Part shown: in pieces, positions 1 through 64,000 of the stretch | Layout of the letters: every line of letters starts with the position of its first letter | How positions within the stretch are numbered: position 1 is the first letter of the stretch | Origin: Candidatus Omnitrophota bacterium | GTDB lineage: Bacteria; Hinthialibacterota; Hinthialibacteria; Hinthialibacterales; Hinthialibacteraceae | Reading direction: 5' to 3' | Assembly (NCBI GenBank): GCA_003598175.1 | Contig: QZKN01000180.1 | Coordinates: 108,577 to 172,576 of the forward strand | DNA length: 64,000 bases | Notes under the pieces: model-generated | The model's input: only the letters and a program-made list of their open reading frames with translations | Told to the model about the DNA's origin: nothing | Database searches by the model: none | Translations under genes and position numbers: made by a program

Positions 1-217
1 ATAACAACGTCCCGCCGATTCTCCCGAACGCATCGCATAGGACGCAAGAAATTGTGTTTCCAGATTCTCGTAATCATGGCGAGTATGGAGGGAATTCAAC
101 CGGCAATTTGGCTTCAACATGATTTCAATTGGAAATGCGGACTTCAAGGATCAAGGTTTGACATTCGCATCTCATTATACAAACTTTGTGCGAATCATGT
201 AGATCAACCGTATTGAA

Positions 218-3200
218 TTATTCGTTCTGCTTGCAGCCGGGTTTGTCCAACAGTTCACGGATTTTCTTGATCAGTTTTTCCGGACTCGCCGGTTTATGCA
301 CAAAATCGGCGTTTCCATTGAACGCCCCGCTGCGAATGATGGCGTCATCCGTATATCCCGACATGAACAGGATTTTCATATCGGGATATTTGACGGAAAG
401 TATCTCCGCCAGCTCCCGCCCGCTCATGCCGGGCATCACCAGATCGGTAAGGAGAAGATGGATGGGTTGAGGATTGGTTTCACATAGTTTCAACGCTTCG
501 GATCCGTAACTCGCGGCAATGACATGATATCCATACTCCTTCAACATGCGAATCATCAGATTCCTGACGATGGCTTCATCCTCGGTCAGCAGAATGGTCT
601 CCGTTCCGCGCAATGATTCCAGCGATTGTTTGGCTGGCGAACTCGCTTCCGATTGGCAGGCGGCGCAAGGAAGGTAGATTTCAAATGTCGTTCCTTTTCC
701 CGGCTGGCTGAATACCTGAATATCACCGCCGCTTTGTTTGACGATGCCGTAAACGGTGGAGAGCCCCAATCCTGTTCCTTCTCCCATCTTTTTCGTAGTA
801 AAGAACGGATCGAAAATACGTTTTTGCGTTTCCTCATCCATCCCACAACCGGTATCACGAATGGAAATGACGGCATAAGCGCCGGTTGGCACTTTGTTCG
901 ATAGGAACGGCGCATCTTCACGATTCCGTTGTTTCGTTTGGATAATCAATTTTCCCCCATTCGGCATCGCATCCCGCGCATTGACCGTCAGATTCATGAT
1001 AATCTGCTCCAGCTGGCCGGGATCCGCCTTGACCATTCCCAGGGAGGAATCCGGGAGGATGATCAACTCGATATTCTCATTGATGAGACGGCGCAGCATT
1101 CGATTCAGGTCCAAAATCAATGTGTTCAGGTCCAACAATTTGGGCTGAAGGATTTGCTTCCGGCTGAACGCCAACAATTGGCGGGTCAGCGAAGCCGCCC
1201 GCTCTCCCGCCTTCTTGATTTCACTGATCTCATCCCGCAAGGGATCGTTCTCTTTCAGGTCATTCAGGATGAGATCGCTGTATCCGAGAATCGCCATTAA
1301 TAAATTATTGAAGTCGTGCGCAATCCCGCCGGCCAATTTGCCGATGGCTTCCATTTTTTGGGACTGGCGCAGTTGTTCCTCCATATGCTTGCGTTCGGTG
1401 ATGTCTTCGAATACGGTGGCAAACCGGTTCGGCGCGGGAGAAAAGACGGATATGGCAAATTGTTTGCCCATGGGATCGAATGCGGTTTCAAACGATTGGG
1501 GTTGGCCGGTTTTCACGACCGTTTCGTAGTGATCCAAATAGGGCGGTTCGTCGGTTCCATACACAGCGGTTGCTTTTTTTCCCACGACGCTCTCTTTTTT
1601 CCTGCCCATGATGGATTCGAAAGCGGGATTTACATCGAGAATCACATAATCGGTGGCATTCCCGGCGCCATCATACAAAATTTCATGGAGCGCTGCTCCC
1701 TCTCTCATGGAAATGTAAAGAGAGCGGTATCGCTCTTCACTCAATGTCAACGCTTCATAATTTCGGCTGTTTCGCAATGCGATGGCGGCCAATCCGCCGA
1801 AAACGCGGGCCAGTTCCGCGTCATGTTCGTTGAATCCAGTTGCCTTATTGGCCAGACCCATCAATCCCACAACCTGGTCCTCGATAATCAAGGGCGCGAA
1901 CAAGACATTGTCCAATCGCACGTGGCCTTCGGGGATATACTCCATCCAATCACTGTAATGAAAATCATTTTCGTAGACCACTTTTTTTCGGTGATACGCA
2001 TCCGCCCGCAGTCCCCGAATCGGCATGGGTAAATTCGGATCAACCAAACAAGGCAACCCGCCGGCATCCAGAAATAACACCTCATTTTCGGCTCCATCCG
2101 CAGATAGCAATGCGATATATCCCGACGAAGCCTTGATCAGTTCCTTACAAATGCCGAACAGGTTTCGTGCAACCTTGTCAAATTGGCTGCTTTCGAGAAC
2201 CGCGCGGGAACCGGCCAAAAACGACAGAAATTCTTTTTGTTTTTGCCGGGAAATTTCAAGCGTCAGTTGCAATGCCTTTTCGTTTTTCTTGCGCGCCGTG
2301 ATATCTCGCCCTACACTGATGATACTTTCCATTTCCCCATTGTCGGCAATCACTGCCTCCGCGGACCACTCAAACCACCGCCACCCGTCTTTCGTACGCA
2401 TGCGCTCTTCGTGATTTGTGATGTGAGGGGGGGACTTTAATTTTTGTAAGGAAGAAAGAACTTTCGATTGATCTTCGGCAAGGATGAAATCGACAAAGGG
2501 CTGTCCTATCAATTCCGCTTCTGTTTTTCCAAAGGTCTTGCAATAATTCGGACTGACAAAAACCAGGCGATACTCATGATCGAATTCCACGATCAAATCC
2601 GTTTGATTTTCGACCAGCAAGCGGTATCGTTTTTCACTGGCGGCCAATGCTTTCAATGTTTGTTGCTGTGCCACGATGGTTCCGATCAATGTGGCCGCCG
2701 AATGGAGATGATTTTTTGCGATTTTAATTAGTTGCGGCGAGCGCGACCAATATGTTTTTGCCTGCTCCGGCAGTTCTTCGATCCTGATATGATAACGATA
2801 GGCAATCGCCTCCAACTTTTGTCGGTCTTGGGGAGGCTCCCCATATCCCATATTGATCGCGCCGATAATGTCGCCATTGGCTCGGATGGGAACGGAATAA
2901 ATACGAAGCCCGCCGCGACACGCGATATCCACCACGGCTCCCGTTTCCACACATTCCCGCGAACACTCCGTCCAGCAGGATTCATGGCAGTGCCAATTTC
3001 CGCTGGCGAGAGCTTGCTGTACGTCATCGGTGTTGCATAGCCGAAAGGATTTTTCATTCAGAAATCGGCACCAATGCGAATGCACGATGCCAAGGGCATA
3101 ATCTCCGTTTTTTTCATATACGGCGACGGATGTATCCAACAAATCGATCACGTCATTGACGATATCACTCAATTTTTCCTTGCCGATGGCATCCAGAATC

Positions 3201-3427
3201 AAACGGCAGGTGTTGAGCGCCGATAAATCAACGAATCCAGTCCGGCGTTCATCGGTTTTCGTAGCTGGATGGATTCCGGCTTTTTCCTCCGTCAAGCGAT
3301 TCCGTTGAGTTGAATTTACACGAGAGAATGGTTGATCGGAACAAGTATGATTCCATTCAACCTCATCCGAGATGATAGTATTGCCGTTTTGAGGCAAACT
3401 GCCTTTCGATGGTTCTGAACAAGCCAT
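218..3427 (-). CDS. Hybrid sensor histidine kinase/response regulator (PocR-like, PAS, GAF, PAS, HisKA, HATPase, REC)
   Basis: 1069 aa ORF; PocR-like Cys-rich segment (HESCWTECSRECVETGAVVDIACRGGLRIYSVPI), H-box AHDFNNLLMAILGYSDL, HATPase GTGLGLSTVYGIV, C-terminal receiver LLLTDLVMPGMSG. Confidence 0.92.
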   Translation of the reverse strand: MACSEPSKGSLPQNGNTIISDEVEWNHTCSDQPFSRVNSTQRNRLTEEKAGIHPATKTDERRTGFVDLSALNTCRLILDAIGKEKLSDIVNDVIDLLDTSVAVYEKNGDYALGIVHSHWCRFLNEKSFRLCNTDDVQQALASGNWHCHESCWTECSRECVETGAVVDIACRGGLRIYSVPIRANGDIIGAINMGYGEPPQDRQKLEAIAYRYHIRIEELPEQAKTYWSRSPQLIKIAKNHLHSAATLIGTIVAQQQTLKALAASEKRYRLLVENQTDLIVEFDHEYRLVFVSPNYCKTFGKTEAELIGQPFVDFILAEDQSKVLSSLQKLKSPPHITNHEERMRTKDGWRWFEWSAEAVIADNGEMESIISVGRDITARKKNEKALQLTLEISRQKQKEFLSFLAGSRAVLESSQFDKVARNLFGICKELIKASSGYIALLSADGAENEVLFLDAGGLPCLVDPNLPMPIRGLRADAYHRKKVVYENDFHYSDWMEYIPEGHVRLDNVLFAPLIIEDQVVGLMGLANKATGFNEHDAELARVFGGLAAIALRNSRNYEALTLSEERYRSLYISMREGAALHEILYDGAGNATDYVILDVNPAFESIMGRKKESVVGKKATAVYGTDEPPYLDHYETVVKTGQPQSFETAFDPMGKQFAISVFSPAPNRFATVFEDITERKHMEEQLRQSQKMEAIGKLAGGIAHDFNNLLMAILGYSDLILNDLKENDPLRDEISEIKKAGERAASLTRQLLAFSRKQILQPKLLDLNTLILDLNRMLRRLINENIELIILPDSSLGMVKADPGQLEQIIMNLTVNARDAMPNGGKLIIQTKQRNREDAPFLSNKVPTGAYAVISIRDTGCGMDEETQKRIFDPFFTTKKMGEGTGLGLSTVYGIVKQSGGDIQVFSQPGKGTTFEIYLPCAACQSEASSPAKQSLESLRGTETILLTEDEAIVRNLMIRMLKEYGYHVIAASYGSEALKLCETNPQPIHLLLTDLVMPGMSGRELAEILSVKYPDMKILFMSGYTDDAIIRSGAFNGNADFVHKPASPEKLIKKIRELLDKPGCKQNE

Positions 3428-3579
3428 GTACGTTTTCCCTCACCACAATTGCAATCTCACGCGGGTATTCGTTAGTCCGATTCTGTTTTATTATACCATC
3501 GGTTCATCGAATCTGAATGGAAATCCCTAAAAAAGTGAGGCAATCAAATAACAAGGCTGTATTCATTTTATGTAGAATG

Positions 3580-4323
3580 TTAACCGGATAATACCACCTG
3601 CCCATTGCGCATTTCCGGCACGATTTGGGTCTTATCCATTTTCACACACTCGGTCAGGTCGCCTCCCAATCCGATTGATTCCAGATAGCGCCCATGAAAA
3701 CACTGCTTCACCATATCCGACAGGCGGCCGCGATACAGTTCGAACAGATCGACGGCGGATCGTGCCGCGTCGGTCAATTCCACCGAGCCGTCCGGCGGCC
3801 CCAGCAACGATACGGCAATGCTCCCCAGGCAAACGGTGTCTTCCAGGCAATACATCCCCTCGCGGCCGGAAGCAACAAGCAAGATGGAGGCGTCCGGCTG
3901 CGTTCGCCATTCACTCAAACGGTTGCCGACGGCGGAACGATTGCTGAAACATGCGATCAACACCTGCTGTGCGCCCGCCGAGGCCGCCAGCGCTTTCGTC
4001 CCATTCGTGGTGAAATGGATAATCGTCTTGTCACGAACTTTTTTGGCCGTGAATTCATTCGGCGAGTTGCCCAAATCATATCCTTCGAGTTTGAATCCGT
4101 TTTTCTCCCCGCATAGAAGCGTGGGAATGCCCTGTTCCTGCAAGGTGGTATACAGCGCCCTCGCCGCCTGGTCGCTTTCTTGCGGAATGATCTTCTTCGC
4201 GCCTTTCGACAACGCTCTCACCATTACCGTCGTCGCGCGCAACACGTCCGCCACGACGAGAGTTTTTCCACTCATATCTCGATTTTTCAGCTCGTTCCAG
4301 GTAAATATAACATCCAACAACAC
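3580..4323 (-). CDS. comB: 2-phosphosulfolactate phosphatase (ComB family)
   Basis: 247 aa; VVADVLRATTVMVRALSKGAKKIIP and CGEKNGFKLEGYDLGNSPNEF motifs typical of ComB. Confidence 0.85.
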   Translation of the reverse strand: MLLDVIFTWNELKNRDMSGKTLVVADVLRATTVMVRALSKGAKKIIPQESDQAARALYTTLQEQGIPTLLCGEKNGFKLEGYDLGNSPNEFTAKKVRDKTIIHFTTNGTKALAASAGAQQVLIACFSNRSAVGNRLSEWRTQPDASILLVASGREGMYCLEDTVCLGSIAVSLLGPPDGSVELTDAARSAVDLFELYRGRLSDMVKQCFHGRYLESIGLGGDLTECVKMDKTQIVPEMRNGQVVLSG

Positions 4324-4576
4324 GATTTCATCCTTCCGGTCGATTCCATTTTTTGGTGTAGGGGCCGGTTTTAAAACGATCCTCTACAATTGATAATCCA
4401 ACAATCATTCGTGGATTCCACTTTCATTGGAATCGATATTCGGATAATTTCAGGTAATATAGACCATATTTATTTTTAATAAACGTTCATGGTCGATTCG
4501 TCACGACAACGTAACGCCGCCGTCTCGGCGGCATTCTCGGCAAATTTGGCAATACGCCGACGATACGAAAAATAAC

Positions 4577-7500
4577 ATGATCCCGATTCAATTGCGATTG
4601 CGAAATTTTCTTTCCTACGGCGAAGAGGTGGAGCCGCTCGATTTCACTACCTTTAAATTGGCCTGTTTGAGCGGGCGCAATGGGCATGGGAAATCCGCCC
4701 TGTTGGACGCCATGACGTGGGCGATTTGGGGAGAAGCGCGCAAAGCCGGCTTCAGCCGCACACCCGACGCGGATTTGATTCGTCTGGACGCGGAAGAAAT
4801 GGAGGTGGAATTCACCTTTCAACTGAACGGACGGGACTTTCAGGTTCATCGCAATGCGCGGCGGGGCAAACGCGCGGGAAAGTTGGAATTTCGCGGAAAA
4901 AAAGAGAACGGCAATGAATTTCTGGTTCTTACGGGAAGCAGCAAACGGGAAACGCAAAAACGCATTATCGACACGCTGGGGTTGGATTATAAAACCTTCA
5001 TCAATTCCTCGTTCTTACAGCAGGGAAAAGCGGACGAGTTCACGCGCCAGACGCCCGCCGAACGCAAGGAAATATTAGGCAATATACTCGGACTCGATTA
5101 TTACGATCGCCTGCTGGAAGAAACCAAACTGCGTTTGAACAATGGCCGCGCGGAACGAAAAACGATCGAAGAAATCCTTGCCGCGATCGATCAGGAATTG
5201 ACGGATGAAAACGAAGCGCGGCAGGAAGAAACCCGTCTGACCGGTGAAATCGGAGAAAAAGAAAACGTATTGGAACATCTGCAAATCGAAGAAAAGGTGT
5301 TGCGGGAAAAATGGACCGCTTTGCACGTCGAAAAGGAACGCATCGAGTCGCTGGCGCTGGAGGAAAAATCCCTGCGGCAACGGCAGGCCGAACTGACTCG
5401 GCTCGTCGAGAAGAACCACCGGGAACACACGGAATTTCGCGAATGGATTGCAAAGGAAGAGACGATCCAATACCAATTGAATCGTTTCGAACACGTCAAT
5501 CGTGAACTGAAACGTTTGTTGGAAGTGGAAGCGAAATACCGTCAACTCGAAAACCGCCGCCAGGCCATTGATCGCGAGATCGAGGCGACCCGCGCGCGTT
5601 TTCGCGAAGAGCTGGCCGCGTTCAAATCGGAGCGGGAACATCTCAATCAAAGCTTGAAAACCGCCCGTTTGATCATTGCCCAAAAAGAAGCGATCGAGAA
5701 AAATTACGCCGAATTCAAAAAAACAGAGGCGGAAGCACAGCGCCTGGAAACGTTGCGGCCCCGATACGAACAACTGGGCAAGGATATTCAACGCGCCGAA
5801 GCCGTCATCGAAAAAGAGCGGCAAGTCATTTCCGAAAAAATAGCGGAATTACGCGGACGCACCAAACGGATGGAAAGCCTGAAAAAAGAAATTGCCGACG
5901 CGCAGCGGAAATGCGAACGAATCTCCACGGTGGAGAGTGAATTGACTCGTTTACGGGACGAGATCAAAACCATTGAAGAGCAAGGCCAGCACCTCCGCGG
6001 ACGCATCGACCAATCCAAAGTCGAACGGGAGCGCCGCCTGCAAATGATCCATGAAAATGAGGAAAAAATCTCTCTGCTGCAACGCGGCAAAACGCAGGAA
6101 TGTTTTGTCTGTAAGCGGCCGTTGGACGAAAACGGAGTTCGTGAATTACAAAAAAACTACCAAACGGAAAATCAACGGTATCAATCGGAAGCCGCAGCAA
6201 TGGACAGGCAAATCGCCGAGGATGAACGGCAGCGGGATCAACTTATCCAGCAATACAAACAGCAGAAAATGATGATCGCCGAGAAAGAGAACGAATCGGC
6301 GCAACTCCGTTTTGAACGAGAGGCGTTGCTGATCAAAGAACAGGAACTCGGTCAACTGGCAACCGCACAGCAGGAAATCGAACAACTGACACGGCAATTG
6401 GAATCCGAATCATTCGCTGTTTCCGCGCGGCGGGATGCGGATCAACTCCGTAAAGTGATGCAGGAACTCGCGTACGAACCGGATCGGCATCAAACGGTCC
6501 GCGTTCACTTGCAATCGCAGCGAAAAAACGAAACGATGTGGGAACGCCTGCAGGAAGAGTCCAAAAAAGAAACCCAATATGAAATCCGCTTGAAAACAGT
6601 GGAAGAACGCATTGCGGAAATCGAACACATTCTTGAAAACCAGGACTTCGCCCATGCGGAACGCGCGGAATTGGCGCTTCTCGTCGGATCGATCAAACCA
6701 TTGACGGATGACTTGAACCAGCGCCAGTCGCTGCACGATGAACAACAGAAACTTCGCAATGCTCCCGGCGACTGGAATCGGGTTCAATATGCGAAAGAAC
6801 GCATCCCCGCATTGGAAAAGGAAATCGCCGAACATGAATCCCGCATGGAAGAAACACGTCATCATTTACTTGTGTTGGATGAACGACGCAAGCAACTCCT
6901 GCCCCGCCTGGATGAATTGAAGGAGACGGAAACACAATTGCAGGAGAAGGAAGCCGCTCGAAAAACGCTGCAAGAGGAACGGGATCGATTGAATCTTCGC
7001 CTCGGCGGCATCCGCGAAAAATGCGCGCGTTTCGAACAGCGTAAACAAGAACAGATCGAAAAGAAAATAAAGCGGGAGGACCTGCTGCGCGACGAACGGC
7101 TGTATGAAATACTGAAAAATGCATTCAGCCGCGACGGCATCCCCGCCATGATCGTGGAACAGTCGTTGCCGGAACTGCAGGAAGACGCCAATCGTATCCT
7201 GCACCGTCTCACGGACGGCGCTTGTTCGATCCGTCTCGAATCGCAGCGGGAAAAGAAATCCGGCGGCGTGGTGGAAACGTTGGACATTAAAATCAGCGAC
7301 GAAATGGGTACGCGGGATTACGAAATGTATAGCGGCGGGGAAGCGTTCCGCACCGATCTGGCGCTGCGCATCGCCCTGTCGCAACTGCTCTGCCGCCGCG
7401 CCGGCAGTCGCCTGCAGTTGCTCGTCATCGACGAGGGATTCGGCTCGCAGGACGTCGAAGGCTTGAATTCGATCGTGGAAGCGATTAACGATATTCAGGA

Positions 7501-7624
7501 CGAATTTGAAAAGATCCTGCTCGTTACGCATCTCGAGGAACTCAAAGAGAAATTCTTGACGCGCATCGAGGTGTATAAAGAGACAGGCATCGGATCACGT
7601 TTCACAATCGTTTATACGGCATAA
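4577..7624 (+). CDS. sbcC: SbcC/Rad50-like AAA ATPase with zinc-hook coiled coil
   Basis: Walker A SGRNGHGKSALLDAMTWAIWGEAR, long coiled coil with CFVCKRPL hook, C-terminal YSGGEAFRTDLALRIALSQLL / LVIDEGFGSQD. Confidence 0.9.
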   Translation: MIPIQLRLRNFLSYGEEVEPLDFTTFKLACLSGRNGHGKSALLDAMTWAIWGEARKAGFSRTPDADLIRLDAEEMEVEFTFQLNGRDFQVHRNARRGKRAGKLEFRGKKENGNEFLVLTGSSKRETQKRIIDTLGLDYKTFINSSFLQQGKADEFTRQTPAERKEILGNILGLDYYDRLLEETKLRLNNGRAERKTIEEILAAIDQELTDENEARQEETRLTGEIGEKENVLEHLQIEEKVLREKWTALHVEKERIESLALEEKSLRQRQAELTRLVEKNHREHTEFREWIAKEETIQYQLNRFEHVNRELKRLLEVEAKYRQLENRRQAIDREIEATRARFREELAAFKSEREHLNQSLKTARLIIAQKEAIEKNYAEFKKTEAEAQRLETLRPRYEQLGKDIQRAEAVIEKERQVISEKIAELRGRTKRMESLKKEIADAQRKCERISTVESELTRLRDEIKTIEEQGQHLRGRIDQSKVERERRLQMIHENEEKISLLQRGKTQECFVCKRPLDENGVRELQKNYQTENQRYQSEAAAMDRQIAEDERQRDQLIQQYKQQKMMIAEKENESAQLRFEREALLIKEQELGQLATAQQEIEQLTRQLESESFAVSARRDADQLRKVMQELAYEPDRHQTVRVHLQSQRKNETMWERLQEESKKETQYEIRLKTVEERIAEIEHILENQDFAHAERAELALLVGSIKPLTDDLNQRQSLHDEQQKLRNAPGDWNRVQYAKERIPALEKEIAEHESRMEETRHHLLVLDERRKQLLPRLDELKETETQLQEKEAARKTLQEERDRLNLRLGGIREKCARFEQRKQEQIEKKIKREDLLRDERLYEILKNAFSRDGIPAMIVEQSLPELQEDANRILHRLTDGACSIRLESQREKKSGGVVETLDIKISDEMGTRDYEMYSGGEAFRTDLALRIALSQLLCRRAGSRLQLLVIDEGFGSQDVEGLNSIVEAINDIQDEFEKILLVTHLEELKEKFLTRIEVYKETGIGSRFTIVYTA

Positions 7625-7649
7625 CGACAATCAATTATTTCGGAGGAAC

Positions 7650-8942
7650 ATGATGGGTTCGACAAATTCACTATTTATTCGCGCAGGAATGGTACTGTGC
7701 CTGCTTCTCCTTGGATTGACCGTATCGTACGGCGCGGCGCCGGGAAAAATCCGGGTTCTCCTGTTTACCGGCGGCCATGATTTCGAGCAGGATGCCTTCT
7801 ATCAACTGTTTCAAGGGCATGACGACATCGAATACACGGAAGTGATCCAACCTCGCGCCAACGATGCGTTTACCAACGGCGCGGTTCAACGTTACGATGT
7901 CCTTGTATTTTACGATATGTGGCAGCCGATTTCCGAATCGCAAAAACAAGGACTTATGCAATTTCTAAAGGACGGCGGCGGACTCGTGGGATTGCATCAC
8001 TGCCTCGCTTCCTATCAGGATTGGCCGGAATTCTTGAACATCCTCGGCGGGAAATATCTGCTGGAGAATGGAACCATCGACGGAAAAGCGTACGGCGCGT
8101 CCAAATACAAACACGATGAGGAAATGAATATTTCCGTTGTCGACAAAAACCATTTCATCACCCAGGGCATTGAAGATTTCCAGATTCACGACGAGACCTA
8201 CGGTGATTTTTATACGAAACCTGATGCGCACGTTCTTTTGAAAACCGATCATCCCAACAGCAGCCTGAATCTGGCGTGGACGCAAAATTACGGGAAAGGC
8301 CGCAGCGTTTATATTCAATTGGGACACGATCATTTGGCCTATGAAAATCCCAATTATCGACGGTTGGTGACACAGGCGATTCGATGGGCGGCCCAGCGGC
8401 CGAATCCGATCTCTCTTTTCAACAACAACGATCTGACCGGATGGGAAGCGGAAGGGAATGCGGTCTGGACAGTGGAAGACGGAATTCTCATCGGCAAGCA
8501 AAATGAGAACGAAGAGCCCGGTGATTTATTGACAAAAGAAAGTTATCGCGATTTCATTCTCACGGTCGAATTCAAAGTGCAATGGCCGGCCAACACGGGC
8601 GTTTGGTTCCGCTACCAAAACGCGGATAAAGCCTATCAGGCGGATATTCTGGAATGGAAAAATCCGGTTTGCTGGACCGGAACGCTGTATTGTCCCGGGA
8701 AAATGTTTCTATCCATGAACGAAAACGAAAAATTGGTCAAAAAAGACGACTGGAACACCTTCGTCATCCACTGCCAGGGCGATCATCTGATCACGTATTT
8801 AAACGGTACGAAAGTATCCGACGTGTTCGATAAAAGTAGCGATCAGGGCAAGGTTGGTTTTCAAGTTCACGCAGGCAGCGAGTTCAAAGACATGGCTGTG
8901 TTGATTCGTAAAGTGGTTTTAATTCCGGAGGCGGAAGATTGA
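7650..8942 (+). CDS. ThuA domain + DUF1080 (3-keto-disaccharide hydrolase-like) fusion, secreted
   Basis: Signal-peptide-like N-terminus; ThuA segment LLFTGGHDFEQDAFYQLF...GLVGLHHCLASYQDWPEF; C-terminal LamG/DUF1080-like ISLFNNNDLTGWEAEGNAVWTVEDGILIG. Confidence 0.87.
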   Translation: MMGSTNSLFIRAGMVLCLLLLGLTVSYGAAPGKIRVLLFTGGHDFEQDAFYQLFQGHDDIEYTEVIQPRANDAFTNGAVQRYDVLVFYDMWQPISESQKQGLMQFLKDGGGLVGLHHCLASYQDWPEFLNILGGKYLLENGTIDGKAYGASKYKHDEEMNISVVDKNHFITQGIEDFQIHDETYGDFYTKPDAHVLLKTDHPNSSLNLAWTQNYGKGRSVYIQLGHDHLAYENPNYRRLVTQAIRWAAQRPNPISLFNNNDLTGWEAEGNAVWTVEDGILIGKQNENEEPGDLLTKESYRDFILTVEFKVQWPANTGVWFRYQNADKAYQADILEWKNPVCWTGTLYCPGKMFLSMNENEKLVKKDDWNTFVIHCQGDHLITYLNGTKVSDVFDKSSDQGKVGFQVHAGSEFKDMAVLIRKVVLIPEAED

Positions 8943-8964
8943 AGATATCCTTCATTGAAAGTGA

Positions 8965-9477
8965 TTGCGGCGAATAATGCTATCGGCTGAAAATAACAGA
9001 GTCGAAACCATGGTCACGAAATTTCTCGAATCCCGTGGCGTTCGTTTTCGCATCAAGCCGCATGAAAACGATGTGTTTACCTGTGAAGACGCGGCGCGTG
9101 AACGCGGGGTGCGGCTTTCGCAAATCGTGAAGTGCATGATCGGGCGCGATCCGTCCGGCGATGTGCACGTCATGCTCATTCCCGGCGATACGATCCTGAA
9201 ATTGAAGCGCGTCCGGCAATTGGCGGGCGGGATTCGCATCGACTTGGTTCCGCCGGATACGATCGCGAAAGAAATGGGATTGATCGTCGGCGCTATTTCT
9301 CCCGTTCAACTCATTGGCCGCGCGAAATTCTACATGGACCATCACATTTTCAACGAAAAATGGGTGGATATCAGCGCCGGAATCCCCCGCGCCGGGATCG
9401 AACTCGCTTCGGAAGATTTATGCGCCGTTCTGTCGGCAATCCGCGGGGATATCATTTCCACGTCTCATTCATCATGA
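8965..9477 (+). CDS. YbaK/ProX-family aminoacyl-tRNA deacylase-like protein
   Basis: 170 aa YbaK-like fold (VFTCEDAARERGVRLSQIVKCMIGRDPSGDVHVMLIPGD). Confidence 0.8.
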   Translation: MRRIMLSAENNRVETMVTKFLESRGVRFRIKPHENDVFTCEDAARERGVRLSQIVKCMIGRDPSGDVHVMLIPGDTILKLKRVRQLAGGIRIDLVPPDTIAKEMGLIVGAISPVQLIGRAKFYMDHHIFNEKWVDISAGIPRAGIELASEDLCAVLSAIRGDIISTSHSS

Positions 9478-9933
9478 CTTCGCCGGCGGGCCAGGTTGGG
9501 GACGGAAAGAGCGTTCGACAACCTCATCGAAGCGGGTGGGAGAAAAAAGCGTTCCTAAAAACTGCTGCGCAAAACGATGCGATCTCTCTTCAATCGACGC
9601 CAATCGCCCGAAAAATCGGTGATACCATTTCCTCTCGATTTCGTACAATCCATTCAATTCCAGATGATCGTATAAACGTTGTGCGATATGTAAAAAATAC
9701 CACGGCCCGTAATATCCGACGTATTGCTGGCTGATCAGATTCAACCAATCTTCCATCGGCAGATAACGATAAATGATTATGGTCGGCGGATCGAATCGAT
9801 ATTCCGAAAAAACCAGCGGACGGGAGGCGTAACGATCGAGTTCCACGATGTCCAGTTTGACGTTCAATTCCTCGATCCATTCCAACAGACTTTCCGGCGT
9901 TACAAGTTCACGATCGAAAGGAAGCGGAAGCAT
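9472..9933 (-). CDS. Hypothetical protein
   Basis: 153 aa ORF in intact intergenic context; no recognised family. Confidence 0.55.
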   Translation of the reverse strand: MLPLPFDRELVTPESLLEWIEELNVKLDIVELDRYASRPLVFSEYRFDPPTIIIYRYLPMEDWLNLISQQYVGYYGPWYFLHIAQRLYDHLELNGLYEIERKWYHRFFGRLASIEERSHRFAQQFLGTLFSPTRFDEVVERSFRPQPGPPAKS

Positions 9934-10080
9934 GAGTTTTTAAAAGTAGTCAGTAGCCAGTATTCAGTAGTCAGTTGTTGTTGTAGATTGGATGAGTATA
10001 CCTTTGATCCATGCAGGTATTCTGAATTCTGTCTCCTGAATTCTGTATTCTTTTTCTATACTCCATCAATATCGATGTGT

Positions 10081-11190
10081 TTATTCGTTATGGTTTGGAT
10101 TGCCGGTTTCATTTACCTCTGATTGCACTTGGCTGATTTCCTTGAACGATACGCCCATGATGATCAGGCAGACGAAACCGAGCAGAATCACCGGCGGCAC
10201 TTGTGACATCCACATGACCAACGCCACCGCGCCGGCCTGGTCCGGATCAATAAAAAACGTTGAACATAAAATGAGTTTTACGGCGAATTGATAAACGCCC
10301 ACATACCCCGGCAATTGGGGAAACATGACGGCAAAACAAAGTCCGGCCATTAAAAACAAGGCGCCGGTGAACGGCACGTGATAAATCCCAAATGCCCATA
10401 ATATCATCCATTCGCTGAACGCGATCGTTGACCAGAGCAGCAGCGTATAAAACAGACAATACAAAAAGGAGATCGGTTTGCGAAATGCGATCGCGCCTTT
10501 CTCGAAGGATTCCACCATCCGTAATAATTTTGAGGCAATCGTATGGGGGAGCGGCTTAAACAGCGTCTGCGCGAGGCGCAGACTCCATTCCGGCGCATAA
10601 CTCATCGCGGCGATCACGCCGAACAGGCCGATAAAAGCGATGACGCCCAACAGCGCCAGGTCTTGCATCCATTCCCAAGGATCTGCCGCGAGCTCGGCGG
10701 GAACATCATTATCCGCGCCGGCGGAAATGGCGGAATCGGGAGAGGCGGAGTTTGCCTGCGGAAACGGCATCAAGATAAAAACCAACGCCAGGATGAGCAG
10801 GAGACCGAGCAAATCGAATACACGTTCAACGACAATCGTCGCAATCGCGGTGGGAAACGCGTGATCCGTATAACGCCAGATCAGAAAGGGGCGGATCAAT
10901 TCTCCCATGCGGGCGGGGAACACGCCATTGCCCATAAAACCGATATTCATAATGAGAAACAATTTGCCGATGGAGACAACCGGCCGATCCAACAGGATCT
11001 GCCAGCGCCAGGAACGAATCAGCATGGAAGAAAATCCCAACAAAATAGAGAAAAACACGAGTCCGTAATTGGCGCTTTTTATCGCGGCCCATACTTTCGG
11101 CCATTGCATATCATCGTCGGATGCGAAAAGATACAAACACCCCAACCCGATTACAACCGCGATTGCTATTTGAACTTTACGTGATTTCAT
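10081..11190 (-). CDS. Flippase-like / lysylphosphatidylglycerol synthase TM-region (UPF0104) membrane protein
   Basis: 369 aa polytopic protein; RSWRWQILL, NIGFMGNGVFPARMGELIRPFLI, IATIVVERVFDLLGLL motifs. Confidence 0.85.
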   Translation of the reverse strand: MKSRKVQIAIAVVIGLGCLYLFASDDDMQWPKVWAAIKSANYGLVFFSILLGFSSMLIRSWRWQILLDRPVVSIGKLFLIMNIGFMGNGVFPARMGELIRPFLIWRYTDHAFPTAIATIVVERVFDLLGLLLILALVFILMPFPQANSASPDSAISAGADNDVPAELAADPWEWMQDLALLGVIAFIGLFGVIAAMSYAPEWSLRLAQTLFKPLPHTIASKLLRMVESFEKGAIAFRKPISFLYCLFYTLLLWSTIAFSEWMILWAFGIYHVPFTGALFLMAGLCFAVMFPQLPGYVGVYQFAVKLILCSTFFIDPDQAGAVALVMWMSQVPPVILLGFVCLIIMGVSFKEISQVQSEVNETGNPNHNE

Positions 11191-11202
11191 AAAAAACGTG
11201 AA

Positions 11203-12375
11203 CTATCCTTTTTGGTGATAATACGAATGGATGGCTTCTTCGTATACGGCGACAAGAGGAATTTTCCGTTCGCAATGAATTCGTTTACAATCTTCATATT
11301 CGGGTGTAAACCGTTTTTCAATCCCCATTCCCCAACAGATTTTCCCTTTTACTGGCCCCCATTGCGTCTGCACTTCACCGGCTTCCCGTTGCAGCGTTCG
11401 TCTTTCGCATTCGTACAGGCGCACACCGATGGATGTGCTTTCTCGCAGGATAATGCGAGAGACTTCTTCTTTTCGCTCGGGTGAAACAATAACCGACAGA
11501 AGCGTCGCCGGGCGGTTTTTTTTCATCATCAGCGGCGACAGCGTCACATCCAGCGCTCCTGCCTCGAATAATTGTTCTATCAGCGGTTCGAAGAATTCCG
11601 GATTCATGTCGTCGATATTTGTTTCGATCACGACGACTCTCTCCTCGCCGCCTTCTGCGGTATGGCCGATAAAGACGCGCAACATATTGGCCAGATCGTC
11701 GGTCTGTCGGGTTCCGGCCCCATATCCAACCGTTTCCAATTGCATTCGCGGAAATGGAGTCGAGCGGCCGGAAAGCACATGGAGCAACGCCGCGCCTGTG
11801 GGCGTCACCATTTCCATCGGGCGGCCGGCCGAGTAGAGTTGGAAGCCTTTCACCAATTCCGCCGTGGCGGGAACCGGCAGCGGGAGTTGGCCATGGCGAG
11901 TATCAACAAATCCTTGCCCGACGTGAAGGGGGGAACATTCGTACTGTTCAATACCCAATATATGCAATGCAAGAATGGTACCGCTGATGTCGATGACGGC
12001 ATCGTAACTTCCCACTTCGTGAAAATGAATATGATCATACGGTTTGTTGTGAATTTTCCCTTCGGCTTTGGCCAATGCGGTAAAAACATCCTCGATTCGT
12101 TCTCTTACACGCCCCGGCCAGGTTACGCGATCCACGATTTCCAACACGTCGGATAAATGGCGATGAACATGATGCTCTTCCTCAACCTCAACATGAACCT
12201 GCGTTCCCGATAACGCTCCCCGCATAACTTTTTCCGCGCGCAAATGGAACGACGGCAGTTTCATTCCTGCCAAAATCGAGTGAATTTCACTAAGCGGACA
12301 ATCCGCGTCGACGAGAGCGCCGAGACACATATCGCCGCTGATACCGGCAAATACGTCAAAATAGATTTTTTTCAT
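11203..12375 (-). CDS. larC: Nickel pincer cofactor biosynthesis protein LarC
   Basis: MKKIYFDVFAGISGDMCLGALVDADCP; ETNIDDMNPEFFEPLIEQLFEAGALDVTLSPLMMKKNRPA. Single uninterrupted frame; ORF track starts upstream at 12396. Confidence 0.92.
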   Translation of the reverse strand: MKKIYFDVFAGISGDMCLGALVDADCPLSEIHSILAGMKLPSFHLRAEKVMRGALSGTQVHVEVEEEHHVHRHLSDVLEIVDRVTWPGRVRERIEDVFTALAKAEGKIHNKPYDHIHFHEVGSYDAVIDISGTILALHILGIEQYECSPLHVGQGFVDTRHGQLPLPVPATAELVKGFQLYSAGRPMEMVTPTGAALLHVLSGRSTPFPRMQLETVGYGAGTRQTDDLANMLRVFIGHTAEGGEERVVVIETNIDDMNPEFFEPLIEQLFEAGALDVTLSPLMMKKNRPATLLSVIVSPERKEEVSRIILRESTSIGVRLYECERRTLQREAGEVQTQWGPVKGKICWGMGIEKRFTPEYEDCKRIHCERKIPLVAVYEEAIHSYYHQKG

Positions 12376-12392
12376 GATGGATCCGTTACGGT

Positions 12393-12409
12393 GCAAGCGA
12401 GACGCTTGC
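12393..12409. repeat. Perfect hairpin GCAAGCG-AGA-CGCTTGC
   Basis: 7-bp perfect arms read directly, in larC leader. Confidence 0.6.
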
Positions 12410-12476
12410 TCTACCCACTTATATTTTTGTAAACAAACGTAGACTCATCCATTATAACGAAGAAATGAAAAGACTT

Positions 12477-12515
12477 ATATTGGACAATGCGGACAGGATG
12501 TCCGCGCTCCAATAT
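12477..12515. repeat. Nested palindrome ATATTGGA-CAAT-GCGGACA-GGA-TGTCCGC-GC-TCCAATAT (REP-like)
   Basis: 8-bp outer and 7-bp inner perfect arms read directly, intergenic. Confidence 0.7.
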
Positions 12516-12617
12516 TTTTTTCGGACAGTTCTCATAAAATCTTGTAAAGAAACGTATTATAATTACGTAACAACGGATAGACCATCCTTACAACTCATGT
12601 AAAATCGTATCGATTCG

Positions 12618-13799
12618 TTGATGAATTCAATTGTAGGTCAAATCAGGATGAATTTTCAATTTCATACTCCGATTCGATTGATCGTGGGATGTGGGACCTG
12701 TAAAAATGCAGGAACTCTCGCATCGGAAATCGGAAAACGTGGTTTTGTAATTTTTAACGCCTCGTCCGAAATCAACGGTAATCTCGAACGATTACTCGAA
12801 TCCCTCGCCGATCGACAAATACAGGCATTTACTCATAGAAAACCTCCGGGGGAACCCGATGTGGATATGGTGAATGCCGCGACGGAAATGGCAATCCGTG
12901 AAAAATGCGATTTCGTACTCTCGCTGGGCGGCGGCTCCGCCATCGATCTGGCCAAAGCGGTTGCCGGCCTGGCGACGAACGGCGGCAACATCATCGAATA
13001 TCTGGAAGGAGTCGGCAGCGGACGTTCCGTCGATCATCCGGCGCTGCCTCACATTGCGATTCCGACAACGGCGGGAGCCGGCGCGGAAGTGACGCGCAAC
13101 GCCGTGATTCGTTCACCAGAGGGACGATTCAAAAAAAGTTTTCGCAGCCCCTATCTTTATCCTGCCATTGCGATTCTGGATGCGGAACTGACCGTTAGTC
13201 TGCCGCCCGAACAAACCGCATTCAGCGGGATGGACGCCGTCACGCAATTGATTGAATCGTATCTGACTCGTAAAGCCAATCCGATTACCGATGCGCTGGC
13301 ATTGCATGGCATGGAGCTGGCTTTTCGCGCCATCCGCAATGTTTATCATAACGGCGCCGATCTGCAGGCGCGCGAGGAGATGCTGCTTGCAAGCACGTTG
13401 AGCGGGATCTGTCTTGCCAACGCGGGATTGGGTATGGCGCACGGATTCGCATCCGGCCTCGGCGCGTTGTACGACATTCCCCACGGCAAAGCCTGCGCGA
13501 TTTTACTGCCGCATATGATGCGGTATAACGTACATGCGGCGTTGGAAAAAATGGCTCGGATCGGTTATATCCTGCATGACTCGCCGGTGGGTTCGGAAGA
13601 GAATCTGGCCGGATTCGCCATTCAACAAATCGAAAAACTCAATGAAGAATTCGGAATTCCCGCCGATTTGAAATCGTTGGATATCCCTCCTTCCGAATAT
13701 GATCTGTTGATCGAAATGTCAATGGGAAATAGTATGTCGGGAAATCCTCTCGAAATCACACTCGACAAAGCGCGTGTAATTTTGGAGCATATCGCATGA
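12618..13799 (+). CDS. Iron-containing alcohol dehydrogenase family protein
   Basis: SLGGGSAIDLAKAVA, IPTTAGAGAEVTRNAVI, GMAHGFASGLGALYDIPHGKACAILLPHMMRYN. Confidence 0.93.
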   Translation: MMNSIVGQIRMNFQFHTPIRLIVGCGTCKNAGTLASEIGKRGFVIFNASSEINGNLERLLESLADRQIQAFTHRKPPGEPDVDMVNAATEMAIREKCDFVLSLGGGSAIDLAKAVAGLATNGGNIIEYLEGVGSGRSVDHPALPHIAIPTTAGAGAEVTRNAVIRSPEGRFKKSFRSPYLYPAIAILDAELTVSLPPEQTAFSGMDAVTQLIESYLTRKANPITDALALHGMELAFRAIRNVYHNGADLQAREEMLLASTLSGICLANAGLGMAHGFASGLGALYDIPHGKACAILLPHMMRYNVHAALEKMARIGYILHDSPVGSEENLAGFAIQQIEKLNEEFGIPADLKSLDIPPSEYDLLIEMSMGNSMSGNPLEITLDKARVILEHIA

Positions 13800-15076
13800 A
13801 TACCCAACTTCGCCGGTGGATTGAATGGATCGTTTTGGCTATGGTTGCCGTCCGGCCTTCGCTGGATGTTTTTACGGATGCCGTGTTGCTTCCGGCGCCG
13901 CTTAGATTGAATCCGGCATCTTTTTTGGGGCTGGCTTTAATTGGCTTGGGCGCCATTTGGTTTTTCTTGCTCACAAAAGAAGAGCGTGATTCGATTCTCA
14001 AACAACCCATTACAATCGCTCTTATCTTCTGGCTGTTGGCTTTATTGTTGTGGGCTATCATTCCGTTCGTGAAGCACGGCGCAGAACGATTGGCGGGAAT
14101 GCGGGAATGGATTCGCCTGCTTTCTTACCTGCCATTATATGCCATTCTGTTTCATCTTGCGATCAAAGGGAATTCGAAACGGATTTTACATGTTTTATTC
14201 ATATCGCTAATTCTCCCAACGGTGGTCGGTTATTATCAAATCCTTTTTCATCAAGGAGCAATGATCAAGGGTGTTCATCGCATTACCGGCACTTTCGTGC
14301 ATCCCAATCCGTTCTCGTTTTACATCGTTTTGATGATGGGGATTACATATTGGAAACTGCGTTGGAGCGCCCAGCGCATTTTTTGGGGAGCGGTTTTGCT
14401 GGTGGAATTGGGATTGTTGTTATCCACATTCAGTTTTACCGGCGCGGCCATGTTTGGTGTTTTGCTTTTCGGATGCGCGCTGGGTGAAAAACGCGCCATT
14501 CGTTTGGCGGCGGTGGGAATCCTGATCGTGTTTGCGTTGGGATTCGTTGTTACGAACACCGGCTGGCAGCGTCTGATCGACGAGTCGAAGATGGAAAGTC
14601 TGGACGAAGTCGAGCGGACGGGAAAAGAAACCACCTCGCTGATCTGGCGACTATTGAATTGGCGTTTCCTGATCCGCACCTGGTCCGACAGTCCGTGGGT
14701 GGGATACGGCCTGGCCACGAGTTCGCAAATCAATCCGATGAAAAATCCCGAAGGCGTCGGCTCCGATCCGCACAACGATTACATTCGTTATTTAGCCGAA
14801 ACCGGCGTGGTCGGCGCGGTTTTTTGGATTGCGCTTTTAATCGCAGTGGGGGTGGGAATTCGTCAGGCGATTCGCAAGGCGCAAACGGCGGAAACGCGAA
14901 ATTTTGCGTGGGTGACATTGGCGTTATATGGCGCGTGGCTGATCGGCGGCGTGAACGACAACCTTATCACCGCGACCGCCTATCAATTTTCTCTATGGGC
15001 GGTGTTTGCCCTTGCCGTCGGACTCAGCCAGACGGAGGCCGCCATCCCTCAACCTCAAATCGAGGCGCATGCATGA
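13796..15076 (+). CDS. O-antigen ligase family (Wzy/WaaL-like) membrane protein
   Basis: Polytopic; GTFVHPNPFSFYIVLMMG, SPWVGYGLATS...DPHNDYIRYLAETGVVGAVFW. Confidence 0.87.
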   Translation: MNTQLRRWIEWIVLAMVAVRPSLDVFTDAVLLPAPLRLNPASFLGLALIGLGAIWFFLLTKEERDSILKQPITIALIFWLLALLLWAIIPFVKHGAERLAGMREWIRLLSYLPLYAILFHLAIKGNSKRILHVLFISLILPTVVGYYQILFHQGAMIKGVHRITGTFVHPNPFSFYIVLMMGITYWKLRWSAQRIFWGAVLLVELGLLLSTFSFTGAAMFGVLLFGCALGEKRAIRLAAVGILIVFALGFVVTNTGWQRLIDESKMESLDEVERTGKETTSLIWRLLNWRFLIRTWSDSPWVGYGLATSSQINPMKNPEGVGSDPHNDYIRYLAETGVVGAVFWIALLIAVGVGIRQAIRKAQTAETRNFAWVTLALYGAWLIGGVNDNLITATAYQFSLWAVFALAVGLSQTEAAIPQPQIEAHA

Positions 15077-16272
15077 CGATTTCTCTTCTCATCGTTCATC
15101 CGTTCGATCCCTGGGGCGGCAAGATCGGCGGGATCGAAACGATGATTCGCGCTACCATGCGGCATACTCCCGAAGATTGTAAAATTTCTCTGATCGGCGT
15201 AACGGAAAATCCCATCATTCGGCCGGTTGGACAATGGCGCGAAATGAATTACGGACAGACTCCCATTTCTTTTTTGCCTATCATGCAGGTTCCCGATCCC
15301 AACCGCCGCCCACGAATTCCTCTCTTTCTCAATTTTTCACTGCGGCTGTTTAAATACCGGCTTTCTTTGCCATCCACGATTGCCTTGTTCCATCGCGTCG
15401 AACCGCTGTATTGTTCGCAACTTGCCGCCGCCGCCAATGTTTTATTTATTCATGGAGATCCTCGTGAGATCACAGGGCCTTTTTCGGAAGTGCGTTGGAA
15501 GCATGTTCCGCGACTGTATCGATATGTTGAAAAACAGGCGATAAAAAAAGCAGTGTACGTGTTTGTCGTCAGCCGCAAGGGCGCGGAATACATGCAAAAT
15601 CGATACGCGCGATACGATGATATCTCGTTTTTCCCTACGGGATATTGTGAAGAGATATTTTATCTGCCTGCGGAGGAGGAATGGATTGAAATTCGTAAAA
15701 ATACAATAAACAAATACAATCTGAATCCTTCCGCCCGTTACGTGCTTTTTGCCGGGCGTTTCGAATTACAAAAGAATCCGATTCTGGCGTTGGAAACATT
15801 TGCAAAAGCAGCTTCACAGGTTCCGGATGTGGAATTGTTGTTGGCGGGGCAGGGGAATCTGCGCGCGGAAATGGAACGGAAAATCAAGCACTTGCAACTT
15901 GAAAACCGCATTCATTTTCTCGGACCGCTCTCCCCCGCGGACTTGGCGGATGTGATGCGCATAAGCCATGTTCTTCTCATGACGTCCCACTTTGAAGGAA
16001 TGCCGATTCTGGTTCACGAAGCGCAAGCCTGCGGTTTACCGGTCGTCTCGACGGATGTGGGAGAAATTCACGATATGATTCAACCCGGTATAACCGGCCA
16101 GGTGGTTTCAGACTATGATGGTGAAGCATTGGCGCAGGTTTTATTAGATTTTTTGAACCGTTCGGACAATAACCAAAAAATACAATGTGCTAAAAATGCT
16201 TTTCCATTTCGTATCAATTTTGTGTTAGGCGATTTGTATGAGATGATAAGAAAAATCGCGCCCGCTTCATGA
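15073..16272 (+). CDS. Glycosyltransferase family 4 (GT1/GT4)
   Basis: Starts MTISLLIVHPFDPWGGKIGGIE with ATGA overlap to previous gene; LFAGRFELQKNPILALETFAKA, EGMPILVHEAQACGLPVVSTDVGEI. Confidence 0.9.
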   Translation: MTISLLIVHPFDPWGGKIGGIETMIRATMRHTPEDCKISLIGVTENPIIRPVGQWREMNYGQTPISFLPIMQVPDPNRRPRIPLFLNFSLRLFKYRLSLPSTIALFHRVEPLYCSQLAAAANVLFIHGDPREITGPFSEVRWKHVPRLYRYVEKQAIKKAVYVFVVSRKGAEYMQNRYARYDDISFFPTGYCEEIFYLPAEEEWIEIRKNTINKYNLNPSARYVLFAGRFELQKNPILALETFAKAASQVPDVELLLAGQGNLRAEMERKIKHLQLENRIHFLGPLSPADLADVMRISHVLLMTSHFEGMPILVHEAQACGLPVVSTDVGEIHDMIQPGITGQVVSDYDGEALAQVLLDFLNRSDNNQKIQCAKNAFPFRINFVLGDLYEMIRKIAPAS

Positions 16273-16302
16273 ATACAGGTCTTCTCCGCGATTTCCGTTT
16301 CT

Positions 16303-17034
16303 TCACCAATCGAAACTTTGAATGATGATCACGCCTTTCTCTCTGGCTTCATCGAGAACCGATTTACGAGCAAAATGAGTAATGAGAATGCGAATGCATT
16401 CCTTTTTGCCATATTCCGCTTGCACGGCATTCACCTTTTCTTCCAGCTCATCGAAAATACTCTCACGGAACTTATGCCGTCTTTCATCCAAACGCAGTTT
16501 CGCTTCGCCGATAATGAACAATTCTTTCCCATCTTTCCTGGCTCGCCCGAACAAGTTGATTTCTTTATGACCGATTTCAGTTCGGATCAGTTTTTCTTCG
16601 ACTACGATCCCAAATTTTTCATTCAAATAGTGAGGAATCATACGATAGGCTTCATTTTCCAAGGCATACCCCATACTTCTCGATAAACCGCCTAATTCTA
16701 TTTGCGTACTATTTTGGCTGATCGCAAGTTCTCGAACTTCCTCGGTAAGTTTTTTAATTTCTCTTTGTGTCTCCTTGTGCGCTTCCACCAATTCCTTGAC
16801 CGTTATTTCCGTTTGTTTCTGTAGTTCAACCAGTTCCTCGACTTTAGTTTCCGTGCGCTTCTGCGCTTCCGCCAAATCTTTGACAATGGCTTTCAATTCG
16901 TTGAAATCGCCGGTTTTCACCAGTTCCTGATGCGCGAAATACACGACATCTGCCAGCAAAACGGCTTGTTGCTCTTCGAATCCTTCCCGCAGGCGATCCT
17001 TCATATATTCCAACATGATGGGAGTGGCGCTCAT
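16303..17034 (-). CDS. Coiled-coil protein with C-terminal PD-(D/E)XK-like region (DUF3782-like)
   Basis: Repeated heptad-like KxELVExQKxTExxV; C-terminal EINLFGRARKDGKELFIIGEAKLRL. Confidence 0.65.
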   Translation of the reverse strand: MSATPIMLEYMKDRLREGFEEQQAVLLADVVYFAHQELVKTGDFNELKAIVKDLAEAQKRTETKVEELVELQKQTEITVKELVEAHKETQREIKKLTEEVRELAISQNSTQIELGGLSRSMGYALENEAYRMIPHYLNEKFGIVVEEKLIRTEIGHKEINLFGRARKDGKELFIIGEAKLRLDERRHKFRESIFDELEEKVNAVQAEYGKKECIRILITHFARKSVLDEAREKGVIIIQSFDW

Positions 17035-17169
17035 GAGTTTCTCACCGGATGTTGTTTTTATTTGAATGTATCTATTATATCACAACACGACAAGGATGAT
17101 ATGATAATGTACGGCTGGTAAATAATCATGCGATTGTTGGAAATTGCGGGGCGATTCACCGCAGCGAAT

Positions 17170-17955
17170 TTACTCTTTGATCCTGCCGATGAATCGTAGT
17201 AGTCCATCGAGTATCGTCAATGGATGGGGCGGGCATCCGGGAATGAAGAGGTCGACAGGAACCGTGGAGGCCGCGCCGTTGCAGACATCGGGCAGATCGA
17301 TATAGGGGCCGCCGGATATGGCGCATGCGCCGACGGCAATGACAATTTTCGGCGAAGGAACGGCTTCATAGGTCTTTATAAGCGCCAGTTCCATGTTTTG
17401 TGTAACCGGTCCCGTAATCAGGATCCCATCGGCATGACGCGGGGACGCGACGAATTGAATGCCGAACCGGCCCAGATCCCACACGAGCGTATTCAGAACA
17501 TTCACATCCACTTCGCATCCGTTGCATCCACCGGCGCTGACTTGCCGAAGTTTCAACGAGCGTCCAAAAATCCGTTGTGATTCCTTTTCCAAACGTTTCG
17601 CCAGTTTAAACGCCTGATCATCCACAACTAAATCATCACGCTTGCGAACCGCCAGACGATAATCTTGCGTAAAGCAAATCGCTGTTTGCGGACAGGCTTG
17701 CATACATTCCGGGCAAAAAAGACAGCGTCCTAAATCAATGTTGACCTTTTCATTGTGGAAATGGATGGCATCTGTCGGGCATTGGTCCGCGCATTCCCGG
17801 CATCCCGGCGGACAAAGCGAGGAATCCACGCGGGGAAGACCCCGCAACCGGTCCGGCAGTGCGGGGATTTCATTGGGAAACTTGTTGGTTCGATACCCCT
17901 GTTTGAAACGAGAGAAAAGTACTTTTAACATGTTTTTTACAAATCGTGCCCGCAA
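17170..17955 (-). CDS. Hydrogenase-4/Ehr-like small subunit (NuoB/HyfI-like) fused to N-terminal 2x[4Fe-4S] ferredoxin domain
   Basis: CPPGCRECADQCP and CLFCPECMQACPQ ferredoxin motifs; GGCNGCE, GACAISGG, PGCPPHP N2-cluster ligands. Confidence 0.92.
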   Translation of the reverse strand: MRARFVKNMLKVLFSRFKQGYRTNKFPNEIPALPDRLRGLPRVDSSLCPPGCRECADQCPTDAIHFHNEKVNIDLGRCLFCPECMQACPQTAICFTQDYRLAVRKRDDLVVDDQAFKLAKRLEKESQRIFGRSLKLRQVSAGGCNGCEVDVNVLNTLVWDLGRFGIQFVASPRHADGILITGPVTQNMELALIKTYEAVPSPKIVIAVGACAISGGPYIDLPDVCNGAASTVPVDLFIPGCPPHPLTILDGLLRFIGRIKE

Positions 17956-19463
17956 TAGGATAGATTGAAACTCTTGTTACAGAGAGGGAAATCGGAAATC
18001 TGTTGATTTCGCATCGCCAAGGCCAATCCCATCCAGTTATGGAATGAGGGATCGACAATCTTGTAATGGGCGAACGTTCCGTTTTCATCGGTCATGGCGA
18101 TATGGCAGATTTCTCCCCGCCAGCCTTCGATGAGAGAAACGACTAATGTATTCGGAGAAAAAGTCCGAATGGGAGTCATGATTTCTCCTTTCGGCAAATT
18201 CTCCAATTGATCACGCATGAATTCCGCCGAACGCTGGATTTCCATCCAACGAACATGCGCGCGCGCGAATACGTCGCCGGAATGCCAGGTGGAAACCGGA
18301 ATCTGTGCAAAGCGGTAAATGCCGGTGGGAAATTCAAAACGCACGTCCTGCTCCACTCCGCACGCGCGCGCCGCCACTCCCACAAGTCCCAACTTCCGAC
18401 AATCCTGTTTTGAAACCGTACCCGTTTCTTCGAATCGCGCCATGACGGAGGGAGTATTCCACAGCAACCGAACCGCGTTGCGAAGATCAAGCATGACTTC
18501 ATCCAACCATGATATCAAATGAGTTACGGTGGATGGTTCAAGGTCAAACCACACGCCGCCCGGACGTACCAATCTGCGGCCAAGACGGCTGCCGCAGAGC
18601 ACTGCCGTCATATTAAGGATATCGCCGCGAATCCGTCCGCAATAGGATAAAGTGGGAAGGAATCCGATATCTCCCGCCAATGCGCCCAGATCGCCGACAT
18701 GATTGGCCAGACGTTCCAATTCGAGAGCGATTCCACGCAGACTCTGCGCTCGCGGCGGCGCTGTTAAGGAAGCCAATCCCTCAAAGAGTTGGCAGTAAGC
18801 AAGGGAATGGCCGACCGTGGTGTCGCCGGCCAAGGTTTCCATGAAGGAAAGTGTTTTTTTGTTCGGTCCTCCAATCAGAGCGCGTTCCACTCCGCGATGT
18901 TGATATCCCAGCGATATTTCCAAATGAAACACATTTTCCCCGTGACACTGAAAACGAAAATGGCCCGGTTCGATGATGCCGGCATGGACCGGCCCCACCG
19001 CCACTTCATGCACTTCGTCTCCTTCGACTCTAAAAAAATTCGTAACGCCGGGAAAAATAGAAGGGCTTTCGTTTTGTTGCCATCCATCCGGATGGGAAGG
19101 ATTCTTCCGTTGAAAACGAATGGGTTTCAGCCATGGATGCCCCTGCGGTTTCACCGCGCATTGTTCGGTAATTTCACGCTCGAACCAATGCGCTTGCGGC
19201 GCATTTTGCGTGATCGCCGGATACGATTCATGTACATCCGTACGGGTCAGGGAGATTTCACCATTCAATCCATTCGTGAGTACGGCTAACAGGCGCACCG
19301 TATCGTCGGATCCAGGAATTCCATAAAGAGCGCTCAGGCGTGCGCCATCTTCTAACGATCGAATCACGAATTCCCGAAATTCTTCAACCGGATGGATGGG
19401 AATATGATCCAGCCGGATTGCCTGACTGTTACGAACTCGCGCCGCGTGAGGCAGGCTCATCAT
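17937..19463 (-). CDS. Hydrogenase-4/Ehr-like large subunit (NuoC-NuoD/HyfG-like) lacking [NiFe] CxxC motifs
   Basis: FHLEISLGYQHRGVERAL; L1 region reads ETLAGDTTVGHSLAYCQLFEGL (no CxxC); C-terminus SFNLSYCGHDL. Confidence 0.9.
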   Translation of the reverse strand: MMSLPHAARVRNSQAIRLDHIPIHPVEEFREFVIRSLEDGARLSALYGIPGSDDTVRLLAVLTNGLNGEISLTRTDVHESYPAITQNAPQAHWFEREITEQCAVKPQGHPWLKPIRFQRKNPSHPDGWQQNESPSIFPGVTNFFRVEGDEVHEVAVGPVHAGIIEPGHFRFQCHGENVFHLEISLGYQHRGVERALIGGPNKKTLSFMETLAGDTTVGHSLAYCQLFEGLASLTAPPRAQSLRGIALELERLANHVGDLGALAGDIGFLPTLSYCGRIRGDILNMTAVLCGSRLGRRLVRPGGVWFDLEPSTVTHLISWLDEVMLDLRNAVRLLWNTPSVMARFEETGTVSKQDCRKLGLVGVAARACGVEQDVRFEFPTGIYRFAQIPVSTWHSGDVFARAHVRWMEIQRSAEFMRDQLENLPKGEIMTPIRTFSPNTLVVSLIEGWRGEICHIAMTDENGTFAHYKIVDPSFHNWMGLALAMRNQQISDFPLCNKSFNLSYCGHDL

Positions 19464-20944
19464 ATCCCTCCTAAAATTTGCGCCGCATCATGAAGCAGCC
19501 GACTGAAAGCGGACGGAAGATAAATTCCCAAACAAAGTACGATCACTGCCAGACAGAATGGCGGTACAACCATCAATGCATGTTCTCTGACCGTGTCGTT
19601 ATCGGACTCGATCGATTGCCGTCCAAGAGCGGTGCGAAGAAAAATATCGGCCATACCGATAAAAATCAAAGAAAGCAGCGCCAGATAAACGACGGCAACG
19701 CCGATTTGCTGTTGATCGATTGCCGCTTTCAAAATGGTGAATTCACTCAAAAAGGTCCCGAAAGGAGGAGACCCGACGATAGCAAGAAAACCGGTTATCC
19801 ACAAAATGCCGGATAATGGAAGGATTTTCAGAATGCCGCGGACATCGGATGTCGATTTTGTGTGATACACCGCCAAAATATTTCCCGCTGTGAGAAAGAG
19901 CAATCCTTTCGTAAGGGAATGATTGACGGCATGAAACATCGCGCCGAAAATTCCCTCTCCGCCGAGTCCGATTCCCAACGCCAGAATGCCCATATGCTCG
20001 ATGCTGGAATACGCCAACATGCGTTTGTAATCGCGCTGGCCTAAAATGAAAACAGCGGCGACCGCCATCGAAAACAGGCCGAATCCCAGCAGTAAATCCT
20101 GACTGAAACGTTGAATGCCGGCCGCCACGCACAATTGGTGAGTGCGTAAAATTCCTAAAAATGCGCAGTTCAAAAGTGCGCCGGACAACAGCGCGGATAC
20201 CACCGACGGGGATTCGCTGTGCGCATCCGGCAGCCAGGTATGCATGGGGGCCAATCCCATTTTGGTTCCATACCCGACCAGAATGAAAATAAACGCCGCT
20301 TTTAACCAGATTATCTGAAAACCGTTGTTATGTTGAATTAACTGATCGAGAACCAACGAAACGGATTCTCCCTCAGCCGGAATCGTTGCCGCCACTAAAA
20401 AGAAGTTTCCCAGCAACGCCATGGCAATGCCGACCGAACAAATCATTAGATATTTCCAGGTTGCTTCCAACGAGCGATGGTGGCGGTGAAAATAAATCAA
20501 AGGGGCGCTGGCCAATGTCGTTGCTTCCATTGCCACCCAAAAAAGGCCGAAGTGCCGGCTCAGAATGACAACGGTCATGGTGGACAGAAAAAAAAGCAGG
20601 CAGGCAATAAATCGAGTTTCCGGCGCATTGACAAACAGCGATTGATCCTCGAAATCCGGCCGGCTTCCTTCCGTCTCACGGCGGAGATATCCCACGGCAT
20701 AAAAAGAGGAAATAAGAAACAGCAGACTGGTTATACTCAAAAACAGGAGAGCCACATCATCCAACATCAACCAACCCATTAAAACGCTTGGGGGGGAAAC
20801 AATCCAACACCCCGCGGTGAGCGTCGTGTGGAGCGCCGCAACGATAATCAGCATAAGATGCCTGATTGTGTGGGACCGGATACCAAAAATGGAGATACCG
20901 GTAAATATGGGAACAAGAATCAGTGTAGCGATCATGATAATCAA
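19460..20944 (-). CDS. Hydrogenase-4 component F-like proton-pump subunit (NuoN/MrpD family)
   Basis: GYGTKMGLAPMHTWLPDAHSESPSVVSALLSG; RMLAYSSIEHMGILALGIGLGG. Confidence 0.92.
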   Translation of the reverse strand: MIIMIATLILVPIFTGISIFGIRSHTIRHLMLIIVAALHTTLTAGCWIVSPPSVLMGWLMLDDVALLFLSITSLLFLISSFYAVGYLRRETEGSRPDFEDQSLFVNAPETRFIACLLFFLSTMTVVILSRHFGLFWVAMEATTLASAPLIYFHRHHRSLEATWKYLMICSVGIAMALLGNFFLVAATIPAEGESVSLVLDQLIQHNNGFQIIWLKAAFIFILVGYGTKMGLAPMHTWLPDAHSESPSVVSALLSGALLNCAFLGILRTHQLCVAAGIQRFSQDLLLGFGLFSMAVAAVFILGQRDYKRMLAYSSIEHMGILALGIGLGGEGIFGAMFHAVNHSLTKGLLFLTAGNILAVYHTKSTSDVRGILKILPLSGILWITGFLAIVGSPPFGTFLSEFTILKAAIDQQQIGVAVVYLALLSLIFIGMADIFLRTALGRQSIESDNDTVREHALMVVPPFCLAVIVLCLGIYLPSAFSRLLHDAAQILGGI

Positions 20945-21585
20945 TCTTTCAGTACAGAAAGCCGGTCCGTATCAATGTGATCGAATTCGCGGTTGATATG
21001 AAACATGAGAATACCCATAATGAAAACAGCAACAAAAGCGTCGAGCAACATGCCCATTTCCACTAAAAACGGCGCTTCCGGGGAAATCGCCACGCCGAAT
21101 GCATAAATGCCGTTTTCCATGACGAGATATCCGAGAACCTGCGTCAACGCTTTTTTTCGACTGACAATCAGAAGGAGACCCACCATCATCATAAAAAAGG
21201 AAACAGGGATGACCAACGGCGAAGTAATCATCGAAGGCAGGGGTAAACGAGACCCCAGCCAGAGAGAGAAACCCAACAAACCAATCCCCGCCAGCAGGGA
21301 AATGGAGTATCCGATAAATGGCTCCACCTCGCGTTGCACGTGGGTATCCTGCAAGGTTCGTTCGAGTAAACGCGGAAATACAATCGCTTTCATCACCATT
21401 CCTCCCCCCGCCAATAAAAAGGCGCGGAAGGAGATCAGTTCAATTGTCGTGGTCAGTGGAAGAGTCCCTAACAAGAGTCCCTGCAACGCGCAGATGTGTA
21501 TACATGTCCGGAGACGACTCGTTCCCAACAAAGCGAGGTTGGTCAATATCAAAAGAACCATGATGGCGTCAAAGAAGGATGTCAT
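20941..21585 (-). CDS. Hydrogenase-4 component E-like (HyfE/NuoK-like) membrane subunit
   Basis: Small polytopic ORF; VLGYLVMENGIYAFGVAISPEAPFLVEMGMLLDAFVAVFIMGI. Confidence 0.88.
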   Translation of the reverse strand: MTSFFDAIMVLLILTNLALLGTSRLRTCIHICALQGLLLGTLPLTTTIELISFRAFLLAGGGMVMKAIVFPRLLERTLQDTHVQREVEPFIGYSISLLAGIGLLGFSLWLGSRLPLPSMITSPLVIPVSFFMMMVGLLLIVSRKKALTQVLGYLVMENGIYAFGVAISPEAPFLVEMGMLLDAFVAVFIMGILMFHINREFDHIDTDRLSVLKD

Positions 21586-21589
21586 CGGA

Positions 21590-22498
21590 TTACCTCAAGA
21601 GTAAGAGAAATGCCAGGATTGAGAGTGAACTTGCGGCAACCAACAGTTGAGGAATGCGCAGCAGACGGAGACGGGCCATGCAGGATTCGATCACTCCCAC
21701 ACACACCGCCATGATCACCATTCCCCCATACGCCGCCAGAGCGTCAAGCCAGAGATTCGCGCCATGAATCGGCAGCACAAGCCCCACCAGCAGCGACCCG
21801 AATATCCATAGTTTCAAGGCGGAAGCGTAAAAAATCATGGCCAGGTCAGGGCCGCTGTAATCCAAAACCATGACTTCATGGATCATGGTTAATTCGAGAT
21901 GTGTGTTGGGATCATCCACCGGGATGCGCGCATTCTCGGTTAATAGAACAATCAGGAAAGCAGCGGCGACCAGCAATACAATCGGACCGATACTCATCCA
22001 CGTCTGGAACGATAATGCGCCATACATTTCGGAAAGTGAAAGGCCGCCCGTGGCTCGACTCACTGCTGCCAGACCCACCAGAAAGGCCGGTTCGGTCAAG
22101 GCGGAAAACTGCGCTTCCCGGCTGGCGCCCATTCCTTCGAAACTCGAACCGGCGTCTAACGCGGCGATGATCAAAAAGAAACGAGCCAATCCTAAAACAT
22201 AGGCAAGAATGAAAATATCCCCCTTCGTTGCCAAAACGGCAACGGAGCCGGCGAAAGGAATAAACGCCAGCGCAACCAATACCGCGCTCAGTCCAATAAT
22301 GGGATTCATGCGAAATACCCATGTGGTTGTGCGGCTGTAAACGGCGCCCTTCTTCAGCAGTTTGGCAAGATCATAATACGGCTGCAACAAGGGCGGGCCG
22401 GTTCTCCCCGCGAAAAGGGCTTTGATGCGGTTGATCACGCTCAGCAAGGCCGGCGCGAAAATCAGGGCAACAGGAAGATGAAGATAGGCGGCGTTCAT
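21590..22498 (-). CDS. Hydrogenase-4 component C-like (NuoH/HyfC) membrane subunit
   Basis: LFAGRTGPPLLQPYYDLAKLLKKGAVYS; RIPVDDPNTHLELTMIHEVMVLDYSG; start refined to MNAAYLHLP. Confidence 0.92.
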   Translation of the reverse strand: MNAAYLHLPVALIFAPALLSVINRIKALFAGRTGPPLLQPYYDLAKLLKKGAVYSRTTTWVFRMNPIIGLSAVLVALAFIPFAGSVAVLATKGDIFILAYVLGLARFFLIIAALDAGSSFEGMGASREAQFSALTEPAFLVGLAAVSRATGGLSLSEMYGALSFQTWMSIGPIVLLVAAAFLIVLLTENARIPVDDPNTHLELTMIHEVMVLDYSGPDLAMIFYASALKLWIFGSLLVGLVLPIHGANLWLDALAAYGGMVIMAVCVGVIESCMARLRLLRIPQLLVAASSLSILAFLLLLR

Positions 22499-22500
22499 GA

Positions 22501-24534
22501 TTACCAAAGTTTTAAAATAAGAAGAATGAATAGGATGAGGGCGATATACAAAACATAAAGTTGAATTCGTCCATGCTGCAACCACCGCAGTTTGGAAAGC
22601 CCCCGGTTGATTCCTTCGAACAGGGGACGAAACAGGCCTTCACGAAATCGGTCCGGCGTTTCCGTATGGAACGACGATTTCTGAGGGAACAATCCTTGTG
22701 GAGGAGAATACGTGATTCGAGTTCGTAGGATTAACGCGAAGAGCGACGTGAAGGGTTGTACGAAAGAGGAGGCCGTGTATTGCATGCGGGGCATTGGTTG
22801 CGCATATCCGCAATCCCAGGTGACCGAGGAGCTCACTGTGCGATTGGATAGAATTCTCGACCGGATGAACGCCAGGATTCCGACAATGACGAAAATCGCG
22901 AAACCGGTTACAACCAAGACGTTTAATGTTCCCGAGTAGGCTGCAAAATGCAAGTGAAGTTCCTGTTGCGAAAAACCGGTAATCACACCGATGACCGGGG
23001 AAAGAAATCCCATACCGAAAGGCAACAATAATCCCAATGCCATACAGCTGAATGCCAATACGATCATCGGTATACGCATGGCGATCCCGCATTCGTGCGC
23101 TTCTGCGCCATGTTCACTGCGCGGTTCTCCCAAAAAGATGATCCCGAATGCCTTGCTGAAACATGCGGCGGCCAAACCGCCAATGAGCGCCAGCCCGCAA
23201 ATCCCTCCGAGACAGACAAAGGCAAAATGGGCATGGAGAGAAACGCAGCCCTCTAATGCGCTTACATAAATCAAAAATTCGCTGATAAATCCGTTGAACG
23301 GCGGAATCCCTGAAATGGCAATCGATCCGATTAAAAAGGTCGCCCCGGTCCAAGGCATTCGTTTCATCAGGCCGCCCAATTCATCGATCTGTCCCGTTCC
23401 GGCGGAATGAAGAATCGCTCCGGCGTTCAAAAAGAGCAACCCTTTAAAAATGGCATGGTTCAGGATATGCAGAAGCCCGCCTCCAAATCCCAACACACAC
23501 AATGAAATCGAGTGAATGCTCATCCCCAACATTCCCAAACCCAATCCCAGGCTGATAATTCCTATGTTTTCAATGGTGTGATAGGCCAGCAGCCGTTTTA
23601 AATCATGCTGACTCATTGCGAAAATGACGCCCAGGATTCCTGACGATACGCCGATGACTACCAGAATCACTCCCCACCAGGCCGGCAGCGGTCCCAGGAA
23701 CGTTGCTATCCGGATGATTCCATAAAGACCCGTTTTGACCATGACGCCCGACATCACCGCCGAAACGTGACTGGGCGCGGCGGGATGCGCCTCCGGCAGC
23801 CAAATATGAAAGGGCATAAAACCGGCTTTGGTTCCAAAGCCGATCACTGACATGAGAAACAAGATCCCCGCGATGTGAGAATAATCTTCGCTCGATGCCA
23901 TAAAACGGTCGAATTCCAAACTTCCGGCGTATCGCCCCAAAAGCAGGAACACAACAAAAAGAATTGCGGTTCCCACATGGGTGGCGACGAGATAAGTCCA
24001 ACCCGCTTCGATCACTCCTTCCTTCTCGTCTTCGAATGTGACCAGAAAGAACGACGCCAGAGACATGATTTCCCACACGACGAGAAACAAAACCGCGTTG
24101 CGCGCCGCCACCACCATCACCATGCTGGCAACCAGAAGATTGTAAAAAAACCAAACGCCCCCCAATTTTTTCTTTCTCAAATAAGTTCCGCCGGCATCTT
24201 GTCGGCAAGATACCGGCGTTGCGGCGGCAGCGGATAAATATCCGATGCCATAGAGTGCGGCCAAGGCCGCGAGCAAAAATATCGGGATCAGAAAAAACGC
24301 CGACAGGGCGTCGATTTCCATGGAAAAAGACCCATACGGAACCATCCAGCCGGCGTGAAAACTCGGAAAATCTCCGGTCGCAAGAATCCGAATTACCGTG
24401 ACTAATCCGATCAAACAGGAAACGATACAACCACCGGCGGCAACAAAAGAAGCGGCCTTGGCGGATTTCTGAAGACAAAGCGCCAGGATTCCACTGCCAA
24501 ATAAAAGAAGCAAAAGAAATAATAATGCGTGCAT
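22501..24534 (-). CDS. Hydrogenase-4 component B-like (HyfB/NuoL-like) proton-pump subunit
   Basis: 677 aa; GFGTKAGFMPFHIWLPEAHPAAPSHVSAVMSGVMVKTGLYGIIR; LLAYHTIENIGIISLGLGLGM. Confidence 0.92.
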   Translation of the reverse strand: MHALLFLLLLLFGSGILALCLQKSAKAASFVAAGGCIVSCLIGLVTVIRILATGDFPSFHAGWMVPYGSFSMEIDALSAFFLIPIFLLAALAALYGIGYLSAAAATPVSCRQDAGGTYLRKKKLGGVWFFYNLLVASMVMVVAARNAVLFLVVWEIMSLASFFLVTFEDEKEGVIEAGWTYLVATHVGTAILFVVFLLLGRYAGSLEFDRFMASSEDYSHIAGILFLMSVIGFGTKAGFMPFHIWLPEAHPAAPSHVSAVMSGVMVKTGLYGIIRIATFLGPLPAWWGVILVVIGVSSGILGVIFAMSQHDLKRLLAYHTIENIGIISLGLGLGMLGMSIHSISLCVLGFGGGLLHILNHAIFKGLLFLNAGAILHSAGTGQIDELGGLMKRMPWTGATFLIGSIAISGIPPFNGFISEFLIYVSALEGCVSLHAHFAFVCLGGICGLALIGGLAAACFSKAFGIIFLGEPRSEHGAEAHECGIAMRIPMIVLAFSCMALGLLLPFGMGFLSPVIGVITGFSQQELHLHFAAYSGTLNVLVVTGFAIFVIVGILAFIRSRILSNRTVSSSVTWDCGYAQPMPRMQYTASSFVQPFTSLFALILRTRITYSPPQGLFPQKSSFHTETPDRFREGLFRPLFEGINRGLSKLRWLQHGRIQLYVLYIALILFILLILKLW
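24189..24218. repeat. Near-perfect palindrome inside hyfB-like CDS (CGCCGGCATCTTG-TCGG-CAAGATACCGGCG)
   Basis: 13-bp arms with one mismatch read directly; encodes TPVSCRQDAGGT segment not expected in family. Confidence 0.7.
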
Positions 24535-24537
24535 GAA

Positions 24538-25245
24538 TCAACCAATCTTTTTTCCTGTGGAAGATGCACGGCGGCTTACATCGGAATCCACCTGCCGCGC
24601 CGCTTCGAGAATTTCTTCCGGATGCCCTTCTCGCTTCAGTAAGTATTTGAATTCAGCGTCGCGCAAAGCAAAAGCCAAACGGGATAAAAGTTGCAAGTGG
24701 ATTCTCGTTGTCGGAGTAATCAAGGAAAACAGGATATTAACTGGGATGCCATCCAACGCGCCGAAATCGATCGGATTCTTGAGGAAGAAGAGTGCAATCA
24801 ACGGGCGATTGACATGCAAAACAATCGGACTGCGAACGTGAGGAATCGCCACGCCATCCCCAACAGCGGTCGAAGCCAGCTCCTCGCGAACCAGAATCAT
24901 TTCCAACAAAAAATTCCGGTCGATTTCATCCGGCAGATTCATGTGATGCAACACGGAACGCAAAACCGATTCCTTGTCCGTACCATCCACCTGATAAAAT
25001 ATTCCACCCTGTTCCAATGAATCGGCCAAACCGGCTTCGACGCCGGACTGATTTTCCTGTGCGGGGAACGAATGCGGAGAAACATGAAGACCTTTTTGTA
25101 AGGCCCATTCCATCAATTCGGCCCGATTGAACCGGTATTGCTCGCAAACACGGTGAACCGGGATCTCGCCATTTTGAATCCAACGGTGGATCGTTTTTTC
25201 GGGGAGATTAAAAAGTTTGGTAACATCCTGAATCGAGAGTTGCAC
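24538..25245 (-). CDS. Excisionase/MerR-type HTH fused to PTS EIIA(Ntr) (PtsN-like) domain
   Basis: N-terminal DVTKLFNLPEKTIHRWIQNGEIPVHRVCEQYRFNRAELMEW; EIIA active-site-like GDGVAIPHVRSPIV. Confidence 0.88.
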   Translation of the reverse strand: MQLSIQDVTKLFNLPEKTIHRWIQNGEIPVHRVCEQYRFNRAELMEWALQKGLHVSPHSFPAQENQSGVEAGLADSLEQGGIFYQVDGTDKESVLRSVLHHMNLPDEIDRNFLLEMILVREELASTAVGDGVAIPHVRSPIVLHVNRPLIALFFLKNPIDFGALDGIPVNILFSLITPTTRIHLQLLSRLAFALRDAEFKYLLKREGHPEEILEAARQVDSDVSRRASSTGKKIG

Positions 25246-25622
25246 CGACGTTTCAACTTTTCTGAAAAGAGAATTTCAAATGGGATACGTCTGGGGGTGG
25301 TTGAAGCCCTCAAGCGGCTGATCGGATTAGTGCGTCATTCTTTTGGGAAATGACACAAGTCATTCGTGAAAGCAGCAAAAAAGAAGTGTATTAGGTTTTC
25401 CGGGGGATGCAAATACATTGGCGATCTTTTTTCAGAAATTTTTTCCATAGATGGTTGGGGATTCCTTTCTTCGCTTTCCGCAAAAATTCCGGTTCCGTGT
25501 TGATGCCAAGGCCAAAACCCGTCGGCGCGTTGACCGTTCCTTTTTATAACCACAACCTGAAATTCTACCATTTGGCGATGGCGAGGAGATTGGAACGTGG
25601 GGATATTGATGGAAAGAATAAA

Positions 25623-26537
25623 TTAATAAACGCCTTTGACGCGCATGGGGAGTCCATACAAACCTTTTGTGGCGGTAATAAATAAAGTATTCCGATCTTT
25701 TCCGCCGAAACAAACATTTGCGGTCCACCGTTCGTTCACCTCGATGTGCTCGATTTGGTTTCCGTTTTTGTCGAAGACGGTAACGCCTCTGCCGGTCAGA
25801 TAGACATTTCCTTCGTTATCAATCGTCATCCCGTCCGATCCCATTTCGCAGAAGAGTTTCTTATTGGCGAGCGCGCCGTCTTCCTTCACGTCATATACAT
25901 AGGTTTTTCTCGCGCGAATGTCGGACACGTATAGCGTCTTCCCATCCGGCGTTCCGATGATGCCGTTCGGCGTCATGAGATCGTCGGCGACGCGAGTCAA
26001 GGTTTTGCGATCCGGCGACAGAAAATAAACACACTGGCCGTCCTGCTCGATGGGACCGCGGTTCCAATACTCCCTTTTATAAAACGGATCGGTAAAATAA
26101 ACGCCGCCGTCGGGACGAATCCACAAATCATTCGGTCCGTTCAGCAATTTGCCGTTATACTCTTTGACCAGCACGGTTTCCTTGCCGTCCGCATCGATGG
26201 ACCACAGTTGGTTGTTTAAATCGGCGCAGGCCAGCAAATCGCCATTTTTGTCGAAAAACAATCCGTTCGAACGTCCGCAGGGCTGCAGAAACGTCGTCAG
26301 TTTGCCATCCACACTCCATTTCAGAATACGATCGTTAGGCTGGTCGGTAAAGAAAACGTTGCCTTCCGCATCAACGGCCGGCCCTTCGGTAAATTCGAAA
26401 CCGTCAGCCAGTTTTTCCACGCTTGCGCCATCGGCGATGATCCCCGATTCCGCACCCATTGCAGACAGATTTCCTATTACGAGTAACGCCAACGGTATGC
26501 ATAACAAGGTTCTCATTTTCATTTCTCCTTTACACAA
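25623..26537 (-). CDS. SMP-30/gluconolactonase/LRE family protein, secreted
   Basis: EGPAVDAEGNVFFTDQPNDRILKW, NGPNDLWIRPDGGVYFTDPFY; N-terminal signal peptide. Confidence 0.93.
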   Translation of the reverse strand: MCKGEMKMRTLLCIPLALLVIGNLSAMGAESGIIADGASVEKLADGFEFTEGPAVDAEGNVFFTDQPNDRILKWSVDGKLTTFLQPCGRSNGLFFDKNGDLLACADLNNQLWSIDADGKETVLVKEYNGKLLNGPNDLWIRPDGGVYFTDPFYKREYWNRGPIEQDGQCVYFLSPDRKTLTRVADDLMTPNGIIGTPDGKTLYVSDIRARKTYVYDVKEDGALANKKLFCEMGSDGMTIDNEGNVYLTGRGVTVFDKNGNQIEHIEVNERWTANVCFGGKDRNTLFITATKGLYGLPMRVKGVY

Positions 26538-26636
26538 AATTCAAGGATTCGAAAAATTAGTGGAACGACATATCTCACTTGGTTAGAAACATTGTAAATG
26601 AAGATGATGTGCGCGGCAATGGATGAGAAAAACGGT

Positions 26637-27263
26637 CTACATTTCCGCGCGAGAAGAGAAGGCCAGAGCGAGAGTGACTTCGTCGGCGTATTCGAGGTCG
26701 CTGCCGGAGGGCAGACCGCGAGCGATGCGAGTGACTTTGATGTGGAGCGGTTTGATGACTTCCTGCAGGTACAGGGCGGTGGCGTCGCCTTCCATGGTGG
26801 GATTGGTGGCGAGAATCACTTCCTCGATGGGATCGTTGAGGCGTTGCAGGAGTTTGGTCACCCCGATTTCTTCCGGCCCGACGCCGTCAATGGGAGAAAG
26901 CGCCGCGCCGAGAATATGATAAAGGCCGTTGTAATGACCGGTGCGTTCGATGGCTTGCACGTCTTGCGGCTGTTCGACAACGCACAGAATCTTCGTATTG
27001 CGGCCTTCGCCTTTGCAGACAGGGCAGGGATCGGTTTGCGCGTAGTTGCCGCAGACGGCGCAACGGAGCACATCGTTCGCCAACGAATGCAACGCATGGA
27101 TCAGTTGTTCAATTTCCTTCTTTTCCCGTTTGAGCAAAGCGTAGGTCAACCGTTGCGCCATGCGCGGTCCGATGCCGGGAAGTTTGGCGAGTTGCCGGCT
27201 GACCGCTTCGACGGCGGGGATGGATAACGGACGAAAATCGCGTCCTGCCGGCTGTTGTTTCAT
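26637..27263 (-). CDS. recR: Recombination protein RecR
   Basis: LAKLPGIGPRMAQRLTYALL, Cys4 zinc finger CAVCGNYAQTDPCPVC, Toprim region. Confidence 0.96.
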   Translation of the reverse strand: MKQQPAGRDFRPLSIPAVEAVSRQLAKLPGIGPRMAQRLTYALLKREKKEIEQLIHALHSLANDVLRCAVCGNYAQTDPCPVCKGEGRNTKILCVVEQPQDVQAIERTGHYNGLYHILGAALSPIDGVGPEEIGVTKLLQRLNDPIEEVILATNPTMEGDATALYLQEVIKPLHIKVTRIARGLPSGSDLEYADEVTLALAFSSRAEM

Positions 27264-27592
27264 GATGTGATGCCGGGAATGTTGATGCCGCCGGTCAGGG
27301 CAGTCATGCGTTCCTTGACCAGTTCCTGCACGCGATCCTGCGCTTCGTTGATGGCGATCAGCAGCAGATCTTCGAGCATTTGCACGTCGTCGGGATTGAC
27401 GACCTCCGGCTCGATTTTGATGGCGGTGACTTTCTGTTTTCCGTTCATCGTGATGTTAACCATACCCCCGCCGGACGAAGCGCTGATTTCCTCACGTTCC
27501 AGTTCTTCCTGCACTTCCGCCAGGCGTTGTTGCATTTGTTGCGCCTGCTTGAACATGGAAGCGAGATTGCCGAGATTTCCCAGACCTTTCAT
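27260..27592 (-). CDS. YbaB/EbfC nucleoid-associated protein
   Basis: MKGLGNLGNLASMFKQAQQMQQRLAEVQEEL; GMVNITMNGKQKVTAIKIEPEVV; overlaps recR. Confidence 0.94.
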   Translation of the reverse strand: MKGLGNLGNLASMFKQAQQMQQRLAEVQEELEREEISASSGGGMVNITMNGKQKVTAIKIEPEVVNPDDVQMLEDLLLIAINEAQDRVQELVKERMTALTGGINIPGITS

Positions 27593-27897
27593 ATCGATCT
27601 CCTGAAATTATGGTCGAATTGACGAAATGATTGCTAGTATTGTAACGCAATGTTGTCGGTTTGCCACTGTTGAATGATAGATGCGAAAGTGGAATGTTCA
27701 CACGTGTATTCTCGTGATCGAATTCATTTCTGAAAATCAACATTTTGATTTCCCTCTCTCCCCTATTCCATAACATTGGAATTGATATTCTAATACTGCT
27801 GATTTTTCGAATCAGCAACATTCTTCCGGCTAATTCCAACATTCTTTTTTTCCGTCTGAAAAAGCCGATCAACTCCGCAAAAGAGGAGAACCAACAG

Positions 27898-28293
27898 ATG
27901 TCAACGAACAATGAATCCGAATCGGGCGCGAAAGTCGGGATTTATGTTCTCGGTCCGAAAGATCATGCCCTTCCGCGGGCGCTCAAGCGTAGCGGCTCCA
28001 CTTCCGTGACCGAATTCGGCGGCACGGCGCTTTGCGCTTCGATTGGCGTCGACTTTGCCAAAAGCGCCTGGCCGATCGTGGTAAAGGTCAAGGCAATTGT
28101 AAGTCGCAAAGAATTATCGCAATCCTTGCGAGATCTCGCGGACGCCGTCGATCGGGGCATGTTCATCCAACTCCAACCGGATTGCATTCCCAATCAACAA
28201 CCAATGGCTTCTGGAAAGCAAGGGAGCAATGTAGCTGCTCCATTTGATCCGACGTTGAACTTACAAGACGAAATCGATCCGAAAAATCATTGA
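27898..28293 (+). CDS. Hypothetical protein
   Basis: ATG at 27898 after AAAGAGGAG; 131 aa, no recognised family. Confidence 0.55.
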   Translation: MSTNNESESGAKVGIYVLGPKDHALPRALKRSGSTSVTEFGGTALCASIGVDFAKSAWPIVVKVKAIVSRKELSQSLRDLADAVDRGMFIQLQPDCIPNQQPMASGKQGSNVAAPFDPTLNLQDEIDPKNH

Positions 28294-28410
28294 CTTCATG
28301 CCGGCGCTGTTGAAAGGTGGTTTCTAAATGGAGAAATTGGAGAACGATACACGGACGGTGTAAGGTGGTGCAAGTTTTTTTGATCCGTTATTTCTTCTAT
28401 TCCATTTTAA

Positions 28411-28929
28411 TCAAACCAATCCGCCAAAGAGGAAGAACGCATAAAAACCGAACGCGATGGGAACACCGTACGGCAGCAGAATTTTTTCGGGCGTATCGTC
28501 CGGATTTCCCATTTCCAGGTTGTTGCCGGTCACGAGATTGACGCCGGCGCGCCCGACGGTCCGCAATCGCTTGCTCGCTTGGCCGCTGCGAATAATGAGT
28601 AGGATACCCATCAATCCGCCGATCAAGGCAATCCAAAGAAAAGCATGAAGCGTCGCGGCGGCGCCAACCCACGCGCCGACCGATGCCATCAATTTCACGT
28701 CGCCCGCCCCCATTCCATTCAGCGCGTACGGGATGATCAACGTGGCCAGGCCCACCACGGTTCCGATCAAACTCATGGTTAAGCCGTCAAATCCACCGAC
28801 GATGGTGTGATAGACCATTCCACCAATCCATGCGGCGAATGTAAGCCAGTTCGGCACGCGGTGCTCTTTCCAGTCGATATAAGCGGCAATCGTAAGAATA
28901 ATGGTGGCGCTGATGATCTCAATTTTCAT
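28411..28929 (-). CDS. Prepilin peptidase (A24/CpaA-like)
   Basis: AAYIDWKEHRVPNWLTFAAW; GMGAGDVKLMASVGAWVG. Confidence 0.9.
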   Translation of the reverse strand: MKIEIISATIILTIAAYIDWKEHRVPNWLTFAAWIGGMVYHTIVGGFDGLTMSLIGTVVGLATLIIPYALNGMGAGDVKLMASVGAWVGAAATLHAFLWIALIGGLMGILLIIRSGQASKRLRTVGRAGVNLVTGNNLEMGNPDDTPEKILLPYGVPIAFGFYAFFLFGGLV

Positions 28930-29112
28930 GATTTTCCTTGACTCCTCCGTTATCGTATTAAATGGTAGGAATGAGAGGAGGGAGAGTTTCTGCGGATGGT
29001 TTCCACTTTCCATTTCCTCTTTGGCAGAGAAGGTATTCATCCACCGTAGAAACTCCCCCTCGATTGTTTATCCCTTGCTGCGGTTGAATCTTTTCATTTC
29101 GCGCGCTTGCGC

Positions 29113-29307
29113 TTAATTGCCGTCGGTTGTCAATCCACTGACGGTGGCTGACGTGTTGGTGAACCAGGCGCCCAGCTGATCGCCGAATTCGGTGATCATG
29201 AGGATGCAGGACACGATGATCAATGCGACCACCACAGCGTATTCGACTGCCGTCGGACCGTCTTCACTCTGGAAAAACCTTTTCACTGCGTTGAACGTTG
29301 TTTTCAT
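29113..29307 (-). CDS. Flp family type IVb pilin
   Basis: 64 aa; FFQSEDGPTAVEYAVVVALIIVSCI. Confidence 0.92.
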   Translation of the reverse strand: MKTTFNAVKRFFQSEDGPTAVEYAVVVALIIVSCILMITEFGDQLGAWFTNTSATVSGLTTDGN

Positions 29308-29754
29308 GATACTTCTCCTTTTTTTAATGTGATTTATAATTCCTTACTTTCGTAAGTTAATCATCGTTTCTGAAAGACATTCCCCACAAATGAATCCATA
29401 ACTCCTTCTTATTACTGCCTTTAGATTTTATATTCCGAATGGTGGATGTCGCTGGTTTTCGTACTGCCTGCCGCTGTTTCTTCCCAATCTGCGATCTTAA
29501 TTTCATTCAACCTTACTAACATGAGTATAACTCCGGATCAAAACAAATCCAAAAAAAATCTATACAATTTTCCAGGTTTATTTACAGAATGATCCGTTTT
29601 TCTCGCTTGTTCCGTTCAATACAAACCAATCATCAATAATTAAATCAACATGACGATCTCAACTTGCGTACGCCTCTATGATTTCCAATCAACGAGGTGA
29701 TCAATTCTCCTGCCCCGTCGACGGAGAGGGGTGGGGTGGGGGAATTCCAGCGGG

Positions 29755-30750
29755 TTATGAATCGGTTGTGGAAGTTGAGTTATGATAAAGAAAACAACGG
29801 ACGCTGTGAGCGTCGCCGCAGGTAACGATATCGCATGGCTGTTGTTCGCAAAGCGGTTTTCGTTGCTCACATCGTGGGTGAAATCGGCACCCGCCGGGGA
29901 AACGGGTCGGAGTGGGGACTGCGCCGTGGATGACATGTAATTTTTGCCTGTCGGCGGCATTCCATTGGGGTATGGATCGCAGAAGCCCCTGCGTGTACGG
30001 GTGCAAGGGATTGGAAAAGAGTTGATCGACCGGCGCCTCTTCCACAATTTGGCCGGCATACATGACGGCAACGTGATCGGCCGTTTCGGCGATTACGCCC
30101 AGATCGTGCGTGATTAGAATGACGGCGGCGTTTGTCCGCTGTTTTAAATTGTCCAACAAGGCCAGAATTTGCGCTTGAATGGTTACGTCCAGCGCGGTCG
30201 TGGGTTCATCTGCAATCAATAAATCCGGATCGCAGGCGAGGGCCATGGCGATCATGATCCGTTGCCTCATGCCGCCGGATAATTGATGGGGATATTCGCG
30301 CGCGCGCTTGCGAGCGGCCGGGATTTTTACTTTTTCCATCATATCCACGGCTGCCTCGAAGGATTCCCGGCGATTCATCCCGCGATGGATGCGATACATC
30401 TCGGCGATCTGTTCACCCACGGTAAACACCGGATTCAGAGCGGTCATGGGTTCCTGAAAAATAAGAGAAATTTGATTGCCGCGAATTTGCCGCATCTTCT
30501 TTTCGGAGAATGGCAGCAAGTCGTTTCCTTTGAACCGGATCTGCCCGGACACAATGCGGCCGGGCGGCGATGGAACCAATTTGAGAATGGAAAGCGAAGT
30601 CATGCTTTTGCCGCATCCGGATTCTCCCACCAAACCAAAGGTCTCCCCGCGACGAACTTCGAAATCAACGCCGTCGACCGCGCGTCCCACGCCTTCCGTC
30701 GTGAAAAACCAGGTATGGAGATCCTCGATCTTTAGCAACGGTTCGATCAT
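29755..30750 (-). CDS. Oligopeptide/dipeptide ABC transporter ATP-binding protein (OppD/DppD-like)
   Basis: [55 protein letters not shown], oligo_HPY C-terminus. Confidence 0.94.
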
Positions 30751-30781
30751 GAATGTCTCCCTGGTTTGCGCCGGCGCGATT

Positions 30782-31924
30782 TCAACCGGATTGAATGATT
30801 TCGTGAGTGATTCTGCGCGACTCCGTTGTCACATGCGAGATATCGTCCAATGAATAGTTCACGTTGGATTGGTGGCGATTCATGCTTTTTTCCAAATACC
30901 GAGGAATGGAACCGAAAGAAATACGTTCGTGGAGAAAGGCGTCGACGATGATTTCATTGGCCACCGAGATGTAGGCGGGCATGGTGCCTCCCATGCGCGC
31001 GGCTTCATACGCCAGCGCCAGGCAGCGAAAACTCTGCAAATCCGGCGAAAAAAACGTCAGTTTGCCGATTTCCAGCAGGTCGAGTTTTCGTCCGGAGCGG
31101 CCGATGCGTTCAGGATAGGACAGCGCGTATTGAATGGGAGTACGCATATCCGCATCGCCCAACTGCGCCATGATGGAACCGTCGATGAATTCAACCATGG
31201 AATGAATGATCGACTGCGGATGAATAATCACGTCGATTTGATCCAACTCCACCGCGAAAAGATGGCGCGCCTCGATGACCTCGAGACCTTTATTAAATAA
31301 TGTGGCGGAATCGATGGTGATTTTCGCGCCCATGTTCCAGGTCGGGTGGTTCAGCGCCTGCTTGACGGATACATTTTCAAATTCGTCCGGTTTGAGTTCA
31401 CGAAAAGGTCCGCCGGAGGCGGTGAGGATGATTTTCGATACTTCGTTCGGTTTGCCGGCCTGCAGGCATTGCAGAATGGCGCTGTGTTCACTATCGATGG
31501 GAACGACGGACACGCCGTACGCCTTTGCTTCCTGCATCAACCGATCGCCCGCCATGGCCAGGACTTCTTTATTTGCCAATGCGATGTTTTTTCCGGAACG
31601 GATCGCCGCAAAAGTGGGGTGAAAACCGGCCGCCCCGACCGTGGCGATGACGGCGACGTCGGCTTCACATTCCCGCGCGATGTCGATCATGCAATCCGGA
31701 CCGGTGAAAAGCCGCGTGGCAGAATTCGTAAAATTATCGGAGAAGTGATTTTCAACGATGCCTGCAAATTGAGGACGAAACTCACCAATTTGTTCTTTCA
31801 GCAGAGCAATATTATTCCGTGTGGCCAAAGCGACCACTTCGAATTGATTCGAATGGCGGCGAACGACGTCGAGGCATTGGCGGCCGATCGAACCGGTGGA
31901 ACCGAGCAGGAGCAATTTTTTCAT
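30782..31924 (-). CDS. dxr: 1-deoxy-D-xylulose-5-phosphate reductoisomerase
   Basis: LLLGSTGSIGRQCLDVVRRH, ALANKEVLAMAG, DSEHSAILQCLQ, ILTASGGPFRE, KITIDSATLFNKGLEVIEA. Confidence 0.97.
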   Translation of the reverse strand: MKKLLLLGSTGSIGRQCLDVVRRHSNQFEVVALATRNNIALLKEQIGEFRPQFAGIVENHFSDNFTNSATRLFTGPDCMIDIARECEADVAVIATVGAAGFHPTFAAIRSGKNIALANKEVLAMAGDRLMQEAKAYGVSVVPIDSEHSAILQCLQAGKPNEVSKIILTASGGPFRELKPDEFENVSVKQALNHPTWNMGAKITIDSATLFNKGLEVIEARHLFAVELDQIDVIIHPQSIIHSMVEFIDGSIMAQLGDADMRTPIQYALSYPERIGRSGRKLDLLEIGKLTFFSPDLQSFRCLALAYEAARMGGTMPAYISVANEIIVDAFLHERISFGSIPRYLEKSMNRHQSNVNYSLDDISHVTTESRRITHEIIQSG

Positions 31925-32238
31925 GGTAATTAGGCGCCTATGGGCATACTCAATTCGTTATCAGGGAAGTTATCCTTTCCCACCGATTTGAACAAGGGAT
32001 CGCCGGGTTCATTTATTTACTCTATCCACTACAACATATTGTGGAGAAAACAATTTGAACCTACAATACTTGGAGGTATCTATCCTACTGAAATCTTGAC
32101 ATTTATGAATCATCCACTATAATGTATTCTTGTTTTGATGCAAATGTACCGTACCACTGATCAAGTATCACCATCGTATCACAAATGAATCCAATCAAAT
32201 AGAGTCTGTCTGTATCTGTGATGCGCCGTTGTGGTTAG

Positions 32239-34782
<2,544 letters not shown>

Positions 34783-34864
34783 ATTCGTGTGTTCCTTCCC
34801 GTCGCCCATCCGGCAAAGTGAACGTTCCATCAGGAAAATAAAGGGGTGAATTCATTTCAGCGCC

Positions 34865-36754
34865 ATGAAACTTCAAGAGAGAAAACGGTGGGAAACGAAT
34901 GGTTTTCCGTGGTGGTTCGCGGCGCTGATTGGAAGTATTATTCTATCCCCCATGCACGTCATCCCTGCCGCAACGGGGAATCAGAACGTTCTTTCCCTTA
35001 TCGAAAAACTGCCGCAACGGCAGCAGCAATGCCTTCGAGAAGTGGCGGAACATGTCATGGCGTCCACGATCGAGCGGGGAACGGCGTTGTTGTTTCTCAA
35101 TGAGCGACTGCTTGAAGCGAATCGATTGCTGTTGGATTTTGAAAATCAGAATTCCGATATTTTAGAGTGCTCCGTTCTCATTCGTCTCTTGCTTTCCTAT
35201 TCCGCAACCCCCACCCTCCTTTTTCCGGAAACACGGAATCATTTGGAGAAGGAACTGGCGGAGTTTATTGCCGGGCAATGGGATGCCGCGCTGAATCCGC
35301 CGACAAATCCGCAGCCTCTGGCGGATCAGATCGTGTTACGCGATTCCTTTTTATTCCTTTGGTCCCGACAGGTACAAGATTCCACGAAAGCGTATGTGTG
35401 GCCGGATAAACGCCCCAATTCGGAGCACCGGAAGAATTATCGCGCGAATATCGATGATGCCCTGAATCTGTGGGGACGTTATGGCTTGGGAGAGCGTGGA
35501 TCGCCTTATTATACGCATATTCTTTCGGCGCTTTTCAATTTGCGCGATTGTTCCGGCGACGAACTGATGCGTAAAAAAGTCGACGCCGTGTCCGATTTGT
35601 TGGTGGCGGATATCGCGCAGGAAACTCTGGGCGGTTTGTGGGGAGGAGTCCGGCGCCGTTCATTCGACGCCATCACCCCCTTGCCGGGAAATCGGTTGTT
35701 GTTTTTCCTTTTCGGGCACGATCGCGATTTTGATCCCGATGAATCGATCGATCCTCTCACCTTGATTTGGAGCCATACCGGCTATCGGCCTCCGCCGGTC
35801 CTGGTTCGGATTGGCCATGAGTATGAAAAACGGGGATCGTACGAAATTAAAACCCAATTTTATCTGGATCGCAACCAACCCGAGAAAACCGGAACCGGTC
35901 GAAAATATTCGTACGTGACTCCGCAGTACATCTTAAGTTCATTTTACTTGCGAGACGACCATGTCCCCAATCAGACTCGTCCGTGGGACCTATTGGTTCG
36001 AAACAATGAAAATGAGGGGCATCACTTCTTTTCGTTTTGCGGGAATCAATTGTTCAGCGGAGGATATCCACCGTACACGGACGCGCATTATTTATGGAAC
36101 GCCACCTGTTTACAATACAAAAACGTGCTTTTTTGCCGATTTCATCGCAGCGACAAAAAGCACGCCGGTTCCAAAGGATTAAACGAACCGGTCAGCCGTC
36201 GGTTCGAGCAATTGCCCACGCGCGTCTGGATTCCGAACGAGTTTATTCCCATTGCGCAGGAAGGCGACTGGTGTTTTGCGCAAACGGAAGGGCTTTATAT
36301 TGCATTTCGGCCGTTGCGCGGCCGTTATTATTGGTGGCGAACCGCCGTTCTGGAAAAACGAATCGACGCCGCAGCGGCGATCCTGGGGCTGCAGGATTTG
36401 GATGCGGCGTTTCTTTTGGAATTGAACGAGGCGAGTCGGTTTTCATCTTATGAAAAATTTAAAGAAGAGATGCTGACCGCTCCTCTGACCGTCGATAAAC
36501 AATCCGTCACGTTCGTTTCCCGCTCCGGCGACGTATTGTTGTTTCCTCTCGACGATGGGGAATTTTTAGTCAATGGACATGCGTTGAATCCGTTGACGGA
36601 TTCTACCTTCGATCTGTATTCCAGTCCGTTTACACAATCGCAATACGGAAGTGGAATATTCAAGGCGAATTGGCTTCCCTTTTCGCATTTGGTGGATTTG
36701 CGTGATTCGAAAAATCCCTTACGAATCGAAACGAACGGAGTGGATACCCAATAA
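34865..36754 (+). CDS. Hypothetical protein, probably secreted
   Basis: 629 aa uninterrupted ORF, hydrophobic N-terminus; no recognised family. Confidence 0.7.
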   Translation: MKLQERKRWETNGFPWWFAALIGSIILSPMHVIPAATGNQNVLSLIEKLPQRQQQCLREVAEHVMASTIERGTALLFLNERLLEANRLLLDFENQNSDILECSVLIRLLLSYSATPTLLFPETRNHLEKELAEFIAGQWDAALNPPTNPQPLADQIVLRDSFLFLWSRQVQDSTKAYVWPDKRPNSEHRKNYRANIDDALNLWGRYGLGERGSPYYTHILSALFNLRDCSGDELMRKKVDAVSDLLVADIAQETLGGLWGGVRRRSFDAITPLPGNRLLFFLFGHDRDFDPDESIDPLTLIWSHTGYRPPPVLVRIGHEYEKRGSYEIKTQFYLDRNQPEKTGTGRKYSYVTPQYILSSFYLRDDHVPNQTRPWDLLVRNNENEGHHFFSFCGNQLFSGGYPPYTDAHYLWNATCLQYKNVLFCRFHRSDKKHAGSKGLNEPVSRRFEQLPTRVWIPNEFIPIAQEGDWCFAQTEGLYIAFRPLRGRYYWWRTAVLEKRIDAAAAILGLQDLDAAFLLELNEASRFSSYEKFKEEMLTAPLTVDKQSVTFVSRSGDVLLFPLDDGEFLVNGHALNPLTDSTFDLYSSPFTQSQYGSGIFKANWLPFSHLVDLRDSKNPLRIETNGVDTQ

Positions 36755-36779
36755 GCGACGATCGGTTTGAACAACCGAC

Positions 36780-38579
36780 ATGAATCGAGTAACCATGATG
36801 ACATCGAATAACAAATCCTCTTCTTTTGTGCGGATTGCCGCCGCACAGATCAATACGACGGTGGGCGATCTGGCCGGAAATACTCGCAAAATCATTGATC
36901 ACATCCAACGCGCCAAAGCGGAGCACGTCCAAATTCTCACATTTCCCGAACTAGCGATTTGCGGGTACCCGCCGAAAGATCTGTTGCTGAAAACCAGGTT
37001 CATTTCCGACCAGATGGAGCGCCTTGACGAGATCATTCCCCTGACCAATGGACTGTTGGTTGTGGTGGGATTGGCGATTCGCGAAGGCGACAGTTACAAC
37101 GCGGCGGCAGTGATTCATGACGGAAGCCTGATCGGCGTTGCCCGCAAGGTGGGGCTTCCCAATTATCACGTATTCGACGAAAAACGATATTTTGCGCGAG
37201 GTGAATTTCTTTCCGTCTTTCATCTGGACGTCGCCAACGTCGGCGTTTTGATCTGCGAGGACCTTTGGCATCCTGAAACCGTTGCCAATATGGCATCGAC
37301 CGGCGTGGATTTGATCGTGGGGATTTCCGCCTCCCCGTTCAGCGTGGAACGATGCATCGAGCGGGAAATCCTGATTCGTTCGCGATGCCAGGATCACACC
37401 GTCGGCATGGTGTTTTGCAATCAAATCGGCAGTCAGGACGAGTTGATTTTCGACGGGCGCAGTATGGTGGTTACGCCCCACGGACGGATTGTGGCGCAAG
37501 GAAAAGCGTTTTGCGAAGATTTGGTCATCGGGGATATTCGCTTCGAAGAGATTCATCGAGGCCGTTTGGCTGTTCCCATCCAGCGCGATACGGTCCCAAC
37601 GGAAACACCCGGACGGGAAGCGGTGCGCATCATCCACTCGGATGGAATGACGGACCCGCCACATCGTTCCGATTTTTCGTTGGATATCAGTCGCAATCCG
37701 TTCCTGCCCAAATCGATAGAGATGAAATACGATCCGGTTGAGGATGCCTATAACGCGCTGGTATTGGGTGTTCGAGATTACGTGCGCAAAAATGGATTCG
37801 AGAATGCCGTGATCGGATTAAGCGGAGGGATCGATTCGGCGCTAACCGCAACCATTGCGGTGGATGCGCTTGGCTCCGATCACGTGTTCGGCGTCTCCAT
37901 GCCCAGTCGTTTTTCTTCCGAACACAGCAAGGACGACGCCGCGCAATTGGCCGCCAACCTCGGCATCGGCTACAAACAGTTCCCCATCGAAACCGTCTTC
38001 GCGACGTATCTGCGTCTGTTCGAGGCGGAATTTTCCGAACGGGACGCGGACATCACCGAGGAAAATCTCCAGGCGCGCATCCGTGGGAATATTTTAATGG
38101 CCCTGTCCAATAAATTCGGCTATCTCGTGCTGGCGACCGGCAACAAATCGGAACTGGCCGTCGGCTATTCGACGCTTTACGGAGACATGTGCGGCGGCCT
38201 GGCGGTGATCGGCGACGTTCCGAAAACCTGGGTATACGAAATGGCCCGTTTTCGCAACCGGCTGGCGGGAACCGCCTTGATTCCGGAAAACACGATCCGC
38301 AAACCTCCGTCGGCGGAACTGCGGGAAAATCAGTTGGACGCGGACAGTTTGCCCGCGTATGACGTGTTGGACGGAATTCTGCATGCGTATATCGATCAGG
38401 ATTGCAGCGTTGATGAAATCGTCGAGTTGGGATACGATGGGATGTTGACGCGACAGATCGTCAATCTGGTGGATCGCGCCGAATACAAACGCCGTCAGGC
38501 CGCCATCGTGTTGCGGGTGACTTCCAAGGCGTTTGGCAGCGACCGCAGGCTGCCCGTCACGAATAAATATCATGCGTGA
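36780..38579 (+). CDS. nadE: Glutamine-dependent NAD+ synthetase
   Basis: N-terminal nitrilase-like domain; IGLSGGIDSALTATIAVDALG; LVLATGNKSELAVGYSTLYGDMCGGLAVIGDV. Confidence 0.96.
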   Translation: MNRVTMMTSNNKSSSFVRIAAAQINTTVGDLAGNTRKIIDHIQRAKAEHVQILTFPELAICGYPPKDLLLKTRFISDQMERLDEIIPLTNGLLVVVGLAIREGDSYNAAAVIHDGSLIGVARKVGLPNYHVFDEKRYFARGEFLSVFHLDVANVGVLICEDLWHPETVANMASTGVDLIVGISASPFSVERCIEREILIRSRCQDHTVGMVFCNQIGSQDELIFDGRSMVVTPHGRIVAQGKAFCEDLVIGDIRFEEIHRGRLAVPIQRDTVPTETPGREAVRIIHSDGMTDPPHRSDFSLDISRNPFLPKSIEMKYDPVEDAYNALVLGVRDYVRKNGFENAVIGLSGGIDSALTATIAVDALGSDHVFGVSMPSRFSSEHSKDDAAQLAANLGIGYKQFPIETVFATYLRLFEAEFSERDADITEENLQARIRGNILMALSNKFGYLVLATGNKSELAVGYSTLYGDMCGGLAVIGDVPKTWVYEMARFRNRLAGTALIPENTIRKPPSAELRENQLDADSLPAYDVLDGILHAYIDQDCSVDEIVELGYDGMLTRQIVNLVDRAEYKRRQAAIVLRVTSKAFGSDRRLPVTNKYHA

Positions 38580-38690
38580 GCATTCCCCCACGCTTGTTTT
38601 GAATCATAGGGGCTGATGGAAAAACACGCTTCGAAAGGATAAATCATCCATACGCGGGTACAACGGTGGATTGGTGAAGGTTGAAAACGT

Positions 38691-39242
38691 ATGCATCGGA
38701 AATTTCTTTTTCTAACAACATGGATTTGTGGATTCACGGGAACGGTTCGCGCGCAAGAGGTCAGTGAAAGTTTTATGGATAAATATCTTCCCATTGCGCG
38801 ACTCTTCGACTCGCCGATTTTTTTTGCGGCCGTGGTGGGAAGCGCCGTTCTTTTCCTGATCTTTTCATTCTTATTCTTGTCTTATATCAAGAAAATGGAA
38901 AAACGCGCGGCCGAATGGGGGGCAACACTCGAACCGGAAAAACTGATCGATCTGCTCGACAGTCCGATCTCGTCCGAATCGCGGGCGGCATTTGTTTATC
39001 TGCGAAATTATGGCGGCGAGCATGAAATTTCGCTCCTGCTCGAGGTTTTGCAGGAACAGCGCAAAAAAGGCAAGATCAATCCTTCCATTATTTATCTGCT
39101 GGAAGATATGGAAGCCGTTTCCGCCATTCCGATCCTGCAATCGATCGCCAAAGGCAAATCCAAAGCCGCCGAATTGGCCGAAGCGGCGCTTTCTCGAATG
39201 CCTTATTCCGACGACGAGGAACCGTCGCCGGCAAAATCGTAG
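38691..39242 (+). CDS. Hypothetical membrane-anchored protein (possible HEAT-like repeats)
   Basis: TM segment then repetitive alpha-helical C-terminus. Confidence 0.6.
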   Translation: MHRKFLFLTTWICGFTGTVRAQEVSESFMDKYLPIARLFDSPIFFAAVVGSAVLFLIFSFLFLSYIKKMEKRAAEWGATLEPEKLIDLLDSPISSESRAAFVYLRNYGGEHEISLLLEVLQEQRKKGKINPSIIYLLEDMEAVSAIPILQSIAKGKSKAAELAEAALSRMPYSDDEEPSPAKS

Positions 39243-39399
39243 ACCGGAATCCGCACTTCATGTCAAATACTCCAAATCACGCAATATCGAACAATAACAG
39301 AAAAAAAACTCTATGCCACGAATCGACAAATTATAAATTATAACACTTTAGTTTTAAAGGGTTGATCAAAAAAACGATCATATACATTAAAATTGAATA

Positions 39400-39648
39400 T
39401 CATGATGATCTACCAACCGTTCTAAAATGTCCACGCTCCGACCGTAAAGCCATCTGTCGCAACAATTCACAAACGATATAACTCTTCCCCGCCCCCACCG
39501 GCGCATGAACCACCACCAGCGGCTTCGAGCCTGACACGATCGCGCGCAACGCCTCCCGCTGAAAGGTGCGCAATCCGTCCACGCCTCGCGTCAGCATCCG
39601 TGGTCGAAGATGAAATCGAAGCGTATGGAAATTTGTGTAGGAATCCAT
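39400..39648 (-). pseudogene. N-terminal fragment of an SF2-type helicase (phage- or Cas3-like)
   Basis: RTFQREALRAIVSGSKPLVVVHAPVGAGKSYIVCELLRQMAL with Walker A; only 82 aa, no later helicase motifs. Confidence 0.6.
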
Positions 39649-40226
39649 GACGTCCTGTAATGTTCGGATGAACTGATTATGGTTATTCCATCGTAAGAAT
39701 CATAAAACAATAAATTATTTTTTACTATTCCAACGGAAACATGTCGAGGAAATCGGAACATGATGTAGCATTTTCATTGACAGCCTTTTTTTTCTCTAGT
39801 CTGTTTTTCGCCAATCGGACAATTTTATTGTAGCAAGAACGGCGCCGATTTGATTATCTTTGAAGTAAAATAACTTTAAACAACTGATTTTATATGAGTT
39901 ATCCCCGTAGAAACAAAACCGAAGGAACTGATCGCAAACGGATGAAACAGAAGGGCTGAGCGATCAATTATTGATGGGTAATGTCAGAAAATGATTGATC
40001 AACAGTAAAAACCGGTCATTCGTGGAGCCGCGTTGTCAGGATATTTTCCCATATCCGCAATCCATCCCGGCCACATCAAATCCCCGATCCTCTCTCTCCA
40101 CTTCGATCTCGAGGGTGCGTCAAACCATCCGGTCAATCGAACATATCGTCGCCGTCGATTTTTTTTCTACCCCAAAAATCACGAACAATCCTCATAAATC
40201 CGTTTCGAAATATATACTTTCCACCC

Positions 40227-40661
40227 TTAATCGTCATTGATCACCTGGATCGAAACCGTTTTGCCGATCAGGTTATCAAGCGCGTCCGCGTCATGCAAAT
40301 CCGTACCCTTTTCGATCTTCACCCCGCATTTTTTCAAATCCGAATACAATAACCGTAACGATTCCTGGGAATGACAAATCGTGGTATGCCGTGTCACAAC
40401 GAATCACTTATAATCCGGATTCACGATCTCAAGCGCCCACTTCAAACGGGGATCGCCTTTTGGGGTTTTCGTCGGTTGGACGTTTCGTATGACGTCTTTG
40501 TAAATGTCACTCGGCAAATCATTGTCGAAGTGGTCATCCATTTTGATTCTCTCACAACCTCGATTAAATTCTGCCGGTAAAGTGGCCCCCATGGTCATGT
40601 CAAAATGTACTGCAATGATAATATCGAGTGAATTCCCATTGCGCTTAGCGTAACAACACAT
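40227..40661 (-). pseudogene. DUF669-like (phage ssDNA-binding-like) protein interrupted by in-frame TGA
   Basis: Minus frame: KGDPRLKWALEIVNPDYK-TGA(40404..40406)-FVVTRHTTICHSQESLRLLYSDLKKCGVKIEKGTDLHDADALDNLIGKTVSIQVINDD-stop; same frame both sides. Confidence 0.65.
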
Positions 40662-41754
40662 CGCGATAGATTTGCAGAATCTTTTCCGACATGATTTCGT
40701 GGGTGAACAGATCGAAAACCCGTTTCCGCGCCGCGTTGCCGTAGCGAAAACGCAACGAGGCGTCGTTGAGCAAAATATTCAACGCCTCGGCCAGCGCCTG
40801 CGGATTTTCCGGCGGGACGACGATTCCCGTTTGTTCGTGCTGGTTGATGTACGACGTGCCGGTTCCCAGTTCGGTCGAAACCAATGGCAAACCACAAGCT
40901 GCCGCTTCGGCCAGAACCATGCCGAACGCTTCGGAACGATAAATGGAAGGCAAACAGAACGCATCGGCGGCGAAATAATAGGGCGTAACCGATTCCACTT
41001 GCCCCAAAAACACGATCCGATCGCTATAGGGCAGATTTTGCGAATAATCGATCAATTCGGGCAGCAGCGGCCCGTCTCCGACGATCATTAAACGCCCGTT
41101 GACGTTTTCCATCGCCTGAATCAGGTATTTCAAACCTTTGTAATACCGCAAAATCCCCACATACAAGATCAGCCCCATGCCATACCGCTTGCGGATCACT
41201 TCCGCCATCGAATCCAATTCGGGACTGGAGGAAAACCGCGACATCGGCACGCCAAACGGCACGACCGAGCATTTTTTCCTGAACTTTTGCAGCACTTCCG
41301 ACGATTCGACGTAATTGGGCGAGGTGGCGATGATACAATCCGCTTTTTCCAAAAAAGCGTCGCGGAGAGGGCCGTATAATTTCAACCACTTTTTTTGTCG
41401 CACGATGTCGCTGTGATAATGCACGACTACTCTCCCTTTGGGCCGCACCAGCAGATGAGACAGCACCGCCGTCGGATTGGGGAGATGGTAATGCAGGATA
41501 TCCGCCTTCAGTCTTTTCAGCCAATACGGAAAATAAGGTGAAATCGGCGCGGACAAAAACCGCCCCCATTCTCCCGCCTTAAAAACCGGCGTCCCTTCCA
41601 CTTCGGCGAATTCGGATTTTCGATTGCGGCTGCAAATCAGAACCGAGATCCCGCCGCACTCATCCCGCGTTCCCTCGATGATCCGATGAATGGCGATCTC
41701 GACGCCCCCGCAGATTGGTGGATAATAGTCTTTGTAAATATGAAGAACACGCAA
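40645..41754 (-). CDS. Glycosyltransferase family 4
   Basis: GGVEIAIHRI, ILYVGILRYYKGLKYLIQAM, EAFGMVLAEAAACGLPLVSTELGTGTSYIN. Confidence 0.92.
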   Translation of the reverse strand: MRVLHIYKDYYPPICGGVEIAIHRIIEGTRDECGGISVLICSRNRKSEFAEVEGTPVFKAGEWGRFLSAPISPYFPYWLKRLKADILHYHLPNPTAVLSHLLVRPKGRVVVHYHSDIVRQKKWLKLYGPLRDAFLEKADCIIATSPNYVESSEVLQKFRKKCSVVPFGVPMSRFSSSPELDSMAEVIRKRYGMGLILYVGILRYYKGLKYLIQAMENVNGRLMIVGDGPLLPELIDYSQNLPYSDRIVFLGQVESVTPYYFAADAFCLPSIYRSEAFGMVLAEAAACGLPLVSTELGTGTSYINQHEQTGIVVPPENPQALAEALNILLNDASLRFRYGNAARKRVFDLFTHEIMSEKILQIYRDVLLR

Positions 41755-42008
41755 GTTCGTTGCCTATTTTGATTGAGATTCAAATAGTTTACCGGATTTC
41801 AATGTTCCGGCTAAGGGATAAGATGGAAGGAATATCTATTGCCATTTGATAAAGATTCCGCCGACAAATACGACATCCGGGATCCGCACGTCGATCCCGC
41901 GAGTGGAATACAAACCTTTTGGGTACACAGCCCTCAAGGAAACGTCCATTCGGAAAGAATATTTCGAAGCAGTAAAAACAGTGTGGAGTGAAGTCGATTA
42001 CACGGGAC

Positions 42009-42194
42009 TTATTCGTTTGTTTGATCGCCTGCTTTTTTCAAAGTAGCCCTAACTTTTTGCATTCGCAAACGCGCCGCTTCCTCAAGCAGCAGACGGGCGG
42101 ATTCATCCATTGCTTCCAACGAAACATTGAACGCTACCGCTTCCCGCAACATGGCTTCGCGCTCTATTTCATCCATCTGCTCAAAGAATTTCAT
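42009..42194 (-). CDS. Small hypothetical helical protein
   Basis: MKFFEQMDEIEREAMLREAVAFNVSLEAMDESARLLLEEAARLRM; likely start inside longer ORF. Confidence 0.4.
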   Translation of the reverse strand: MKFFEQMDEIEREAMLREAVAFNVSLEAMDESARLLLEEAARLRMQKVRATLKKAGDQTNE

Positions 42195-42300
42195 GGCGAA
42201 AATCCTGTTCCTTTCTCCACTCGTAATTATACCCCCAAAAGGCAATTTCGTACAATCAATATTCAAGTGTCACCATAATCGGAATTTAAAAATTCTGTCT

Positions 42301-42421
42301 TTATATTTCGATATCTGCAGGAAAACGCTTTTGTACGTTCATTCGGTGTGCATACATCGCCTCAATCAAAATGGTTTTTTCGTTGGTGAGTCGGAAAAAA
42401 ATGGAGTGGGGAAACCGTTTA
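42301..42421 (-). pseudogene. C-terminal remnant of a ParE/RelE-type toxin
   Basis: Minus frame directly after ParD-like stop: LKRFPHSIFFRLTNEKTILIEAMYAHRMNVQKRFPADIEI-stop. Confidence 0.6.
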
Positions 42422-42685
42422 AGCGTCCATCATATCTTGGTCGGTCAATGGGCTGTAGTCATTTTCCGCCAGGGACTGAGTCAGCAAGGTGTTAATCTCT
42501 CTATATTCCGTTTGCTGCACATTTTCCATGTATCGCCGAATAAGGTCTCGGACAAATTCGCTTGGGGTATCATACAATCCGCCAGTACCCGTAATTTCCC
42601 CAACAAATCGCGCCAACGGGTCTGGCAACGTTGCATTCAGCCGTTTTACAACTTAGGATTTTTTTGTGGCTTTGGATGCTTCCAT
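42419..42685 (-). pseudogene. ParD/CopG-like antitoxin; ATG-initiated frame has early TAA
   Basis: Minus frame: MEASKATKKS-TAA-VVKRLNATLPDPLARFVGEITGTGGLYDTPSEFVRDLIRRYMENVQ...; could alternatively start at TTG 42628. Confidence 0.55.
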
Positions 42686-42749
42686 AATAAATCCTTCTCG
42701 TCATTTTGCTTTTCTGAATATCCTATGTGTGCGCGCGTTTAATGTCAAC

Positions 42750-43001
42750 TTAATCGCATATTTTACACAAAATTTCACGAAGACGTTTACGATAGCGTTT
42801 CCCTTCCATTGAAAATTCCTCATTAGGTTGTTTCGGCCTTAAAATCCCCTCTTCTTTAAAAATAAGGACGGTTATTGCGTTTGACCGGCTCCCCCAATAT
42901 ACCCACTCATTGCCAGTCTGCGTAGGATTCCAAACGTCACTCTGTGGATTGGGAAGTACACCATTCATCGTAACCTGCCGACGGTTTCTGTTATTTTCCA
43001 C
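42750..43001 (-). CDS. Small hypothetical protein
   Basis: 83 aa ORF; no recognised family. Confidence 0.35.
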   Translation of the reverse strand: MENNRNRRQVTMNGVLPNPQSDVWNPTQTGNEWVYWGSRSNAITVLIFKEEGILRPKQPNEEFSMEGKRYRKRLREILCKICD

Positions 43002-43098
43002 TTCATTTCTATTGTGTTATCTTTGATTTATCGTAATTCTCTTTCCTCCCCCCCTATCGCCATGTCGAGTAACATCTGTTGGATTTCCTATCATCCAA

Positions 43099-45900
43099 TC
43101 ACTCGTTGTTTTTGACTTGGATAATGATGTTATCCAATCCCGGCAGCAATCCCTCCATTTTGCCAATCAGATCGGCTTCATTCAGGCTGAATTGTTTGTT
43201 TGACGGGTAGATGGTAATCGTATGTTCCACACCGGGACGCAGCCCGACAATCCAAAATTCGCCATTCTTGCCGCTTTTTTCATATCCGTGCGACCGTTCG
43301 CCTCGCGCCCAAACGTTGGCTTTGGCAACCGCATGGCCTTGCGCGTCGATCAACCGGCCTTTGAGAAAACCGGCGGGAGTGAGTTCGATATCCCGCGTCA
43401 CCGTGCTTCCGTCTTCGGGAATTTCCACTTCGATGAATTCGTCCACATAATCATGCCGTTTCGATTCTATCCCGTCGGCATTCGATGATTGATTTGTCGG
43501 TACGCTGATTTGAAGAGAAGCCGTCCCTGGCTTCAGTCCGAATATTTTGTAGGTTCCGTCTTCTTCGATTCGCGAATACCCGTCGCCTTTTTGCACATGG
43601 ATTGAGATCCCTTCCGGTTTACGTCCGTCCGGTGTGATGATTCTGCCGGTTAGGGAAAGGTTTTCTTCTAAATCTCGCAAGGTAACAACGATACCGGATA
43701 TTGTATCGCCCGCTTTGCATTTCACCGCAGTTTCGCCTTTGGCCATGAGTCGTTGATCCTCCGTGATGCAGAAGTAATTCATTCCCTCCGCGCGATCGCC
43801 GAATCCTTTCACCGTCGTTCCGGAAAATCCCATGCCGTAACTATGGCCTTCTTGAATACGATCCTGGATCGACAAGGCGGTTACGGTTTTCTCGTATGGA
43901 TTCGCGTCGGCGGCGGTGACGACGGAAAATTGAAATTTGCCATTCTCATCCGATACGCCTGTGCTGCGCCAAATACCGAATTGCCCATTATCGAGAAAGA
44001 GTTTTGCGCCCGCGCGCGGAGTTCCGTTGCTGTCGAGCACGGTTCCGGCAAAGGTGGTTTCCACGCCCGGCTCAACGAAAATCTCCACGTTATCAATATC
44101 TTCATCCGTCACCTCGATTTTGCTGGAATACGCCAACGAAATACAATCCGGAACCAAGACGCCGCCGATCGCGACATAGCCGGCATAGGTTCCACGCTTC
44201 ACCAGCAGTTCGATATCGTATTTTCCCGGAATCACATTTTCGAAGGTAAAATTCCCATCCGCGCCGGTTTTCGTGAAGGCATAATCGCCGAGCATTTCAT
44301 ACGATTCCGCATCGGACTTGTTGCGAAATAAATTCAAGCAAAAATCGGGAACGGGCGTTTGCGTATTCGTATCGATGACCCGGCCGGAAACGGAAAACGC
44401 CGTTTCCATTTCATATTCGATTGTGACGATTTTATACGGCTCCTCGATCGTCAGGGCAAGAGTTTTGGTTTCATAGGAACTACCGGCGGGAGGAGTGACG
44501 GTTACCGTATACTTGCCGAACGGAACTTTGGGAAAATCCGCGCTTCCTTCTGCATCGCTGCGAACCACGGATAACCCTTCCCCGCCCTCGTTCGATTTTA
44601 AAACCACGGCGGCGTTGGCGACTCCCGCGACGCCGCGCAATTTGACGCCGGGCCGTTTGAGATTCACTCTCAATTTGCAACTTTGCGCCAACTGCAGATA
44701 CGAGGCTCCGCGAATGGGATAGATTGCATCGATCTGACTTTTCTCCTCTCCTTTTTGCGCCAGGACGTAATACATCGCGGCGGGAAGGTTTTCAAACCGG
44801 CAGTGACCGTTGTTATCGGTTTTGAGAGTCATGACGATTTCGCCGGGCGTCTTTTCGTTTATTTTATCTACTTCAACATAAGTCATAAAACGTTTTCCTT
44901 CCCGCTCCAACTCGATCGGAAGGAAGAGATCAATTCCCATCGTATTCACCGCTAAGGTATCCCAGATTCGCAAATACCGGGAATTCAAATCCCCTGCCGA
45001 TGATAATTCCGGCGCTAATTTACGTAGGGATTGATCTCCCACCCGCATCATGCAGCCGGAAATACCGGCCAGGCGATCGCCTTTTTTCGCATCGGCGGTA
45101 TTGTATCGATCGATCTCTTGCGGAATGAAATCCTGATTCGCGTCGCGGATGTAAATTTCATTCGCATTTCGTTCGAAAACGATGGTTTGGTTTCCTTTCC
45201 ACGACGAAAACGGTATTGTCGTCCGCGAAGAGAGCGGACGCAGCACAGGCTTGCCTTTCCACAATACCACATCCACACCGCTTTTTTCCGCGACACGGCT
45301 ATTTCGATCGCCGGAGCCGGATGCGAAAACATAACAATCAAGAGTGATAAGATATTCCAACGTCACGGTTTGCGACATGTGGCCATTCAGTTCCAGGGTT
45401 TGTTCGGCTGGGGCATATCCTTTCGCCGTCACGGTCAACGTGTGAGTTCCCACCGGCACGTCGGCGATTTTCGCTTGCCCATCATTGAAATGCGCGCTCT
45501 TTTGTCCGATTTCAACCTTCCCATTTTCAATCGCTTCACCCCACGCGTCGACGATAGAGAGCGATAACGAACCCATGACCGTTTCCGTGGCGGAAAGGGG
45601 AGAGGGTTGGGATGCCGAAACCGGTTTCGCGGCGATCATATGGGTTTCATCCTCCTGCTTCTCGTCATTCGACGTGAGATCGACGATAGAAGATGGGGAA
45701 TCAATTTCCGCTTGCTGTCCCGCCGCGATGGTTTGTGAATGGGAACCATCATTTGCCGTGAAACGAACCGATCCTTCCTCCACGACCACATCCATGGATT
45801 GAACGATTCCCGCCGGATTTTCATCATTCCGCAAAAGACTGACCGCCAGCACCGTGCTGACGACAAAAATGAGTGTTGCTATAAAAATCCATTTCCGCAT
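43099..45900 (-). CDS. Large secreted/anchored protein with repeated carboxypeptidase-regulatory-like domains
   Basis: N-terminal TM; repeated VSGRVIDTNTQTPVPDF, FAGTVLDSNGTPRAGAKLFLDNG, LTGRIITPDGRKPEGISIHV, LKGRLIDAQGHAVAKANV. Confidence 0.85.
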   Translation of the reverse strand: MRKWIFIATLIFVVSTVLAVSLLRNDENPAGIVQSMDVVVEEGSVRFTANDGSHSQTIAAGQQAEIDSPSSIVDLTSNDEKQEDETHMIAAKPVSASQPSPLSATETVMGSLSLSIVDAWGEAIENGKVEIGQKSAHFNDGQAKIADVPVGTHTLTVTAKGYAPAEQTLELNGHMSQTVTLEYLITLDCYVFASGSGDRNSRVAEKSGVDVVLWKGKPVLRPLSSRTTIPFSSWKGNQTIVFERNANEIYIRDANQDFIPQEIDRYNTADAKKGDRLAGISGCMMRVGDQSLRKLAPELSSAGDLNSRYLRIWDTLAVNTMGIDLFLPIELEREGKRFMTYVEVDKINEKTPGEIVMTLKTDNNGHCRFENLPAAMYYVLAQKGEEKSQIDAIYPIRGASYLQLAQSCKLRVNLKRPGVKLRGVAGVANAAVVLKSNEGGEGLSVVRSDAEGSADFPKVPFGKYTVTVTPPAGSSYETKTLALTIEEPYKIVTIEYEMETAFSVSGRVIDTNTQTPVPDFCLNLFRNKSDAESYEMLGDYAFTKTGADGNFTFENVIPGKYDIELLVKRGTYAGYVAIGGVLVPDCISLAYSSKIEVTDEDIDNVEIFVEPGVETTFAGTVLDSNGTPRAGAKLFLDNGQFGIWRSTGVSDENGKFQFSVVTAADANPYEKTVTALSIQDRIQEGHSYGMGFSGTTVKGFGDRAEGMNYFCITEDQRLMAKGETAVKCKAGDTISGIVVTLRDLEENLSLTGRIITPDGRKPEGISIHVQKGDGYSRIEEDGTYKIFGLKPGTASLQISVPTNQSSNADGIESKRHDYVDEFIEVEIPEDGSTVTRDIELTPAGFLKGRLIDAQGHAVAKANVWARGERSHGYEKSGKNGEFWIVGLRPGVEHTITIYPSNKQFSLNEADLIGKMEGLLPGLDNIIIQVKNNE

Positions 45901-45915
45901 GGTGTTCCCCTCGAA

Positions 45916-46614
45916 TCACGATTCTTCATTCGTGAGCACATTCGCGCGTTTGATTTTGATGTGAAAAACAGTGCCGGTTACTTCCACCCGTCCCAGCGGC
46001 GTTGCGACGGCGAACGTTGATCCCGGGAGGGACGCAGCATGGACGGATAGTGAACCGGAGCGAAGACCGACAAGCCGGTCGCGGGCAAAGTTGATCGAAA
46101 ATTGTGTCTCCGGAGAACACGTAACAATCGAGCCATCGGCTAAAGTCAGATTCGCCGTCACTCCGGGCGGCGTGGTGACGAAACAACCTTGCCGCAGGCG
46201 GTAATTCCATAAAAAGGGCAGGGATGTAGATTCATTGGAGCCGACCGGTTGGAAAATCGCGTGAGAAACGGATTCCGCATGGCCATACAGACGGGGTGAA
46301 ACCATTGAATACAATGAAATCCCACCCGCCAACCATAAAAGCGCGCACACAGCGGCGAACACGGGTGCAGGTATCCGATCCATCCAACGATCCCAACGAT
46401 GAAAGAAACCGGAACCGGAAATCAGCCGCTCATGCAAACGAGGGATCATCGAATGCGGATCGACGAGAGGAACTTCCAACGCGCGCAGTTCCTCGCGAAT
46501 GCGGCGATACGCCTGAAACGCGTTTTTTTCATCGGCGCCATCTCCGGGCGGAATCCCCCGGTCGAAGCGTTCGATCCATTTCCATTCGTGTTTTTCGAGT
46601 GGTTGCGGCTTCAT
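45916..46614 (-). CDS. FecR-domain protein
   Basis: Single TM; GCFVTTPPGVTANLTLADGSIVTCSPETQFSI...GSTFAVATPLGRVEVTGTVFHIK. Confidence 0.85.
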   Translation of the reverse strand: MKPQPLEKHEWKWIERFDRGIPPGDGADEKNAFQAYRRIREELRALEVPLVDPHSMIPRLHERLISGSGFFHRWDRWMDRIPAPVFAAVCALLWLAGGISLYSMVSPRLYGHAESVSHAIFQPVGSNESTSLPFLWNYRLRQGCFVTTPPGVTANLTLADGSIVTCSPETQFSINFARDRLVGLRSGSLSVHAASLPGSTFAVATPLGRVEVTGTVFHIKIKRANVLTNEES

Positions 46615-47180
46615 GATTCGCTCAAAAAAGGCTGTAATAGGATTCGCATTGCGCGTCGGGCGCGATAGAGATGTGTTTTCACGCAATCCGGCGACAAATG
46701 CAGATTCGCGGCGATTTCCGCCTGGGATTCACCGTTCAATTCATGTAAAACCATGACCGTCCGTTGCGCATCGGTCAAACGCGCCAATGCGGAGGAAAAA
46801 GCGGTTTGAAACCGTTGTTCGTCCAACGCCCGATCCGGCGCGTTCGTCTCATGCGGCAGGATGTCTTGAATCGCTTCCTCCTCGTCATCGATGGAAGCAA
46901 AATTGACTTTCCGTCGTAATTTATCGATGCAGAGGTTCCGCGCGGTCGTCAGCAAAAATCCCTTGATCGATCCATTGGAGGAACGCAGACGTTTTTGTTT
47001 CACGGTATCGATCAGGCGAAAAAGCGTCTCTTGCAACACATCCCGCGCTTCTTCGCGATCCCACAACAACGCGTAACAAAGCCGCATGACATCGGCGGAA
47101 TACCAGGTGATAATATCGTCGAAACCGGTAGGGTCGTCCCGCAGCAGGCGTTGGATGAGATCACGAGGGTCTTGTCGCAT
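46611..47180 (-). CDS. RNA polymerase ECF sigma-70 factor
   Basis: ALLWDREEARDVLQETLFRLI; FLLTTARNLCIDKLRRK; LHELNGESQAEIAANLHLSPDCVKTHLYRARRAMR. Confidence 0.94.
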   Translation of the reverse strand: MRQDPRDLIQRLLRDDPTGFDDIITWYSADVMRLCYALLWDREEARDVLQETLFRLIDTVKQKRLRSSNGSIKGFLLTTARNLCIDKLRRKVNFASIDDEEEAIQDILPHETNAPDRALDEQRFQTAFSSALARLTDAQRTVMVLHELNGESQAEIAANLHLSPDCVKTHLYRARRAMRILLQPFLSES

Positions 47181-47431
47181 ACGAATTCTCTCTTCATTTA
47201 TCTTATACGCAATTCGAGTGAAATTGTGACAGGGAAATGATTTCTCTTTGATTCGGGATCAATCCTCACAAACAGGAGTAGAGTTGTTACTCCCTTCACC
47301 ATTCTTTTTATGAGATTCAGTGATTTCTTCAACTGCCCATTTGCTATAGACATACATTACGCGTACTATATAAAATACAATGCAAACACTTAAACAAATC
47401 AATTCGTTTTTCTGAAAGGAACACAATCACG

Positions 47432-48391
47432 ATGAATCTATTCTATTCTGTTTGTCTTTGCCTTACGATTGTCCATGCATCCGACAGCATCGAGAAAAGA
47501 GATACGCAATGGTTCCGAGATGCAAAATTCGGCGTTTTCGTTCATTTTCTCGGCGGCGGCGATCGCTGGAACGAGAAAGTGAATGGTTTCAACGTCGAAA
47601 CGTTCGTGGAACAAATCCGGCAGACGAAAGCCGGTTACGTCATCTTCACTCTCGGCCAGAATTCCGGATGGTATTGCAGCCCCAATGAAACTTATGAACG
47701 CTTCGCCGGGTATGGACGATACGAACGATGTTCGAAACGCGATTTGCCGATGGAATTGGCGAAGGCTTTGGACAACCACGGCATTCGTTTCATGCTGTAT
47801 CTCCCTTCCCGCTCGCCGCAGGACGATAAACAGGCTATGAACAACCTCTACGACGTGGACCAGTCGCAGCCCGCGCCGCAGGAATTCACCCGCCGCTGGT
47901 CGGAAGTGATCCGCGAATGGTCAATTCGTTACGGCGAAAAGGTAAGCGGCTGGTGGTTTGACGGCGCGTACAGCCGCGCCGGTTGGGATGACCTGTCCAA
48001 ACCGTTCAACTGGAACACATGGGCCGCCGCCTGCCGCGCCGGCAATCCCAACAGCCTTCTCGCATTCAACGCGGGCGCGGAAATCGACGTAGCCTTCCTC
48101 ACACTCTGCGATCAGCAGGACTACACCGCCGGCGAACAGAACCGATTCAAAGCCACGCCACAATCCCATCCCGCTCCCGCGGAGGTTCAATGGCATCTTC
48201 TCGCCCATTTGGGCACGTACTGGGCCAAAGCCGACGGCCCGCAGGAAAACGACGCCTATATGATCGATTACGTTAAAACAGTGAACAAACAGGGCGGCGT
48301 GGTCAGCATCGAAGTCAATGTTTCCGATGATGGCAAGATTTATGAACCGCATTTTAAACAACTGACAGCGATTGGAACCGCTTTGAAATAA
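47432..48391 (+). CDS. Alpha-L-fucosidase-like (GH29-type) protein
   Basis: WFRDAKFGVFVHFLGGG; YVIFTLGQNSGWYCSPNETYERF; GWWFDGAYSRAGW. Confidence 0.75.
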   Translation: MNLFYSVCLCLTIVHASDSIEKRDTQWFRDAKFGVFVHFLGGGDRWNEKVNGFNVETFVEQIRQTKAGYVIFTLGQNSGWYCSPNETYERFAGYGRYERCSKRDLPMELAKALDNHGIRFMLYLPSRSPQDDKQAMNNLYDVDQSQPAPQEFTRRWSEVIREWSIRYGEKVSGWWFDGAYSRAGWDDLSKPFNWNTWAAACRAGNPNSLLAFNAGAEIDVAFLTLCDQQDYTAGEQNRFKATPQSHPAPAEVQWHLLAHLGTYWAKADGPQENDAYMIDYVKTVNKQGGVVSIEVNVSDDGKIYEPHFKQLTAIGTALK

Positions 48392-48502
48392 TAATCAATT
48401 GGTTTGTCACCCAACGTATGCATTTCCTGCCCATTCTTTGGACAATCCCGGTTTTCGTGTGTATGCTATGCTCGAATTTGATGAGAATGGCGGAAAATAA
48501 AA

Positions 48503-49798
48503 ATGGAGAATCCATCGGTAAGAGGAATAAGAAACATGTTTAAAAAGATCACACTTGCCTTGTGTCTGATTTGTTTGCTGTTTTCCTTTTCAAACGCTGA
48601 TTTCAAAGCGGGAGTTTCCTATCGTATCGTGACGCCCGATCCGTTACTTCCCGTTTCGGGCGGAATCGGACCATCGCATCCAACCACGATGAAAAAGGGA
48701 GAATTGACCGTCCGCGCCTTGGTTTTGGAAAACGAGGAAACGCGCGTGGCGATTGTCAGCGGCGATTTTTTGGGATTTCCGGCGGTTCTGGGCAACAAAG
48801 TCCGCACGAAGATAAAAGACATACCACCGGAAAATATCCTGATCGGCGTGACGCACACGCACAGCGCCCCCGATTGTTACGGTTTTCCCAACGAAAAAGG
48901 AGAAGTTCTTGTCAACTTTGATTACCTGGACATGGTCTGCACGAAAATGGCGGAAGCGATCAACGAAGCGGCAAATTCTTTACAGCGTGTCTTTGTGAAA
49001 ATCGGAACGGATAAGGCCGAGGGCAAAATCGCATATAATTACTATGCGGATAGACTCTACGATCCGCGCTGTCACGTCATGCAATTTGTGGATGTCAATC
49101 AGCAAGCCATCGCCACGTTGGTGAACTATGCCATTCATCCGGAAGTGCTGGGAGCGGATCAGGGAATTCTAAGCCCTGACTTGATCGGTCCGCTGTATGA
49201 TCGTATTGCTGCCAATGGCGGCGGAATCGGCGTCTTCATGAACAGCGCGCAGGGCGGCATGGTGACCGCCGATTGCCGCGGATCGGATGGGAAGGATATC
49301 CAAACGTGGGAGGAATGCATTCGCATCGGCGCGCTGTTGGCCGATGAGGCGTTGCGCATCGCCCAAAACGCTGCCGTTCAGGAAAATCCCAAACTCTCCT
49401 GTTTTTCCACAACCATCACGTTTCCCATCGAGTCGCCGATCATGCGGCAGATACTTCAAGTTTCTTCTCTCCAATACCAACTCGACGACAACGGCAACAT
49501 CTCCACGCAAGTCAACATGATCAATCTGGGAAACGCGCAGATTCTGACCATTCCCGGCGAGGCGTTGCCCAATATCGGATATTATCTCAAACGAAAAATG
49601 AAAGGCGAACACAATTTTCTGTTCGGTCTGACCAATGATGCGTTCGGATATATGTTGACCAAGGTGGATTTCGACAGTTTTGATCGTTACCGTTACATCA
49701 CACGTACGAGTTTGGGGGAAATGACCGGTGAAATATTCATCGAGGAAGCCTTGCAATTCATCGATCGTCTCCCCTTGCCCAAAAAGAATGAAAAATGA
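48503..49798 (+). CDS. Neutral/alkaline non-lysosomal ceramidase-like secreted protein
   Basis: GVSYRIVTPDPLLPVSGGIG; ILIGVTHTHSAPDCYGFP; LVNYAIHPEVLG. Confidence 0.82.
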   Translation: MENPSVRGIRNMFKKITLALCLICLLFSFSNADFKAGVSYRIVTPDPLLPVSGGIGPSHPTTMKKGELTVRALVLENEETRVAIVSGDFLGFPAVLGNKVRTKIKDIPPENILIGVTHTHSAPDCYGFPNEKGEVLVNFDYLDMVCTKMAEAINEAANSLQRVFVKIGTDKAEGKIAYNYYADRLYDPRCHVMQFVDVNQQAIATLVNYAIHPEVLGADQGILSPDLIGPLYDRIAANGGGIGVFMNSAQGGMVTADCRGSDGKDIQTWEECIRIGALLADEALRIAQNAAVQENPKLSCFSTTITFPIESPIMRQILQVSSLQYQLDDNGNISTQVNMINLGNAQILTIPGEALPNIGYYLKRKMKGEHNFLFGLTNDAFGYMLTKVDFDSFDRYRYITRTSLGEMTGEIFIEEALQFIDRLPLPKKNEK

Positions 49799-49877
49799 AG
49801 GCAGACGGTTTCCTATGCAAACAATGCAACGTCATTTGTAAAAAAGTAGCTTTCTTCGTTGAAATGGAAAGGAGGAT

Positions 49878-51215
49878 GTGGTATTCGCCATGAATCAAAC
49901 TGACCGTATTTTCCGATCGTTGTTCGTTGCCTTGGCCGTCGGGCTGGGATGGGGGATTCGCGGAGACTTCGGGCACAATCTCGGCGCCATGTATCCCGGC
50001 GCGGCGCTAGGTTTGGGATTCGCATTCGCCACCGGCCAAAAGAGCATGTTTCGTTGGATGCCGGTTTTGGGCCTCATCGGCGGTTTGGGGATCGCTCTCG
50101 GCGGTTCGATGAGTTACGGCCTTTTGCATGGATACGCGAAAGCCGATTCGCTGATCAATTACGCCTATGGCTTCTTCACCTTGATTCTGCAAGGCGGGGC
50201 GTGGGGATGTTTCGGCTGCGCCTTCATCGGCCTGGCGCTCGAAAAAGACCGACTGAAAGCCTCGGAACTGTTTGCGTTGATTCTTACGATCTTCCTATGC
50301 GGAACGGCCGTGTATGCGGTGATCGTTCACGGCGTCGGCTTTCACATCAATCCCGACCGGTCGGATTTGTCGATCGGATTTACCGGCGGCGTGATCGGAT
50401 TGTTTCTCTGGCTCGCCTTCCACGACAAACCGATGGGCTTGCGCGGCGCGGTTTTGGGATACGTCGGATTCGGATTGGGCATGTCGCTGGGACGCCTGCT
50501 GGCCAACGCGAGTTACGCGCTGCCGTTTGCGATCAATCATTGGAATATCATGGAAGTGATGTGCGGTTTTATCGGCGGATTCATTTTCACGTTCGGCATG
50601 TTGGGAAAGAAATTCGACGATCTTCCTAAAAATGACAGTTTTCCATTACTCGGCGTTTACGGCATCTTTTATTGTCTGTTCGGCATTCCGTTTTTGCATT
50701 ATATCCGGCGCGTGAATCCGGCGGAAAAACTCGAGGAATGGGGAAAAACGATCACCGGCTATGGGTATACGAATCCGGATACGATCATCCATATTACGAT
50801 GATTTGTGTCTATGCCGTTTGTGTGTTGGCTTTTCTCAGCGCCTTGGTTTGGTTGCATTTTTATATCAAAAATAAAACCGATCACGTCGCATTCCCGATT
50901 TTATCCTTATCCCTTTTCATGCTGTTGATTCAATATCTGCACGCGTTTTACTTTCTCTATCCCTTCCACATCATGCACAACGTGAATTTGGTTTTTCTGA
51001 TTGTGATGGGAATATATGCGTTCTTTTCCAAAAATGAGGAATATATTATCCCCGAAGACGAGTATGACTATTTCTTATGGGGAAAATGGATCGCTGGTCT
51101 GATTGTCGCCTATATTGTCATCATCCTGTTGGCGGGGGTCATCAACGGTGAAGAGACGATGAAATCCGCCTGCACACGATTTCCTGTCTGGTCATGGCGG
51201 GAGGGAACAAATTGA
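49878..51215 (+). CDS. Polytopic membrane protein of unknown function
   Basis: 445 aa with about 11 hydrophobic segments; Gly-rich GLGWGIRGDFGHNLGAMYPGAALGLGFAFATG. Confidence 0.75.
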   Translation: MVFAMNQTDRIFRSLFVALAVGLGWGIRGDFGHNLGAMYPGAALGLGFAFATGQKSMFRWMPVLGLIGGLGIALGGSMSYGLLHGYAKADSLINYAYGFFTLILQGGAWGCFGCAFIGLALEKDRLKASELFALILTIFLCGTAVYAVIVHGVGFHINPDRSDLSIGFTGGVIGLFLWLAFHDKPMGLRGAVLGYVGFGLGMSLGRLLANASYALPFAINHWNIMEVMCGFIGGFIFTFGMLGKKFDDLPKNDSFPLLGVYGIFYCLFGIPFLHYIRRVNPAEKLEEWGKTITGYGYTNPDTIIHITMICVYAVCVLAFLSALVWLHFYIKNKTDHVAFPILSLSLFMLLIQYLHAFYFLYPFHIMHNVNLVFLIVMGIYAFFSKNEEYIIPEDEYDYFLWGKWIAGLIVAYIVIILLAGVINGEETMKSACTRFPVWSWREGTN

Positions 51216-51253
51216 AAAATCACGATTTCCTGTCGTTTTTCTTTGCGATTTTC

Positions 51254-51925
51254 CTACTCAATTATCTTTTTCAAGATGCTTCCGTTAGATGGACATACCT
51301 CGGCCAGAATACATTCTCCGCATTTCGGTTTTTTTGCCGCACACACCTTCCGCCCGTGCCAAATCAAGCGATGAGAAAAATCCGTCCGTTCCTTTGCGGG
51401 AATCAACGCAATCAAATCCTGTTCAATTTTATCAGGATCTGATTTGTCGGTCAGCCGCAGGCGCGTTGCCAGTCGCTTCACGTGAGTATCCACCGTGATT
51501 GCGGGGAAACCGAAAGCAGTTCCCAATACGACATTGGCTGTTTTCCGTCCGATTCCTGGCATTTTCGTCAATGCGACCATATCCTGCGGCACTTCGCCGC
51601 CGTATTGTTCCGTCAGCACATGGCTGACGGCTATAATACTTTTCGTTTTTTGCCGAAAAAAGCCGGTCGAACGGATCAAATCCTCCACTTCCTCCTGCAA
51701 AGCCGTGGTGAACGCTTTCGCATCGGGAAAACGCTCGAACAATGCGGGCGTGACCTTATTGACCCGCTCATCCGTGCATTGCGCGGAAAGAATCGTGGTA
51801 ATCAGCAGTTCGAACGGATTTTTGTAGCGCAGTCCGCAAACCGGTTCATATTCCTTCGCCAGGAATTGAATGATTTTTTTGATCCGTTTCCGCGCCGGCG
51901 CGTTTTTCAGGTCCGTGTTCGGCAT
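51254..51925 (-). CDS. nth: Endonuclease III
   Basis: LLITTILSAQCTDERVNKVTPALF; LPGIGRKTANVV-like MPGIGRKTANVVLGTAFGFPAITVDTHVKRLATRL; Cys cluster CAAKKPKCGECILAEVC. Confidence 0.97.
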   Translation of the reverse strand: MPNTDLKNAPARKRIKKIIQFLAKEYEPVCGLRYKNPFELLITTILSAQCTDERVNKVTPALFERFPDAKAFTTALQEEVEDLIRSTGFFRQKTKSIIAVSHVLTEQYGGEVPQDMVALTKMPGIGRKTANVVLGTAFGFPAITVDTHVKRLATRLRLTDKSDPDKIEQDLIALIPAKERTDFSHRLIWHGRKVCAAKKPKCGECILAEVCPSNGSILKKIIE

Positions 51926-51931
51926 GTTTTC

Positions 51932-52351
51932 TTATTCTCCAATCAATTGCACGACGATACTGCGGTCGCGCGCTCGATTGTCGAAATCGAGCAGAATCAC
52001 CTGCTGCCAGGTTCCCAGCGTAAGCGTTTTTTTCTCGAATGGAATGGTGAGTGAAGGTCCAACGAGCGTGGCCCGCAGGTGAGAATGCCCGTTGCCGTCG
52101 TGCCAGGTCATGTCATGATGATACGTTGCCCCTTTCGGCGCGATTTTCTCGAACATATCGGGAATATCCTGCAGCAATCCCGGCTCATACTCGACCGTGC
52201 TGAGTCCCCCCGTCGCTCCCGGTACAAATACCGTCACTTGCCCTTCCGTCATGCCGCTGTTCGATACAATTTTCGTAATTTGAGGGGTTAGATCGATAAT
52301 GTCCGTATTACCTTTGGTCGATACGCGAATTCGTTCGGTTTTGATTTGCAT
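51932..52351 (-). CDS. YjbQ/UPF0047 (secondary thiamine-phosphate synthase-like) protein
   Basis: VFVPGATGGLSTVEYEPGLLQDIP; YHHDMTWHDGNGHSHLRATLVGPSLTIPF; LGTWQQVILLDFDNRARDR. Confidence 0.94.
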   Translation of the reverse strand: MQIKTERIRVSTKGNTDIIDLTPQITKIVSNSGMTEGQVTVFVPGATGGLSTVEYEPGLLQDIPDMFEKIAPKGATYHHDMTWHDGNGHSHLRATLVGPSLTIPFEKKTLTLGTWQQVILLDFDNRARDRSIVVQLIGE

Positions 52352-52460
52352 GAATACCTCCGGATATTGTATTTTCAATGAATTATACGACTTCATAACG
52401 TATTGATCCACATCCGGTTAAGGATCCGGGCGACTCATTCGCTTTCTGCAACAGGGATTG

Positions 52461-52736
52461 ATGAAAAAGGAGAGACTGACTACAATAGAGAAACTGGTTG
52501 AGCGGCTTGGATTTACCATGAACCGGATATATACTTTGACATCATTGGATCAAATACCCCATATTAAAAAAGGGCTACATTTAAGATTTGATCCTGATCA
52601 AATTTGAAATTGGATTGAAAGTAATTTCCATCGCTTGGTAAAAGAATCGAAAAATAACAATGGGGCTCCAAGTGGGGCCCATCAAAATAAAGTGCTCGTC
52701 GCACTTGTAACAAAGCCGGAGTGGTGGAATTGGTAG
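52461..52736 (+). pseudogene. Excisionase/MerR-like HTH protein interrupted by in-frame TGA
   Basis: ATG frame: MKKERLTTIEKLVERLGFTMNRIYTLTSLDQIPHIKKGLHLRFDPDQI-TGA(52605..52607)-NWIESNFHRLVKESKNNNGAPSG...; same frame both sides. Confidence 0.6.
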
Positions 52737-52798
52737 ACGCGCTAGGTTCAGGACCTAGTGTCCTTTGGGACGTGGGGGTTCGAGTCCCCCCTTCGGCA
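52715..52798 (+). tRNA. tRNA-Leu(CAG)
   Basis: GCCGGAG...CTTCGGC acceptor stem, D-arm TGGTAGACGC, anticodon arm CTAGG-TTCAGGA-CCTAG, variable arm TGTCCTTTGGGACG, T-arm GGGGGTTCGAGTCCCCC. Confidence 0.95.
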
Positions 52799-53011
52799 CT
52801 CTGATTTCACTAGACTTATGAATAAATTGAAAGACTTGATCCTTGAAGATGTAAAGCATTTATGTAGCAAGTCAAATTCTATCCTATTCTGCACTCATAT
52901 TAGATCGATTCCAAAAAAACATATCAATAAACATTCCGCGCCGGTTGTCAAGAGTTTTTTTAGGTGTGAGTAAGATTTTTCCGATGATCAACCGGATGAA
53001 TGGAAAAGCGG

Positions 53012-53338
53012 TTATCGGGAAACCATATCCAACGGTTTGAAAGCGAGCGTATACCCGAATGATCGAAGTATCCGTTGGAGATTTTTCAACGTGGGATTTC
53101 CGGAAAGCGCAAGCATTCGGTAAAGGCTTTCGCGTGGAATGTTCGTTTTTTCAGCCAAAGCCATCATGCCGCCTTTGGCTTTAACCACGTGGCGCAACGC
53201 CAACAGTAAGGCCGTTTCATCCTGATTCTTCTCATATTCTTCCAGCGCCGTTTGAAGAAATCCATCGATTCTGTCCGGATTTTTTTTTAAATGATCTTCC
53301 ATATATTTGTCGAATGTTCGATATTTTCTCTCAGCCAT
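53012..53338 (-). CDS. HigA-like addiction-module antitoxin (HTH)
   Basis: MAERKYRTFDKYMEDHLKKNPDRIDGFLQTALEEYEKNQDETALLLALRHVVKAKGGMMALAEKTNIPRESLYRMLALSGNPTLKNLQRILRSFGYTLAF; start refined. Confidence 0.85.
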   Translation of the reverse strand: MAERKYRTFDKYMEDHLKKNPDRIDGFLQTALEEYEKNQDETALLLALRHVVKAKGGMMALAEKTNIPRESLYRMLALSGNPTLKNLQRILRSFGYTLAFKPLDMVSR

Positions 53339-53645
53339 TTTTATAATCCTTCCAGAAACATTTCGCCATTTCAATATCCCTTTGCGGGCTGCTTTTATCG
53401 CCGCCGCAAAGGAGTACGACAATCTTTTCACCGTCCCTTCCAAAGTAAATTCGGATACCGCCGTCGAAAAACAATCGAAGTTCATAAACGCCCTACTCGA
53501 TTCTCTTGCAATCTCCGAAATTACCTGTCTGAATTCTGAAAAGACGGTTCTGAATTCTGTCTTGAGTTTTCACATCAAGATTTTCCAACCAATCCGTAAA
53601 CGGTTCTTTTCCATTTCGAGTTGAATAGATAATAATTTCAATCAT
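53331..53645 (-). pseudogene. HigB/RelE (Gp49-family) toxin interrupted by in-frame TAG
   Basis: Minus frame: MIEIIIYSTRNGKEPFTDWLENLDVKTQDRIQNRLFRIQTGNFGDCKRIE-TAG(53493..53495)-GVYELRLFFDGGIRIYFGRDGEKIVVLLCGGDKSSPQRDIEMAKCFWKDYKNG-TGA, overlapping the antitoxin start. Confidence 0.8.
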
Positions 53646-53970
53646 GATTTAATGTAGCATATATGTTACACTATGTCAATGCACCGGCATAACGGCAAAT
53701 GGGAGAAAGTGCCGTAATTGGTTATCCTAATAACCAATGGTTCCTGCAATTCGACAGTTTTTCAAGCAGACAGCGCGCCGAAAAATGGAAGTACATGAGC
53801 ATTGATGATGAGTTCCCTGACCTGATATCACGACGGTGAGTTTTCCGTTTTCGCGATAGCGAGATGAGTTTTTATCAGATCATAGCGATTTGATTCATGT
53901 TTATAGGGGATTACGCGCGTTGAAAAGAAAAAAAACGAAAGCGGGATAACTGCACAAAAAATCACCCTTA

Positions 53971-54027
53971 TCAGGTTCAGGACCTGGCGTTCTCTGGGAC
54001 ATGGGGGTTCGAGTTCCCCCTTCGGCA
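53971..54027 (+). repeat. Diverged 3' fragment of a tRNA-Leu(CAG) (anticodon arm to 3' end)
   Basis: TCAGGTTCAGGACCTGGCGTTCTCTGGGACATGGGGGTTCGAGTTCCCCCTTCGGCA aligns to 3' part of tRNA at 52715-52798 with scattered substitutions; 5' half absent. Confidence 0.8.
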
Positions 54028-54060
54028 TTTTGATTTTCCTCAATTTACATCGCCTATCCT

Positions 54061-54327
54061 TCATGTGCTCCTTCGGGATCGTGGAAAAATTTTCTTTCCT
54101 CGCCCGTGATAGGTTCCTTCTTCACCGTTCATATCCGGATTCATATGTTGTTTTTTTCTGCCTATCCCTACTCCCAGATAAGAAAGATAGGGATGCCACT
54201 TCCACGCCTTCAGGGCGCGGCGATACGTCGTTTTCATGATACTCCAAATATCCTTGACGGAAACGAGGCAAACGATACACAACAAGATCATGATGCCCCA
54301 GAAAAACAGCTTATCGAGATCGGTCAT
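54061..54327 (-). CDS. Small hypothetical membrane protein
   Basis: 88 aa ORF with one N-terminal TM. Confidence 0.35.
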   Translation of the reverse strand: MTDLDKLFFWGIMILLCIVCLVSVKDIWSIMKTTYRRALKAWKWHPYLSYLGVGIGRKKQHMNPDMNGEEGTYHGRGKKIFPRSRRST

Positions 54328-54583
54328 GATAAGTACCTCCTCTCGGCGCGCGTACAGTACAACTTCCTATTCATAGTATATCACAGCGACGCCAGGATGG
54401 AAAATATTTTACACCTGCGGGCCGCGGATAGACGCAAGGCATGACGGAACGTTTTTGCCCCTTTTCATGAAGATGAAACCGATTTCTCATCCATACCGTT
54501 GACATGGACATGGTTATATAATAAAAATGATTCTATTGAAGCATCCGAGCTGCCAGCGATCGATAATAAAGGAGAGGGAATCC

Positions 54584-55702
54584 GTGAGTCTACAAACGGT
54601 CGGAGTCATCATGGCGGGTGGATCAGGCGAACGTTTCTGGCCGGTCAGCCGCCGCTGCCACCCGAAACAGCTTCTCTATCTGACAAGTGAAACGGAAACG
54701 ATGCTGGAGGAAGCCGTCAATCGCTTGACTCCCTTGATTCCCAAAGAACAAATTTTTATTGCAACCAGCGTTCATTTGCGCGATCTGATTCGACGAGCCT
54801 TTCCCGATCACCCCATGGATAATATTCTTGGCGAACCGCTGCCCCGCAATACGTCCGGCTGCCTGGCTTTCGCCGTCGCCAACATCCTGGCGCGATTCGA
54901 CGGGAAAGCGGAAAACCTGCTGATGTCCGTCACCACCGCCGATCACCTGATCGGCGACGGCGATCGTTTCCGCGATACGATTTCCGCCGCTTTGCAATTC
55001 GCCAAAGAGGAAGACGCCCTTGTCACCATCGGCACGCATCCGACGCGACCGGAAACCGGATATGGGTATATTCAGATCGATCAGCTGAATCAACCGCTTT
55101 CCGATTTCAAAGGCGTGCCGATTTATCAGGTCGCCCGTTTTCTCGAAAAACCGAATCATGAAGACGCCGAACGCTATCAGGCGTCGCGTTTTTATTATTG
55201 GAACAGCGGCATGTTTTTCTGGCGCATTTCCACCTTCATCGACAGTTTGAAAACCGTGATGCCGCCGCTCGCGGAATCCATCGACCGGATGGCGGACATT
55301 CTCAAACGCAGCGACGAATCCGATCCGCGAATCACCGAAATTTTTAAAACCATTCCCAATACCTCGATTGATTACGGTTTAATGGAAAAAGCCGATAATG
55401 TTTATGTGGCATTGGGGGATTTCAAATGGGATGATGTGGGATCGTGGGATTCTCTGTCGCGGTTTCGCGCCCGCGATCAACATCGAAACATCACCGTCGG
55501 CGAACCGGTTTTGATCGACTGCAACAACGTGATTGCTTACAACGAACCAGGCAGAGAAAACATGGCCGTATGCGTGATTGGCATGGAAAACATAATCGTT
55601 GTAACCTCGAATGATGGCGTCCTGGTTTGCCCCAAGTCGCACGCGCAGGATGTCCGGAAAGCTGTCGACGAACTGAAAAACCGGAATGCGAAACAGATTT
55701 AA
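54584..55702 (+). CDS. Mannose-1-phosphate guanylyltransferase
   Basis: VIMAGGSGERFWPVSRRCHPKQLL; LLMSVTTADHLIGDGDRF; RFLEKPNHEDAERY; GTG start after GGAGAG. Confidence 0.94.
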   Translation: MSLQTVGVIMAGGSGERFWPVSRRCHPKQLLYLTSETETMLEEAVNRLTPLIPKEQIFIATSVHLRDLIRRAFPDHPMDNILGEPLPRNTSGCLAFAVANILARFDGKAENLLMSVTTADHLIGDGDRFRDTISAALQFAKEEDALVTIGTHPTRPETGYGYIQIDQLNQPLSDFKGVPIYQVARFLEKPNHEDAERYQASRFYYWNSGMFFWRISTFIDSLKTVMPPLAESIDRMADILKRSDESDPRITEIFKTIPNTSIDYGLMEKADNVYVALGDFKWDDVGSWDSLSRFRARDQHRNITVGEPVLIDCNNVIAYNEPGRENMAVCVIGMENIIVVTSNDGVLVCPKSHAQDVRKAVDELKNRNAKQI

Positions 55703-55751
55703 TCGAATTTTTTGGAACATGCCTGGCAGGAGTGGTTTTATAACCGGCCCC

Positions 55752-57014
55752 CTACATTTTTCGCCCATTAAATTCATGCACGGCGTTGATCATGGCCACG
55801 ATATTCTCGACCGGAGTATTGGCCTGTACATTGTGAATCGCATTGAACACAAATCCGCCATTGGGTGAAAAAATTTCACAGCGTTTCAGCACCTCTTCCC
55901 GCACATCAGGAGGCGAACCGAAGGGCAGTATGCGTTGCGTATCGACGCCGCCGCCCCAGAAAGTGATGCGGTCGCCATAGGTGTTTTTTAAATACGCCGG
56001 ATCCATTCCCGCCGCCGAGCATTGGACCGGATTCAAGATATCGAAACCGGATTCGATGAAGCTGTCGATGAACTTCACCACCGAGCCGCAGGAATGTTTC
56101 ATCGTCTTCCATGCGGTATGTGCATGAATCCAATCGTTCACCTGATTATAATAAGGCATGTAAAGTTCGCGGTACGTGGCTTCGGAACAGAAGGTGGACT
56201 GCTGCGTGCCGAAATCCGTCCCACAGACGAATACCGCGTCGACCACATCGCCGACAACCGCATGAATCTTCGCCAGATTGGCCAGCGCATATTCACACTG
56301 TTTCTCAAAAATTCGGTGAACATAATCCCGGCGTACGGCAGTGGACATATACCATTCCGCTATGTCGCGAATGCCTTTCGGATGTTTCAAAAACGGCGCG
56401 GGAACCAGGGCAATGTCGCCGAATGCGGTTCCACCGAACGTTGCGACGATGGCGCGGCCGGAATGCGACGCGTTTTGAACCGCTTCGGAGAAATGGTTCA
56501 CATCGACATCGGATATCGGGCCGAATTCTTCCACATTATCTTCCACATTCAGATGGGCGTCGTCGATCGGCTCCTGGCGCACAATGGTATCAAAAAAATG
56601 CCCCGTTTTCGGCATTCTCCCACTCGGCGGCGCGCTTGTATCACCTTGCGGATAAATCAATGTGTCCCCATTCTCGTCCACTGTCGTTTGAAAATGTTCG
56701 GAAACCAAAATTTCCAATCCGCTTGGCATCTGCCACGGTTTCCACTGTTCGTTCGCGAAACCGAACAGCGTCGTGCGGCCGATCACGGCGTCAACGTCGA
56801 TGCCGGCGGCGTCTTTCAAATCATCGTCGATCCAACCGAGCATTTGATAGGGTTCATGCACCTTCACCAGGCGTTTTTCCAATCCGTAATACTCCCGCAA
56901 CGCCGCCACACAGCTGACGTGCATTCCCGACGTGGCGGTTCCACCGAAATCGATGGGAATCCGGTCCGGCTCCCGATGTTGCAGCGCCGCTTGCACTCGT
57001 TCTTTGCCGTTCAT
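55752..57014 (-). CDS. Uroporphyrinogen decarboxylase-family (URO-D, MtbA-like) protein
   Basis: MNGKERVQAALQHREPDRIPIDFGGTATSGMH; TAWKTMKHSCGSVVKFIDSFIESGFDILNPVQCSAAGMDP. Confidence 0.9.
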   Translation of the reverse strand: MNGKERVQAALQHREPDRIPIDFGGTATSGMHVSCVAALREYYGLEKRLVKVHEPYQMLGWIDDDLKDAAGIDVDAVIGRTTLFGFANEQWKPWQMPSGLEILVSEHFQTTVDENGDTLIYPQGDTSAPPSGRMPKTGHFFDTIVRQEPIDDAHLNVEDNVEEFGPISDVDVNHFSEAVQNASHSGRAIVATFGGTAFGDIALVPAPFLKHPKGIRDIAEWYMSTAVRRDYVHRIFEKQCEYALANLAKIHAVVGDVVDAVFVCGTDFGTQQSTFCSEATYRELYMPYYNQVNDWIHAHTAWKTMKHSCGSVVKFIDSFIESGFDILNPVQCSAAGMDPAYLKNTYGDRITFWGGGVDTQRILPFGSPPDVREEVLKRCEIFSPNGGFVFNAIHNVQANTPVENIVAMINAVHEFNGRKM

Positions 57015-57018
57015 GGTT

Positions 57019-58476
57019 CTACCTCTTCGCGTCCTCAACGAACACCTTGAGTTGCGCCATCGCCGTCGTTCCGTTTTGCGAGGTTCTTTTCACGGTAACG
57101 ATATACAAGCCCGGTTTTTCATAATAATGCGAGATCGCGGCGAATTCATCTTTCGAACAGGTCGTTCCCGTTTGCCCGTCGCCGAAATCCCATTCCTCCC
57201 GACCGCCGGTCACGCGAAACGCGCGGGCTTTGAAATATACCGTATCATCGATTTGAATCGATTCCGTGGGAAAATACGCGGCATGAATGGATGGCGGAAG
57301 ACGGGTTAACGTATTGTCGCCGTCCAATACATGCACCACGGCGAAATCGACGTCCACCTGCCCGCGATTGTCTTTCACTTTCAAAATTTCGGAATACACG
57401 CCGGCCTGTTTGTAGACTCGCTTTACGATCGGGCCGGTTGCTTTCGTTCCATCATGAAATTCCCACTCATAGGCAACGATTTCGCTGTTGTCGCAGATCG
57501 AATTGGAGCCATTGAGAAACACGGCATCCCCCACTTTGACCAGCTGATGCGGACGCGCAACCGCCAACACCGAGTTCGGATGTTCGTTCAAATACGCCTC
57601 CACAGCAAAGGGATAGGCCTCGATCAATCCTTTTTCATCGCCTTGCGTTCCGTGAATACCAAAATGAAGATGCGACCATCCCCCCGATGCGCCTTCTTTT
57701 CCCAAAATGCCGATCCATTCCCCCATCTTCACTCGATATCCGATTTTGATTTGGGGTAGAATGGCGGCGAAATGAGAATAGCGATAATACCAGCCGCGAT
57801 CGTCGCGCAGGTAAATCACGTCATAGCGAGGCTGAACAATTTCTTGGCCTTCCGGCGGCAGATTTTCATCTATTACTCCTGCGACAGAAACCACATCGCC
57901 ATCGGTTGCCGCTACCACGCGAACCATCTGATCATACCCGCCGAAATCAAGCGCATAATGATAGTAAATCGATTTGTTGCGGGGATCTTCTCCGCCATCG
58001 ACAAAGGTGGGTTCGTTCGCCATTTGTGTTTGCGAGGCAAACCAGCGCTGTTTGACGGGATAGCAAAACGTCCCCGGCTCAAGCAACGGCTGATCCGGAT
58101 CCCAACACCGCAGCCGAACGTCCGCGTCAGGCGCCAAATCCCAAATCGCCGGGCTGCCGGAATTGCTCAAATAAGCCTTGATCACCGGCGCATCCAATTT
58201 CACGCCGTTCACCACGCGCGGCATGGTGTACTGCGCAACCGGAATCACCGCCTGCACGCCGTCGACGTCCACCGTCACTGTCGCCTGACGTACGGCATTC
58301 CTAAATTCGTCCCGCACATCCTCGCAGGCAAGTACAGTGATTTTTTTCTCCTCGCCGGTTTTCAGTTGATACACGTACGATTCCCCGACGGCCAAATCCA
58401 CCGTGACCGGTTTGGCCCTGACTTGAGAACTTGTAATAAAAATCATGGAAACGATGACAATAACGATTCGCTGCAT
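57019..58476 (-). CDS. Secreted M23-type peptidase-like protein with PKD domains
   Basis: M23 motifs YYHYALDFGG and SHLHFGIHG; PKD YEWEFHDGTKATGPIVKRVYKQAGVYSEILKVKDNRG; signal peptide. Confidence 0.86.
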   Translation of the reverse strand: MQRIVIVIVSMIFITSSQVRAKPVTVDLAVGESYVYQLKTGEEKKITVLACEDVRDEFRNAVRQATVTVDVDGVQAVIPVAQYTMPRVVNGVKLDAPVIKAYLSNSGSPAIWDLAPDADVRLRCWDPDQPLLEPGTFCYPVKQRWFASQTQMANEPTFVDGGEDPRNKSIYYHYALDFGGYDQMVRVVAATDGDVVSVAGVIDENLPPEGQEIVQPRYDVIYLRDDRGWYYRYSHFAAILPQIKIGYRVKMGEWIGILGKEGASGGWSHLHFGIHGTQGDEKGLIEAYPFAVEAYLNEHPNSVLAVARPHQLVKVGDAVFLNGSNSICDNSEIVAYEWEFHDGTKATGPIVKRVYKQAGVYSEILKVKDNRGQVDVDFAVVHVLDGDNTLTRLPPSIHAAYFPTESIQIDDTVYFKARAFRVTGGREEWDFGDGQTGTTCSKDEFAAISHYYEKPGLYIVTVKRTSQNGTTAMAQLKVFVEDAKR

Positions 58477-58617
58477 GTAAAACCTCCATTCGATGATTTG
58501 TAAACAGATCAATTGTAGAGGAAATGGAAAAGATAGACCAGCGGTTTGGTTGCCTTGATGATTCAAATTTTGTCAGGGGGACAAATTCTCTAAGGTTTAT
58601 GACGAGCTCGCTACATC

Positions 58618-59559
58618 CTAACGGACTTCTATTCGTAATGATAAATCCGTTTCAACTTCTTCAAGCCGACGGTTATAAATTTTTATAATATCTTGCAAGA
58701 CTCCAAAAAATTCCTTATTTTCCTCTATCGCCAATTCGATAATGTTGAGCGCGAGGAATGCTTCAATCGAAATGATGGTTAATTCTTTTTCTATCCCTTC
58801 ATCCTGAGAAAGGGCTTTTGCTTTATATTCCTGTTCACTCGGAATCAGTAATATGGGAAACAAGCCAACCTTTATGTTTTCTGCGCACTTTTGAATAACA
58901 TTTCGTGATGGAGTCGCCGTAACATGATAAATGGTTTGCGAAATGGAAAAGTCGCCAACCCTTGCCGTCTGACGATCGGCGGCGTGTGCGGGATGATTAG
59001 AGATGTCCATATTGTGGAACCGTTTTTCCAACTTTGCGCCCACAAGATGTTGTTCTACCACACCGCCAGAACGCTGTTTTGCATTTTCAACAATCAGATG
59101 AATCCACGCCGTTGGAGCTTGCCGTCTATCAATATCTAATTTTAAATTTTGCCTCTTCATCCAGCGAGAGGCCAATTCGGTTAATTTATCGATCAGTTCG
59201 AGGAAAAGGATATCTCTTTTCTCCTTCGGTACCTCAATAAGAATATGCCCCCAATTAAAATCTTCGAATAAACGCTGTCCATCTTGATGGCCCTGCCTTG
59301 TTGTCACTTCCTTCAAGTAGCGGCGTGGGATTCCGTACTTTTCCAGGATAGTTCCAAGACCGGAACGGGCGCCTTTGATTTCGCCGCCTTGCGAAACAAC
59401 GTCATCTCTTGAAACCGGGCATTGTTGCCGTAAATGATCGATAACCACGATCCCTACTGATACCGTATTTCTAGAGATATTGCCGCCGCGGGTGCAAGAG
59501 GCAATCCATTCATTCAGAGTACGAAAACATTCTTTTCTGAGATTGTCATAATTGTTCAT
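58618..59559 (-). CDS. DUF4928-like protein, probable restriction endonuclease partner of the adjacent methyltransferase
   Basis: Overlapping operon position after dcm-vsr; GLGTILEKYGIPRRYLKEVTTRQGHQDGQRLFEDF; VYHVTATPSRNVIQKCAENIKVGLFPILLIP. Confidence 0.65.
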   Translation of the reverse strand: MNNYDNLRKECFRTLNEWIASCTRGGNISRNTVSVGIVVIDHLRQQCPVSRDDVVSQGGEIKGARSGLGTILEKYGIPRRYLKEVTTRQGHQDGQRLFEDFNWGHILIEVPKEKRDILFLELIDKLTELASRWMKRQNLKLDIDRRQAPTAWIHLIVENAKQRSGGVVEQHLVGAKLEKRFHNMDISNHPAHAADRQTARVGDFSISQTIYHVTATPSRNVIQKCAENIKVGLFPILLIPSEQEYKAKALSQDEGIEKELTIISIEAFLALNIIELAIEENKEFFGVLQDIIKIYNRRLEEVETDLSLRIEVR

Positions 59560-59990
59560 TGATTCTCTGCCGCTTGTTTGATTGCTTGCCGTATTTTTTC
59601 CCTCACGCGTTTTCGTTCAGCCGGATTTCGAATTTCATGCTCCCAGATTCGGAGCACTTTCCATCCCGCTTTTTTTAATTTTCGATTATATTGCTTTGCT
59701 AATTCGATGTTGCGATGGATCTTTCGCTCCCAATATTCACGGTTTGTTTGCGGCAATTTTCTATCACAATGGGGGCACCCGTGCCAAAAGCAGCCATCGA
59801 TAAAAATGGCAATATGTTCCTGAGAAAAAACCACATCCGGTTTTCCGACCATATCATCCGCATTTTTTCGCCAATTCTTTAGTCGCATGCCTGCAAGCAT
59901 GGAAAAAAGACATCTCTCCGGCTTTGTGCACCTCCCTTTTACGGCCTTCATCGTTTTATGACGGTCTTCGGGACTTATATTGTCAGCCAT
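59556..59990 (-). CDS. vsr: Very short patch repair (Vsr) endonuclease
   Basis: SPEDRHKTMKAVKGRCTKPERCLFSML; GKPDVVFSQEHIAIFIDGCFWHGCPHC; KKAGWKVLRIWEHEI. Confidence 0.95.
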   Translation of the reverse strand: MADNISPEDRHKTMKAVKGRCTKPERCLFSMLAGMRLKNWRKNADDMVGKPDVVFSQEHIAIFIDGCFWHGCPHCDRKLPQTNREYWERKIHRNIELAKQYNRKLKKAGWKVLRIWEHEIRNPAERKRVREKIRQAIKQAAENQ

Positions 59991-61128
59991 AACGTCCCAT
60001 CGACTGCAAATTCTTTTCAACCAATGGATTGAGAACATTCTCGGCTATCCAGGTGATTACAGGCACACAAACGGCGTCGCCAAACGCCGTTAGCGCCTGA
60101 ATTCCATTGATTGTAATCCGGCAATCATCCGGAACGCCTTGCAAACGAGCATATTCGCGAGGCGTCATCGTGCGCATTTTCAATTGGCCTTTACCCGCCT
60201 GTATCAAAAATTGCTTACCGCTGCCTCCAACGGCGGTGCGAAGGCAGCCTGATAAATCATCGCTGCGAACTTCAACCCTTTGGCGTCCACTTCGGCGTCG
60301 ACGGAAAAACGTTCGATAAACCACCTTTTCACTTTGCGCCAGTTGCATGACTTTTTCGTAATGAGATCGTTCCATCATTTCAAGATGCCGGCTGACCTCC
60401 AAATCATCCCACCATCTTTCGTCCGTATCATTGATTTGCTCGATAATTGATGATAGACCGCATGTGAGTAAAGGCGGCGGCGGAGGAAGATCATTGGAAA
60501 ACCAATCCAGGTCCATATTAGCAAAAATACTGTTTTTCAACCGTTCGGATAACAAGGAAGCAGGACGGTTAAAAAGTCGCTGTGGATTATTTGCATCAAG
60601 GGGATGTTTTACGCCTACTACGAAAACTCGCAAACGGCTTTGTGGTCGAAAGCGTAAAGCATCGAGTGAAAAAACATCGCATGCATAGCCAAGTCGATTA
60701 AGGGCTTGAATGGTAATACGGAAATCCTCTCCCTTGTTCGAGTAAAGCCAGCCAGGTACGTTCTCTACAAGAATAAATTGTGGAGAGCGCTCTCCTTGCG
60801 ATTCCAGAATATTGATAAATCCCCAAAATGCGCTGGAATGAGCTCCACTGATTCCATTCATGTTGCCGGCCAGAGACAAATCAATACATGGAAATGAGCA
60901 TGTTGCCAACGTGGTTTGAGGGACGCTAACGGCGTCAACTTTAAAAATATCTCCTACAAAATAATGGCCATCGGCGTCCGGGAAAAAACCTTTATACATT
61001 TCATATTTTTTGGACGATATATCGTTCGCCCAAACCACACGCCAACCGGCCGGCTCAAGTCCCATTCGTACTAAACCGACGCCGGCAAAATACTCTGTTA
61101 CCGTGAAATAAGAGTCGAAATAATTCAT
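59983..61128 (-). CDS. C5-cytosine DNA methyltransferase (Dcm-like)
   Basis: EYFAGVGLVRMGLEPAGWRVVWANDI; SFPCIDLSLAG; LVENVPGWL; RPQSRLRVFVVG; GDAVCVPVITWIAENV. Confidence 0.95.
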   Translation of the reverse strand: MNYFDSYFTVTEYFAGVGLVRMGLEPAGWRVVWANDISSKKYEMYKGFFPDADGHYFVGDIFKVDAVSVPQTTLATCSFPCIDLSLAGNMNGISGAHSSAFWGFINILESQGERSPQFILVENVPGWLYSNKGEDFRITIQALNRLGYACDVFSLDALRFRPQSRLRVFVVGVKHPLDANNPQRLFNRPASLLSERLKNSIFANMDLDWFSNDLPPPPPLLTCGLSSIIEQINDTDERWWDDLEVSRHLEMMERSHYEKVMQLAQSEKVVYRTFFRRRRSGRQRVEVRSDDLSGCLRTAVGGSGKQFLIQAGKGQLKMRTMTPREYARLQGVPDDCRITINGIQALTAFGDAVCVPVITWIAENVLNPLVEKNLQSMGRYG

Positions 61129-61230
61129 AGAGGAATTTTAACGTGAATCCGAGTTCAATTCAAACAAGTTGATAGGGTTTTCTTTGGATTATTCAATTCG
61201 CGATGGAAAAAATGAGTCAAAAAGAGAAGT

Positions 61231-62358
61231 TCAGTTCATTCGTGTTTTTTTTCGCAGCACTTTATACGCGATAACGCCGTTTAAAACAAGGAGAATGCCG
61301 ACAGCCAGCAACAGATTGCGGAACAGGGATGTGAAAAGGGGGATCCTCTCCTCGCCTTCCGACTCCTCAATCGGCGGCTCCGCTTTGAGCGGTTCCGTTC
61401 CCAGCAGGAAGGCTTCCTCGATTCGGTCGACAAAACGTTCTTCGAGCGCGCCGTCCCAATCCACGGCGATCAGCATATCCAATCCCGGATTCAAGTCTTT
61501 GACTTCGCAGGAGCAGGGGCCGGTGATAAAAGCGCCCGCTTCGAGCACATTCCTGTCATCGATGCCCGCGCCGACGAGCGCATAGAGAATACGTCCACGG
61601 CCATAGATGGGGAAAACCATCGGCTCGTTCGCGTATTCATGGAGATCGGATTCGCTTTGCATGAGCGTATGGAGGAACAGCTGCTCCGCCGCATCCGTTT
61701 TTGATAGGTGGATGGAAGAAAAATGAATCCGCAGGCCGGACGCGGCGCCGTTCTCTTCACCGAGATCATTTGCCAGCGCGACCACCGTTTCCGGTAGTTG
61801 CAACTGGTCTTCCATTTTCTTCAATTGTTCGTCCAACAAGCGGGCGGCGGATTCGTCTTTTTCCCGCTTTCCGCTTTGCAGCAATACCCACACGGCGGAA
61901 TCCCCGTTTAACAGACGCTTGGCGATTTCGTGACGGATAGGGGAATCGGGAATGCTTTGGACGGTTTTCGCTGATAGCGACGTGTACAGTATATTGGTCT
62001 GAATTCCCGTGTGCGGCGGAAAGCGCACGATCAGAGCCGGCAATTCGGTTTCCGACTCATTCTCGAACCATGCGGCAATCGCCTGATTGGTTTCGTCCGC
62101 CAAATCCAGGACATGCAGATTGTAATTGGAGAAGGAAATGTGACGGTGCGATCGTTCGTCCAACCAATTCACGAGTTCCTGCGCGTCGGGGCTCAAGCTG
62201 CCGCGATACAGAACGTAGACTTGGAAAGAATCGGCGGGCCAACGTTCGAGCGCGTAGCGAAAGACAGGGATGTCGCATGGGCGGATATTCACGATCGAAA
62301 CAATCGTGATATATGCGAAAAATAAGACATGTATAATGGTTCGTAAGGTTCGTTTCAT
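61231..62358 (-). CDS. Hypothetical protein with N- and C-terminal TM segments
   Basis: About 375 aa; C-terminal SLFRNLLLAVGILLVLNGVIAYKVLRKKTR. Confidence 0.65.
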   Translation of the reverse strand: MKRTLRTIIHVLFFAYITIVSIVNIRPCDIPVFRYALERWPADSFQVYVLYRGSLSPDAQELVNWLDERSHRHISFSNYNLHVLDLADETNQAIAAWFENESETELPALIVRFPPHTGIQTNILYTSLSAKTVQSIPDSPIRHEIAKRLLNGDSAVWVLLQSGKREKDESAARLLDEQLKKMEDQLQLPETVVALANDLGEENGAASGLRIHFSSIHLSKTDAAEQLFLHTLMQSESDLHEYANEPMVFPIYGRGRILYALVGAGIDDRNVLEAGAFITGPCSCEVKDLNPGLDMLIAVDWDGALEERFVDRIEEAFLLGTEPLKAEPPIEESEGEERIPLFTSLFRNLLLAVGILLVLNGVIAYKVLRKKTRMN

Positions 62359-62496
62359 GATATCCGCAATTATCCCATATAAATGGTAAGGTATAGATTT
62401 CAATCATAATTAATTTTAAACTTAAGGGAAGTTGCATAATGTCATGGCGTGAAAATGTCTGTTTTTCGGTTGTCGATGCGCCAAAAGGAGAATTCC

Positions 62497-63711
62497 ATGT
62501 TAGGCGATAAAAAGTTTATACGAACCTTAAAAATTAGGAATTTACTCTCGTTTGGAGTAGAAGATCAAACAATTGGTTTGGAATCACTCAACGTTCTGAT
62601 CGGTCCCAACGCTTCCGGCAAATCCAACTTGATCGAAAGTCTGATATTGTTGAAAGAAGCGCCGAAAGATATTTTACTTCCCATTCGAGAAGGAGGAGGC
62701 ATTGGGGATTGGCTTTGGAAAGGGCAAGACTCTTCTCCCATTGCAGAGATCAATGTCACCGTGGATTTCCCGGAAGGGAATGTACCCCTCCGATACGTTC
62801 TTAAATTTACAATGGTAGGACAGCGCATGGAGATCGAAGATGAGATTATTGAAAATGAGCAGCCTTTCTATAATGAAAGTGAGGCGTATTTTTATTTCCG
62901 TTATCGGTGGGGGATTCCTTATCTGAATGTGCGAGAAAAACTGTCAGCGCCGGTAGGGGAAGGAACCGGGCGCGTGGAGCGAAAATTAAAAAAGGAAGCG
63001 CTGGATCTTCGACAATCCGTTCTTTCCCAGCGAAAAGATCCGGATCAATATCCTGAATTAACCTATTTGTCCCATAATTTTTCCAAATTTAAATTTTATA
63101 GAAACTGGATTATTGGCCGGTATACCCCTGCACGTCTCCCTCAAAACATCGATAATCCCGAAGATTTTCTCCTTGAAGATGCCAGTAACCTGGGATTGGT
63201 CTTAAATGATTTGTATCATCAGGGTTTTCGAGAACCACTATTAGATCATTTAAGAACATTTTTTCCTGCGATTGATGATATTTCAACGCGAATTCACGGT
63301 GGAACGATTCAGATTTTTCTCCACGAAAAAGGCAGTAGAAATCCGATACCCGCCACACGATTATCCGACGGAACGATACGCTTTCTCTGCTTATTGACGA
63401 TTTTATGCCATCCGAGTCCTCCTCCGTTAATCTGCATCGAGGAGCCAGAAATGGGATTACATCCCGATGCATTGCCGATCATTGCGGAATTGTTGGTTGA
63501 GGCTTCCCATCGCACGCAATTGGTCGTGACTACCCACTCGGATTCATTGATATCCGCATTGACACATGTTCCCGAATGTATTCTTGTTTGTGAAAAAGAG
63601 TTGACCGGTACGACGCTTCGCCGACTTGAAAAGGACGCTTTACAGAAATGGTTGGAAACCTATTCATTGGGAGCATTATGGAGAATGGGGGAAATAGGGG
63701 GGAATCCGTGA
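62497..63711 (+). CDS. AAA (AAA_21/OLD-like) ATPase
   Basis: MLGDKKFIRTLKIRNLLSFG; Walker A IGPNASGKSNLIESL; RLSDGTIRFLCLL; Walker B PLICIEEPEMGLHPDALP; LVVTTHSDSLISAL. Confidence 0.92.
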   Translation: MLGDKKFIRTLKIRNLLSFGVEDQTIGLESLNVLIGPNASGKSNLIESLILLKEAPKDILLPIREGGGIGDWLWKGQDSSPIAEINVTVDFPEGNVPLRYVLKFTMVGQRMEIEDEIIENEQPFYNESEAYFYFRYRWGIPYLNVREKLSAPVGEGTGRVERKLKKEALDLRQSVLSQRKDPDQYPELTYLSHNFSKFKFYRNWIIGRYTPARLPQNIDNPEDFLLEDASNLGLVLNDLYHQGFREPLLDHLRTFFPAIDDISTRIHGGTIQIFLHEKGSRNPIPATRLSDGTIRFLCLLTILCHPSPPPLICIEEPEMGLHPDALPIIAELLVEASHRTQLVVTTHSDSLISALTHVPECILVCEKELTGTTLRRLEKDALQKWLETYSLGALWRMGEIGGNP

Positions 63712-63905
63712 TGCCGGAAATTCGCATTTATGTGGAAGGAGGAGGAAATGAGAAGGAAACAAAGGCCTTTTTTCGAAAAGGATTCACTGAATTCTTGAAG
63801 GATTTACGTGACCATGCTCGTCAGTTTAAGGTTCAGTGGAACGTTGTAGCTTGCGGATCACGTGAGGAGACATATAAAAATTTTCGTATAGCATGTCAAA
63901 CGTAA
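63711..63905 (+). pseudogene. DUF4276-like (Toprim-like?) protein, apparently truncated to 64 aa
   Basis: ATG overlaps ATPase TGA; MPEIRIYVEGGGNEKETKAFFRKGFTEFLKDLRDHARQFKVQWNVVACGSREETYKNFRIACQT-stop. Confidence 0.6.
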
Positions 63906-64000
63906 TTGTTCAGCCTCTTGAAGTAAAATTTCAGTAAGTGTAATATATTCAGGGAGTTAAGACGATGCTTAATTCAATATATTAATATCCTTAGGTATTT

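Follow-up and report, generated by a model that had tools for sequence, protein, structure and literature searches.

The window, a 64,000-nt stretch of a Candidatus Omnitrophota bacterium genome (GCA_003598175.1, contig QZKN01000180.1, positions 108,577-172,576 of the forward strand), carries on its minus strand, from 24534 to 17170, six close-packed genes encoding HyfB-, HyfC-, HyfE- and HyfF-like proteins, a large subunit and a small subunit. Domain matches identified equivalents of HyfB, C, E, F, G and I, all present in order; both the positions and the expected domains of the six-gene operon described in the original prediction were thus borne out. Gene B (22501..24534, minus strand, as are all genes below) encodes a HyfB/NuoL-type antiporter-like subunit of 677 aa (NCBIfam hydrogenase 4 subunit B, 1.6e-182), in which E155, K236, K267, K364 and E419 are kept in at least 95% of relatives. 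Its neighbor C (21590..22498; Pfam NADHdh, 3.8e-33) encodes a HyfC/NuoH-type subunit with the conserved acidic residues common to HyfC and HycD; the reading frame is open from 22585, and the ATG at 22498, which matches the relatives, is probably the true start. E (20941..21585) is a HyfE-type membrane subunit (NCBIfam hydrogenase 4 membrane subunit, 1.1e-29; Oxidored_q2) and F (19460..20944) a HyfF/NuoM,N-type antiporter-like subunit (NCBIfam hydrogenase 4 subunit F, 7.1e-118) with E140, K228, K307 and H338 conserved among relatives. These conserved pump residues support the earlier suggestion that the complex would be ion-translocating. The operon encodes no HyfA/HycB-type docking subunit.

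The small subunit I (EhrS; 17170..17931) joins a 2[4Fe-4S] ferredoxin domain to a NuoB/HyfI-type domain (Oxidored_q6, 1.5e-27, with Fer4 matches). Its frame is open from 17955, and comparison with relatives places the start probably at 17931. The protein carries two complete [4Fe-4S] motifs, whose eight cysteines (C48-C88, 17692..17814) are each found in 70-76 of 76 relatives, and the motifs GGCNGCE, GACAISGG and PGCPPHP, all three as originally reported for a retained N2 cluster. Each of the N2 ligands C144, C147, C211 and C241 (17233..17526) occurs in 74 of 75 class-I relatives; class II keeps them also. The exception, the planctomycete L096, has lost all four with the rest intact, and so has Allomeiothermus silvanus (L200). 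One or both Fer4 clusters are missing in some relatives, and class II has none. That the complex would be ferredoxin-linked is suggested by the eight-cysteine domain and N2, clusters that are not retained throughout the family.

The large subunit G (EhrL; 17937..19463, 508 aa) combines NuoC- and NuoD/HycE-type domains (Complex1_49kDa, 3.1e-39; Complex1_30kDa, 2.9e-6). Its best PDB match is HycE (7z0s_E, 1.4e-45), and the single-chain model of G superimposes on that chain with a TM-score of 0.85 (Foldseek), with low confidence in the active-site loops 155-168 and 501-508. G reads ETLAGDTTVGHSLAYC at the L1 position and ends in SFNLSYCGHDL. Alignment with HycE revealed that all four [NiFe] cysteines are replaced (C241 by A212, C244 by T215, C531 by S502 and C534 by G505), in agreement with the observation, made originally from the two motifs, that neither L1 nor the C-terminus holds a CxxC. 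A pair located elsewhere in the protein would have spoken against this, and none occurs in the 508 aa; the group 4 [NiFe] hydrogenase motifs RxCGxC and DPCxxC are likewise absent. The former L1 motif, ETLAGDTTVGHSLAY (residues 209-223, 18795..18839), has A212 and T215 at the Ni-Fe cysteine positions, a new and invariant D214, and a retained H219. The former L2 motif, CNKSFNLSYCGHDL (residues 495-508, 17940..17981), has S502 and G505 at the corresponding places and N500 at that of the canopy Asp. G ends with D507-L508 at the position of HycE D536-R537, i.e., at the mature end of HycE, and lacks the protease-removed C-terminal extension that marks group 4 [NiFe] hydrogenases.

The site that replaced the metal ligands is itself under constraint. 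E165 (18969..18971), which maps to the proton-gate glutamates HycE E193 and MbhL Glu21 and to His38 of complex I, is conserved in 83 of 83 relatives; the pocket as a whole (E165, D214, H219, R449 and the C-terminal CNKSFNLSYCGxDL) is near-invariant in these 83 proteins from about a dozen phyla. Invariant positions make up 16 of 20 pocket residues as compared with 93 of 337 in the rest of the D domain (Fisher P 4e-6). Both the Glu and the His that serve proton delivery in hydrogenases are retained. Judged by these alignments, the pocket is a remodelled, not a decayed, former [NiFe] site. Since it is near-invariant in the 83 relatives, and pump residues and N2 ligands are kept, the operon is not in decay. 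A disabled [NiFe] hydrogenase heading for loss would fit the group-4 hydrogenase descent, yet is highly implausible, being already contradicted by a new pocket strictly conserved in many phyla and by an intact operon with intact pump residues.

Hydrogenase-4-like operons whose large subunit lacks the CxxC ligands are known as Ehr, with function unresolved, from Geobacter sulfurreducens (GSU0739-0745), Margulisbacteria, comammox Nitrospira and ammonia-oxidising archaea (PMC7894505, PMC6349859, PMC10284858, PMC10432482). The locus shows both published hallmarks, the operon and the missing CxxC ligands (PMC6349859, PMC10284858, PMC7894505). In our trees, Ehr classes I and II together form one clade and NuoD another (100/100 each). 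Placement of G inside NuoD, which would have overturned the original assignment, was rejected, since every tree keeps G apart from NuoD, fully supported. The Ehr clade adjoins the group-4 hydrogenases; in the full tree HycE/HyfG is its sister (96/93), a position that is unsettled once class III, a long branch, is removed. G gives only a weak phmmer match to 6u8y_L of Mbx/MBS (1.7e-11). As the HyfBCEFGI-like operon is complete, the Ni ligands are missing and the clade is apart from NuoD, the Ehr-type reading holds: on sequence grounds and by the published definition, the locus is a class-I Ehr complex of a known family. Class-I proteins (at least 42% identity) were found in about 40 of 247 genomes in a one-phylum census centred on G014.

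We also detected a seventh gene, R (24538..25245), located 3 nt upstream of B, which encodes an excisionase-type HTH_17 domain (Pfam, 1.4e-11) fused to a PtsN-like PTS EIIA-2 domain (PTS_EIIA_2, 2.9e-25). R lies directly upstream of B in 46 of the 53 relatives' operons in which this could be tested, and is the sole recurrent flanking gene among about 80 relatives. Its H136 (codon 24838-24840), the presumed phospho-histidine, is invariant (62/62), so that R has the phospho-acceptor histidine of a PtsN-type EIIA domain and is predicted to be phosphorylated. As a conserved Ehr partner, R is new here and was missed by the original prediction; we found no paper in the searchable literature that links Ehr with HTH-EIIA regulators. 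Paralogues of R adjoin ClC-like ion channel genes.

As for the host, it encodes its own NuoD (contig C13), POR-family ferredoxin-linked oxidoreductases, an HPr and a haem-copper oxidase. A genome-wide absence of hypA-F had been proposed as a check. We rejected this line of evidence, because HypD and true [NiFe] hydrogenases are present elsewhere in the genome (three PF00374 loci), and the test says nothing about Ehr.

We consider it fairly probable that the complex is an ion pump, fed by ferredoxin and ending at N2, which reduces a putative acceptor other than protons under the control of R via the PTS, and that H2 is neither made nor used. That it is no hydrogenase, as originally proposed, is supported by the replacement of all four [NiFe] cysteines. 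The complex would derive from a group-4 hydrogenase; electrons from reduced ferredoxin or a ferredoxin-like donor may reach N2, which the new invariant protic pocket of G adjoins, by way of the two [4Fe-4S] clusters. N2 might then reduce a small acceptor held by E165, D214, H219, R449, N500, S502, Y503 and C504. When the product is protonated, the β1-β2 loop could shift and thereby drive translocation of H+ or Na+ by C, E, F and B, while R, first in the operon, would presumably tune expression or activity to how the PTS is phosphorylated. The linkage of R, its paralogues next to ClC-like ion channel genes, and the POR-family enzymes and HPr of the host count in favor of this reading. This electron entry would not be universal, because Fer4 clusters are lost in some relatives and absent from class II, and two relatives lack the N2 cysteines.

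A less likely alternative is a ferredoxin:quinone oxidoreductase, i.e., complex I minus its NADH module, with a pocket for menaquinone or ubiquinone. The shared architecture, the occurrence of Ehr classes in aerobes with quinones and the haem-copper oxidase of the host are in its favor. Yet, E165 and G213 occupy the positions of complex I His38 and Tyr87 in all aligned relatives, N500 replaces the canopy Asp conserved in complex I (PMC9474812), and the Ehr clade lies outside NuoD. It seems improbable that the pump is powered by formate oxidation through a soluble formate dehydrogenase bound to the small subunit, a scheme already suggested for Margulisbacteria (PMC6349859). Geobacter Ehr is higher in abundance on formate (PMC7894505) and the host has a formate dehydrogenase on another contig, but neither this nor any other dedicated dehydrogenase gene is recurrent beside the operon in the roughly 80 relatives, and the docking subunit is absent. 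Slightly less probable still is a non-redox ion antiporter or sensor, with the electron-transfer parts as relics and a pocket merely gating ions: the two N2-less relatives would suit it, whereas the near-constant N2 ligands of both classes and a pocket ranking among the most conserved parts of G argue against it.

As intermediates between hydrogenases and complex I, Ehr complexes are spread over many phyla, with no reaction assigned. The family was already known; comparison with the relatives shows which residues, and which regulator gene, regularly accompany it. The case provides a signature of the remodelled site, residue by residue, mapped onto HycE and MbhL, and a conserved regulator that offers a deletable, testable partner. 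Related complexes are plasmid-borne in cultured aerobes, cultured carriers of class II include Cupriavidus metallidurans CH34 and Rhizobium, and some relatives are natural N2-less variants; with the signature and the regulator, these make the question of Ehr function testable.

Among known systems, formate hydrogenlyase and hydrogenase 4 (HycE, HyfG; group 4a) offer the closest solved structure (7z0s), with the same subunits, Glu/His proton routes and pump residues. In contrast to hydrogenase 4, the locus lacks the [NiFe] cysteines, the C-terminal extension and HyfA/HyfD/HyfJ, has Asn for the canopy Asp, and fuses a ferredoxin domain to the NuoB-type subunit. Complex I (NuoCD/NuoD) shares the fold, module plan, N2 position and protein end point, but differs in having His38/Tyr87, in NuoEFG, absent from the operon, and in its separate clade. 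For Ehr of Geobacter and others, a constant HTH-EIIA partner was not found in the searchable literature. R in turn resembles PtsN (EIIA-Ntr) in having a PTS_EIIA_2 domain whose GxGxAxPH histidine is invariant, and differs from it in being joined to an excisionase-type HTH and encoded alongside an ion pump.

The Ehr operon extends from 24534 to 17170 on the minus strand and comprises six genes that adjoin or share a few bases. These coordinates and the Pfam and NCBIfam assignments bear out the predicted set of contiguous group-4-hydrogenase-like genes: HyfB, the first of the six (hydrogenase 4 subunit B, 608 bits), NuoH/HyfC, HyfE, HyfF, a NuoC+NuoD-type large subunit and a small subunit in which a two-cluster ferredoxin domain (Fer4) is fused to a NuoB/HyfI domain. 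The pump is conserved: the charged ion-transfer residues of the B, F and C subunits are preserved among relatives and coincide with those of HyfB, HyfF, HyfC, NuoL and NuoM. Near the operon, yet outside it, positions 11203-12396 read by eye like a LarC nickel-pincer cofactor gene.

Among solved structures, the large subunit is most similar to HycE of E. coli formate hydrogenlyase (7z0s, 1.4e-45), followed by MbhL and complex I. An AlphaFold2 model (61 sequences, pLDDT 84.7, pTM 0.87) likewise matched HycE best in Foldseek (TM 0.85); its loops 155-168 and 501-508, at the former metal site, are of low confidence, which may be expected since the small subunit is absent from the model. Residue mapping agreed with the original prediction that the [NiFe] site is missing: C241, C244, C531 and C534 of HycE are replaced by A212, T215, S502 and G505. 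Among the other functional residues of HycE (PMC9474812), the gate Glu193 (E165), canopy R478 (R449) and the proton path H284/E437/R395 (H255/E408/R366, with H255 and E408 deduced from neighbouring aligned positions) are kept, while canopy D529 and S283 correspond to N500 and N254. Glu21 and His75, which mark two proton routes in MbhL (PMC11228991), are also retained, as E165 and H219. The protein ends where NuoD and mature HycE end and thus carries no protease-cleaved tail, in contrast to HycE, whose C-terminal tail is cut off at maturation.

Scanning species genomes yielded over 560 candidate relatives. The top 80 show 57-65% identity and belong to Planctomycetota, Desulfobacterota, Verrucomicrobiota (Kiritimatiellae, Lentisphaerae), Hydrogenedentes, Omnitrophota, Elusimicrobia, Zixibacteria, Acidobacteria, Binatota, Riflebacteria and others. 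The site now forms a new invariant pocket. Across 83 aligned large subunits E165, G213, D214, S502, Y503, C504 and G505 never vary, H219 is present in 82 and N500 in 81; position 212 varies among A, S, C and V. Among positions matching the first and second shells of the [NiFe] site, 16 of 20 reach at least 98% conservation; in the remainder of the D domain 93 of 337 do (Fisher P 4e-6). Quinone is a possible acceptor at this site; however, its known ligands are missing, as the complex I quinone residues His38 and Tyr87 (Thermus numbering; Tyr87 aligns with Y89 of the host NuoD) correspond to E165 and G213. Decay of a hydrogenase is rejected, given the near-invariant pocket and the conserved charged ion-transfer residues.

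In a maximum-likelihood tree of D domains, three CxxC-less groups, which we labelled classes I, II and III, were separated within one clade (100/100). Class I, to which the window's complex belongs, has the SYCG ending; in class II the motif is GRVSGD, the ending is SYSG and the small subunit lacks the ferredoxin domain; class III is marked by ERFSGSS and an SNAECDR ending, and its loci L192, L193 and L194 show the gene order C-E-F-G-I-B. The clade adjoins HycE/HyfG in the full tree (96/93), and NuoD is placed apart (100/100). When class III or NuoD was omitted the clade stayed intact with no resolved exact sister; it lay outside NuoD in all trees run, so that placement within NuoD, which would have spoken against the prediction, was never recovered. 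Class I occurs in 4 of 14 genomes of the host's own small phylum and in roughly 40 of 247 of a second phylum. In two genomes, class I and class II operons lie back to back on the same contig (L181/L182 and L188/L189), one pair with the regulator gene R in between. A Variovorax plasmid (L199:8899-27042) carries two tandem Ehr-like operons, one with and one without a ferredoxin-fused small subunit; similar operons reside on plasmids of Rhizobium, Cupriavidus, Rhodococcus and Paraburkholderia, and are annotated as NADH-quinone oxidoreductase or hydrogenase 4.

The small subunit possesses all eight ferredoxin cysteines and, as predicted, all four N2 cysteines. Of the class I relatives, 74 of 75 retain the N2 cysteines and 70-76 of 76 those of Fer4, and ferredoxin-to-N2 electron flow is likely the rule for the window's complex. 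It is not the rule for every Ehr: deep class I members have lost parts of the Fer4 clusters, class II lacks them, and the small subunits of a planctomycete class I locus (L096, 11516-12247) and an Allomeiothermus silvanus plasmid (L200, 13281-14153) are devoid of all four N2 cysteines and otherwise read normally.

The gene three bases ahead of HyfB, R (24538-25245), encodes an excisionase-type HTH joined to a PtsN-like EIIA domain. Of the 53 relatives in which the B gene is complete and the sequence before it long enough, 46 have R directly ahead of B and one more has it between two B copies. No other gene recurs beside the operon: R does so at 49 loci, the next cluster at 4. Its presumed phospho-histidine, H136, is present in 62 of 62. 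In Kiritimatiellae (L050:2629-4867) the operon has no R, and small membrane genes of the ATP-synthase I-like type (PF03899, PF09527) come before it. A Kiritimatiellae genome whose operon lacks R encodes an orthologue of it at another site (45%). No R match was obtained in G002 and G006, two genomes of the host's family in which class I Ehr was not found. HTH-EIIA paralogues of R (L204:478-2934; L205:4714-7235), from the host and genome G005, lie directly upstream of an apparent ClC-type channel gene with CBS domains, the G005 one (L205) also beside an apparent rpoN (both by eye). The host encodes HPr, and R probably links the ion pump to PTS phosphorylation.

The host genome (6.9 Mb, 192 contigs) contains POR-family ferredoxin oxidoreductases, formate dehydrogenase, haem-copper oxidase and a NuoD locus; the organism looks facultative, presumably with sources of reduced ferredoxin. 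The suggested genome-wide check for missing hyp genes turned up HypD and three PF00374 hydrogenase loci, so absence of hyp genes is unusable as evidence here. We propose that ferredoxin would donate electrons, which may pass from N2 to the pocket and be coupled to the pump via the beta1-beta2 loop, possibly under PTS control.

We found no mention of the R-Ehr association in searchable papers, nor any description of R, the residue signature or N2-less variants in the literature searched. Ehr itself is an established family (PMC7894505, PMC6349859, PMC10284858, PMC10432482), and the window's complex is therefore a further member of it.
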